NCBI GenBank assembly: GCA_023539395.1
Contig: JAKCEX010000009.1
Span: 1-38,647, forward strand
Source: Candidatus Geocrenenecus arthurdayi
Lineage (GTDB): Archaea > Thermoproteota > Nitrososphaeria_A > Caldarchaeales > Wolframiiraptoraceae
Direction: 5' to 3'
DNA: 38,647 nt
Shown: positions 1-38,647 of the stretch, piece by piece
How the letters are laid out: each line of letters begins with the position of its first letter
How positions within the stretch are numbered: the first letter of the stretch is position 1
Notes under the pieces: generated by a model
Seen by the model: only the letters and a program-made list of their open reading frames with translations
Databases searched by the model: none
What the model was told of the DNA's origin: nothing
Position numbers and translations under genes: made by a program

Positions 1-1995
1 GCTGTATTGAAGCTTGTTCCAAATGGTGGTTATTATCTTATTGCTAAGCTAGGAGAGTATGAAGTCTATCGCTCAGAAGAGAAAATTGTTAAAGTAATGA
101 ATGCTGACTGGGAAGCTTCCATAACTGCTCAAGTCGTAAGATTAAATATTACAGTATACGATTTTGATGGTGAAGCTATCATCTCAGGTCTTGGAGCTGA
201 GCTCACAGGAGAAATAAGAGATAATCAGAATAGGCTTGTATCGACAGCCTCAACTCCGGAGGGAGAATTAAGGTTCGGCTATGTACCTCTTGGGAAATTC
301 AAGCTGAACGTTTTCATCGCTGGAATTGATGTTTATTCTCAAGAATATGAAATAAACGAGCAAACTGCTAAGGGAAGTATTAGAGCAAGATTCTTTGATG
401 CTGAGTTAACAATTGATGGGTCTTCTCTCGTAAACTCAACTATAACTAGGTATCTAAAAGGAGTTTTAAAGAAAGATGTTCTAGAAATACCCTTAGACTT
501 CTCGGATGGGTATATGTCTCTGGAAAATGTGCCTGCTTATAGTGGATACTTAGTTAAGCTTTACTACAGAGAATACGAGGTAGCAGAGACAAAGATCGAT
601 ATCACGAGAGAAGGAGAAGAAATATCTATGAAGATAAGAGGAAAGAATGTAACTATAAACACTCTAAACATGTATGACAAGCCTTTATCAGCTGAGATAA
701 AAATTTACCTTGAAAATGGTGATGAATATTTCAAATTCAAGACTGATAATTCTGGTTTAGGAAAGATAGGTGAGCTCCTATCCATAAAATATAAATTCAA
801 AGCATATATTATGGGTGTTGAATGCGGTGAAGTAGATGTCCAACCTCAAGCTTCAGAGTCATATACAATGAAGCTGAATGTTGGAAATGCCTACATTAAA
901 CTGTATGATAAAGACCGAGAATCAACTATCCCAGATGCATTGATAGAATTATATGTAGAAAAATCGAAAGCAAGCAGTATGACGAATTCTTCTGGGATTG
1001 CTTCCTTCGAGAATATACCCTATACAAGATACCTGTATAGAGTATACATGTATGGTTTTAAAGTTGGAGAAGGAGAAGCAAATATAGGCTTCGACAGGCA
1101 GATAGTAGAAGTAATTGCACATGGAATTTTAGATTTAAGATTAACTATCGTAGATAGTGAAAAACAACCAATAGACGGAGGGAAGATAATCATAACAGTC
1201 GGAGACAAAGAGATAACAGCAAATATAGATCAGAATGGTCAAGCTAGAATAACTAACCTTCCAAATACAACCCTTTATATCGGTGGCTTATACTACAAAG
1301 ATGTAAAAGTAAAGACGGATACTCGTGAAATATATCTAGTTAGTGATGAAATGCCTATAACAATCAGTGCAAACATCTATACATTACAGGCTTCTGTAAA
1401 ATTGAAAACGGGTGAATTAATGAAGTTTGGAGAAGTTAATATATATGTAGGTGGCAAGAAAACCTCAAGGATTACCCTCTCAGAGAACAACCCGTTTAGT
1501 GAGAGGCTTCCAGGAGGGGAATTAATGATAGAAGTAGTATTCAAGAATACTAAGGTTGCATCCAAGAGTTTCACATTAGATGCATCGAAAGAATTACCGA
1601 TACAAGCTGATGTATACAGGTTTGTAAGCATTTTCTACAATACTCTTGGTGAAAGATTGAAGGGGCTGAGTCTAAGGCTGGAACGTGAGAATACTCTAAT
1701 AGAAGAATTAGAAACGGATGAGAACGGAATGGTAGATACCTACTTACCCGGAGGGGACTATAAGATTAAAATAAGCTATGGTGATGATGAGTATAGTTCT
1801 TCTATTAAGATAAGCAATACAACTCAATTGAGCTTTATGCTTCCAATACAAGTATTTAATCCGATTATCATAATGTTCCTCCCACTAATAAATGCAGTAA
1901 TAATCTCCCTATATTTCATAGGAAAGCTTAAAACTAGAAGTCCCCATCGAAAGAAGAAACCTATGAAAACGATTAGAAAAGTACTAAAGATATAG
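1..1995 (+). CDS. Repetitive beta-sandwich surface protein with C-terminal membrane anchor (5' partial)
   Basis: The frame is open from the left edge; the first possible start is TTG at 7, but no signal peptide follows, so the gene very probably begins outside the window. The visible ~660 residues consist of about seven diverged repeats of 75-90 residues, each with a pattern like 'V.D....PI.GA.I.V......T+..G.+...LP.G.Y...V.Y', which resembles carboxypeptidase-regulatory or CNA-B-like folds. Near the end lies one hydrophobic segment (about residues 618-640) followed by a Lys/Arg-rich tail of about 20 residues, as expected for an exported protein anchored by its C-terminus. Repeat units recur in the order: variable strand, T-D-x-N/S-G turn, 'LP/VP' turn, aromatic strand. 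The signal peptidase gene follows after 3 bases, so the two are probably co-transcribed. No enzymatic motif is visible; a cell-surface or stalk role is inference. Confidence 0.6.
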   Translation, partial: AVLKLVPNGGYYLIAKLGEYEVYRSEEKIVKVMNADWEASITAQVVRLNITVYDFDGEAIISGLGAELTGEIRDNQNRLVSTASTPEGELRFGYVPLGKFKLNVFIAGIDVYSQEYEINEQTAKGSIRARFFDAELTIDGSSLVNSTITRYLKGVLKKDVLEIPLDFSDGYMSLENVPAYSGYLVKLYYREYEVAETKIDITREGEEISMKIRGKNVTINTLNMYDKPLSAEIKIYLENGDEYFKFKTDNSGLGKIGELLSIKYKFKAYIMGVECGEVDVQPQASESYTMKLNVGNAYIKLYDKDRESTIPDALIELYVEKSKASSMTNSSGIASFENIPYTRYLYRVYMYGFKVGEGEANIGFDRQIVEVIAHGILDLRLTIVDSEKQPIDGGKIIITVGDKEITANIDQNGQARITNLPNTTLYIGGLYYKDVKVKTDTREIYLVSDEMPITISANIYTLQASVKLKTGELMKFGEVNIYVGGKKTSRITLSENNPFSERLPGGELMIEVVFKNTKVASKSFTLDASKELPIQADVYRFVSIFYNTLGERLKGLSLRLERENTLIEELETDENGMVDTYLPGGDYKIKISYGDDEYSSSIKISNTTQLSFMLPIQVFNPIIIMFLPLINAVIISLYFIGKLKTRSPHRKKKPMKTIRKVLKI

Positions 1996-1998
1996 GGG

Positions 1999-2568
1999 GT
2001 GGATACATTGAAGAAGCTCAGTAAAATACTGGACCTCTTCATGTTTACGTTATTGATTATACTATTTGGATTGCTAATCTTTGCGATGATATATAGTGTT
2101 AGAGGGGAAGTCTTTCCAATACTTGTAGTAAAGAGTGGAAGTATGGAGCCAATCTTATCTAGAGGAGATGTAATCATTATACAGAGTGTCTCCCCTGAAA
2201 ATATTAATGCAGACCCAGTAAATGGAGACATTATAGTCTTCTATAAACCTGGTACAAACGTATTAATTGTTCATAGAGCTATACAAAAAGTTAATGGGGG
2301 ATTCATAACGAAGGGAGATGCAAATACCAGCTCAGACTATTTTTCACCAATCCCTCCTCAATACATAATTGGAAGATGGACTGGAATAAAAATTCCATAC
2401 TGGACAGGTCTAGGATACCTCTCACTATTCCTTAGGGGTGAAATTTACCCACCATATGGGAAGATAGTTTTGATAGTCTTAATTATTCTAAATGTATTCC
2501 TGATCGTAAAAGATGTTGTTTCAAGAGTGAAGAAGAATTCTCGGAAAGAGAAGATAGTAGAATCTTAG
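1999..2568 (+). CDS. Signal peptidase I, archaeal/ER type (S26B)
   Basis: Membrane endopeptidase that removes signal peptides from exported proteins. An N-terminal membrane segment (about residues 12-33) is followed by the catalytic serine motif SGSMEP (about residue 46), the VHR histidine that replaces the bacterial lysine, and the KGDAN aspartate region; this Ser/His/Asp set is typical of archaeal and ER SEC11-type enzymes. A second hydrophobic segment (about 152-170) and a basic tail close the protein, 189 residues being normal. The start is either GTG at 1999 or TTG at 2008; the GGGGG run at 1994-1999 sits better as a ribosome binding site for the TTG. It directly follows the surface-protein gene. 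Its last 86 bases overlap the 3' end of the oppositely transcribed DUF447 gene. Confidence 0.88.
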   Translation: MDTLKKLSKILDLFMFTLLIILFGLLIFAMIYSVRGEVFPILVVKSGSMEPILSRGDVIIIQSVSPENINADPVNGDIIVFYKPGTNVLIVHRAIQKVNGGFITKGDANTSSDYFSPIPPQYIIGRWTGIKIPYWTGLGYLSLFLRGEIYPPYGKIVLIVLIILNVFLIVKDVVSRVKKNSRKEKIVES

Positions 2569-3175
2569 AGTATTCGTCTATTACCGTCCCAGTAGCAGTC
2601 TTCTTTATAACTTTTAAAGAATACGCTATAGCATTAAATAGCTCTGAGAGGTCGAGACCTTGCTTTAGGTATGGCTCCACCTTACTAATATTGACAGCTA
2701 ATTCAATTAATGCGTATGCTGCTCTACTATACGGCTCAATAACCCTAACCCCCCAATACGCTTTAACAACTAAGCAGTGAAAATCTACGGGGTCCACTTC
2801 ATCATAGATACTCTCTACGGTAAACTCTATATATGCTTCAGCATTCCTCAGTCTAGGTGCATCTACTACCTCTGAATCCTCAATCTCTTCTCTAAGATAC
2901 TTATCCTTATCTTTCATGAGATACTTAACGAAAACAGTTGGGTCTCGTGTGATATTCGCTACACCTGCAGGTCTTTCTATCAGATTCCTGTATGTTTTAT
3001 TCTCCTTATAGATTCTAAGTAGAAATCTTGATAGGTTATTATCTATGAATCTCAAACCCATGGGTGCAGCATCTACTTTACCATCTCTAGATTTAGTTGT
3101 TAAGATAACTTCATAGACTATGTTTGGAGATATGTTGGGCAGAATATCTCTGATAGGCACGTATCCTATACTCAT
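2483..3175 (-). CDS. DUF447 family protein (flavin-reductase-like split barrel)
   Basis: A 230-residue protein with the DUF447 pattern: N-terminal 'YEVILTT...GKVDAAPMGLRF', a central 'DPTVFVKYLM' stretch, 'RNAEAYIEFTVE' and a helical C-terminal half with 'EPYSRA..ALIELAV'. The family is predicted to bind FMN in a split barrel; its biochemical role is not established. It lies upstream of no gene on its strand but shares strand with the CitG-like and Toprim genes, 84 bases away. DUF447 and CitG-like genes are recalled to co-occur in clusters for methanopterin-type C1 cofactors; this is a memory-based association, not seen here. The 86-base convergent overlap with the signal peptidase gene is unusually long. 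Confidence 0.75.
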   Translation of the reverse strand: MSIGYVPIRDILPNISPNIVYEVILTTKSRDGKVDAAPMGLRFIDNNLSRFLLRIYKENKTYRNLIERPAGVANITRDPTVFVKYLMKDKDKYLREEIEDSEVVDAPRLRNAEAYIEFTVESIYDEVDPVDFHCLVVKAYWGVRVIEPYSRAAYALIELAVNISKVEPYLKQGLDLSELFNAIAYSLKVIKKTATGTVIDEYSKILLSSLSENSSSLLKQHLLRSGIHLE

Positions 3176-3259
3176 AACGTTATTAATCTATCCACAACAT
3201 GTGTTTTAAGTTTACTCTAGTGAGAACATGTAGAATAGAAATTAAACCTTATTCTTTAT

Positions 3260-4171
3260 TTATGGAACCCAACCCATTAAAAGTGTAACTGCAATAGAAG
3301 AAGCTAATAAGTCTGCGGTCGCACCTGGTCTTATTCTCCAGCTTCTCCTCATCTTTCTATCAAGCTCATATAATGCTTCTAATCCTCTACGGGTGCTTAC
3401 GCCTCCAAAACTTAGAATTCTGGAGGCCATGTACGATATCTGGTTTGCTAGTGGTTTTCCACCTCTTCTTAATATATGTGTATCTGGGTATTTTGAGAGA
3501 AGTTCGAGGAAAGTTTGAGCAAGAGCTTCTCTCATAGGCATTTTCCTAATGTTTCTTATTAGCTTCATGGTTCCATACATTGTTCTAGGATACATTCTAA
3601 CCCATTCATAAGCTACTATCTCCCTATCTATAAATGGGCTTAGAGCATGTAGAGGTTTCAGCTTATTTTTTCTTATTTCAATATACGTTTCATTTTTTAA
3701 CACATCCATGAAAGGTATTCTACCCAAACCTCTCGGTGAGACAAGTCTTACAGCATTGAATATATGGACTGTATCCCTCCAATCCATTCCCGATAATATT
3801 ATCTTCAAGTTCTTTTTGAGAGTTTTAAGTTTCACTGGTTTAGTTTCCGATAATGAAGATGCAGCTGCAATTGGAGATATTAATAATAGTGCTCCTAAAT
3901 GCGTATTCCCACCTTTCTGGTATAACATCATATTTCTAGCTCCTTCATAGATTACTTTCCCTAGACCTCTACCACGTCTTTTATAGCCAGCTTCTGCAGC
4001 ATTCCTAAAGCAGGAATACAATGTTGAGGAAGATAAAAGGAAATGTTCAAATAATGTTTCTTTAAAATCATGGTATCTATCAACTAGCCCAGGCTTAGGT
4101 GTTGTAGATACTTCTAATAGTAGAGCTGATACACATCTAGAAGCTATCCAATCTAAATCTGTACTTAACAC
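3260..4171 (-). CDS. Triphosphoribosyl-dephospho-CoA synthase (CitG) family protein
   Basis: The family signature is clear: 'LLEVSTTPKPGLVDRYHDF' near residues 18-36, a glycine-rich 'GGNTHLGALLL' near residue 90, 'W.DTVHIFNAVRLVSP' and a C-terminal 'GATADLLASSIAVTLLM'. CitG joins ATP and dephospho-CoA to make the citrate-lyase prosthetic group precursor, but no citrate lyase genes are visible here. Archaeal members of this family are thought to do a different nucleotide-transfer or cofactor step, which remains undefined. Start ATG at 4171, 3 bases after the stop of the Toprim gene, so the two are in one operon. Length of 303 residues fits the family. Confidence 0.82.
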   Translation of the reverse strand: MLSTDLDWIASRCVSALLLEVSTTPKPGLVDRYHDFKETLFEHFLLSSSTLYSCFRNAAEAGYKRRGRGLGKVIYEGARNMMLYQKGGNTHLGALLLISPIAAASSLSETKPVKLKTLKKNLKIILSGMDWRDTVHIFNAVRLVSPRGLGRIPFMDVLKNETYIEIRKNKLKPLHALSPFIDREIVAYEWVRMYPRTMYGTMKLIRNIRKMPMREALAQTFLELLSKYPDTHILRRGGKPLANQISYMASRILSFGGVSTRRGLEALYELDRKMRRSWRIRPGATADLLASSIAVTLLMGWVP

Positions 4172-4174
4172 TGT

Positions 4175-4576
4175 TTACCTCACCATTTTATCCAGTATCT
4201 TAGGTATCGATTCTATGGTTGTAAGCCCAAATACCCTAAATTTTCTCAGTATATTCCAATATGTTAAATCAATATTACTTACTAATCCTTCCAAAAACTT
4301 TTTTAGGTAGATAGTCTTCTCTTCACCTTCATAATCCATGTCAAGTAGTAGTATTACATGGGCGGGTTTTAACATATTGATTTTTTCCATTAAGTCTTCT
4401 CGTGACCTATATACTATGATTGGTCCTTTAACACCTAAAGCTCTTAATGCTTTAAGGTCTTTCTCACCTTCAACGATTATTGGAGAACCATCTTCAGATT
4501 CTTTAATTATTCTTTTAATTATCTCTAAGAGTTCTTCGTATTCTTTAATGTATCTATGCTTCTTCGTAGATACCAC
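4175..4576 (-). CDS. Small stand-alone Toprim domain protein (UPF0292-like)
   Basis: A single Toprim domain of 133 residues: glutamate motif 'PIIVEGEKDLKALRAL' near residue 35 and the DxD motif 'LLLDMDYEGEE' near residue 80. Toprim folds bind Mg2+ and act in primases, topoisomerases and RNA-maturation nucleases; the archaeal small Toprim family is uncharacterised. It is the first gene of the minus-strand set Toprim-CitG-DUF447, with 3 bases to the CitG-like gene. The upstream region (4577-4840) is shared with the divergent cdrS-ftsZ pair. Specific activity cannot be told from sequence. Confidence 0.78.
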   Translation of the reverse strand: MVSTKKHRYIKEYEELLEIIKRIIKESEDGSPIIVEGEKDLKALRALGVKGPIIVYRSREDLMEKINMLKPAHVILLLDMDYEGEEKTIYLKKFLEGLVSNIDLTYWNILRKFRVFGLTTIESIPKILDKMVR

Positions 4577-4626
4577 CTCGTATATCCACTTCTATAGCCA
4601 TCGGAAACATTATTCTTCCATTTATT

Positions 4627-4641
4627 AAGGTAGCTTACCTT
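4627..4641. repeat. Short inverted repeat in the Toprim/cdrS divergent region
   Basis: AAGGTA-GCT-TACCTT is a perfect 6-base inverted repeat with a 3-base centre, about 50 bases upstream of the Toprim start. The rest of the 264-base gap 4577-4840 holds no convincing reading frame. It could be an operator or chance. Confidence 0.3.
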
Positions 4642-4774
4642 CTAGAAGATGATGGATGCAATCTTTATGCTCTCATAGTTTAGGAAAAAGTGTCTCAAGA
4701 AAATGTAAGGTTTACCATTTTTTGACAGCTTATTCTACTCGAAAACAAATCTAGTAGCTCAAGAATGGATACGC

Positions 4775-4804
4775 TTGTATTACAAATCTTTTTTACATAT
4801 GTAA
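4775..4804. promoter_or_regulatory. Paired palindromes upstream of cdrS-ftsZ, candidate operator
   Basis: Two inverted repeats lie side by side: TTGTA-T-TACAA at 4775-4785 and TTACATATGTAA at 4793-4804, the second being a perfect 12-base palindrome. Both contain TTACA/TGTAA half-sites, with TTACA copies 13 bases apart. They lie 36-65 bases ahead of the small ribbon-helix-helix gene, where the core promoter should be. RHH dimers bind short palindromic half-sites and often repress their own gene, so autoregulation is plausible but inferred. Confidence 0.45.
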
Positions 4805-4840
4805 TTTCAACTAGGTCTCAGATTCGGAGGTGAGAACTGG

Positions 4841-4987
4841 ATGAAGGTAGTAACAGTTCATCTTCCAGAAGCATACTTGGAAGCAATAGACGAGCTAGTC
4901 AGGAGAAAAATTTATCCGAATAGAGCTGAAGCAATTAGAATGGCTGTAAGAGACTTTATTCAATCGGAGGCAAATATAAGTGAATGA
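4841..4987 (+). CDS. cdrS: CdrS-like ribbon-helix-helix regulator (48 aa)
   Basis: A 48-residue protein starting MKVVTVHLPEAYLEAI, followed by 'DELVRRKIYPNRAEAIRMAV' and RDFI: the short N-terminal strand, helix, turn 'YPNRAEAIR' and second helix of a MetJ/Arc-type ribbon-helix-helix DNA-binding domain. Start ATG 4841 is preceded by CGGAGGTG at 4825-4832. The 3' end overlaps the ftsZ start by 8 bases, indicating translational coupling. In haloarchaea a short RHH protein, CdrS, is encoded next to an ftsZ gene and controls cell-division genes; size, fold and position match, so the symbol is given by analogy. Two palindromes directly upstream could be its own binding sites. Confidence 0.78.
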   Translation: MKVVTVHLPEAYLEAIDELVRRKIYPNRAEAIRMAVRDFIQSEANISE

Positions 4988-6041
4988 TGAAATCTTTATT
5001 GACGCCGGTTTACTAAATGATGTAAAAATAACATTAATAGGTGTAGGAGGAGCTGGATGTAATACAGTTAATAGACTATCATATCTAAACCTCAGCAACG
5101 TTAAGCTGATAGCAGCAAATACCGATGCACAACATCTAGAGATAATCAGAGCACCACATAAAATAATCCTCGGAAAAACCATAACAAAATTTAGGGGTGC
5201 AGGTGGAGACCCAGCTAAAGGAAGAGAAGCAGCTGAAGAATCCATAGATGAGATTAGAGAAGCACTCGAAGGCTCAGATATAGTATTCATCTCAGCTGGG
5301 CTAGGAGGAGGAACAGGTACTGGTGCTGCACCACTAATAGCTGAAGTAGCTAGAGAAGAAGGAGCAGTAGTTATAGGTTTCACAACTCTTCCATTCAAGT
5401 TTGAAGGAAATATTAGAAAGAGGATAGCTCTACAGGGCTTAGAAGATATGAGACGTAACTGTCACACTGTAATTGCAATAGATAATAATAAACTCTTAGA
5501 ACTCTACCCTCAGTATAGTCTAAATAATGCTTTCGCAATAGCCGATGAAGTAATAAGTAATATGATCTTAAGTATCACTGAGTCTATACTCAAGCCTAGT
5601 TTAATTAACATAGACTATGCAGACTTTAAAACTATAATGATGAGAGGGAATCTAGCAGCTCTAGGTATAGGGATGTCTTCAACACCGAATAGAGCCGAGG
5701 AAGCAACTTTTAGTGCGCTGGAATGCCCTCTACTAGATGTAACATACGATGGCTTAACTGGAGCAATAATCCATGTAACGGGAGGAGAAGATATGAAGAT
5801 TAGTGAAGCAGTTAGACCTGCTGAGATAGTTTCAGAATTAATGGGTGAAGAAGCCTTAGTAATATGGGGTGCAAGAATAGATAGCTCTCTAGATTCTAAG
5901 CTTCAAGTATCCCTGATCCTAACTGGTGTAAGTCGTAAAGAATCAGAAGCAGCGATAAAGCAAGCAGAGAAGGACGAAGCCTTTAACGATGAAGACTTAG
6001 ATAAGATAATGGAAGAACTAGGTATAAAGAATCTCAGCTAA
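4980..6041 (+). CDS. ftsZ: Cell division protein FtsZ
   Basis: Tubulin-like GTPase that forms the division ring. Seen in order: GVGGAGCNTVNRL (21-33), ANTDAQHL (46-53), the tubulin signature GLGGGTGTGAAP (107-118), and the T7 loop NIDYAD (210-215), whose Asp residues complete the GTPase site of the neighbouring subunit. At 353 residues it is a normal archaeal FtsZ; a charged linker leads to a short C-terminal 'IMEELGIKNL' segment of the kind that binds division partners. Start GTG 4980 lies inside the end of cdrS. No sepF is visible nearby. Its stop is 8 bases inside the convergent MetRS gene end (6034). Presence of FtsZ excludes lineages that divide only with CdvB-type machinery. Confidence 0.96.
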   Translation: MNDEIFIDAGLLNDVKITLIGVGGAGCNTVNRLSYLNLSNVKLIAANTDAQHLEIIRAPHKIILGKTITKFRGAGGDPAKGREAAEESIDEIREALEGSDIVFISAGLGGGTGTGAAPLIAEVAREEGAVVIGFTTLPFKFEGNIRKRIALQGLEDMRRNCHTVIAIDNNKLLELYPQYSLNNAFAIADEVISNMILSITESILKPSLINIDYADFKTIMMRGNLAALGIGMSSTPNRAEEATFSALECPLLDVTYDGLTGAIIHVTGGEDMKISEAVRPAEIVSELMGEEALVIWGARIDSSLDSKLQVSLILTGVSRKESEAAIKQAEKDEAFNDEDLDKIMEELGIKNLS

Positions 6042-7723
6042 AACTCTTCCTTATTTCCTCCAATTTTTTTATTTTTTCTCTTATATCTCTTTCATCAATC
6101 TTCTTGAATAGTGGTTTAGGCTCCTTTATCCTGTGCCCTGGAAGAAGGGTCTTCTCAGCATCACTCCATCTTAATTCATTGATACTCTTATCTATGTTCA
6201 AGTATTCTAGTATTTTTTGAGATGTGAAAGGAAGGTACGGAGACATAATTACTGCTAATGCATGGATGACCTGGATGAGTACATATATCGTTCTCGGAGC
6301 TTCTTCAGGATTTCTCCAAGGAGATTTCTCGTTTAAATACTTATTACCTTCTTGAGCTAGACGGAGTATTTCTTTTAATCCATCTCTAAATTCGCATGAT
6401 CCAATCTTCTGCTTGAGTTGCTCTACTATATTACAGCATGTATCAAGCATCTCTCTACTCCTTACATCTAGCTCTCCCGGGTCTGGAATAACCCCATTCA
6501 TTCTTTCATACGTGAATGTTAATACACGATGTATAAAGTTGCCTAAAGTACCTATCAATTCTCCATTGATCTTGTCTGCGAAATCCTGCCACTTAAAATC
6601 CGTATCTCTTGTTTCAGGAGCAATTGCTACTGCATAGTACCTTATAATATCTGGTTCATATTCAGCTAATAAATCGTGAAGCCATATAACCCAGCCCCTG
6701 CTTGTTGAGAGCTTCTCTCCTTCCAGATTTACAAATTCATTCACTACTACATTGTATGGAAGGATGTATTCTCCATGAGCTATAAGTAGAGCTGGGAATA
6801 GAATAGTATGGAAGAAGAGATTATCTTTACCTATGAAACAGTATAGCTTTGTCTCATGATCCATCCAGAAATCTCTCCAAGCATCTGGACGATTTAAAAC
6901 ATTTTCAGCCCAATCTCTTGTCGCTGAGATATATCCAAGGAGGTTTTCAGCCCAATTATATATTACTTGCCCTTCTGAACCAGGGAAGGGAGCTGGAGGA
7001 CCCCACTCATAATCTCTAGTAATATCTTTATCTCTCAATCCTTCTTTTTCTAACCATGAGATCGTTTTGTTATATGTTGCTTTCCTCCAATGTTTCTTAT
7101 CTCTAACGTATTCTAGCACTTTAGGCGATAATGCACTAAGTTTAAGGAAGAAATGTATTTTTCTAATTATTTCAGGTTTGCCTCCACATAGAGTACATCT
7201 TGGGTCAAGTATCTCGAAAGACTCATACCATGACCCACATACTTCACATACATCTCCATACTGGTCTTGTGCTCCACATTTAGGGCATGTACCCTTCACG
7301 AATCTATCTGGTAAAACCATCTTGTCTTTAGGGCACCACCACTGCTTAATTTCTTTGGGATAAATATACCCTTTCTCCCAAAGTTTCTTATAAAATTCTC
7401 TAACAACTTCATAGTGTATAGGCTTACTAGTACGTGAAAAAATATCAAAGCTTATTCCAAGTCTCTCGAATACTTCTTTCTGTAATGGATAGTATTTGTC
7501 GCATAACTCCTTAGGCTTCATGTTCTGTTTGATAGCTTCTATTACAATGCTACTAGCATTCTCATCTGTACCGCATACGAATATAACTTCATCTCCAAGT
7601 AGTCTATGGAATCTGGCAAAAATATCAGCTGGTAAGTATGCTCCTGCAAGATGACCGAAGTGCCTTGGTGCATAAGAATAGGGGAGTGCCGCTGTAACTA
7701 AGTACTTTCCGAGAGCCCACCAC
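6034..7723 (-). CDS. metG: Methionine--tRNA ligase, with start-region frame problem
   Basis: Class I synthetase charging tRNA-Met. The continuous frame from 7725 down encodes 'GKYLVTAALPYSYAPRHFGH' with the HIGH-type motif HFGH, 'FVCGTDENASS', a zinc knuckle region with four Cys pairs (CPKD, CPKCG, CEVCG, CTLCGG), 'WGPPAPFPG', 'GKDNLFFHTILFP', the KMSKS-type motif KLSTS, and the helical anticodon-binding domain ending near residue 550. About 562 residues suits an archaeal MetRS without C-terminal extension. No ATG, GTG or TTG occurs in this frame between the TAG at 7726-7728 and ATG 7521, which would delete the HIGH motif. GTG codons at 7723 and 7720 lie in another frame; removing one G from the GGG run at 7716-7718 would give a natural start VVALGKYLVT. 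A TATA-like stretch lies near 7750-7760. Confidence 0.9.
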
Positions 7724-7766
7724 CTCTATGATAATCTAGTTTAGCAGTTATATATTTAATATTCGT

Positions 7767-9050
7767 TTAACCTTCTTTTTGAGGATTTAAAGGTTCAAGC
7801 CTAGCTTCAACTTCTTCTGAAGATATCTCTGATTCAAGTAGTAGTCTAGCTTCAATTTCTTCTGCGAATTCTCTTGCAAGCTCTTTATCTACAGATATTT
7901 GTTCATCAACTAAATCTATTGGGAAAGGTATCCCAGTTACTATATTTGCATTCTTAAGAGTATAAGCTAATACAGTTTCAAAGTCTACTCCTTCCCCCAA
8001 TTCTAGGCAAATAGGTGCAGCATATCTTGAAAGCCTAGCATGTATTCTAGGTCTGCTAGTTATTTCTCTTACAAGGTCTCCTCCATCTTCCTCTTTTAAA
8101 TCTGTTTGAGAAGTAGGTGGGGATAAGTCTGTAGCTGTCTGTATCTTGAGCTTCTTGTTAACATAACTAAATGCATTCTTTTTATTTTCTTCTAAGGTAT
8201 TCTCTTTCCTGATTACTCCTCTTCTAACCATTTCATTATACCATGTTACAAGGCTGCTATAGTGGAGGTAGGTCCATTCATCTTCCGCAATATCTCTGTA
8301 ATCAAAGTATTTTCCAAAAGGCATTATTGAGCGGAGTATAGACCTATCATTCCTATTTAACGTAGATCCTCTATCCCAAGTCTTAGAGAGAATCCATCCA
8401 TCTATTGCACATGTTCTAAGCCTTTTTATCACACCTACTGCTCTACCTGATTTAATAAGCTTTCTAGTTAAGTCTAATGTGTGTTTTACAAGCTCCCATC
8501 CACTTCCATATTCATCTATTCCAAGGCTTGCTAGATCCAATCTTTTTATCTCACTACACCTAGTTCTAAAACCATAAAATGAGCCATCAACAAGTAGCAG
8601 GTCAACATCGTATTTTTCAATACATCTTAAAGCCATCTCCCTCTCCTTAACTGTCATCAGAAGCGTAAGTATCTTTCTGGTTTGCTGTATCTCACCTATT
8701 TGATTAACCATTATGTATCCCCCTACCATGTTTTCATCATCTTTATCTGATATTATCTTACTGCCTTCAAATACCATATAGCATGCAGTATAGACTCCTA
8801 TCCTATACCCCAATCTATCACTAAAGGTAGGTGAAGAAGAACCATCTACAGCTCCAATCCTTAAGTCTCTGCTCAAAACTTCGGGAATATCTTTAATCTT
8901 CAGCAAGCTAGCAATCCTTGAAATTTTCTCTCTTTCAGATTTAATCTCGTTAAAAGCTCTTACAGCTGCTTTCTCTGCGTATTCATAGAAATCTACTTGA
9001 AGCTTGAAAGGTAGCTTACTAAACGCTGAAGTCTTCTCTTCTTCAAAAAT
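7767..9050 (-). CDS. nurA: NurA 5'-3' nuclease; start uncertain
   Basis: Nuclease partner of HerA in DNA end resection. Metal-binding acidic motifs are visible: 'RIGAVDGSSSPTF', then 'LLLVDGSFYGFRTR', and a later 'RYAAPICLELGEG...FETVLAYTL' with C-terminal domain typical of NurA. From TTG 8906 the protein has 379 residues but only 17 precede the first catalytic Asp. The frame stays open upstream to TAG 9069 and encodes a plausible NurA N-terminal helix region (VDFYEYAEKAAVRAFNEIK), but without ATG, GTG or TTG. An ATT at 9050 stands 9 bases after GGAGG (9064-9060) and is used here as a tentative start. It follows herA in one operon. Confidence 0.88.
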   Translation of the reverse strand: MFEEEKTSAFSKLPFKLQVDFYEYAEKAAVRAFNEIKSEREKISRIASLLKIKDIPEVLSRDLRIGAVDGSSSPTFSDRLGYRIGVYTACYMVFEGSKIISDKDDENMVGGYIMVNQIGEIQQTRKILTLLMTVKEREMALRCIEKYDVDLLLVDGSFYGFRTRCSEIKRLDLASLGIDEYGSGWELVKHTLDLTRKLIKSGRAVGVIKRLRTCAIDGWILSKTWDRGSTLNRNDRSILRSIMPFGKYFDYRDIAEDEWTYLHYSSLVTWYNEMVRRGVIRKENTLEENKKNAFSYVNKKLKIQTATDLSPPTSQTDLKEEDGGDLVREITSRPRIHARLSRYAAPICLELGEGVDFETVLAYTLKNANIVTGIPFPIDLVDEQISVDKELAREFAEEIEARLLLESEISSEEVEARLEPLNPQKEG

Positions 9051-9130
9051 CTCAGCTCGCCTCCAACGCTAAATATAGATTACCCTCCTTATTAAACTTC
9101 TAAAAGCTGCGGGTTTATCTTCCATCCATT

Positions 9131-10552
9131 CTACTGTATCTGGAAGCTTATCAGTAAAGGAATAGGTGATGGGTTCATTCTCCCCAAGAAGTAGAAGTGT
9201 CCTTCTGGGAGAGTTAATAGAGTTTCTGGAGAGATGTAGTAGGATGCAGAAAGCTTCTGGGCTTCTTCTACATCTAATGGATGAATCCTCCCAATAAACT
9301 GTGTATTTAGATTTCTTCTTACAGCAGCGTTTAACCCAATCTCCCCAGCCATTCCTTGAGATAAAATTACTATCGATAAACCGTAGCTCCTACCTAAAGC
9401 GCATAGATCTATAATCATGTCTGTTGTATCTCTCTCCATCCCCCTCGGCTGCCATGGAGCGTATTGTGGTCCCTCATCAATTACCAAGGCAATATTCAGG
9501 GTCTGCTTCCTCTCCATTAATTTCTTCAAATATTTTGTTATAGCTGTAAACACTGCGAGTTTCTGTTCTTTGATCCCCTTACTCATGTCTATAATAACAA
9601 TCCCTCTATCTTTTACTTTTGCAACTATCTCCCAAGGCTCTATCACCCCGATGAATCTCTCAAATTCTTCTTCAGTTATTGTTTCAAAAGATGATTCCAG
9701 CCTATTCAATTGAAGTGTCTTTGTATCTTCTTTCACCCCTGGGGAGCCCATTATTATCTGTCTAGCTTTCTGTAGAATTAGTTCACGGCTAACCGCTGGG
9801 TCTTTACCCCTCCAGTCTACTTGTCTTAGAGCTGTCTCAACAGCTGCTGCCACAGGATTCTCTTCTCTATCATAGTATCCAAAGTTTCTAGTTATAGTTC
9901 CGAAATATTTTACAACTGTCTGGTTATCTACTTTTATCTGGTCTAGAGTTATTGTTGACTCAAAATATGGAGCATAATCGCTACCTTTCCAATCCATAAC
10001 TATTACATCGTATCCAGCTCTCCTAAGTAAAGGTATAATCTCATATCTTGTTAGATAGCTTTTACCTGACCCAGTTACACCAAAGACTCCTATATGATAA
10101 TTTATGTATTCTTTGAGGACTGGAACCTTCCAGTTTGGTTTCCCCCAGTAATGTCCTATGGATAATTCACTCTTTCCAAGATATTGCATAGGGCTATCTT
10201 CATCTGTAAATATCTCAACAGTTGATGTTGGAGCAATTATAATCCTATTTTGAGAGATACCGTTATCATTTATCTCTCCGATGACTTGAAGTTTAAAGAG
10301 GAAATATTCTTTTACACTGCTAGGGATTCTTCTACTCTTAGCATAAGCTACACCGGGTGTAAAGGTTCCTGTTCTTAAGCTCTCATTTATCCCTAATCCT
10401 CCTCTGCATACTGCTAATACACTCCCACCATTCTTATTCTTAATTAAGACTAGACTTTCATTCTTTACTTCCTTCTCCATTCCATCATACAGGACGACTG
10501 TAGCACTAGACTCACTCGCACCACTACATATTATGCCGATTGGGATGGGCAT
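9131..10552 (-). CDS. herA: HerA DNA translocase
   Basis: Hexameric FtsK-like ATPase that works with NurA and Mre11-Rad50 in resection of DNA breaks. An N-terminal HAS barrel (about 1-110) precedes the RecA-like core with Walker A GVTGSGKS (158-165), 'VIVMDWKGSDY' (184-193), Walker B ALVIDEGPQY (355-364), the sensor-type 'ILSQG' and arginine-containing 'RRNLNTQFIGRI' near 415. Length 473 is usual. It is transcribed toward nurA, about 60-80 bases away, and divergently from a tiny membrane-protein gene and priS. An AAGGAGGG sequence at 9090-9083 lies between herA and nurA. Confidence 0.95.
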   Translation of the reverse strand: MPIPIGIICSGASESSATVVLYDGMEKEVKNESLVLIKNKNGGSVLAVCRGGLGINESLRTGTFTPGVAYAKSRRIPSSVKEYFLFKLQVIGEINDNGISQNRIIIAPTSTVEIFTDEDSPMQYLGKSELSIGHYWGKPNWKVPVLKEYINYHIGVFGVTGSGKSYLTRYEIIPLLRRAGYDVIVMDWKGSDYAPYFESTITLDQIKVDNQTVVKYFGTITRNFGYYDREENPVAAAVETALRQVDWRGKDPAVSRELILQKARQIIMGSPGVKEDTKTLQLNRLESSFETITEEEFERFIGVIEPWEIVAKVKDRGIVIIDMSKGIKEQKLAVFTAITKYLKKLMERKQTLNIALVIDEGPQYAPWQPRGMERDTTDMIIDLCALGRSYGLSIVILSQGMAGEIGLNAAVRRNLNTQFIGRIHPLDVEEAQKLSASYYISPETLLTLPEGHFYFLGRMNPSPIPLLISFQIQ

Positions 10553-10681
10553 CTCGACTTTAACTATTTCATAGTTTCATAAAATGATTTCTATCTACCC
10601 TCTGGCCAAGAAAAGATTAATCTAAAAACGGGATAAACTTAAAAACAGCCTATACAGGGTAAGGAGAGAGGCTAAGAAGGC

Positions 10682-10795
10682 ATGACTGTAGAAAGCTTCA
10701 TAGACTTACTTTACAACTCTCTTTTCTGGATTTCCATCTTAACTTTCATCTTGATTATAGCCTATATTCTTTATAAAGAGATTTCGAAGAAGTAA
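10682..10795 (+). CDS. Tiny single-pass membrane protein (37 aa), unknown
   Basis: ATG 10682 opens a 37-residue frame: a short acidic/aromatic N-terminus (MTVESFIDLLYNS), one hydrophobic span LFWISILTFILIIAYIL and a Lys-rich end (YKEISKK). A GGAGAG ribosome-binding sequence lies 11-16 bases ahead and a TATA-like ATAAACTTAAAA near 10632-10643, so expression is plausible. It sits between divergent herA and priS, 15 bases before the primase start, probably leading the priS-GINS transcript. No family recognised. Confidence 0.55.
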   Translation: MTVESFIDLLYNSLFWISILTFILIIAYILYKEISKK

Positions 10796-10810
10796 GATTT
10801 AACAATTGCA

Positions 10811-12082
10811 TTGACGATTGCTACTAAGGAATTAAGCTTGTTAACACGGACTGATCAGAAGTTTGTAGAATCACTATTCAAGAGATACTACTTGGAGAAA
10901 GCTGACACAGTATATATTCCAGAGAGAATAAATGAGAGAGAATTCGGGTACTTTCCATTTGAAGAGAAAACCATGATTAGGCATTTATACATAGATTCTC
11001 CAGATAAACTGAGAGAATTCCTTATAAAGAATAACCCTCTCCACGTATATCATTCAGCAGCATTCTATAAGTATCCTAGTGCACCAATGGAGGAGAAAGA
11101 ATGGATGGGGGCAGAACTAGCTTTCGATATAGATGCAGACCATCTCAAAACGCTCTGTAGAAGAGAACATGACTTTAAAGTATGCTCCAAATGTTTCACA
11201 GCTTATCCTAATCAAGCAGATAGATGTAGTAAGTGTGACGGTGTATTAATAGATATTGAATGGGTTTGTGAATCATGTTTAGAGGCAGCTAAACAGGAAA
11301 CAATTAAGCTAATAGATTTTCTAGAGGGAGACCTAGGCTTTAAGAAGATTAGGATAACTTTCTCAGGTAATAGAGGCTACCACATCGTGATTATGGATGA
11401 AGAAGTCTTAGAACTTGGACAACTAGAAAGAAAAGAGATAGTAGATTACATTACTGGAACAGGTATCTCATTAAGAGTAATGGGATTGATTGAAGATCCT
11501 AAAAAGGATAAAGCTACAAAGATAAGTGGACCAGATATCTCCGACCCAGGATGGAGAGGTAGAATAGCTAGAGCTTCAATCGAACTAGCGATAAGATCTA
11601 ATGCTACTGAATTATCGGAGCTATTATCTATAGATTATATGTTGGCTCAGAAGTATGTTGATGTTCTGAGAAGGCACTCGGAAGAATGGAGTGAACGTTG
11701 TGCATGGGATACTCTTCCAAGAAGCGTGGTTGCGCTGTTAGGGAAAGCAGCAGCAAATTATGCTTCCGCAAAAATTGATGTCGTGGTTACCTCAGATATT
11801 CATAGATTAATTAGGCTTGCAAATACACTTAACGGTAAGTCAGGATTACTAGCTAAAACAATTAAGTTGAATGAACTTGAAGATTTTGACCCATTCCTTC
11901 AAGCTACCGTATTACCATACGATAGGACTGTTGAAGTACGTGTTCTAAGAGCTCCAAGATTTAAAATACTTGGAGAAGAATTTGGACCATATGAGGATAT
12001 AGTTATTCGGCTACCAGTTGCCGTGGCCACATTTCTTATAGCTAAGAATGTAGCTACTCTCTTGAAACCAGCCACCAACTAA
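10811..12082 (+). CDS. priS: DNA primase small (catalytic) subunit PriS
   Basis: Catalytic subunit of the archaeal/eukaryotic primase that makes the initiating primers. The catalytic FDIDAD motif is at about 105-110, a zinc-binding knuckle with C125, C128, C139, C142 and a further CxxC near 153-156, and SGNRGYH (185-191) is the nucleotide-binding loop; 'DKATKISGPDISDPGWRGR' follows near 240. At 423 residues it is somewhat longer than many archaeal PriS. The start is TTG 10811. GINS follows 60-70 bases downstream, the common archaeal pairing. The large subunit PriL is not in the window. Confidence 0.95.
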   Translation: MTIATKELSLLTRTDQKFVESLFKRYYLEKADTVYIPERINEREFGYFPFEEKTMIRHLYIDSPDKLREFLIKNNPLHVYHSAAFYKYPSAPMEEKEWMGAELAFDIDADHLKTLCRREHDFKVCSKCFTAYPNQADRCSKCDGVLIDIEWVCESCLEAAKQETIKLIDFLEGDLGFKKIRITFSGNRGYHIVIMDEEVLELGQLERKEIVDYITGTGISLRVMGLIEDPKKDKATKISGPDISDPGWRGRIARASIELAIRSNATELSELLSIDYMLAQKYVDVLRRHSEEWSERCAWDTLPRSVVALLGKAAANYASAKIDVVVTSDIHRLIRLANTLNGKSGLLAKTIKLNELEDFDPFLQATVLPYDRTVEVRVLRAPRFKILGEEFGPYEDIVIRLPVAVATFLIAKNVATLLKPATN

Positions 12083-12153
12083 CCTAAAGAAAATCACAAG
12101 GCTATAGTGGAGAAATAATTTTATTATCTGAGTAGTATTCTCAATTGTTGAGG

Positions 12154-12735
12154 ATGTCAGGAGAAGTATCAATATATGAGCTTGTTTATGAGCTTTGGAG
12201 AATAGAAAACTCTATAGATGAGTTGGGTAAACTTCCAGAAGGATTCGAGGAAAAGCTAAGAGAATATTTCTCAAGATTGAAGAGTTATCTTAGAGTCTCG
12301 GATAAGATGATGATATCTACTAGTCTGAGAGAAGCTGAAGTAGATGCAGTAGCTAAACTTGTTCAATCATTATTCAAGATTAGGCTGGATAAGATTATTA
12401 GAGCAGCCCAGTCTGGTTCTTACCCTGAAACTATGTCTGGATTTGAAAAGAATATCTATATGTCACTCTACAGAATCCTAACAGAACATAGAAAGTATGT
12501 TGAATCAATAATCATGGCAACAGCATATAGTGGATGGAAAATCATTGAATCTAACTATGATGTAGTCTGTTTTCAGCAGGATTTCCCCCAAATTGTTGGA
12601 GAAGACTTAAAAACTTATGGTCCCTTCAAGAAAGGAGACATAGCTGTTCTACCAAAAGCTAACGCTCAAACTCTTATAGTTAAAGGCTTAGCGTACAGGA
12701 TAACTGTCATGTCTCCAGAGCTTGAGGAGGGATAG
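12154..12735 (+). CDS. GINS complex subunit (Gins51/Gins15-type)
   Basis: Component of the replicative CMG-like helicase (MCM-GINS-RecJ/Cdc45). A helical A domain with 'EAEVDAVAKLVQSLFKIRLDKII' and 'FEKNIYMSLYRILTEHRKYVE' comes first; the C-terminal B domain follows, 'VGEDLKTYGPFKKGDIAVLP' and 'ANAQTLIVKGLAYRI', the order typical of Gins51 (A then B). ATG 12154 is preferred; TTG at 12145 or 12148 is also in frame. It is downstream of priS, a conserved archaeal pair. Its 3' end overlaps the convergent Clp1 gene by 29 bases. Confidence 0.88.
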   Translation: MSGEVSIYELVYELWRIENSIDELGKLPEGFEEKLREYFSRLKSYLRVSDKMMISTSLREAEVDAVAKLVQSLFKIRLDKIIRAAQSGSYPETMSGFEKNIYMSLYRILTEHRKYVESIIMATAYSGWKIIESNYDVVCFQQDFPQIVGEDLKTYGPFKKGDIAVLPKANAQTLIVKGLAYRITVMSPELEEG

Positions 12736-13909
12736 AGAATATCTCTAAACCTTCTACCGAGACTATCAAGCTACTCAAGATTACCCGCTTAATCTGAGCT
12801 TGGAAGGGTGTATATATCTTAAGTAGATTCTTCTTAGGGTTGAACATTGTCAGTAAACCTATGCCTGAGAATGCATAGTTAACATCATATAGATGGCATA
12901 GTATCCCAGCTCTATGTACTCTACAAATCTCTTCTAATCCTTCCTCGATTACTATGCCTTTATCTTCAGCAAATGACGCTAAGAGCTTATTTATAATATA
13001 AGAGACTCTATGAACTCTGTTTTCACCCGTGATGTATTCTAGTTCAACCCAGGAGATCGGAATTGTCCTTACAATCGACCTCCTCAGGAACCTCTCATAC
13101 ATCATCTCTCTAAGCTTCTTCCTAGCTTCCAGGCTTCTCTTCCTAACTGCGAGTGGTGGGGGGAGCTCTCTAATATCTATAGAGTGTTCTTTACAGTATT
13201 CTTCTAGTTCGGGAATAGTATCACCTATCATGACTAAGTGGGTTGGGTTAAAGATTTTCATTAATTCTTTCTTATGGTATATTGCTCCTTCACTATTTAT
13301 CCAACCATCAACGTCTATTACAAGGTTCTGAATAGGATACTTAGTTATCAGATTACTGTAGAGTTTTTCTACAGATTTTATATGCCTATTCATTATGGGT
13401 GTAGGAGAAGTATATCCTACCGCCTCCATGTTTTCAGCTTTAACATATGATATGTCTGGCAACGGATTCTTCAAGTAAACATATCCAATAGTCGTAGGTG
13501 GGCAGATGCTCGACTGACCTACATCTAAATCCATGAAGATGCATGTTTTCTTCATGCTTATAATAATGTTCGCTCCAAGAGTAGCGAGAGAAGTTTTACC
13601 TGAATCTGACCCCCCCATAAACATTATAGTTAACCTATCCTGCCCAGCAATCTCTTGAACAGTCTTAAGCCATTCATCTGGTATAGTATTACCGTCTACT
13701 TCTTCAATTGATCCACCTTCTCCAAATGTATATTCAATCTTAGAATCTTCATATGCATATACTGGTCTAGATCTCCAGCTCCTAATCACGATCTGTTTCT
13801 TCTGAGGTAGAGGGCATCCCAGTATAGATGCTTTACCTTCTAGGAGCTTTATTGATGCTGGACCATTAACTATTAATGTCTTACCAGATTTTAAGTCGTA
13901 GACTGGCAT
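12707..13909 (-). CDS. Clp1/Grc3-type polynucleotide 5'-hydroxyl kinase
   Basis: Predicted RNA/DNA 5'-OH kinase acting in RNA end healing. The N-terminal beta domain (1-85) precedes Walker A GGSDSGKTS (99-107), the 'CIFMDLDVGQSSICPPTTIG' segment typical of the Clp1/Grc3 P-loop family, and a C-terminal beta-rich domain (about 290-400). Start ATG 13909 overlaps by one base with the stop of the preceding RuvC-like gene (TAATG), so the two are translationally coupled. The 400-residue length is normal for archaeal members. Confidence 0.88.
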   Translation of the reverse strand: MPVYDLKSGKTLIVNGPASIKLLEGKASILGCPLPQKKQIVIRSWRSRPVYAYEDSKIEYTFGEGGSIEEVDGNTIPDEWLKTVQEIAGQDRLTIMFMGGSDSGKTSLATLGANIIISMKKTCIFMDLDVGQSSICPPTTIGYVYLKNPLPDISYVKAENMEAVGYTSPTPIMNRHIKSVEKLYSNLITKYPIQNLVIDVDGWINSEGAIYHKKELMKIFNPTHLVMIGDTIPELEEYCKEHSIDIRELPPPLAVRKRSLEARKKLREMMYERFLRRSIVRTIPISWVELEYITGENRVHRVSYIINKLLASFAEDKGIVIEEGLEEICRVHRAGILCHLYDVNYAFSGIGLLTMFNPKKNLLKIYTPFQAQIKRVILSSLIVSVEGLEIFSIPPQALET

Positions 13910-14550
13910 TAGGTCTCACCCTTCTTAAACCTTGTCCTTCTTCTAAGCAGTAATAGTATAGCTGAATATTCATCTTTGCTTAAACCCTTCTCCCTAGGAA
14001 TCAATCCTCTAGCTGTCCTAAATTCATCTATAACCTCGATCTTCAACCCTTCAATACTTCTAAGATACTTAGTCAACATCTCTAGAAATCTTGATAGTTC
14101 TTCTTGAGTTGTTGTTGAGCCCACCAGAATCATCTTCTCTTCTGCCTCCCTATGTCTATCTAGGAAAGCCTTTACATCCTCAAACATGCTCTCTTCATGA
14201 AAATACTTTGAAGTTCTTATAATCTTATCGTTTACTGAGTAGGCTACACCAATAGTCTTGCCTGGATCGATAGCTATCAGAATATTCTGGTATGATTCAA
14301 CCCCATTCAAGACTTCTAAAACTCTTTCTATAAGTTCTTCCATGCTTCGATAATCTTCAAGGTATAGAGTCCTACGATTAACAGCATCTACTTGAAACTC
14401 GCTCCTCTTAGTTACTATTACATTAACTGATAGGGGAAGATTATCAATACTGACCGTATGAATAGTCTTTACACCCATCTTTGATATCGCCTCCCTGAAT
14501 AAGCTTGCAAACTTCATGTCTAAAGTTACAAGCCCTACAATCCTCTCCAT
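13909..14550 (-). CDS. RuvC/RNase H-like fold protein, predicted nuclease
   Basis: A 213-residue archaeal protein with RNase H-like features in its C-terminal half: ILIAIDPGKTIGVAYS (D95 at the end of strand 1), IEVIDEFRTARGL (E172/D175/E176) and SKDEYSAILLLLRRR (D193), which together give the D-E-D arrangement of RuvC-like nucleases. The N-terminal 85 residues look like a small separate alpha/beta domain. It is coupled to the Clp1-type kinase gene by a one-base overlap, hinting that it acts on the same nucleic-acid substrates. Not assigned to a characterised enzyme; substrate unknown. Confidence 0.7.
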   Translation of the reverse strand: MERIVGLVTLDMKFASLFREAISKMGVKTIHTVSIDNLPLSVNVIVTKRSEFQVDAVNRRTLYLEDYRSMEELIERVLEVLNGVESYQNILIAIDPGKTIGVAYSVNDKIIRTSKYFHEESMFEDVKAFLDRHREAEEKMILVGSTTTQEELSRFLEMLTKYLRSIEGLKIEVIDEFRTARGLIPREKGLSKDEYSAILLLLRRRTRFKKGET

Positions 14551-14601
14551 CCTACTATTATCTTAAAATAAGCGTTTAATAGGCTCTACCCTAATCTAAA
14601 T

Positions 14602-14982
14602 ATGGTGGTTTACGTGGGTCGTAGAAGGAGGAAGATTGTTAAGAAAAAGATTATAAAACCACCCCCAAAGATATTCTTATGCCCAATATGCAGTGTGGAG
14701 GCTGTAACTGTTCTCCATCAAAAAGGTGAAGAATACGCTGAAATATTTTGTGCTAACTGTAAAACGAAAGTGAAGATTAGATGGTATCCAGCATACAGTG
14801 AAGTCGATGCATACTCTGAATTCTACGATATAGTAACCGGTAAGAAGAAGATTGAAATAGCTGCAGAAGCGCCTACTCCAAATCAAGAAAACACACCAAG
14901 CATAGAAGAAGAGAGCGTACATACACCAGACTATAATAACTTAGAAGAAACTGAAGAAGAACAGTTCAATAATGAGTCTTGA
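14602..14982 (+). CDS. Elf1-like zinc-ribbon transcription elongation factor
   Basis: The basic N-terminus GRRRRKIVKKK, then 'PPPKIFLCPICSVEAV' and 'IFCANCKTKVKIRW' form the Elf1 zinc ribbon with two CxxC pairs, followed by a long acidic Glu/Asn tail of about 45 residues. Elf1 associates with RNA polymerase during elongation in eukaryotes and some archaea. ATG 14602 sits at leaderless distance from TTTAATA near 14570; GTG 14614 would give MGRRRRK, the usual family N-terminus, and is the alternative. It is divergent from the RuvC-like gene and ahead of GGGP synthase. Confidence 0.82.
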   Translation: MVVYVGRRRRKIVKKKIIKPPPKIFLCPICSVEAVTVLHQKGEEYAEIFCANCKTKVKIRWYPAYSEVDAYSEFYDIVTGKKKIEIAAEAPTPNQENTPSIEEESVHTPDYNNLEETEEEQFNNES

Positions 14983-15042
14983 GCCTACGTTAATATTAAG
15001 CATAAGAAATATTTTTATGGATGAAAGTAAAAGATATTGGCA

Positions 15043-15813
15043 ATGTCTTCATCAATTAGGTTGATCAAAGTTGGGAAGACGGAGAGCTATTTGCTGGAGA
15101 AGCTTGAGAAGGGACCAATACATATAACTCTACTAGATCCTGAGAGTATTTCGATAGATAGAGCTATTGAGATTGCGAGGATTGTCGAATCCAGTGGAAG
15201 CTCAGCGATTATGGTTGGAGGCTCAACAGTCTCTTCCCAGAATGAGATGGATGAATTCATAGCTACTTTAAAAAAGAATATTAACATACCAGTCATAATA
15301 TTTCCAAATAATGTTCAAGCATTATCCAAGCATGCAGACGCTGTTTGGTATATGTCTCTCCTAAACTCCGTAGAATGGTATTATATCATCGGAGCACAGA
15401 TGCAGGCTGCACCATTCATTAAGAAGCATCAAATAGAGGCAATACCTCTAGCATACATTGTCTTCAGGGGAGATACAGCTGTCTCCGCTATAGGCAGAGT
15501 CCTACCTATCCCTGATAATCATCCAGAAGTAGCAGTAGCATATGCACTAGCAGCCCAATACCTCGGATTTAGATTCTTATATCTAGAAGGAGGGTCCGGA
15601 GCATCCGAGCCTGTCCCCCCAAAAATTATCAAAGCTGTAAAATCTTCCATTAGCATCCCTTTAATCGTAGGAGGAGGGGTAAGAACAGTTGAGCAAGCTC
15701 AAAAAGTCTTAGAATCAGGTGCAGATATAATTGTAACTGGCACAATCGCAGAAGAAGACCCAGAAAAGCTAAAGAGGCTTATTGCTAAAGTAAATAGTTA
15801 TAGAGTTTGTTAG
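15043..15813 (+). CDS. Geranylgeranylglyceryl phosphate synthase
   Basis: First committed enzyme of archaeal ether lipid synthesis, joining geranylgeranyl diphosphate to sn-glycerol-1-phosphate in a TIM barrel. Diagnostic stretches are 'HITLLDPESI' (first strand with the Mg-binding Asp), 'AIMVGGST', 'PVIIFPNN', 'FRFLYLEGGSGASEPV' and the phosphate-binding 'IPLIVGGGVRT' and 'ADIIVTGTI'. ATG 15043 fits a leaderless start, with ATATTTTTATGG at about 15007-15020 as TATA element; TTG 15037 is possible. About 256 residues, normal for the group II archaeal form. Confidence 0.94.
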   Translation: MSSSIRLIKVGKTESYLLEKLEKGPIHITLLDPESISIDRAIEIARIVESSGSSAIMVGGSTVSSQNEMDEFIATLKKNINIPVIIFPNNVQALSKHADAVWYMSLLNSVEWYYIIGAQMQAAPFIKKHQIEAIPLAYIVFRGDTAVSAIGRVLPIPDNHPEVAVAYALAAQYLGFRFLYLEGGSGASEPVPPKIIKAVKSSISIPLIVGGGVRTVEQAQKVLESGADIIVTGTIAEEDPEKLKRLIAKVNSYRVC

Positions 15814-15906
15814 AACTCCACTAGAGATCATAAACTCCTCGAATTTCTTAGGAAATCGTAATAATTATATTAAAGAGCTTAGCCTCTATAGAAGGTAGAG
15901 ATTGAA

Positions 15907-16653
15907 TTGTCAAGATATTTTGATAGAGTTTCTACAGGTGTCCCAAGGCTTGACCAGATGCTGGGTGGCGGGTTAATTAGAGGTAGAACATATCTTGTAA
16001 CTGGTGAGACAGGTGTAGGCAAGACAATACTAAGTCTACAATTCATCTTGGAGGGTTTAAGACAGAATGAACATGCAATTTATGTATCTCTAGATGAAAG
16101 GATTGATGGAGTACTTAATGGAGCATTATCTCTTGGATGGGATTTATGGGAGTACATACAGATGGGGTTATTCCATCCATTTGAATTTAGGTTGTTTACA
16201 TCAGATTTAAAGAGGTTTGGAAAAGAGAGCAGAGCATTCGTAGAAGCAATAGAGAAGATCGCACAGGGGAGATCAATCAGTAGGATCGTCTTAGACCCTA
16301 TATCTGCACTAGCTTTAGGAGCAAGAGAAGAATTCATCGTAAGAGAATACTTGAGAGAGATTATAAATATGCTTGAAGAAAAAATGGGTGCAACAACACT
16401 TCTCACATGTGATGTACCAACAGCTTCAAAGAAATTAAGCAGATTCGGTTTCGAAGAATTCTTATCATCAGGAGTAATAGTTCTAGGTGTAGTAAGATTT
16501 AGAGGTAAGCTCTTGAAGACAATCTACGTAAGAAAGATGCGTTGGTCTATGGCTGACTCAGCAATATACACTTTTGAGATAAGACCGGGAGAAGGAATAG
16601 TCATAAAAGAACCACTCTCCGAACACATTGACACAGCATCACTAGAACTCTAG
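15907..16653 (+). CDS. KaiC-like RecA-superfamily ATPase (single domain)
   Basis: One KaiC/RecA-type ATPase domain: 'STGVPRLDQMLGGGL' (9-23), Walker A TGETGVGKT (32-40), 'AIYVSLDER' (57-65), Walker B-type 'ISRIVLDPISAL' near 125-136 and the terminal strand 'TIYVRKMRW' with 'Y.F.I.PGEGI'. Archaea carry many such proteins, probably in signalling or DNA-related roles; no specific role can be assigned. Start TTG 15907 has GGTAGAG before it and a TATA-like ATTATATTAAA near 15862. Distance to GGGPS is 93 bases with its own promoter. Confidence 0.82.
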   Translation: MSRYFDRVSTGVPRLDQMLGGGLIRGRTYLVTGETGVGKTILSLQFILEGLRQNEHAIYVSLDERIDGVLNGALSLGWDLWEYIQMGLFHPFEFRLFTSDLKRFGKESRAFVEAIEKIAQGRSISRIVLDPISALALGAREEFIVREYLREIINMLEEKMGATTLLTCDVPTASKKLSRFGFEEFLSSGVIVLGVVRFRGKLLKTIYVRKMRWSMADSAIYTFEIRPGEGIVIKEPLSEHIDTASLEL

Positions 16654-16748
16654 ACTCCCATATAATGTCCTATCTCCTAATCTCTAATTTCTGATAGGAA
16701 ATTATGTTAGATAATAAAATTTTAATAACATGGGGATAAGAAGATTTA

Positions 16749-17888
16749 ATGTGGAGTCTGTGCAAGAACATGTTTACAAAAACCCATGTTGAAAACTTTT
16801 TAAGCCTTAGAAATGTTGACATAGAATTAAAGAAGACAAATATCTTCATAGGACCGAACACAAGCGGGAAAAGCAATATTGCAAAAGTTTTCCAACTAAT
16901 AGCTAGAAATGCAAGAGATGGAATACCAGTTTTAGAAGGTTACAAGGAGTTTAAGGATATATCTTTTAGTTTTAACCCAGCCGCGAAAATAAATATCACG
17001 TTAGAAGTATCTATAAAAGGGGTCAAATGGAGGTATATCCTCGAATTATCTAAAGAGAAATATTCCGAGCATATATATAGGGCTGATGAACTAGTTATGA
17101 GACATGATGGTGACCTTGGCACGATATATATTCATGCTAAAGGTCATACAGCAATCGGGTCAACAGGGCAAGTCTCAGCTGCATACTATGGTAGAAACAT
17201 TTACAAAAGTATACTGACCTCCCTACCCTTAGATATAGAGGCAGAAGGTCAATATTTAGCGTTTTGTTTAAAAAATATCTCTGCTCATTCGTTCAGCCCT
17301 ACTTTTCTTCGTCTTGAAAATCCTGTTAATGAAAAACCTTTATTGAAATATCACGGGGAAAACCTGGCTCGCTACTTACTTTATCTGTATACAGAGAGAC
17401 GGAAAGATTTCAGACGTATTGAAGAAACTCTACAGAGGATGGTTCCGGAAGTTGAGGAGATTACCCCACATATAGAAGGGACTAATGTTGAGATATGGAT
17501 TAGGGTGAAAGGTTTAGATGAACCTTTGAAGCCTCATAATATCTCTGACGGTACTCTAAGGATTCTTGCGATGATCAGCGCTTTACATGGTGGGTTTAGT
17601 CTTGTGGTTTTAGAAGAACCTGAGAACTGTATACACCCTTATTTACTTGAGACCCTGATGGACTTAGTTAGAAATTCTCCATCTCAAGTTGTTATAACCA
17701 CACACTCACCCTATCTATTAGATCACGCTAAACCAGAAGAAGTCTTCTTAGTAGAAAAAGAGGGCCTAGAAACTAAAGTGAAAATGTTATCCACTACCGA
17801 GGAGATGAACCGTGTGAAGTTGTTTTTAGAGGAAGGTGGTACATTAGGTGAAGCATGGTATTCTGGAATAATAGGTGGAATACCGTGA
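16749..17888 (+). CDS. ABC/OLD-type AAA ATPase, first gene of an ATPase-Toprim module
   Basis: A compact SMC/RecF-like ATPase of 379 residues: N-terminal 'VENFLSLRNVDIEL', Walker A GPNTSGKSN (35-43), signature-like 'ISDGTLRILAM' (about 268), Walker B 'LVVLEEPENCIHP' (about 288) and H-loop 'VVITTHSPYLLDH'. Such AAA_21-type ATPases drive OLD, PARIS and AbiL/RloAB-type defence systems when paired with a Toprim protein. Here the stop overlaps the GTG start of a Toprim/DUF4276-like gene by 3 bases (GTGA), matching that arrangement. ATG 16749 is at leaderless distance from an AATAAAATTTTAATA element. The ATPase reads intact. Confidence 0.85.
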   Translation: MWSLCKNMFTKTHVENFLSLRNVDIELKKTNIFIGPNTSGKSNIAKVFQLIARNARDGIPVLEGYKEFKDISFSFNPAAKINITLEVSIKGVKWRYILELSKEKYSEHIYRADELVMRHDGDLGTIYIHAKGHTAIGSTGQVSAAYYGRNIYKSILTSLPLDIEAEGQYLAFCLKNISAHSFSPTFLRLENPVNEKPLLKYHGENLARYLLYLYTERRKDFRRIEETLQRMVPEVEEITPHIEGTNVEIWIRVKGLDEPLKPHNISDGTLRILAMISALHGGFSLVVLEEPENCIHPYLLETLMDLVRNSPSQVVITTHSPYLLDHAKPEEVFLVEKEGLETKVKMLSTTEEMNRVKLFLEEGGTLGEAWYSGIIGGIP

Positions 17889-18406
17889 ATTCCATTTTAG
17901 TAATAGTTGAAGGCACAACTGATATAGGTTTTATTGAAGGAATCACAGAGAGACTACAAGTTACATGTAGAGTACATTTAATGAGAGGGAATAGACCAGA
18001 AAAAGCTAGCCGTATCCTAGTAGCTTTGCAGGGAGAATTTGAGAGAGCTATTGTACTCAAAGACCTTCATAGAGAAGGTAGGAATAGGGTTGCCCTCATA
18101 CATAAGTTAACTGATAAGGCTAAACAGCTAGAGAAGCAAGGATTAAGATTACATATTATTACTATTAAGTGGGGTATAGAATCATAGATTCTTGCAGGTC
18201 TATCGGTAAACAATCCAGAGGAGATTTTAGATCCAGAAGAAGAGCTTAAAAGATTAATGAAGATGAAAGGTGAGCAATTTGTTAAAAGTCGTGAGCTCTA
18301 CAGGAAATTAGCAAGAGAAATTGTGGACATCAAAAAAGCTATGATAAAGTCAGAAAGTTTTAGAAATTTCATAAAAATTCTTACCACTATAGAAGACTTC
18401 ACTTAA
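17885..18406 (+). pseudogene. Toprim/DUF4276 (RloB-like) partner of the ATPase, interrupted by in-frame TAG
   Basis: GTG 17885 gives MNSILVIVEGTTDIGFIEGI, a Toprim glutamate motif, then 'RAIVLKDLHREGRN', where the usual DxD reads DLH. The frame is stopped by TAG at 18185-18187 (codon 101) in 'KWGIES-TAG-ILAGL' and then stays open to TAA 18406 with sensible protein (residues 102-173, 'ILDPEEELKRLMKMKG', a helical tail ending 'SFRNFIKIL'). DUF4276/RloB-type proteins have Trp here (E-A/S-W-L/I-L-A), so a TGG-to-TAG change explains it. Full length would be 173 residues. As read, only the N-terminal 100 residues are made, unless the codon is suppressed or the base is a sequence error. Confidence 0.7.
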
Positions 18407-18447
18407 CGTCTATAGTTAATTCATAAACTGTAAATATTCTTGGGACC

Positions 18448-18494
18448 TGTAGAAATTAAAAGTGAATGAACTACGGACGTTGTAGAAATTAAAA
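18448..18494. repeat. Two-copy direct repeat TGTAGAAATTAAAA
   Basis: TGTAGAAATTAAAA occurs at 18448-18461 and again at 18481-18494, period 33, each preceded by GGAC within a few bases. It lies in the 200-base gap 18407-18606 behind the broken ATPase-Toprim module, where no other structure or gene is evident. It could be a regulatory pair or a remnant of a repeat-flanked insertion. Confidence 0.45.
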
Positions 18495-18606
18495 TGAGCC
18501 AATGTAATGGTTAAGCTGTGTTTTCCTGTGATCTATGATATAATTGTGGAGTAGGTTGGATATAGATAAATCATAGTCCGTTCACAATTAGAGTTGAGAT
18601 GAGAGA

Positions 18607-18978
18607 ATGGGTTTAACAATTTTAGAGAGGGAGGCCATAAAAAACAAGGTTATAGAGGTCTTGAAGAATGTTTATGATCCAGAGATTCCAGTGAACGTTT
18701 ATGATTTAGGACTAATATATGGCATCAATGTAGATGAAGAAGGTAGAGTAAATATAGAGATGACTTTAACTGCTCCTGGATGCCCAATAGCTGGAATGGT
18801 CATAGCATCTACAGAATCAGCCATTAGGGAAAAAGTAACTGAAGCAAAAGAAGTCTACGTAAATCTTGTATGGGATCCTCCGTGGACACCCCTAAGAGTA
18901 ACACCTGAGGGACGTGAAGCTCTAAAGAAACTATTAGGATACGACCTAGTAGAAGAGTGGATAAAAGCTACTTCTTAG
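18607..18978 (+). CDS. MIP18/DUF59 family iron-sulfur assembly protein
   Basis: The DUF59 signature is complete: 'VYDPEIPVNVYDLGLIYGI' (20-40), 'VNIEMTLTAPGCPIAGMV' with the conserved Cys in TxPGCP, and 'VYVNLVWDPPWTPLRVTPEGREAL'. Family members (SufT, PaaD, MIP18/CIAO2) help insert or mature Fe-S clusters. The C-terminus is extended slightly with 'LGYDLVEEWIK'. ATG 18607 follows GAGATGAGAG. It is 190 bases ahead of polD large subunit, whose C-terminal cysteine modules may be metal clients; that connection is speculation. Confidence 0.88.
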   Translation: MGLTILEREAIKNKVIEVLKNVYDPEIPVNVYDLGLIYGINVDEEGRVNIEMTLTAPGCPIAGMVIASTESAIREKVTEAKEVYVNLVWDPPWTPLRVTPEGREALKKLLGYDLVEEWIKATS

Positions 18979-19169
18979 AGTCAACATTCTCTAGAGTTTC
19001 ATACTACTAGTATCCAGAGTACTTTGACGTACTCCTCTTAATGAGGATGAACAGAATACGGATATGGCCAAATCAAGGTAACCACCTCTAACATTTATCT
19101 CAACCACGTCTTTCATCAATCAAGGCAGCATCAGATATAATAACTTGGAGGACAGAATAAGCTTGGTAG
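18979..19169. other. Intergenic region with two hairpins ahead of polD large subunit
   Basis: Two adjacent inverted repeats lie at 19017-19034 (GAGTAC-TTTGAC-GTACTC) and 19034-19046 (CCTC-TTAAT-GAGG), sharing a base so they may be alternatives; they could end the DUF59 transcript. A TATA-like GATATAATAAC near 19133-19143 suits the polD gene. A minus-strand 41-codon frame (19116 to 18991, MKDVVEINVRGGYLDLAISV...) has no clear family and is left uncalled. Confidence 0.4.
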
Positions 19170-22100
19170 ATGATAGATAGAGTTCCCAGAGAATTAGCTC
19201 AATACTACGAAAATCTATTGGAGAAAATAAATCATCAAAAAAAGATAGCTATTGAAGCTAGGAAGAGAATATCTTCTCCAATACCTCAGATTGAGGTTCT
19301 CTTTGCAAAAGATCTCGCTGAGAGGGTTGAACTCTTAGTTGGGCCAAGAGGGGTAGCAGATAAGATAAGGAGATTATTCGGTAGAATCCCCTTGGAGAAG
19401 CTAGCCTTAAAGCTTGCAGAAGAAATCATCGAAGAACATGGAAGAGAGAAAGTTGATGGAGAAGTCATACTCCAAGCTATTAGAACATCTTTAGCAATAC
19501 TTACACCACCATGTATAACGGCTGCTCCAACTGAGGGGGTAGTAGCTGTTAAGATAAAGAAGAACATGGATGGGTCGAGGTATCTAGCAGTATATTTTGC
19601 TGGACCGATAAGGTCTGCTGGAGGGACAGAGTTAGCAGCAGTTGTGGTTTTAGCAGATTACGTTAGAAGGATTGTAGGACTAGATAGGTACAAGCCAACC
19701 TACGAGGAGATAATGAGGTTCATTGAAGAATTAAGACTATATAAGAGGAAGGTCTCAAGATTTCAGTATAATGTTCCAGATAGTGTTATAGAATATATCT
19801 TGAAGAATCTACCAGTAGAAGTTACAGGGGTACCGACAGACAGGATACTTGTATCATCTTTCCGTAATCTTCCAAAAATTGAAACCAACTATCTAAGAGG
19901 AGGAGCACTCAGAGTTGTAAATGATGGGATTGCGGGTAGAGCCAAGAAGGTTTTAAAACTCGTAGAGAAGATAGGTCTAGATGGATGGGAGTGGATAAGA
20001 AGAGTTATAGAGATAATGGATTCAGATAAGAATGAGGATGAAGGATACTTCGATGAAGTAGTTGGTGGGAGACCGGTAATATCTCTCCCAGATAGATTTG
20101 GTGGATTAAGAATCAGGTACGGTAGAGCATCTTCAACGGGACTCGCATCAATAGGATTACACCCTATGACACTAGAGGTCCTCAATTGGTATATCGTCTC
20201 AGGGACACAGCTGAAACTTGATTACCCAGGGAAGGGAGGGGTAGTGGCTCCAGTAGACTATATTGAGCCTCCAGTAGTATTAACTGGAGATGGTGAGGTA
20301 GCAAGATTAGATAATTATTCAAAGTATGAGAGGATTAAAGATAAGATAGAGAAAATACTCTTCTTAGGAGATATATTGGTTTCCGTAGGTGATTTAATAG
20401 AGAATAATGTTAAGATTTATCCACCTGGATTCTGCGAAGAATGGTGGTGTGAAGAACTCCGTTTCAAAGTAGCTGAAAACATGGGAAAGATTAGTAGAGA
20501 ACTCTATAATAGGATTCAGACTCTACTTGAAGACCCCTTTAATAACGTACCCAGCCTTAGAGAAGCAGTAATAATTAGTCTAAAATTTGGTGTTCCTCTC
20601 CATCCAAGGTATACCCCATTCTGGAAGAATATAACATTAAAAGATTTAGACGTCTTAAGAGAATGGTTAAAGAACTCAATAAAGAATATGACACATGAAA
20701 ATGGAGAAGTATATCTACCGAGATCTGAGAAAGCAAAGGAGATACTAACTAGTATTCTCGTTGAACATAGAGTTAAAGTAGACAAGATAATCCTTTCAAG
20801 TGATTGGCTTAAAGCTCTCATAGTAATGCTTAGACCATTTACGCATGCTAAGTTAACCGGTGAAGATATCCTCGAAGCTTTATCCAAGCTTTCAGGGATA
20901 ATTATCGAAGATAAAGCTGGAACATTTATAGGTGCTAGAATGGGTAGACCAGAGAAGGCTGCTCAAAGAGAGATGAGCCCACCTGTGAGTATTCTATTTC
21001 CAATAGGATCGAATGGTGGTCCATCTAGAGACTTAATAAACGCATTAAATAATAATGAGAAGGTTATCGTTGAGCTTGTTAAGAGACGATGTTCAAGTTG
21101 TGGTAGGAAGACCTGGACTCATAAATGTCCTGAATGTAGAATACCAACGGAAATAATTGGAGAATGTGGATCATGCGGTTTCGAGAAAAGATATGATGGA
21201 GAAGTAGTATGCGAGAAATGTGGAGGAACAATTGCTTACTATGAGAAATACGTAATAAATATGGCTGAGAAATTATATGAAGTATCTAGAGAGATTAATG
21301 ATCCCTTACCGAGAAGGATTAAAGGGGTTAAAGGTTTAAACAGTCTAACGAAGACCCCTGAAGACTTAGCTAAGGGTATTCTCAGAGCCAAGCATGAACT
21401 CTACGTTTACAAAGATGGAACTATAAGATTCGATGTAACAAATGCTCCTTTAACCCATTTTAAACCAAGTCAGATAGGAGTATCAGTAGATAAGCTGAGA
21501 AAACTGGGATATACACATGATATATTTGGAGAACCACTTACTTCTCAAGAGCAGATTCTAGAATTGAGGATCCAAGATATAGTCATTCCTCGTAAAGCAG
21601 CAGAACATTTATTCAGAGTATCTAAGTTTATTGATGATGAACTTAAGAAGCTTGCTGGGATGGAGCCGTACTATAATTTCGAGAAGCCTGAAGATGTAGT
21701 AGGAGAATTAGTAGTAGTTTTATCTCCCCATACATATGCTGGATCAGTTGCAAGGGTAGTAGGTATAATTGATGGACTTGTATGTTTTGCTCATCCAGTA
21801 CTTCATGCTGCAAAGAGGAGAGATTGTGATGGAGATGAAGATAGCATTATGCTTCTACTTGATACTTTAATCAATTTCTCAAGACTATATTTACCAAATA
21901 GAGTTGGTGGAAGAATGGATTCCCCGCTCTTAATTACTTCAATAGTTTATCCTGAAGAAGTTGATGAACAAGCCCATAACCTGGACATAGTTGATAGATA
22001 TCCTCTAGAATTTTATAGAAAAGCTAAGAACGGTGCACATGTATCTACCATAACGAGGATTATCCCAACTATTAGGAATTATCTAGGAAGACCTGAAGCT

Positions 22101-22592
22101 TTTGCTGGATGTAGATTTACTCATCCCCAGAGCTCACTAATAACCATCGTAAAAGAGTCAGCTTATAAAAAACATTCATCTATGCTGGGGAAAATTATTG
22201 GGCAGATAGAAATTGCTGAAAGACTAGCTGGAGTAGATACTACTCTAATGGTGGAGAAGATAATGGAATCCCACCTACTTCCAGACATAGTAGGAAATGC
22301 TAGAGCATTCTTTACACAAGAGTTTAGATGCAAGAGATGCGGGTCAAAATATCGTAGACTTCCACTAAAAGGTAGATGCAATAATTGTGGGGCTGAATTA
22401 ACACAGACAGTCTTCAGAGGAGCTATAGAAAAGTATGTTGAACTCACACAAGAACTTCTTGGAAAATATGTTAAAAATGAGTACCTGAGAGAACAAGCTC
22501 TCATAGCAATAGAAGGTATAAAGAAGATGTTTTCAAGAGAAGAATTAACTGAAGCATCTGGAAGACAGGTTTCTCTAGAGAAATTTATATAG
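19170..22592 (+). CDS. polC: DNA polymerase II (PolD) large catalytic subunit DP2
   Basis: Catalytic subunit of the archaeal replicative PolD. Visible: the N-terminal 'YFAGPIRSAGGTELA' domain, 'LRGGALRVVNDGIAGRAKKV', a zinc cluster 'RRCSSCGRKTWTHKCPECRI' with 'CGSCG...CEKCGG', the catalytic double-psi barrel 'RRDCDGDEDSIMLLLD' (about 880-895) with its Asp triad, and a C-terminal zinc module CKRCGSKYRRLPLKGRCNNCG. The protein ends QVSLEKFI, a PCNA-binding (PIP-box-like) motif. At 1140 residues no intein interrupts the active site, where many euryarchaeal homologues carry one. The exonuclease subunit DP1 is not in the window. PolD excludes Sulfolobales-type crenarchaea. Confidence 0.97.
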   Translation: MIDRVPRELAQYYENLLEKINHQKKIAIEARKRISSPIPQIEVLFAKDLAERVELLVGPRGVADKIRRLFGRIPLEKLALKLAEEIIEEHGREKVDGEVILQAIRTSLAILTPPCITAAPTEGVVAVKIKKNMDGSRYLAVYFAGPIRSAGGTELAAVVVLADYVRRIVGLDRYKPTYEEIMRFIEELRLYKRKVSRFQYNVPDSVIEYILKNLPVEVTGVPTDRILVSSFRNLPKIETNYLRGGALRVVNDGIAGRAKKVLKLVEKIGLDGWEWIRRVIEIMDSDKNEDEGYFDEVVGGRPVISLPDRFGGLRIRYGRASSTGLASIGLHPMTLEVLNWYIVSGTQLKLDYPGKGGVVAPVDYIEPPVVLTGDGEVARLDNYSKYERIKDKIEKILFLGDILVSVGDLIENNVKIYPPGFCEEWWCEELRFKVAENMGKISRELYNRIQTLLEDPFNNVPSLREAVIISLKFGVPLHPRYTPFWKNITLKDLDVLREWLKNSIKNMTHENGEVYLPRSEKAKEILTSILVEHRVKVDKIILSSDWLKALIVMLRPFTHAKLTGEDILEALSKLSGIIIEDKAGTFIGARMGRPEKAAQREMSPPVSILFPIGSNGGPSRDLINALNNNEKVIVELVKRRCSSCGRKTWTHKCPECRIPTEIIGECGSCGFEKRYDGEVVCEKCGGTIAYYEKYVINMAEKLYEVSREINDPLPRRIKGVKGLNSLTKTPEDLAKGILRAKHELYVYKDGTIRFDVTNAPLTHFKPSQIGVSVDKLRKLGYTHDIFGEPLTSQEQILELRIQDIVIPRKAAEHLFRVSKFIDDELKKLAGMEPYYNFEKPEDVVGELVVVLSPHTYAGSVARVVGIIDGLVCFAHPVLHAAKRRDCDGDEDSIMLLLDTLINFSRLYLPNRVGGRMDSPLLITSIVYPEEVDEQAHNLDIVDRYPLEFYRKAKNGAHVSTITRIIPTIRNYLGRPEAFAGCRFTHPQSSLITIVKESAYKKHSSMLGKIIGQIEIAERLAGVDTTLMVEKIMESHLLPDIVGNARAFFTQEFRCKRCGSKYRRLPLKGRCNNCGAELTQTVFRGAIEKYVELTQELLGKYVKNEYLREQALIAIEGIKKMFSREELTEASGRQVSLEKFI

Positions 22593-22644
22593 GATGGCCA
22601 ATCATGATAAGAATTATCAATAGGATTGACTAATCTTAGTATGG

Positions 22645-22914
22645 ATGGCTGAGGTTAACCCGAGAGCATACTTGGCGAGGATAAAGAATGTTAAGAAAGG
22701 AGTAAATACAAGGTCTAAGATCCTTGAAGTAATAAAATCGAGACCGTTAACGCTTAAGAGTATAGCTGAGCAAGTCGGTAAGAGTAGTTCATCAATAAGA
22801 AGACACTTAAAGAATATGGAAGCTGAAGGAATAGTTAAATCTCAAAGATATAAAGGTAGAATTATCTGGATGACTACTGGTGTAGGTCAGAAAGCTATTG
22901 AAGAAGTATATTAG
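22645..22914 (+). CDS. Winged helix-turn-helix (ArsR-like) DNA-binding protein
   Basis: An 89-residue protein: basic N-terminus, then 'TRSKILEVIKSRPLTLKSIA' and 'EQVGKSSSSIRRHLKNMEAE' form helix-turn-helix, and 'GIVKSQRYKGRIIWMTTGVG' is the wing. Archaeal ArsR/HTH_5-type regulators of this size are common. It follows polD by 52 bases; no ligand-binding domain. Stop overlaps the convergent Sec61 beta stop by 4 bases. Target genes are unknown. Confidence 0.8.
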   Translation: MAEVNPRAYLARIKNVKKGVNTRSKILEVIKSRPLTLKSIAEQVGKSSSSIRRHLKNMEAEGIVKSQRYKGRIIWMTTGVGQKAIEEVY

Positions 22915-23078
22915 AAGAGTATGTTTGCAATTATAATCATAGCTATCATCAAAGCTGCAGCTATCAATACTAGCTCAGCTCTAATCTTTATACCTTTAAT
23001 CTCTTCTTCAAAAAATCTTAGAAGACCTGCAGCTGATTGAGGCATAGGTGCTTCTCTTCTCCTTCTCCTAGCACTCAC
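22911..23078 (-). CDS. Preprotein translocase Sec61 beta subunit (SecG-like)
   Basis: A 55-residue reading from GTG 23078: basic head SARRRRREAPMPQSAAGLLR, then 'FFEEEIKGIKIRAELVL' and a single C-terminal membrane span (AAALMIAMIIIANILF). This layout, with 'P.S.AGL.RFFEE...GIKI.P/R..VL', is diagnostic of the tail-anchored archaeal Sec61 beta of the SecYE-beta channel. Placed downstream of the beta-CASP gene on the same strand with about 108 bases between. Too short to be found by a length cutoff. Confidence 0.9.
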   Translation of the reverse strand: MSARRRRREAPMPQSAAGLLRFFEEEIKGIKIRAELVLIAAALMIAMIIIANILF

Positions 23079-23186
23079 TTACGTCTCACCATTTGAAAAC
23101 AGTAAAGACTCGCTAATAAACACTTCTATATTGTTAAAACAAACTAGTTGAATCCAATAGATAATTCAATCAGGTATTAGGTAGAT

Positions 23187-24188
23187 CTAATAGAGAGTAG
23201 TTTGATATGCTTCAGAGATAAAATTTGCGTTTATCCCTCTACTTCTAAGACTTCGGGAAAACTCTCTGGCATACCCATAGATTGTGTAAACTTGTTTTGG
23301 TTTACTCTCCAAGATATACCTTATTAATCCATCATAATCTGAGTGCCCACTAAGCGGGAAAGACGCATTATAATTGGGATACCTATATCTTAGAGCCCAT
23401 CCCGTGGCTACAGCCCATCGGGTCCTCCGGCTGGTAGGTAGCTCTTCTCTAAAGCTTGAAACATATACGCATTCTCCTTGCTTCAAAGTTTCTATGCCTT
23501 CAACTTTACTTATCGGAATATAATCAAGTGATATTCCGTATTCTCTGTATTTCTCAGATATTCTAGCTACTGGATTGCTTACAACTACGGGAATGTCTAA
23601 GTAGGTATTAACTATACGTATGATCTCTTGGCTCTTCCCTAGTGAGTAGACCTTGAATGCAGGTATCTCATCAGATGAGATAGTCTTGAGAATCCATTTA
23701 ACGATATCAGCATATATCTTCTCTCTATTGGGGAATCTATAATATGGTAACCCATATGTTGACTCAATTATAAGTATATCAGATTCTATAGGTTTTGCGC
23801 CTCTATGTACTATAGTATCATATATATTAAGATCCCCTGTATAGACTATTCTTAATCCATCAGCATCAATTACGTATTGGGATGAGCCTAGAACATGACC
23901 AGAAGACTTCATTGAAATCTCTAATCCATCTCCAACCCTAAGCTTCCCACCATACTTTAGAGTAGTCCACTCACCCCTCCTACCAATAGTATTCAAGATT
24001 GAAGCTGTTTCTTCACTCATTACGGCATTTTTCAAAGATAAGCTGTAAACATGGTCTAGGTGAGCATGAGAAATAAATTGGATGCTACTACCAATAGGCT
24101 TGGTATCAAAAACTAATCTTAAATCTTTAATCTCTAAAACGAGACCACTGCCTCCAGTAATTCTCAAGCCACCCAATCTATACTCCAT
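23187..24188 (-). CDS. Beta-CASP metallo-beta-lactamase exonuclease-like protein
   Basis: A 333-residue metallo-beta-lactamase fold with 'FISHAHLDH' (HxHxDH), 'SSGHVLGSSQYVI', 'VYTGDLN' (motif 3 Asp), 'ESTYGLP' and the C-terminal 'FPLSGHSDYDGL' histidine, matching the short archaeal Snm1/CPSF-like beta-CASP group of RNA or DNA processing nucleases. No KH domain is present, separating it from aCPSF1. It is divergent from the DUF2070 gene across about 75 bases. Substrate not told by sequence. Confidence 0.85.
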   Translation of the reverse strand: MEYRLGGLRITGGSGLVLEIKDLRLVFDTKPIGSSIQFISHAHLDHVYSLSLKNAVMSEETASILNTIGRRGEWTTLKYGGKLRVGDGLEISMKSSGHVLGSSQYVIDADGLRIVYTGDLNIYDTIVHRGAKPIESDILIIESTYGLPYYRFPNREKIYADIVKWILKTISSDEIPAFKVYSLGKSQEIIRIVNTYLDIPVVVSNPVARISEKYREYGISLDYIPISKVEGIETLKQGECVYVSSFREELPTSRRTRWAVATGWALRYRYPNYNASFPLSGHSDYDGLIRYILESKPKQVYTIYGYAREFSRSLRSRGINANFISEAYQTTLY

Positions 24189-24263
24189 TAACTACTTGGA
24201 TGCTCTTAATATTTTCCCAACATATACTTTATTTAGTAGTTGTACCGAACAATTAGTAACCCC

Positions 24264-26030
24264 ATGCTTAGTGGATTCATGAAAAATTTGAAAAAAGAAA
24301 ACCATACATCGAAGTTAGCTTCACTCTACCCATACATAAAAGGGCTACCGGGTAGAGGAAACCTTAAAGGTTTAACCGTTATGTTCACTACTCTTACAAT
24401 AATCTTAGTATCATTGATAGATTGGACGATAATATGGTTACCCGCTCTATCCTACTACTCAATAATTATGGTTAATTATCTGTTCTCCAAAGTTGGGAGA
24501 GGATTGGTAAATTTTAGGAGGCTTAATGGTTTAACAGTAATGGAGATGATGATCAACAGTGTTGGATTGACTATTATGCATCTATTTAATATGTTTACTA
24601 AGCTTCCAATAATTAGTCTTTCACTACTTTCATCTTTTACATCCTTAGCTACTTTACTTAGAGGTCTAGTGGTTAGAGTACTCGCCGAAGATGATTTATC
24701 TTACTCATTAAGATACTCTATTACAATCTCAGTATTCCTGATTGCTCCATTCTTCGCTTCTAGTTTAAACAATCTTCTAGTACCAATGCTTATTGGGCAG
24801 ATTACTGGGAACGTTCTATACACATTCTACTCTTCTGGTATTAACTACTTTTTTAGGATTCATGGACTAAAACCTATAAAACTCTTATCAGCAATGCTAG
24901 CTATTTTTCTTGATGGAAAGAAGGACTCCTTAGAGAATTTAGCTGAGAAACTCAACACTAGGTCTGACATTACTATTGACTGTCTTGTCTTTAGAGAAGC
25001 TGGGAGAAGAAACGTAGAAATAGCATTCATAATACCAACATTCCACCCTGGACCCTTCAGAGATTTTGGTAGTAGTATACTGCCATACTTGATTGAAGAG
25101 AAGCTTTCAAGTAAAGGTGTGAAAACAGTTATTGCAAGGGGGCTTTCAGATCATTCTAAGAACATCATATCTAGAAAGGATTGTGAATTCATAGCCGAAC
25201 AAATTTCAAATAAAATAATTAATTGGGATTCTAACTATTCTAGGAGAATCGGCTTAACGAAGGTTTTGAAATATGGTTCCGCTACAGCTTCTCTAATACC
25301 AGTTGGCGATACAACACTCGTAGTTTTAACTCTTCACCCTAAAGGTATGGAAGATATACCACCCTTATTAATGGATGGAATAAAAAGAGATGATATAATC
25401 GTAGTCGATGCACATAATAGTTTCTCTGAAGATGTTAAAGAACTGGATGGAGATGGATTTAGAGATATTAGGAACGTATTGGCCATAGCTTCAGAAATAA
25501 TAATTGAGAAGAATTCACAGATTCTAGCTGGATACGGTGAAAACATGATAGAAGGCTATGGTTTAGAAGATGGTATAGGTCCGCTAGGTATAAGAGTTTT
25601 AATATTCAAGAATGAGAATTATTCTACGGCTCTTATTGTTCTTGATAGTAATAATGCCGTACCAGAGATTCGAGAGAGAATACTTGAGGATGCTAAAAAC
25701 CTAGGAATAGATTACTGTGAAGTCTTAACGACTGATACCCACATAGTTAACGGTATAAAGTTGGGGGGTAGAGGCTATCACCCCTTAGGGGAAGTTATAC
25801 CCATAGAAGTAGTATCATCATCAGTAGTTCAAGCATTAAAGAGAGCTATGTTGAATCTCAAGGAGATGGAAGTCTCAAGAGTCTCAACTACTTTCAGAAG
25901 CGTTAAGGTAATGTCGAATGAATTCCTGGAAGAAGCATCAGAAAAAACATTCAAGTCTCTTAAACTCTTCTACATAACAACATTATTAACATTAATCACT
26001 TCAGGGTTAATTACTTTATCTTTATTATGA
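24264..26030 (+). CDS. DUF2070 family membrane protein
   Basis: An archaeal integral membrane protein of ~590 residues: about six hydrophobic segments in the first 190 residues, a long soluble domain with 'AFIIPTFHPGPFRDFGSSIL' (metal- or phosphate-binding-like), 'VVLTLHPKGMEDIPP', 'DDIIVVDAHNS' and 'VLTTDTHIVNG', and a final membrane span. These HPGP/DAHN motifs define DUF2070, found across archaea and of unknown function. ATG 24264 fits the TATA element near 24225-24235; TTG 24240 is also in frame. Alba follows 63 bases later. Confidence 0.85.
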   Translation: MLSGFMKNLKKENHTSKLASLYPYIKGLPGRGNLKGLTVMFTTLTIILVSLIDWTIIWLPALSYYSIIMVNYLFSKVGRGLVNFRRLNGLTVMEMMINSVGLTIMHLFNMFTKLPIISLSLLSSFTSLATLLRGLVVRVLAEDDLSYSLRYSITISVFLIAPFFASSLNNLLVPMLIGQITGNVLYTFYSSGINYFFRIHGLKPIKLLSAMLAIFLDGKKDSLENLAEKLNTRSDITIDCLVFREAGRRNVEIAFIIPTFHPGPFRDFGSSILPYLIEEKLSSKGVKTVIARGLSDHSKNIISRKDCEFIAEQISNKIINWDSNYSRRIGLTKVLKYGSATASLIPVGDTTLVVLTLHPKGMEDIPPLLMDGIKRDDIIVVDAHNSFSEDVKELDGDGFRDIRNVLAIASEIIIEKNSQILAGYGENMIEGYGLEDGIGPLGIRVLIFKNENYSTALIVLDSNNAVPEIRERILEDAKNLGIDYCEVLTTDTHIVNGIKLGGRGYHPLGEVIPIEVVSSSVVQALKRAMLNLKEMEVSRVSTTFRSVKVMSNEFLEEASEKTFKSLKLFYITTLLTLITSGLITLSLL

Positions 26031-26093
26031 CAATCTTAAGTATAGAAAATTTTATTTCGCTGGACTTGGATCTAATTCAAGAGGCTTGAGAGT

Positions 26094-26363
26094 TTGGCTA
26101 AAGCCATGGTTATAGTAGGAAAGAAGCCTAAGATGAGATATGTTACAGCATGCATAACCTTATTTAATAAGGGTGAGAAAGAGATTCTGCTTAGAGCTAG
26201 GGGGAGAAGTATTACTAACTGTATTGATGTTGCTTTCCTACTTAAGAAGAGCTTCTATTCAAATCTAGAAATAAAGAACATAGCTATAGGATATGATGAA
26301 GCTGAATTAGATGGGAATAGGAGAAGATATGTAAGCTTTATTGAAATACTAATATCTAGATAG
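26094..26363 (+). CDS. albA: Alba DNA/RNA-binding chromatin protein
   Basis: 89-residue Alba fold: 'VIVGKKPKMRYVTACI' includes the DNA-contacting lysine loop, then 'KEILLRARGRSITNCIDVAFLLKKSF' and the final 'VSFIEILIS' strand. Binds DNA and RNA as a dimer. It differs from the consensus GKKPVMNYVLA at Val-to-Lys, Asn-to-Arg. Start TTG 26094. It precedes the aminotransferase-fold gene by 82 bases. Confidence 0.9.
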   Translation: MAKAMVIVGKKPKMRYVTACITLFNKGEKEILLRARGRSITNCIDVAFLLKKSFYSNLEIKNIAIGYDEAELDGNRRRYVSFIEILISR

Positions 26364-26445
26364 CTTAAAAGATGCGGACTCTCTATTGATCAATACGGAA
26401 TCATCAAACAGCTAAACAGTTATAGAGTGAGATGAGAATGAATAA

Positions 26446-27780
26446 TTGAGTGAAATGTCTGGAGGCAATAACAGAACATCTATGAGCATCTTTTCAGGAG
26501 AAGCTGTAGAGATATTAGAGAAAGCTTGTAAAATCTTTTCCCGTTCATTTCAGCCTCTATATCCCTTGATTGTTAAACAAGTAAGTGAAGGAACAGTAAT
26601 AGACGTTAATGAGAATAAGTACATAGATTTTACATCTGGAGGAGGAAACCTACTACTAGGTGGGAACCACCCGAAAATTACTGAAGCTATCACAAGACTC
26701 ATAGAGCAGAGGAACCTCTTCACTTTCCAGAAATCATATAGCAGAGACTTTGTAGAATTTATAGAAGAACTATTAAGAATATCCCCTCTAAAAGGTGATG
26801 CGAGAGCATTAATAGTTGATTCTAGATCTGAAGCTGTAGAGGCTGCTATTAGAGTAGCTAGGCTATATACTGGGAGAAGATTAATAATAGGATTCACAGG
26901 TTCATATCATGGTTTAACTCTCGGAGCCCAATCTATATCAACCGATATACCTACTAGATGGAAGAGATTTGAAGAAGCTCCAGGCTTCGTAAAAATCCCC
27001 TACCCAGATTGTTCAAGATGCTTCCTTCATCGTAAAAGAACCGAGTGTAGAATAGACTGCCTAGATTACCTTGAATATATGCTTACGCTTGGTATCCTAG
27101 AGAATACTGCTGCAATAATCCTACAACCATTGAGAAGCGATGGTGTCTCCCCTCCTGAAGAATATCTTAAGAATCTTAGAGATTTCTGTAAAGAAAATAA
27201 GATACTATTAGTCGTGGATGAATCAATATCTGCTCCTGCTAGAACAGGTAGATGGTTTACCCTAGATTACTACGATGTAGATACTGATTGTTTAATCTTA
27301 GCTTCACAAATCTCTCAAGGATACCCGATTGGAGTCTTTCTATCTAAGAGTAGATTACTCGACTTAGAACCAAATTATATTGAACCAGAAGTTGGAGGAA
27401 ACATCCTTACAATAACTATAGCTTCAAGAGTCTTAGAGATATTGAAGAATGAAGGATTGATTGAACGTGCTGAAAGAATTGGTAGACTGATAAAGAAGAG
27501 GCTTGAAGAGCTTAGAGGAGAGCTTGAATTCATTTCTAGAATAAATGGAAGAGGAATGTATATAGGGTTTGAGCTATTGAAAGAAGATAAACCATCTAGA
27601 ATCCTCGGAAGAGAGCTTGTAAAAGAATGTTTTAGAAGCGGGCTGCTACTCAAGATAGATAGAGAATCAACTATTGTAATATCTCCTTCACTGAATATAG
27701 GAGAAGAATTACTGGAGGAGGGTTTAGAGATCCTAGACGCTAAGCTAAGAGAATTGTACAGGGCTAGGACAAGATTCTAG
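26446..27780 (+). CDS. Class III aminotransferase-fold protein lacking the PLP lysine (probable pseudoenzyme)
   Basis: The 444-residue sequence aligns by eye with 4-aminobutyrate/acetylornithine aminotransferases throughout ('YIDFTSGGGNLLLGGNHPKI', 'TGSYHGLTLGAQS', CxxC/CxxxC insertion at 189-205, 'VVDES', 'ARTGRWF', 'GYPIGVFLSK'). However the usual catalytic Lys before GG(Y/F)P is Ser287 (ILASQISQGYP). Other active-site motifs are also changed: SG(S/T)EA reads SRSEA (126-130), EPIQGEGG reads QPLRSDG, DEVQTG reads DESISA, TFGGNP reads EVGGNI. Asp258, which would hold the PLP ring nitrogen, remains. The frame is intact, so it is a conserved non-catalytic or repurposed protein rather than a decayed gene. 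TTG 26446 or ATG 26455 may be the start. Confidence 0.82.
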   Translation: MSEMSGGNNRTSMSIFSGEAVEILEKACKIFSRSFQPLYPLIVKQVSEGTVIDVNENKYIDFTSGGGNLLLGGNHPKITEAITRLIEQRNLFTFQKSYSRDFVEFIEELLRISPLKGDARALIVDSRSEAVEAAIRVARLYTGRRLIIGFTGSYHGLTLGAQSISTDIPTRWKRFEEAPGFVKIPYPDCSRCFLHRKRTECRIDCLDYLEYMLTLGILENTAAIILQPLRSDGVSPPEEYLKNLRDFCKENKILLVVDESISAPARTGRWFTLDYYDVDTDCLILASQISQGYPIGVFLSKSRLLDLEPNYIEPEVGGNILTITIASRVLEILKNEGLIERAERIGRLIKKRLEELRGELEFISRINGRGMYIGFELLKEDKPSRILGRELVKECFRSGLLLKIDRESTIVISPSLNIGEELLEEGLEILDAKLRELYRARTRF

Positions 27781-27791
27781 TTTGCTATATT

Positions 27792-28070
27792 CTAGCGTGT
27801 TATCTCAAGCTTTTTTAATCTAATACCCTCTCTGTGGATAGCATAACTGCATTCTTTACAGACAAGCTTAAGAGTCTGCTTCTGAGTAGTCTTAGACTTC
27901 TTACGTTGGAGAGGATATTTCTGTCCACCGTATCCATGTAGTTCCCTCTCATGTCTACGTGCACCTGCAGCTAAAGCTCTATCCTTACCCTTCTTGTATA
28001 AAGTCACCTTATGCTCAGTATATCTACGGCATTTCGGGCAGTAAGTATTAATTGTTTCAGGGATTTTCAT
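27792..28070 (-). CDS. rpl44e: Large ribosomal subunit protein eL42 (L44e)
   Basis: 92 residues: 'MKIPETINTYCPKCRRYTEH' and 'LVCKECSYAIHREG' provide the four-Cys zinc site, with the basic 'GARRHERELHGYGGQKYPLQ' middle contacting the E-site tRNA end. Start ATG 28070; an AT-rich 18-base palindrome about 28 bases upstream supplies its TATA element. The usual neighbour S27e is not seen. Confidence 0.95.
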   Translation of the reverse strand: MKIPETINTYCPKCRRYTEHKVTLYKKGKDRALAAGARRHERELHGYGGQKYPLQRKKSKTTQKQTLKLVCKECSYAIHREGIRLKKLEITR

Positions 28071-28097
28071 ACTGAAAACAAATGTAAGTCGCTAATT

Positions 28098-28115
28098 ATT
28101 AAATTATAATTTAAT
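28098..28115. promoter_or_regulatory. Perfect 18-base AT-only palindrome at the L44e promoter
   Basis: ATTAAATTATAATTTAAT reads identically on both strands and lies centred 36 bases upstream of the L44e start, the expected TATA position. Symmetry would allow TBP to direct transcription either way. Confidence 0.5.
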
Positions 28116-28123
28116 GTAACCTC

Positions 28124-28219
28124 TACTAGGTCATGTATGGTGGATTTGCTTATAGGCTCCAACGCTGGGCTTAGGTCCTTGGATACCTTCCTACAGCTGC
28201 TATGAAACTGGTACTCCAA
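28124..28219 (-). pseudogene. Transposase N-terminal (helix-turn-helix) fragment
   Basis: In minus frame from TTG 28219 the sequence reads LEYQFHSSCRKVSKDL then SPALEPISKSTIHDLVE, resembling the helix-turn-helix region 'SLRKVS..LS..EPISHSTV..WV' of DDE (IS6/IS240-like) archaeal transposases. A TGA precedes it and similarity ends near 28124, where the frame runs into the L44e promoter. It lies in the 182-base gap 28071-28252, which has a higher GC content than its surroundings. Only about 32 residues support this, so the family is not fixed. Confidence 0.45.
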
Positions 28220-28252
28220 GATAGCTCAAACCTTGACTTCCTTACTTTCTTA

Positions 28253-28723
28253 TTACTGAATCCAGAGATGATTCTCATCTCTTACGGCTCTGATAAACTT
28301 TTCAAGAATAGCTTTAGCTTTAGGTTTCATCTCCTCGGGTAGATGGGGGTCGTTCTCCAATACTATTTTCTGCAGCCTAATCCTACTTTTAACCCAAGCA
28401 TAGTCTTTCATTCGTAATGCATACTCAAGTTCTTTCTCAAGTGCTCTGAAATGAGCAGCATAAATAATAGACTTAGGTGAGTCTACGATTACCCGCGTAT
28501 CAATCGTTCTCCCCATTTTCTTCAATTCATTTACTTCTACTACTTCATGAATTAAGAGATAGTCATTTCCTAGAACCTCCTTTAAAGTGATTGTATCGCC
28601 TGAGAAAGTCTCTCCGGACATATAATCGAAGAATTCTTTAGCTGATAACTCTCCCACAAAATAATTAATGGATTCAAGCATCTTCTTAGCTATCTTAACT
28701 TTATTCTCAATTTCCGCTAACAT
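28253..28723 (-). CDS. Conserved-looking hypothetical protein, charged and helical (156 aa)
   Basis: No family recognised. ATG 28723 follows GGTAAGG and is preferred over TTG 28762, giving 156 residues. The N-terminal 40 residues are helical ('IENKVKIAKKMLESINYFVG'), followed by 'EFFDYMSGETFSGDTITLKE', 'LLIHEVVEVNELKKMG', a likely strand 'TRVIVDSPKSIIYAAHFRALEKELEYAL' and a Glu/Lys/Pro-rich end. 'IHEVVE' and 'VYAAHF..LEKEL' recall histidine-containing four-helix or metal proteins but are not diagnostic. Sits alone between a transposase fragment and the HEPN-MNT gene, with its own promoter region. Confidence 0.55.
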   Translation of the reverse strand: MLAEIENKVKIAKKMLESINYFVGELSAKEFFDYMSGETFSGDTITLKEVLGNDYLLIHEVVEVNELKKMGRTIDTRVIVDSPKSIIYAAHFRALEKELEYALRMKDYAWVKSRIRLQKIVLENDPHLPEEMKPKAKAILEKFIRAVRDENHLWIQ

Positions 28724-28835
28724 CAACCTTACCCTTCGGCAACAGCTGTTTGTTCTTGCCAACTTTACTTAAGGTTTTCCTTTTTCATGTTTGAGGTGAT
28801 TCTGTTTATTCTTTCCACTTTAACAAGCGTTAGAA

Positions 28836-29012
28836 GTTTATAAATCCAGTTACCCAGGTTCTATTGTGCTACCACTAAGAAATTCTTTACAAGCATTTAT
28901 CGAAGGGATTAATTGGGCATCGTGGGGAGAAGAAACTTCCTGTTACCAACGATAATATTAGAAAGTTATCTACAATGGGTGTATTAAAGAAACTTGAAAA
29001 GATGAAGAAGTA
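28836..29012 (+). other. Promoter plus frame-broken small coding remnant facing HEPN-MNT
   Basis: AGTTTATAAATCC at 28836-28848 is a strong TATA element placed 25 bases before GTG 28866, which begins MLPLRNSLQAFIEGINWASW and stops at TAA after 29 codons. A second frame from about 28879 carries 'GHRGEKKLPVTNDNIRKLST' and 'MGVLKKLEKMKK' to TAA 29012. Joined by a one-base shift they would form a ~50-residue basic protein. It is antisense to the last ~40 residues of the HEPN-MNT frame. Confidence 0.3.
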
Positions 29013-29792
29013 AAAGCTTTGGAGCTGGAGTATCGCTCTATATCTCAACTCGAAGAGCTGTACTGGGTCATCTATGATTATAGGTACTCCGTCTAGCGCT
29101 TCTAATACATGTTCTGGTGGTAGCATATCAATGCACACTATGTCTATGTTTTCCTCGGGAACTCCAAGAGCTTTTGCAGCATCCACTATTAGCTCTCCAA
29201 GCTTGTATAAGTCGCACTGCGGCTTCATAAGAACTGCTATATCATAGTCTCCCTTAAGGGTGTAGCCCTTTGTCCTACCTCCATAGAGAAAAGCAAGGAC
29301 AACTCTACTGCTCAATGCACTCCTAAGCTTCTCAACCACCTCTGCAACATCCTCAATAGGGGGATCGGTAGGCTTTTCCTTAATACCCCTTAATACTGTA
29401 GATACTATTCTAGGTGCATCCACTTTTAAACGTTTTGCAAACTCATCAACTTTGCCTCTATTAACAGCGGCATAGGCATGCACAAGAACATTTCTTAAGC
29501 CGGCCATAGACTTCAGCAACTCGGCCTCATCATCGCCTACAACGCCAGATTCCCTCAAAGTATAGCCTATCTCTGAATATGCCTTTGGTCTCTCCCATCC
29601 AAGTGCAATGATAATCATTAGACATAGATCTAGAATTGACTGAATAATTAGTTGAACAAGCTTTTCAATACCTCTATAACTCTTCTCAGCTTCTAACTCT
29701 GTTACAAGCTCCTCTACTAGGTTAGCCTGCCTCTTAACCCTCTCTAATACATCCATGAGTACACACCAATTAGCAACCCTACCTTTAATCAC
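28887..29792 (-). CDS. Single-chain HEPN (HepT-like) - MNT nucleotidyltransferase fusion
   Basis: Residues about 13-135 are a DUF86/HepT-type HEPN domain with RNVLVHAY (R100-x4-H105-x-Y107), the RNase motif plus the tyrosine that partner MntA modifies by AMP transfer. Residues about 150-258 are an MNT domain: 'FLYGGRTKGYTLKGDYDIAVL' has the DxD (D182, D184) with the usual GS as GG, and a third acidic 'NIDIVCID'. In toxin-antitoxin pairs HepT and MntA are separate; here one frame holds both, toxin first, so toxin and neutraliser are covalently linked. The last ~40 residues (from 'QSFYFFIF') look like read-through into another gene's antisense. ATG 29756 is an alternative start. Confidence 0.8.
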   Translation of the reverse strand: MIKGRVANWCVLMDVLERVKRQANLVEELVTELEAEKSYRGIEKLVQLIIQSILDLCLMIIIALGWERPKAYSEIGYTLRESGVVGDDEAELLKSMAGLRNVLVHAYAAVNRGKVDEFAKRLKVDAPRIVSTVLRGIKEKPTDPPIEDVAEVVEKLRSALSSRVVLAFLYGGRTKGYTLKGDYDIAVLMKPQCDLYKLGELIVDAAKALGVPEENIDIVCIDMLPPEHVLEALDGVPIIIDDPVQLFELRYRAILQLQSFYFFIFSSFFNTPIVDNFLILSLVTGSFFSPRCPINPFDKCL

Positions 29793-29820
29793 TATTAAAA
29801 CTTACTTAAATCTGAATTTT

Positions 29821-29979
29821 TTATACAGGATATGTAAGTCTTGCGTATTTTCTGTATATCGGCATTTCGTATATTAGATGGAGGAAGATTCTCGTTTCAA
29901 TATAATCTCTCTTAGCCTCTTCTGCAAATTCATCATAATATCCAAAATGAAAAACTTCTTCTAATGTGAAGTATTCATT
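29821..29979 (-). pseudogene. Orphan coding remnant without start, downstream of hemerythrin
   Basis: The minus frame from 29979 to TAA 29821 encodes 52 residues (EYFTLEEVFHFGYYDEFAEE, AKRDYIETRIFLHLIYEMPI, YRKYARLTYPV) of protein-like composition, in phase with the hemerythrin gene but separated by its TAA and a second TAA (29980-29982). No ATG, GTG or TTG precedes it. Likely the 3' end of a lost gene. The 193-base gap 29793-29985 holds nothing else clear. Confidence 0.4.
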
Positions 29980-29985
29980 TTAAAA

Positions 29986-30540
29986 TTAGACGTGTGCATA
30001 GGCTTCTACAAGTCTTCTCAATACTCTAAGTTGTTTCTCATGTTCTTCTCCTATTTCTTTTTCTTCAAATACTCTAAATTTCTCCATAATCTCTACTTGA
30101 TATTCGACAGGAATATATTGGTCGGCCAAATTAAATAGAATATTATCTTCCTTCCAGATATGTTGTTCAAGAAGTGAAATGTAGTTTCTAGCATTTTCAA
30201 TGAATTCCTCTAGAGCATTAGGAGAGCCACCTCTATATTCTTCAACTGCTTTATTCATAGCTTTAACATATCTCCTACCTTCTTCATGTTCCAATAACAT
30301 AACACCTATAGGACCACCATATCGTGGTATACCAGCATTCTCTAGGGCTGGAAATAAAATACTTTCTTCTTTTCCATGATGACACTTATCTGCAAATATC
30401 CTGATAAAATTCAGTATATCTACCAAATCTTCAATGGAGACATTCTGCTCTAAAGCAGCTTTCTCAACAATCTTATCTAAAACTGATAGCATCTCTTTAA
30501 TTTCTAAATGTTCATTCTTTAAAACATCCGTAGGCTTCAT
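29986..30540 (-). CDS. Hemerythrin-like HHE domain protein
   Basis: Four-helix HHE domain of 184 residues with the metal-ligand pattern: 'LKNEHLEI' (first His), 'KCHHGKEESILFPAL' (His-His-x-x-Glu), 'LLEHEEGRRYV' and 'LLEQHIWKEDNILF' (His, Glu), as in non-heme diiron hemerythrins that bind O2 or NO, or sense iron/redox. The C-terminal helix 'EKFRVFEEKEIGEEHEKQLR' extends past the core. ATG 30540 is chosen over upstream TTG 30552. It is divergent from the MBL hydrolase gene, which may share an oxygen or thiol stress role (inference). Confidence 0.88.
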   Translation of the reverse strand: MKPTDVLKNEHLEIKEMLSVLDKIVEKAALEQNVSIEDLVDILNFIRIFADKCHHGKEESILFPALENAGIPRYGGPIGVMLLEHEEGRRYVKAMNKAVEEYRGGSPNALEEFIENARNYISLLEQHIWKEDNILFNLADQYIPVEYQVEIMEKFRVFEEKEIGEEHEKQLRVLRRLVEAYAHV

Positions 30541-30611
30541 ATACAATCTCAAATCCAGACCTAAACTTTTAAGATTTAAACCTCATATAATAACAAATTT
30601 TTAAGTGATCC

Positions 30612-30623
30612 AGAATCGATTCT
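30612..30623. repeat. 12-base palindrome in the hemerythrin/MBL intergenic region
   Basis: AGAATCGATTCT is a perfect palindrome 72 bases upstream of the hemerythrin start and 121 bases upstream of the MBL start; candidate operator for either. Nothing else is apparent between 30541 and 30743 except a TATA element near 30699 for the MBL gene. Confidence 0.3.
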
Positions 30624-30743
30624 TCTATTAAAGATACGTCCTTAGAATCTAAAGGGAATGTTTTCAGAGTATGTTAGAGTAGATCCGTAAATAGGTAGGA
30701 TATAAATTCTATGAAGGCGTTTAATTTTTTAGAAGTGGTGGTT

Positions 30744-31400
30744 ATGTTATTAATTGAAAGAATCGTAGTCGGCCCATTAATGAGTAATGTATACCTCGTA
30801 TTTGACAACATTACAGAAGAAGGAATATTGATAGATGCTGGAGATGATCCAGATAAGATAATCAAAATAATTGAAAAGAATAATGTTGAAGTAAAGAGGG
30901 TATACCTAACTCATGGGCACTTCGACCACGTATTAGCTATAAGAGAACTTAAAGATTACCTAGAATGCAGATTCTACATACATCAAGATGACCTACCAAT
31001 ACTCGAAAGAGCTGCAGAGTCCTGTAAGAAGCTACTGGGAAGAGAATGTAGTAATCCACCTAGTCCAGATGGATATGTTAAAGATGGGGATGAGATTACC
31101 ATTGGAGAAAATAAAATTAAAGTATTGCATACGCCAGGTCATACACCTGGTAGCGTATCCTATTTAACGGATGATTCAGTATTCACAGGAGATACACTCT
31201 TCGCTGGAGCTATCGGTAGACATGACTTCCCTGGAGGAAGCTTAGATCAGCTCCTTAATTCACTAAATAAATTATTAAGCCTCCCAGATAATTACTCAGT
31301 ATATCCTGGGCATGGCCCCTCAACAACTATTGGTGTAGAGAAAATCTATAATCCATTCATAGGTTTGAGGGGATTATATAGAGAAAGCAAGAAAAGATAG
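30744..31400 (+). CDS. MBL-fold hydrolase, glyoxalase II-like
   Basis: Dimetal hydrolase of 218 residues. 'IDAGDDPDKI', 'LTHGHFDHVLAIREL' (HxHxDH), 'HTPGHTPGSVSYL' (second His), 'VFTGDTLFAGAIGRHDFPGG' (bridging Asp) and 'YPGHGP' (last His) follow the glyoxalase II/persulfide dioxygenase order. Physiological substrate (a hydroxyacyl-thioester or persulfide) is not resolvable. ATG 30744 with GTGGTGG before it is preferred to ATG 30711; TATA GGATATAAATTC at 30698-30709 agrees. Confidence 0.9.
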   Translation: MLLIERIVVGPLMSNVYLVFDNITEEGILIDAGDDPDKIIKIIEKNNVEVKRVYLTHGHFDHVLAIRELKDYLECRFYIHQDDLPILERAAESCKKLLGRECSNPPSPDGYVKDGDEITIGENKIKVLHTPGHTPGSVSYLTDDSVFTGDTLFAGAIGRHDFPGGSLDQLLNSLNKLLSLPDNYSVYPGHGPSTTIGVEKIYNPFIGLRGLYRESKKR

Positions 31401-31437
31401 TATAAGTTTATATGATGAGAGAACAGGGAGAGAAGTG

Positions 31438-31581
31438 ATGGGTCTCTCAAAATTATTGAGAAGATTTATTGTAATGCTTCTTGCAGGTATATGGTTATCT
31501 ATTAACTGGAACCTCGTATATGATTATTCAGCGGTAATCGTTGCAGGCTTTCTAACATACTTACTATGTGAATTGTACTAG
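31438..31581 (+). CDS. Small two-span membrane protein (47 aa), unknown
   Basis: ATG 31438 with GGGAGAG before it gives 47 residues: a basic head MGLSKLLRRF, a hydrophobic segment IVMLLAGIWLSI, the turn NWNLVYDYS, and a second hydrophobic segment AVIVAGFLTYLLCELY. It lies between the MBL and MFS genes, 37 bases after the former and 26 before the latter. Too short for family assignment. Confidence 0.5.
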   Translation: MGLSKLLRRFIVMLLAGIWLSINWNLVYDYSAVIVAGFLTYLLCELY

Positions 31582-31606
31582 CTAGTAAACTATATGAATC
31601 CATGGT

Positions 31607-32749
31607 GTGGAGAGACTATTCTTGAGAAACATATCTTCACTTGAATTAAAACTGCATACTTCAGCTTTCATAATAGGTCTCGGATTATCTGCTCCAGCTT
31701 ATTTTATCCCTATATTTCTCCAAGAACTAGGAGCAAGCTATACCCTAATCGGTATCATGGGGAGCATTAGGTCAACACCATACGCTCTTCTACCAATCTT
31801 TACAGGTTTTATCATGAGCAGATACGATATGAGGAAACTATACGTTCTCAGTTCAATTCTATCATTAATAGGCTTCACCCTCTTATCAATCTCTCAAAGC
31901 TATTTAGAGATAGGTTTGGCTAACTTTCTACTAGGTGTATCAATGGTATTCTATTGGCCTATAGCTGAATCCATTATTGCTGAATTCTTCCCAGAAGATT
32001 TGAGGTGGAAAGTATATTCTAGTTTTTCTGCTTCATGGTCTACAGCATACTTCATCGGACCCATAGTAGGAGGAGTATTAGCTGAGCTAGCTAACCTAAG
32101 AACTTTATTTAGTATTTCAGGAATTATATGTGGAGTAGCTGCACCGTTGATTTACCTTATGGGTGAGTTACGCCTAAAAAACATTGATAGGATAGGGTTT
32201 AAAGGAGGAAAATTAATCCATATGTGGTCTCTCTATGTTATGGTCTTTCTTTTTACGATCGGTATGGCATGTCTCATTCTTCTTGCCCCCTCATACTTCT
32301 ATGAAGCTGGATGGAGCAACTTGATGGTTGGTACGGTCTTCACGGTGTTCGGAATGACCAGGACTATCGCGTATGTTCTATTAAGTAAGTTTAAAAAGAT
32401 AGATGAAGCTAGAATCATGACTCTATCAATAACAATACAATCAATAGCGATATTCTTACTAATCTACACTCGTCCAGAAATAATATTTCCAATATTAGCT
32501 CTCGCAGGACTTATCAATGGAGCATACTTTGTCGCATCATTCAGCGTTATTAGTAAGAAAGTTCAGGCAGGATACAGAAGTATCTCAATTGGCTTTCTTG
32601 AGAGTATAATAGGATTAGGATTTATTATTGGACCAGCATTTATTGGTTTACTTCTAGACTATCTGAATGTATGGATAGCTTTCACTATAACATCTCTAGT
32701 AATCTTATCAGCTTTACCAATACTGTTTTTCTCTAAGAATATTAGGTAA
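31607..32749 (+). CDS. Major facilitator superfamily transporter
   Basis: A 380-residue membrane protein with roughly 11-12 spans. Loop 2-3 reads 'TGFIMSRYDMRKLYVLSSIL' (degenerate MFS G-x-x-x-D-R-x-G-R/K-R), 'VSMVFYWPIAESIIAEFFPE' and 'WSTAYFIGPIVGGVLAELAN' are typical helix 4-5 motifs, and the second half repeats the pattern. Substrate unknown. Start GTG 31607. Convergent with the PhoU-like gene, 4 bases apart. Confidence 0.85.
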   Translation: MERLFLRNISSLELKLHTSAFIIGLGLSAPAYFIPIFLQELGASYTLIGIMGSIRSTPYALLPIFTGFIMSRYDMRKLYVLSSILSLIGFTLLSISQSYLEIGLANFLLGVSMVFYWPIAESIIAEFFPEDLRWKVYSSFSASWSTAYFIGPIVGGVLAELANLRTLFSISGIICGVAAPLIYLMGELRLKNIDRIGFKGGKLIHMWSLYVMVFLFTIGMACLILLAPSYFYEAGWSNLMVGTVFTVFGMTRTIAYVLLSKFKKIDEARIMTLSITIQSIAIFLLIYTRPEIIFPILALAGLINGAYFVASFSVISKKVQAGYRSISIGFLESIIGLGFIIGPAFIGLLLDYLNVWIAFTITSLVILSALPILFFSKNIR

Positions 32750-32753
32750 TTCT

Positions 32754-33791
32754 TCAGCTAAGACTACATACAGCTGTATTCTCTCTGACAAATCTATTAA
32801 ACACTACTTCAGCAATAACCTTACATTCATTAGCAATATATCCGAGAGCCCATGAGATATACCTAGCTGATGGAAGTATTCTTGGGTCGCCTGTTAATGC
32901 TAAGCTTGTTCTACTTAATCTAATATTCTCATCAATTTCCTTAATTACTTCATCAGCTATATTAATATCGAGACTGAAGAAAGCCTTCATACACTTATCA
33001 AATATTTCTTGTACTTTGTCTGCTATCCTACGTAGTTCTACCGATATATTCTTATCAAGCCATAATCCTCTCCTCTTCAAGTTTAAGCATTCATGTGAAA
33101 CATCATAGATGTAATCTGCAATTTCTTCAAGCGATTTAACAGTTATCCTTGCGCCTACTACATAGAGTGGGCTATCTATCCCAAGTACTCTTCCAAGTTC
33201 TCTTCTTCTAAGATAAGTGAAGAGTAGTCTCACTATGAGAAAGTATAATTCATCTATTCTTTCTTCTTGTTTCTCGATATTCTTTATTATGCTTTCATCA
33301 CCCATGCTTATTAAGTCTGATAGCTGACTGAGCATTGATGAGACCATTACTTGTAATCTCTTTAATAATCCTTCAATAGGGAATCTACCAGGGTCTATGA
33401 AACTCTGAATTAATATGCTCTGAGGGTTATGTTCTACGATCTCAAAAGCTGGCAACCTATCAATAGTCTTTGATATTTCATCAGTCTGCTCTATTGTAAA
33501 GCCTTTCATAGATTGTATTCTAACAGCATCATATCCTTGAACATAGCATCCAATTATCATTCTAGCGAGCTGAATAGAGGAAGCACATAATTCAGCATTT
33601 ATAGTTGCAGTTAATTCTTTCTGCATTTTGACTGGAGGTTGAATCTTCAAAGAACCATCTGGCTCCTCAATAATGGCTAGCATGTCACCTCTCTTCAACC
33701 CCTTCTCAACAACCCATTGCTTAGGAAGGGTTATACTATAGGTTCCCTCGCCTACCTGCTGTATCCTCCTATACTGTTCGCTTACCTCCAT
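32754..33791 (-). CDS. AbrB-PhoU two-domain phosphate-type regulator
   Basis: N-terminal SpoVT/AbrB fold ('VGEGTYSITLPKQWVVEKGL' and 'KRGDMLAIIEEPDGSL') fused to a C-terminal pair of PhoU helical bundles ('LSDLISMGDESIIKNIEKQE', 'ITVKSLEEIADYIYDVSHEC', 'ADEVIKEIDENIRLSRTSLA'). Archaeal proteins of this kind sit with or control phosphate transport, but no pst genes are near. ATG 33791 lies at leaderless distance from the TATATAGG elements, so the longer frame from 33821 is unlikely. Two copies of a 10-base repeat overlap the promoter. Confidence 0.88.
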   Translation of the reverse strand: MEVSEQYRRIQQVGEGTYSITLPKQWVVEKGLKRGDMLAIIEEPDGSLKIQPPVKMQKELTATINAELCASSIQLARMIIGCYVQGYDAVRIQSMKGFTIEQTDEISKTIDRLPAFEIVEHNPQSILIQSFIDPGRFPIEGLLKRLQVMVSSMLSQLSDLISMGDESIIKNIEKQEERIDELYFLIVRLLFTYLRRRELGRVLGIDSPLYVVGARITVKSLEEIADYIYDVSHECLNLKRRGLWLDKNISVELRRIADKVQEIFDKCMKAFFSLDINIADEVIKEIDENIRLSRTSLALTGDPRILPSARYISWALGYIANECKVIAEVVFNRFVRENTAVCSLS

Positions 33792-33800
33792 GTCCGCCCG

Positions 33801-33820
33801 CCTATATACACCTATATACA
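33801..33820. promoter_or_regulatory. Tandem 10-base repeat at the AbrB-PhoU promoter
   Basis: CCTATATACA occurs twice in a row (33801-33810 and 33811-33820), one helical turn each. On the minus strand it gives TATATAGG-type elements centred about 20-25 bases before ATG 33791, so it may be both TATA box and operator for the AbrB-like protein. Distances agree with a leaderless start. Confidence 0.45.
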
Positions 33821-33880
33821 TCTATTAGATAAAATTTAAGAGCCTCTAGAAAGAGTCTTATAGTGGGAGGCGAGAGTAGG

Positions 33881-34117
33881 ATGTTATTAGAACAACCGAA
33901 AATGTCTTTAAGGAGGAGCTACGCAAACGGCTATAAATACTGTTCAAGATGCAGGGTCTATTACCTAACAGACAGTGTAAGATGCCCTTATTGTGGAATA
34001 CTCTTAAGGAACTCACCGAGAAAAAAGAAATCTCTTAGAAATACGAAGGTTGTTAAAGTCCCACCTGAAATCGAGAAAGAGTCTAGCAAAGTAGAAGTAG
34101 CTGTAAAAACAACATAA
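33881..34117 (+). CDS. Small zinc-ribbon protein
   Basis: 78 residues from ATG 33881 (preceded by GGAGGCGAG); GTG 33863 is a possible longer start at leaderless distance. A single zinc ribbon 'YKYCSRCRVYYLTDSVRCPY' with CxxC...CxxC and a basic middle 'RNSPRKKKSLRNTKVVKV' are followed by a charged tail. Typical of archaeal ribosome- or RNA polymerase-associated small ribbons; role unknown. Divergent from AbrB-PhoU gene across about 70 bases. Confidence 0.75.
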   Translation: MLLEQPKMSLRRSYANGYKYCSRCRVYYLTDSVRCPYCGILLRNSPRKKKSLRNTKVVKVPPEIEKESSKVEVAVKTT

Positions 34118-34144
34118 GAGTAGGTCTCAACTAATAAGCTCTAG

Positions 34145-34193
34145 AAATCGTTGAAGGACGCGGATAAACCTACTAATAAATCTTCAATGATTT
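34145..34193. promoter_or_regulatory. Imperfect 12-base inverted repeat ahead of the M20 peptidase gene
   Basis: AAATCGTTGAAG (34145-34156) and CTTCAATGATTT (34182-34193) are inverted copies with one mismatch, 25 bases apart. The second arm touches the TATA element TTTATATATAG (34191-34201), so it could be an operator or, as RNA, an end hairpin for the zinc-ribbon gene. Confidence 0.4.
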
Positions 34194-34222
34194 ATATATA
34201 GATTCTATTACTTATTTTATTC

Positions 34223-35368
34223 GTGGCTTATGGCATGGTTAGCCAGGAATACATCGTAGAGCTTGCAAGCAAGTTAATCAGAATTAATAGTGAAAATCCT
34301 CCTGGGAGAGAATTTGATGCTGCAAGTTTTGTAGCAGATGAATTAGCGAAAATAGGTATGAAGACGGTGATAGATAAATTTGAAGATTCAAGAGCTAACG
34401 TAGTTGGAGTGTACGGAGAAGAAAACCAGCATCCTTCAATAATGTTGAATACTCACTTAGATACCGTCCCAGCAGGAGATAGAGAAAAATGGAGTTTCCC
34501 ACCCTTTAGCGGCGAAGTAAGAGAAAACAGAATATGTGGTAGAGGAGCAGTAGATGCTAAAGGAGTCCTAGCCTCATTCCTTGGAGCATTGAAAGAACTA
34601 GCTGATAAAGGTTGGCCTATAAAAGGAAGAGTAGTTTTAGCTGCTGTAGCAGATGAAGAAGTGGAAGGTAAAGGTACTAAGAAGTTGGTTGCAAGGGGTT
34701 TAAGAACAGATTATGCAATAGTTGGAGAACCTACATCGCTTAATGTATGTATAGCTCATAAAGGAAGAGTAGTAGTTCAAGTAGATTTTCATGGACGGTC
34801 AGCACATGCAAGTAAACCATCTAGAGGTAGGAATGCAATATACTATGCATCTAAATTTGTAGAAAAAATCCAGAAAATGAAATTTACAGAAAAGCATAAC
34901 CTTTTGGGGCATCCAACATGTACTATTACATTAATTAGAGGTGGAGTCAAAGATAACATAATCCCAGATAATTGTACAGTAACCTTAGACCTAAGAATAC
35001 TCCCCTCAATGAAGCTTAACCAGACACTAAAGAAACTTAAAAACCTCATAGAGAAGGATGCATCTAAAAAAGATTATCATATAAGGATAGTAAACTATAT
35101 CCCACCTGCAGAGACATCTCCTAGCAATGCCTTAGTGAAGACAGCACTGGATACAGTAACCGAGGTAATAGGTAAGAAGATAGGGGTAAGAGGCTTCCCA
35201 GCTACCTGTGATATGAGTTTCCTAGTTAATCAAGCAAGGATACCTACTATTATTCTAGGTCCAGGGAGAATAGAAGATGCACACGTAGTAGATGAATCTA
35301 TAAGTGTAAGCGAGCTAGTTAAAGCTTCACAGATATACCTAAGGATATTAGAAAAGATTCTTTCCTAA
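34223..35368 (+). CDS. M20-family metallopeptidase (ArgE/DapE/LysK-like)
   Basis: Dizinc deacylase of 381 residues. Metal ligands are visible: 'LNTHLDTVP' (His, Asp), 'GRGAVDAKGVLAS' (bridging Asp), 'VADEEVEGKGT' (catalytic Glu pair), 'VGEPTSL', and 'EDAHVVDE' (last His). The lid domain (about 180-290) has 'KGRVVVQVDFHGRSAHAS'. Could be acetylornithine, succinyl-diaminopimelate or LysW-lysine deacylase; no LysW or arg genes nearby to decide. GTG 34223 fits TATA at 34191-34201 as leaderless start. Confidence 0.9.
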   Translation: MAYGMVSQEYIVELASKLIRINSENPPGREFDAASFVADELAKIGMKTVIDKFEDSRANVVGVYGEENQHPSIMLNTHLDTVPAGDREKWSFPPFSGEVRENRICGRGAVDAKGVLASFLGALKELADKGWPIKGRVVLAAVADEEVEGKGTKKLVARGLRTDYAIVGEPTSLNVCIAHKGRVVVQVDFHGRSAHASKPSRGRNAIYYASKFVEKIQKMKFTEKHNLLGHPTCTITLIRGGVKDNIIPDNCTVTLDLRILPSMKLNQTLKKLKNLIEKDASKKDYHIRIVNYIPPAETSPSNALVKTALDTVTEVIGKKIGVRGFPATCDMSFLVNQARIPTIILGPGRIEDAHVVDESISVSELVKASQIYLRILEKILS

Positions 35369-35413
35369 ATAATTGTTGTTAATACTAATTTGCGGTTAAT
35401 CATTTGTGAAAGT

Positions 35414-36427
35414 CTACGTTCTACGCCTTGCAGCATTAATAACCTTGGAGAAGTCTCGTATTCTTGCTTGAATACCGTATCTATCTTCCCTAAACCTCAT
35501 GTGTAGATATATCTTAAAGAGGAGTATCCAGTCTCTTTTAAGATTTAATCCACTAGTTAATCCTCTCCGAATAAATTCAAACACAGTAACATATGGTTTA
35601 AACATCTTTAAGATAGCTTTACTATATCTTTCAAAACTATCTAGATTCTTAACAAGTGTTTCTGCAGAATATAAGCTTGGAATTATTCCCTCGCCTAGCA
35701 TTGGGTAGACTGTTCCAATCGACTCACCTACCCCAACGATGTTCCCGAAATAGAATGGTTGACAGTAAAGTGGAGGAGTAATCCTAACAGGTCTACCAAT
35801 CTTCATCAAGACTTCTCCTCCATATTTCTTTATGAATTCATCAAGTACTCTACAGTGTCTCTTAAAGTAGTCACCTGCACCAACATTATACATATTTCCA
35901 CCTAGCGGGAAGTACCATAGATATCCTGAAAGCTCCCTAAACGGCTTAATATAGAAATCATCAAAAGGAGGGTTGCTAAATTTTACACGATATTCTACTG
36001 TTGGGATAAAATAATCATTTCTCACTTTTGGTAGGAGAGACCTATTGAATCCAGTCGAATCTATGATTAAGTCATATCCATCAAGAACTGATGAGACTCT
36101 CATACCGAATCTTACCTTACAATCTTTTATCAAGTCTTCTTCAAACTTTTTCTTATCGAAAGTGCAGAGCCCCCTCAATCTTATATAGTGAAGCTCTCTA
36201 CCAAGGTCTACTATCATCTCTCTACCAGTATGTAATATGTATTCTTCAAAATTCAATCCAACCTTCTTTGCAAAATCCTTCATAACATTCTTAGAAGTGC
36301 CCCAAGCACATATAGGGAAATACCTAGAACGGTCAAACATTTCGAATCCTTCAATATTATGTTCATCTCTAAGTCTTGATAGAAGATACGACCCCGCTAC
36401 CCCAACACCTACAACAGCGATCTTCAA
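35414..36427 (-). CDS. Geranylgeranyl reductase-like FAD oxidoreductase
   Basis: A 337-residue flavoprotein: N-terminal dinucleotide-binding 'MKIAVVGVGVAGSYLLSRL' (GxGxAG), 'IIDSTGFNRSL', 'YLWYFPLGGNMYNVGAGDYF' and 'GNIVGVGESIGTVYPMLGEGI' in the order of archaeal digeranylgeranylglycerophospholipid reductases. These hydrogenate archaeal lipid tails, so it may act with the GGGP synthase at 15 kb, though it is shorter (337 versus about 390-450) and could be a paralogue. Start ATG 36427. Divergent from the tRNA. Confidence 0.82.
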   Translation of the reverse strand: MKIAVVGVGVAGSYLLSRLRDEHNIEGFEMFDRSRYFPICAWGTSKNVMKDFAKKVGLNFEEYILHTGREMIVDLGRELHYIRLRGLCTFDKKKFEEDLIKDCKVRFGMRVSSVLDGYDLIIDSTGFNRSLLPKVRNDYFIPTVEYRVKFSNPPFDDFYIKPFRELSGYLWYFPLGGNMYNVGAGDYFKRHCRVLDEFIKKYGGEVLMKIGRPVRITPPLYCQPFYFGNIVGVGESIGTVYPMLGEGIIPSLYSAETLVKNLDSFERYSKAILKMFKPYVTVFEFIRRGLTSGLNLKRDWILLFKIYLHMRFREDRYGIQARIRDFSKVINAARRRT

Positions 36428-36559
36428 GCTAGAAAATATTAAAATAATTGAAATTTAAACTCTAATAAACTAAAACAATGTGAAAAAGTAAAATAGAGAG
36501 ACACTATTTGGGAGAATGCAGATAACGATTAAATCCAACCAATAAATGTATAAAGAGTA

Positions 36560-36633
36560 GGGCCCGTAGCTCAGCCTGGTAGAGCAGCGGGCTCATAACC
36601 CGTTGGTCGTGGGTTCGAATCCCACCGGGCCCA
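36560..36633 (+). tRNA. tRNA with CAU anticodon (Met)
   Basis: Complete 74-base cloverleaf: acceptor GGGCCCG pairs perfectly with CGGGCCC (36626-36632), D arm GCTC...GAGC, anticodon stem GCGGG/CCCGT with loop CTCATAA (anticodon CAT), T arm GTGGG-TTCGAAT-CCCAC, discriminator A at 36633, no encoded CCA, no intron. Box A-like GATTAAATCC at 36527-36536 is properly spaced. The GGG:CCC pairs next to the loop are initiator-like, but archaeal initiators usually begin A1:U72; here G1:C72, so elongator Met is favoured. Confidence 0.9.
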
Positions 36634-36706
36634 TGCCGTTATACTTATACTTAATATAATAGATGCTGCTATACATTCTAAGTGTAACGAATCCTGGTGA
36701 TTTGTA

Positions 36707-38098
36707 ATGAAGCTCTCCAGTCCTGTGATTAAGTTTGCCGGATTACTCTTGGGGCTGGTCATACTGTCAAATCTATTGAGTTTAGATAATCTCCAGATGT
36801 TTTCCCTGCTCATATTGGGAAGCATGATCGGGGCAACATTGATGTTTTGGAGATATAGAGTCTTGTTCGCATTCATTGCTCTGTCCTTTATGTTAGGCGT
36901 AGGCCTGATAGAAGTTAAGCTGATAAAAGACTTCGCTCAACTCGATACTATTCTTTTCCTAGCATCTATGATGGTTATAGTTGGATATCTTGAAGAAAAA
37001 AGATTCTTTGAAGTATTAATGGATAGATTGGTCGAGGTTATTGGAGATAAACCTACTCTAGTCATGATATTCTTCTTGGTTATGTCTGCTCTTCTCGCTG
37101 CATTAGTAGATGAAGTTACATCTATCTTGATAATGATCGCAATAATCTTAGACTATACTTCGAGATACAATATCAACCCTGTACCTTTCGTCATCATGTC
37201 CATATTTGCAACGAATATAGGAAGCTCAGCAACCGTTGTAGGAAACCCCGTAGGAGTAATGATAGCTTTTAATGCAAAACTAAGCTTTATAGAATTTCTG
37301 AGGTGGGCTACACCGATTGCTATAGCTTCTCTCTTTCTAACCTTAATTATCGTCCGTATTGTATTCAAGAATGAGATAGCGAAATTGGAAAAGGCTGTAT
37401 TAGATGAGAGAGGAAAGAGTAAGAAAATAGAAGAGGTTGTTAGAGAGGTACCCGACATCCGTATACCCACATTAATCTTTCTAGCAACAATACTTGGCTT
37501 AGTCTTTCATACACCACTAGAAGAATTGCTCGGACTGGAAAAGAACTCTATGCTTCTAGGAGTTCCATTCTTTTTCGCTGGGATAGTACTCTTATTTGAG
37601 AAGGAGCATGCACGAGAAATAGTGGAGAGAAGGATTGATTGGTGGACGCTACTCTTTTTCTTGATATTCTTTGCAAGCGTAGGCACATTGAAACATGTTG
37701 GAACAGTAAATGTACTAGCTGAAATAATCTATAATTCTACGGGCGGATCCTTAGAATATATTATGTCAACTATAATTTTTGCTGGAGGGATTATGACAGC
37801 TTTCATGGATAATGTTTTAGCAGTTGCTACGTGGATACCCATAATACATACAATTGGAGAATTTGGGGTAAACATTTACCCACTTTGGTGGACACTATTA
37901 TTCACTGGAACTTTCTGGGGAAACCTAACGTTAATTGGGAGTACAGCAAACATAATTGCGATAGGAGCTTTAGAAAGAAGAGTCGGAGTACATCTTACTC
38001 TAAAGTACTGGATACCCTATGGGGCCGCTGTAACTTTTCCAACAATCGGGCTTGCAGCACTCCTTATATTAATCCAGCTACCGATGATGATAGCTTAA
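36707..38098 (+). CDS. ArsB/NhaD superfamily permease
   Basis: Membrane transporter of 463 residues with about 11-12 spans arranged as two inverted halves. The re-entrant motifs 'FATNIGSSATVVGNPVGVMI' in the first half and 'FWGNLTLIGSTANIIAIGAL' in the second, plus 'LVDEVTSILIMIAIILDY' and 'AFMDNVLAVATWIP', define the ArsB/NhaD ion transporter group. It could export arsenite or exchange Na+/H+ or take up dicarboxylates; no ars genes are near. ATG 36707 follows a GTGATTTG leader. Its stop overlaps the convergent unknown gene by 4 bases. Confidence 0.9.
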   Translation: MKLSSPVIKFAGLLLGLVILSNLLSLDNLQMFSLLILGSMIGATLMFWRYRVLFAFIALSFMLGVGLIEVKLIKDFAQLDTILFLASMMVIVGYLEEKRFFEVLMDRLVEVIGDKPTLVMIFFLVMSALLAALVDEVTSILIMIAIILDYTSRYNINPVPFVIMSIFATNIGSSATVVGNPVGVMIAFNAKLSFIEFLRWATPIAIASLFLTLIIVRIVFKNEIAKLEKAVLDERGKSKKIEEVVREVPDIRIPTLIFLATILGLVFHTPLEELLGLEKNSMLLGVPFFFAGIVLLFEKEHAREIVERRIDWWTLLFFLIFFASVGTLKHVGTVNVLAEIIYNSTGGSLEYIMSTIIFAGGIMTAFMDNVLAVATWIPIIHTIGEFGVNIYPLWWTLLFTGTFWGNLTLIGSTANIIAIGALERRVGVHLTLKYWIPYGAAVTFPTIGLAALLILIQLPMMIA

Positions 38099-38409
38099 TC
38101 TCCTTTAATACAAGCAATAATCAAGGGGCGGTCATTTCTTAAGGTAATCCAAATCTCAAAACCATGTTTTATCAAGGTTGTAATAACATCGCCATAAGGA
38201 AAGCGTACCGGATCTATAACTTCTATACTAAAACCCCCATACTCTGTATTCACTATAGCAGTCCCCGAAACTATTAACTCGATACTTTCTCTTATATCGT
38301 GAACAGTTTGAACCTGCTTCTCGCTTAATGATACTGGATTACCAATACCAGGACTTTGAGCGCATTCTTTACTCTTTCCTTTCAACCCTCTAAGATATTT
38401 CACAAGCAT
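38095..38409 (-). CDS. Hypothetical protein (104 aa)
   Basis: No family recognised. ATG 38409 begins MLVKYLRGLKGKSKECAQSP; the rest ('SLSEKQVQTVHDIRESIELI', 'VSGTAIVNTEYGGFSIEVID', 'DVITTLIKHGFEIWITLRND') has a helix-strand-strand-helix-strand rhythm of a small alpha/beta domain, and it ends 'RPLIIACIKGD'. Composition matches a folded cytosolic protein. The convergent end overlaps the permease stop by 4 bases. Confidence 0.6.
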   Translation of the reverse strand: MLVKYLRGLKGKSKECAQSPGIGNPVSLSEKQVQTVHDIRESIELIVSGTAIVNTEYGGFSIEVIDPVRFPYGDVITTLIKHGFEIWITLRNDRPLIIACIKGD

Positions 38410-38487
38410 CTAATAAGCCTTTACTCTTTTATTAATGAAGATGCAAACCAAACAATAAACATTATTATAAATTAGTAGGATAGTTTC

Positions 38488-38507
38488 CGGATAAGCATTT
38501 TTATCCG
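38488..38507. repeat. Hairpin at the transposase 3' end
   Basis: CGGATAA (38488-38494), 6-base loop, TTATCCG (38501-38507): a perfect 7-base stem that includes the transposase stop codon. Possible insertion-element end structure or transcription stop. Confidence 0.45.
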
Positions 38508-38647
38508 CCCCCTGTCCTCGTGGCTTGGTAGTATATTGTGAATAGGTTTAGGAATAGTTTGAGGTTTGTTATTCCCTGTATGTGGTTTCTTGCGCTTAGC
38601 TTGTAGTGGAATACCGTCGTCCTCTCCTTTAGGTATCTGAAGAATCT
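38501..38647 (-). mobile_element. C-terminal end of a DDE transposase (insertion sequence, cut by window edge)
   Basis: The minus frame entering from the right edge ends at TAA 38501 and reads RFFRYLKERTTVFHYKLSAR then NHIQGITNLKLFLNLFTIYY, QATRTGGG. 'RFFxYLKxRT..F' followed by a Leu-rich helix with Asn/Tyr is the C-terminal segment of archaeal IS6/IS240-like transposases. 48 residues are visible. Together with the N-terminal fragment at 28.1-28.2 kb it suggests such elements have visited this locus more than once. Confidence 0.65.

What the first reader, a model, noticed from the sequence alone, without database searches (positions are those of the whole stretch)
16749..18406. ATPase + Toprim/DUF4276 module, probable defence pair, with a TGG-to-TAG break in the effector
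The sequence shows an intact ABC/OLD-type ATPase overlapping a Toprim-motif gene by 3 bases, as in OLD/PARIS/AbiL-RloAB-like systems. The second gene has a single in-frame TAG at 18185 exactly where DUF4276/RloB-type proteins carry Trp (E-S-x-I-L-A), and the downstream 72 codons are still clean. The DxD reads DLH. Inactivation of a toxic effector while its ATPase is intact would be a snapshot of defence-system loss; or it is suppression, or a base error.
Basis: partly seen in the sequence, partly recalled or inferred. Interest (0 to 1): 0.7.

Follow-up and report, generated by a model that had tools for sequence, protein, structure and literature searches.

The report
Archaeal defence pair with broken effector
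An archaeon has picked up a two-gene antiviral-type cassette (an ATPase next to a nuclease-like gene) whose nuclease gene is cut short by a stop codon; relatives carry intact copies, and several other archaea have broken the same gene independently while keeping the ATPase, so this is a mostly ordinary example of a costly defence gene being lost.

Summary
An intact ABC-type ATPase gene (16749-17888; likely start 16770) overlaps a Toprim/RloB/DUF4276-like gene (17885-18406). The second gene has one in-frame TAG at codon 101 (18185-18187), followed by 72 open codons that still encode the conserved C-terminal half. Orthologues with the same gene order have Trp there; E99 and W101 are invariant in 11 relatives. 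The joined 173-residue protein folds confidently as one domain (pLDDT 89.5), and its best structural match is an RloB-like protein. The pair is an insertion: four same-genus genomes have the flanking genes side by side. TAG is an ordinary stop here (13 of 32 window genes). No pyrrolysine system or CUA tRNA was found, and no other window gene has an internal stop relative to relatives, so recoding is unlikely. A single-base assembly error cannot be excluded without reads. The same gene is broken by different lesions in about five other archaeal loci, nearly always with an open ATPase, which supports recurrent effector loss and argues against programmed read-through.

The parts
16749..17888 (+). 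ABC/OLD-type ATPase gene (AAA_21; Walker A GPNTSGKS, Walker B LVVLEEPE, H-loop TTHS); probable true start ATG 16770
   Evidence: orthologues 62% (L004) and 47% (L006) begin at the residue corresponding to 16770
17885..18406 (+). Toprim/RloB/DUF4276-like effector gene, 173 codons if the TAG is passed; broken
18185..18187 (+). in-frame TAG stop at codon 101, where all aligned relatives carry Trp
18188..18403 (+). 72 open codons after the stop; conserved C-terminal helical half of the effector
16654..18555 (.). approximate extent of the inserted cassette between a KaiC-type gene (15907-16653) and a DUF59/FeS_assembly_P gene (18607-18978), adjacent to each other in four same-genus genomes

Best explanation
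A two-gene ATPase + Toprim-like nuclease cassette was inserted between two housekeeping genes of this archaeon, and its effector was then inactivated by a nonsense mutation at a conserved Trp codon. By analogy with PARIS and other ABC ATPase + Toprim systems, the ATPase would be the sensor that holds the effector inactive, and the effector a nuclease that shuts the cell down on viral infection. In this genome only the first 100 residues can be made: the N-terminal alpha/beta part without the E-x-W helix and the C-terminal helices, so the system is most likely non-functional. Shown: gene anatomy, lesion, insertion, intact orthologues, recurrent lesions in relatives. Inferred: defence function, toxicity of the effector, non-function of the truncated product.
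For: Intact orthologues with the same gene order and Trp at codon 101. E9, D60, E99 and W101 invariant in 11 sequences. Post-stop residues fold at pLDDT mostly above 90 as an integral part of one domain; best structural hit RloB-like, TM 0.61. ATPase matches defence ATPase models HEC-01A 9.5e-48, AriA, AbiLi, MAD3. Empty site in four same-genus genomes. TAG is an ordinary stop (13/32), and about 28 other window genes show no internal stop or frameshift against two relatives. Independent lesions of the same gene with the ATPase open: G116 nonsense, G104 frameshift plus nonsense, L006 658-bp deletion, G372 core deletion, G374 frameshift. In G104/G116 the ATPase shows dN/dS 0.74, excess nonsynonymous change against flanking genes (Fisher p 0.018), as expected if the system is decaying there.
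Against: Reads were not available, so one base in a draft assembly could be wrong. No measured defence activity for this clade. The window protein on its own does not reach the Pfam DUF4276 cut-off. The C-terminal half stays open and conserved, so the lesion is either very recent or the protein is still partly used. Cran1, a single-gene archaeal OLD protein, has a cell-cycle role rather than antiviral function (PMC12796447), so 'defence' is not certain for archaeal ATPase-Toprim proteins.
Confidence: 0.77

Rival explanations
1. The TAG is a sequencing or assembly error and the effector is intact in the living organism.
For: Draft assembly of 82 contigs; single-codon difference; all other codons of the effector look functional.
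Against: About 28 other conserved genes of the window carry no spurious stop or frameshift, so the error rate is low; the same gene is broken, twice by more than one lesion or by a long deletion, in other genomes.
Confidence: 0.12
2. The stop is read through (suppressor tRNA, pyrrolysine or programmed recoding) and full-length effector is made.
For: Downstream frame is open and conserved.
Against: PylS matches all far below the cut-off; no CUA anticodon among about 43 tRNA genes located, although tRNA-Trp itself was not found, so the list is incomplete; TAG ends 13 of 32 window genes; the stop is not at a conserved position, since relatives have different stops and deletions at other places.
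Confidence: 0.03
3. The 100-residue product, or the C-terminal part as a separate ORF, is a working shortened component, or the ATPase has a separate role without its partner.
For: C-terminal half stays open after lesions in the window, G104, G116 and G372; G116/G104 dN/dS is 0.27 in the C half and 1.62 in the N half, but this is not significant (p 0.18); the archaeal single-gene OLD protein Cran1 works in the cell cycle, where its ATPase activity appears critical but not its nuclease activity (PMC12796447).
Against: None of the intact orthologues ends at residue 100; truncation removes the invariant W101 and the C-terminal helices; the ATPase itself looks relaxed in G104/G116; the pair is absent from the rest of the genus.
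Confidence: 0.08

Closest known systems
HEC-01 (PADLOC candidate defence pair)
   Same: Adjacent ATPase + small Toprim/DUF4276-type gene; ATPase matches HEC-01A at 9.5e-48 over its whole length.
   Different: Effector matches HEC-01 models only weakly (6e-5 to 3e-4), carries a stop, and belongs to an archaeal clade with D-x-H in place of D-x-D.
PARIS (AriA/AriB)
   Same: Two-gene split: AAA_21 ABC ATPase (AriA model 1e-30) plus Toprim-like effector; likely the same working principle of sensor and sequestered nuclease (PMC12409363).
   Different: No AriB match at all.
MADS module MAD3-MAD4
   Same: Both genes have their best NCBIfam hit to the MADS proteins MAD3 and MAD4 (2.6e-28 and 2.7e-4).
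   Different: Far below equivalog cut-offs (99 of 420 bits; 21 of 160 bits); no other MADS genes seen beside the pair.
RloA/RloB, DUF4276 and OLD-family Toprim proteins
   Same: Best viral-structure match is an RloB-like protein, TM 0.61; DUF4276 hits 4 and RloB hits 3 of 11 aligned relatives.
   Different: Window protein itself is below every Pfam cut-off.

Membership tests
HEC-01 | HEC-01A-type ATPase | tested here: met
   PDLC04182 9.5e-48, residues 10-375; PADLOC's own thresholds not available
HEC-01 | HEC-01B-type partner next to it | tested here: inconclusive
   weak hits 6e-5 to 3e-4 for the joined protein; L004 partner 1.3e-5; adjacency met
DUF4276 (PF14103) | score above Pfam gathering cut-off (30.2 bits) | tested here: not met
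   no hit for the window protein; L004 20.8 bits, L005 20.4 bits; 4 of 11 wider relatives hit, best 4e-15
RloB-like fold | overall fold | tested here: met
   AlphaFold model pLDDT 89.5; top BFVD hit RloB-like, E 2.9e-4, TM 0.61; no significant match among solved structures
Toprim nuclease | N-terminal Glu and D-x-D acids | tested here: inconclusive
   E9 and D60 invariant; the second Asp is His in the close clade (DLH), Asp or Glu in the distant relatives; Pfam Toprim 14 bits of 23
PARIS | AriB-type Toprim partner | tested here: not met
   no AriB model hit
MADS | MAD3 and MAD4 above equivalog cut-offs | tested here: not met
   99.3 of 420 and 21.1 of 160 bits
Antiviral defence system | protection of cells from a virus | not testable with these tools
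   needs experiment

The most novel reading that the evidence does not exclude
In this archaeal clade the Toprim effector is preferentially and repeatedly discarded while the ATPase (and perhaps the C-terminal effector fragment) is kept because it does something useful without the nuclease, such as dominant interference or a housekeeping role like Cran1.
Probability: 0.08. Interest if true: 0.55.

Novelty: new member of a known kind. Interest (0 to 1): 0.33.

Why it matters
It is a clear example of a horizontally gained two-gene defence-type cassette losing its effector, together with a small comparative series of independent lesions in the same gene. Such series suggest that the effector carries a cost and that these systems turn over by effector loss first. 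It also extends the split ATPase + RloB/DUF4276 class to several deep archaeal lineages, where defence systems are poorly known.

Tried and rejected
Recoding or pyrrolysine: PylS search and tRNA survey negative. A second in-frame TAG in the first gene of the window (7-1995 with 190 codons to the next stop) turned out to be a normal end followed by a signal-peptidase-like gene (gene identity read from the sequence; both parts are separate, intact ORFs in relatives). Plasmid collection: no relatives. Solved structures: no significant fold or sequence match for the effector. The 14-nt repeat after the effector is not a genome-wide element: two copies only. Literature: no held paper mentions DUF4276; one mentions HEC-01. 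dN/dS on the window-L004 pair was not attempted because they are too diverged (62% ATPase protein identity).

Full report
The pair is real. The window holds an intact ATPase ORF at 16749-17888 (379 codons) that matches AAA_21 at 4e-30. Orthologues begin at the Met encoded at 16770, so the first seven codons are probably not used. The next gene starts at GTG 17885, overlapping the ATPase stop by 4 bases, and would run 173 codons to TAA 18404-18406, but has one TAG at codon 101.

Relatives show what should be there. A genome-contig scan found a Bathyarchaeota locus (L004) with the same two genes in the same order (ATPase 62%, effector 54% identical) and two Methanodesulfokora loci (L005, L006). 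All intact effectors have Trp at codon 101. In an alignment of 11 archaeal relatives E9, D60, E99, W101, P117, L121 and K134 are invariant. It is a clade trait, not damage.

The part after the stop is genuine protein. It is 61% identical to L004, against 47% before the stop. An AlphaFold model of the joined protein has mean pLDDT 89.5 and pTM 0.86, with the post-stop helices mostly above 90 except at the C-terminal end. Its best viral structural match is an RloB-like protein (TM 0.61). No solved structure matched significantly.

Family. The ATPase matches PADLOC HEC-01A models best (9.5e-48), then AriA, AbiLi and MAD3. The effector is only weakly recognised in the window (HEC-01 6e-5, MAD4 2e-4), but family members hit DUF4276 (best 4e-15) and RloB (best 2e-8). 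So the pair belongs to the broad class of ABC ATPase + Toprim-like effector systems, which includes PARIS, AbiL and MADS (PMC12409363). In PARIS the AriA hexamer senses phage proteins and releases the tRNA-cleaving AriB (PMC12409363). That mechanism is borrowed here as the most likely one; it was not tested.

The cassette is an insertion. In four same-genus genomes the KaiC-type gene and the DUF59 gene are direct neighbours with about 55-205 bp between them, and the ATPase-effector pair is absent. The window has about 1.95 kb there.

Is the stop read? TAG ends 13 of 32 window genes, including the KaiC and PolD DP2 genes. No window gene with an orthologue in G001 or G004 contains an internal stop or frameshift; stops printed there lie in extensions beyond the gene ends or in antisense frames. 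PylS was not found: the best hit has 19 bits against a 178-bit cut-off. Of about 43 tRNA genes found, none has a CUA anticodon, reading intron-containing ones by eye. The set is incomplete; tRNA-Trp was not found.

The same gene is broken elsewhere. A phylum-wide search and follow-ups gave 23 loci, counting the window and the three genome-contig loci. Fourteen have both genes open. Six have a broken effector with an open ATPase: the window; G116 (TGA at codon 43); G104 (1-nt deletion plus TGA at codon 47; its ATPase runs off the contig); L006 (658 bp missing relative to L005); G372 (in-frame loss of the Toprim core); and G374 (frameshift in a 67%-complete assembly). One (G354, 76% complete) has a frameshifted ATPase, one (G181) is a remnant of both, and one (L005) is cut by the contig end. 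If lesions fell by length, effector-only in at least six of seven would have p about 0.005. This is rough: the loci are few, two are sister species, and single frameshifts in drafts may be errors. The search began from the effector, which biases against finding effector losses.

Selection in G116/G104. The ATPase has dN/dS 0.74 (25.5 nonsynonymous, 9.5 synonymous), against 0.10, 0.84, 0.33 and 0.15 for flanking genes (pooled comparison p 0.018). That fits decay of the whole system, not retention of the ATPase for its own sake. The C half of the effector looks more constrained than the N half, but not significantly (p 0.18).

Conclusion. A base error remains possible without reads. The biology is of a known kind and interest is moderate to low.

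Noticed in passing
L006:5980-6210 versus L005:107-577: Two contigs of one Methanodesulfokora washburnensis assembly carry the same locus, about 97% alike, one with an intact effector and one with 658 bp missing from within the effector into the intergenic region.
   Followed up: yes
L100:3950-4245 (G372): Effector reduced to about 93 residues by an in-frame loss of the Toprim core, directly after an open ATPase; a second ATPase + partner pair lies just upstream (L100:5795-7601).
   Followed up: partly
window 18448-18461 and 18481-18494: 14-nt direct repeat TGTAGAAATTAAAA, two copies 33 bp apart near the right edge of the inserted cassette and nowhere else in the genome.
   Followed up: partly
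L066:2-400 (G000:C22): 5' part of a second, different AAA_21-type ATPase of the same genome, cut by the contig end; its partner cannot be seen.
   Followed up: no
G000 tRNA genes: More than half of the tRNA genes found carry introns, some at unusual positions (for example a tRNA-Lys with an insert in the D-arm region, L033).
   Followed up: no
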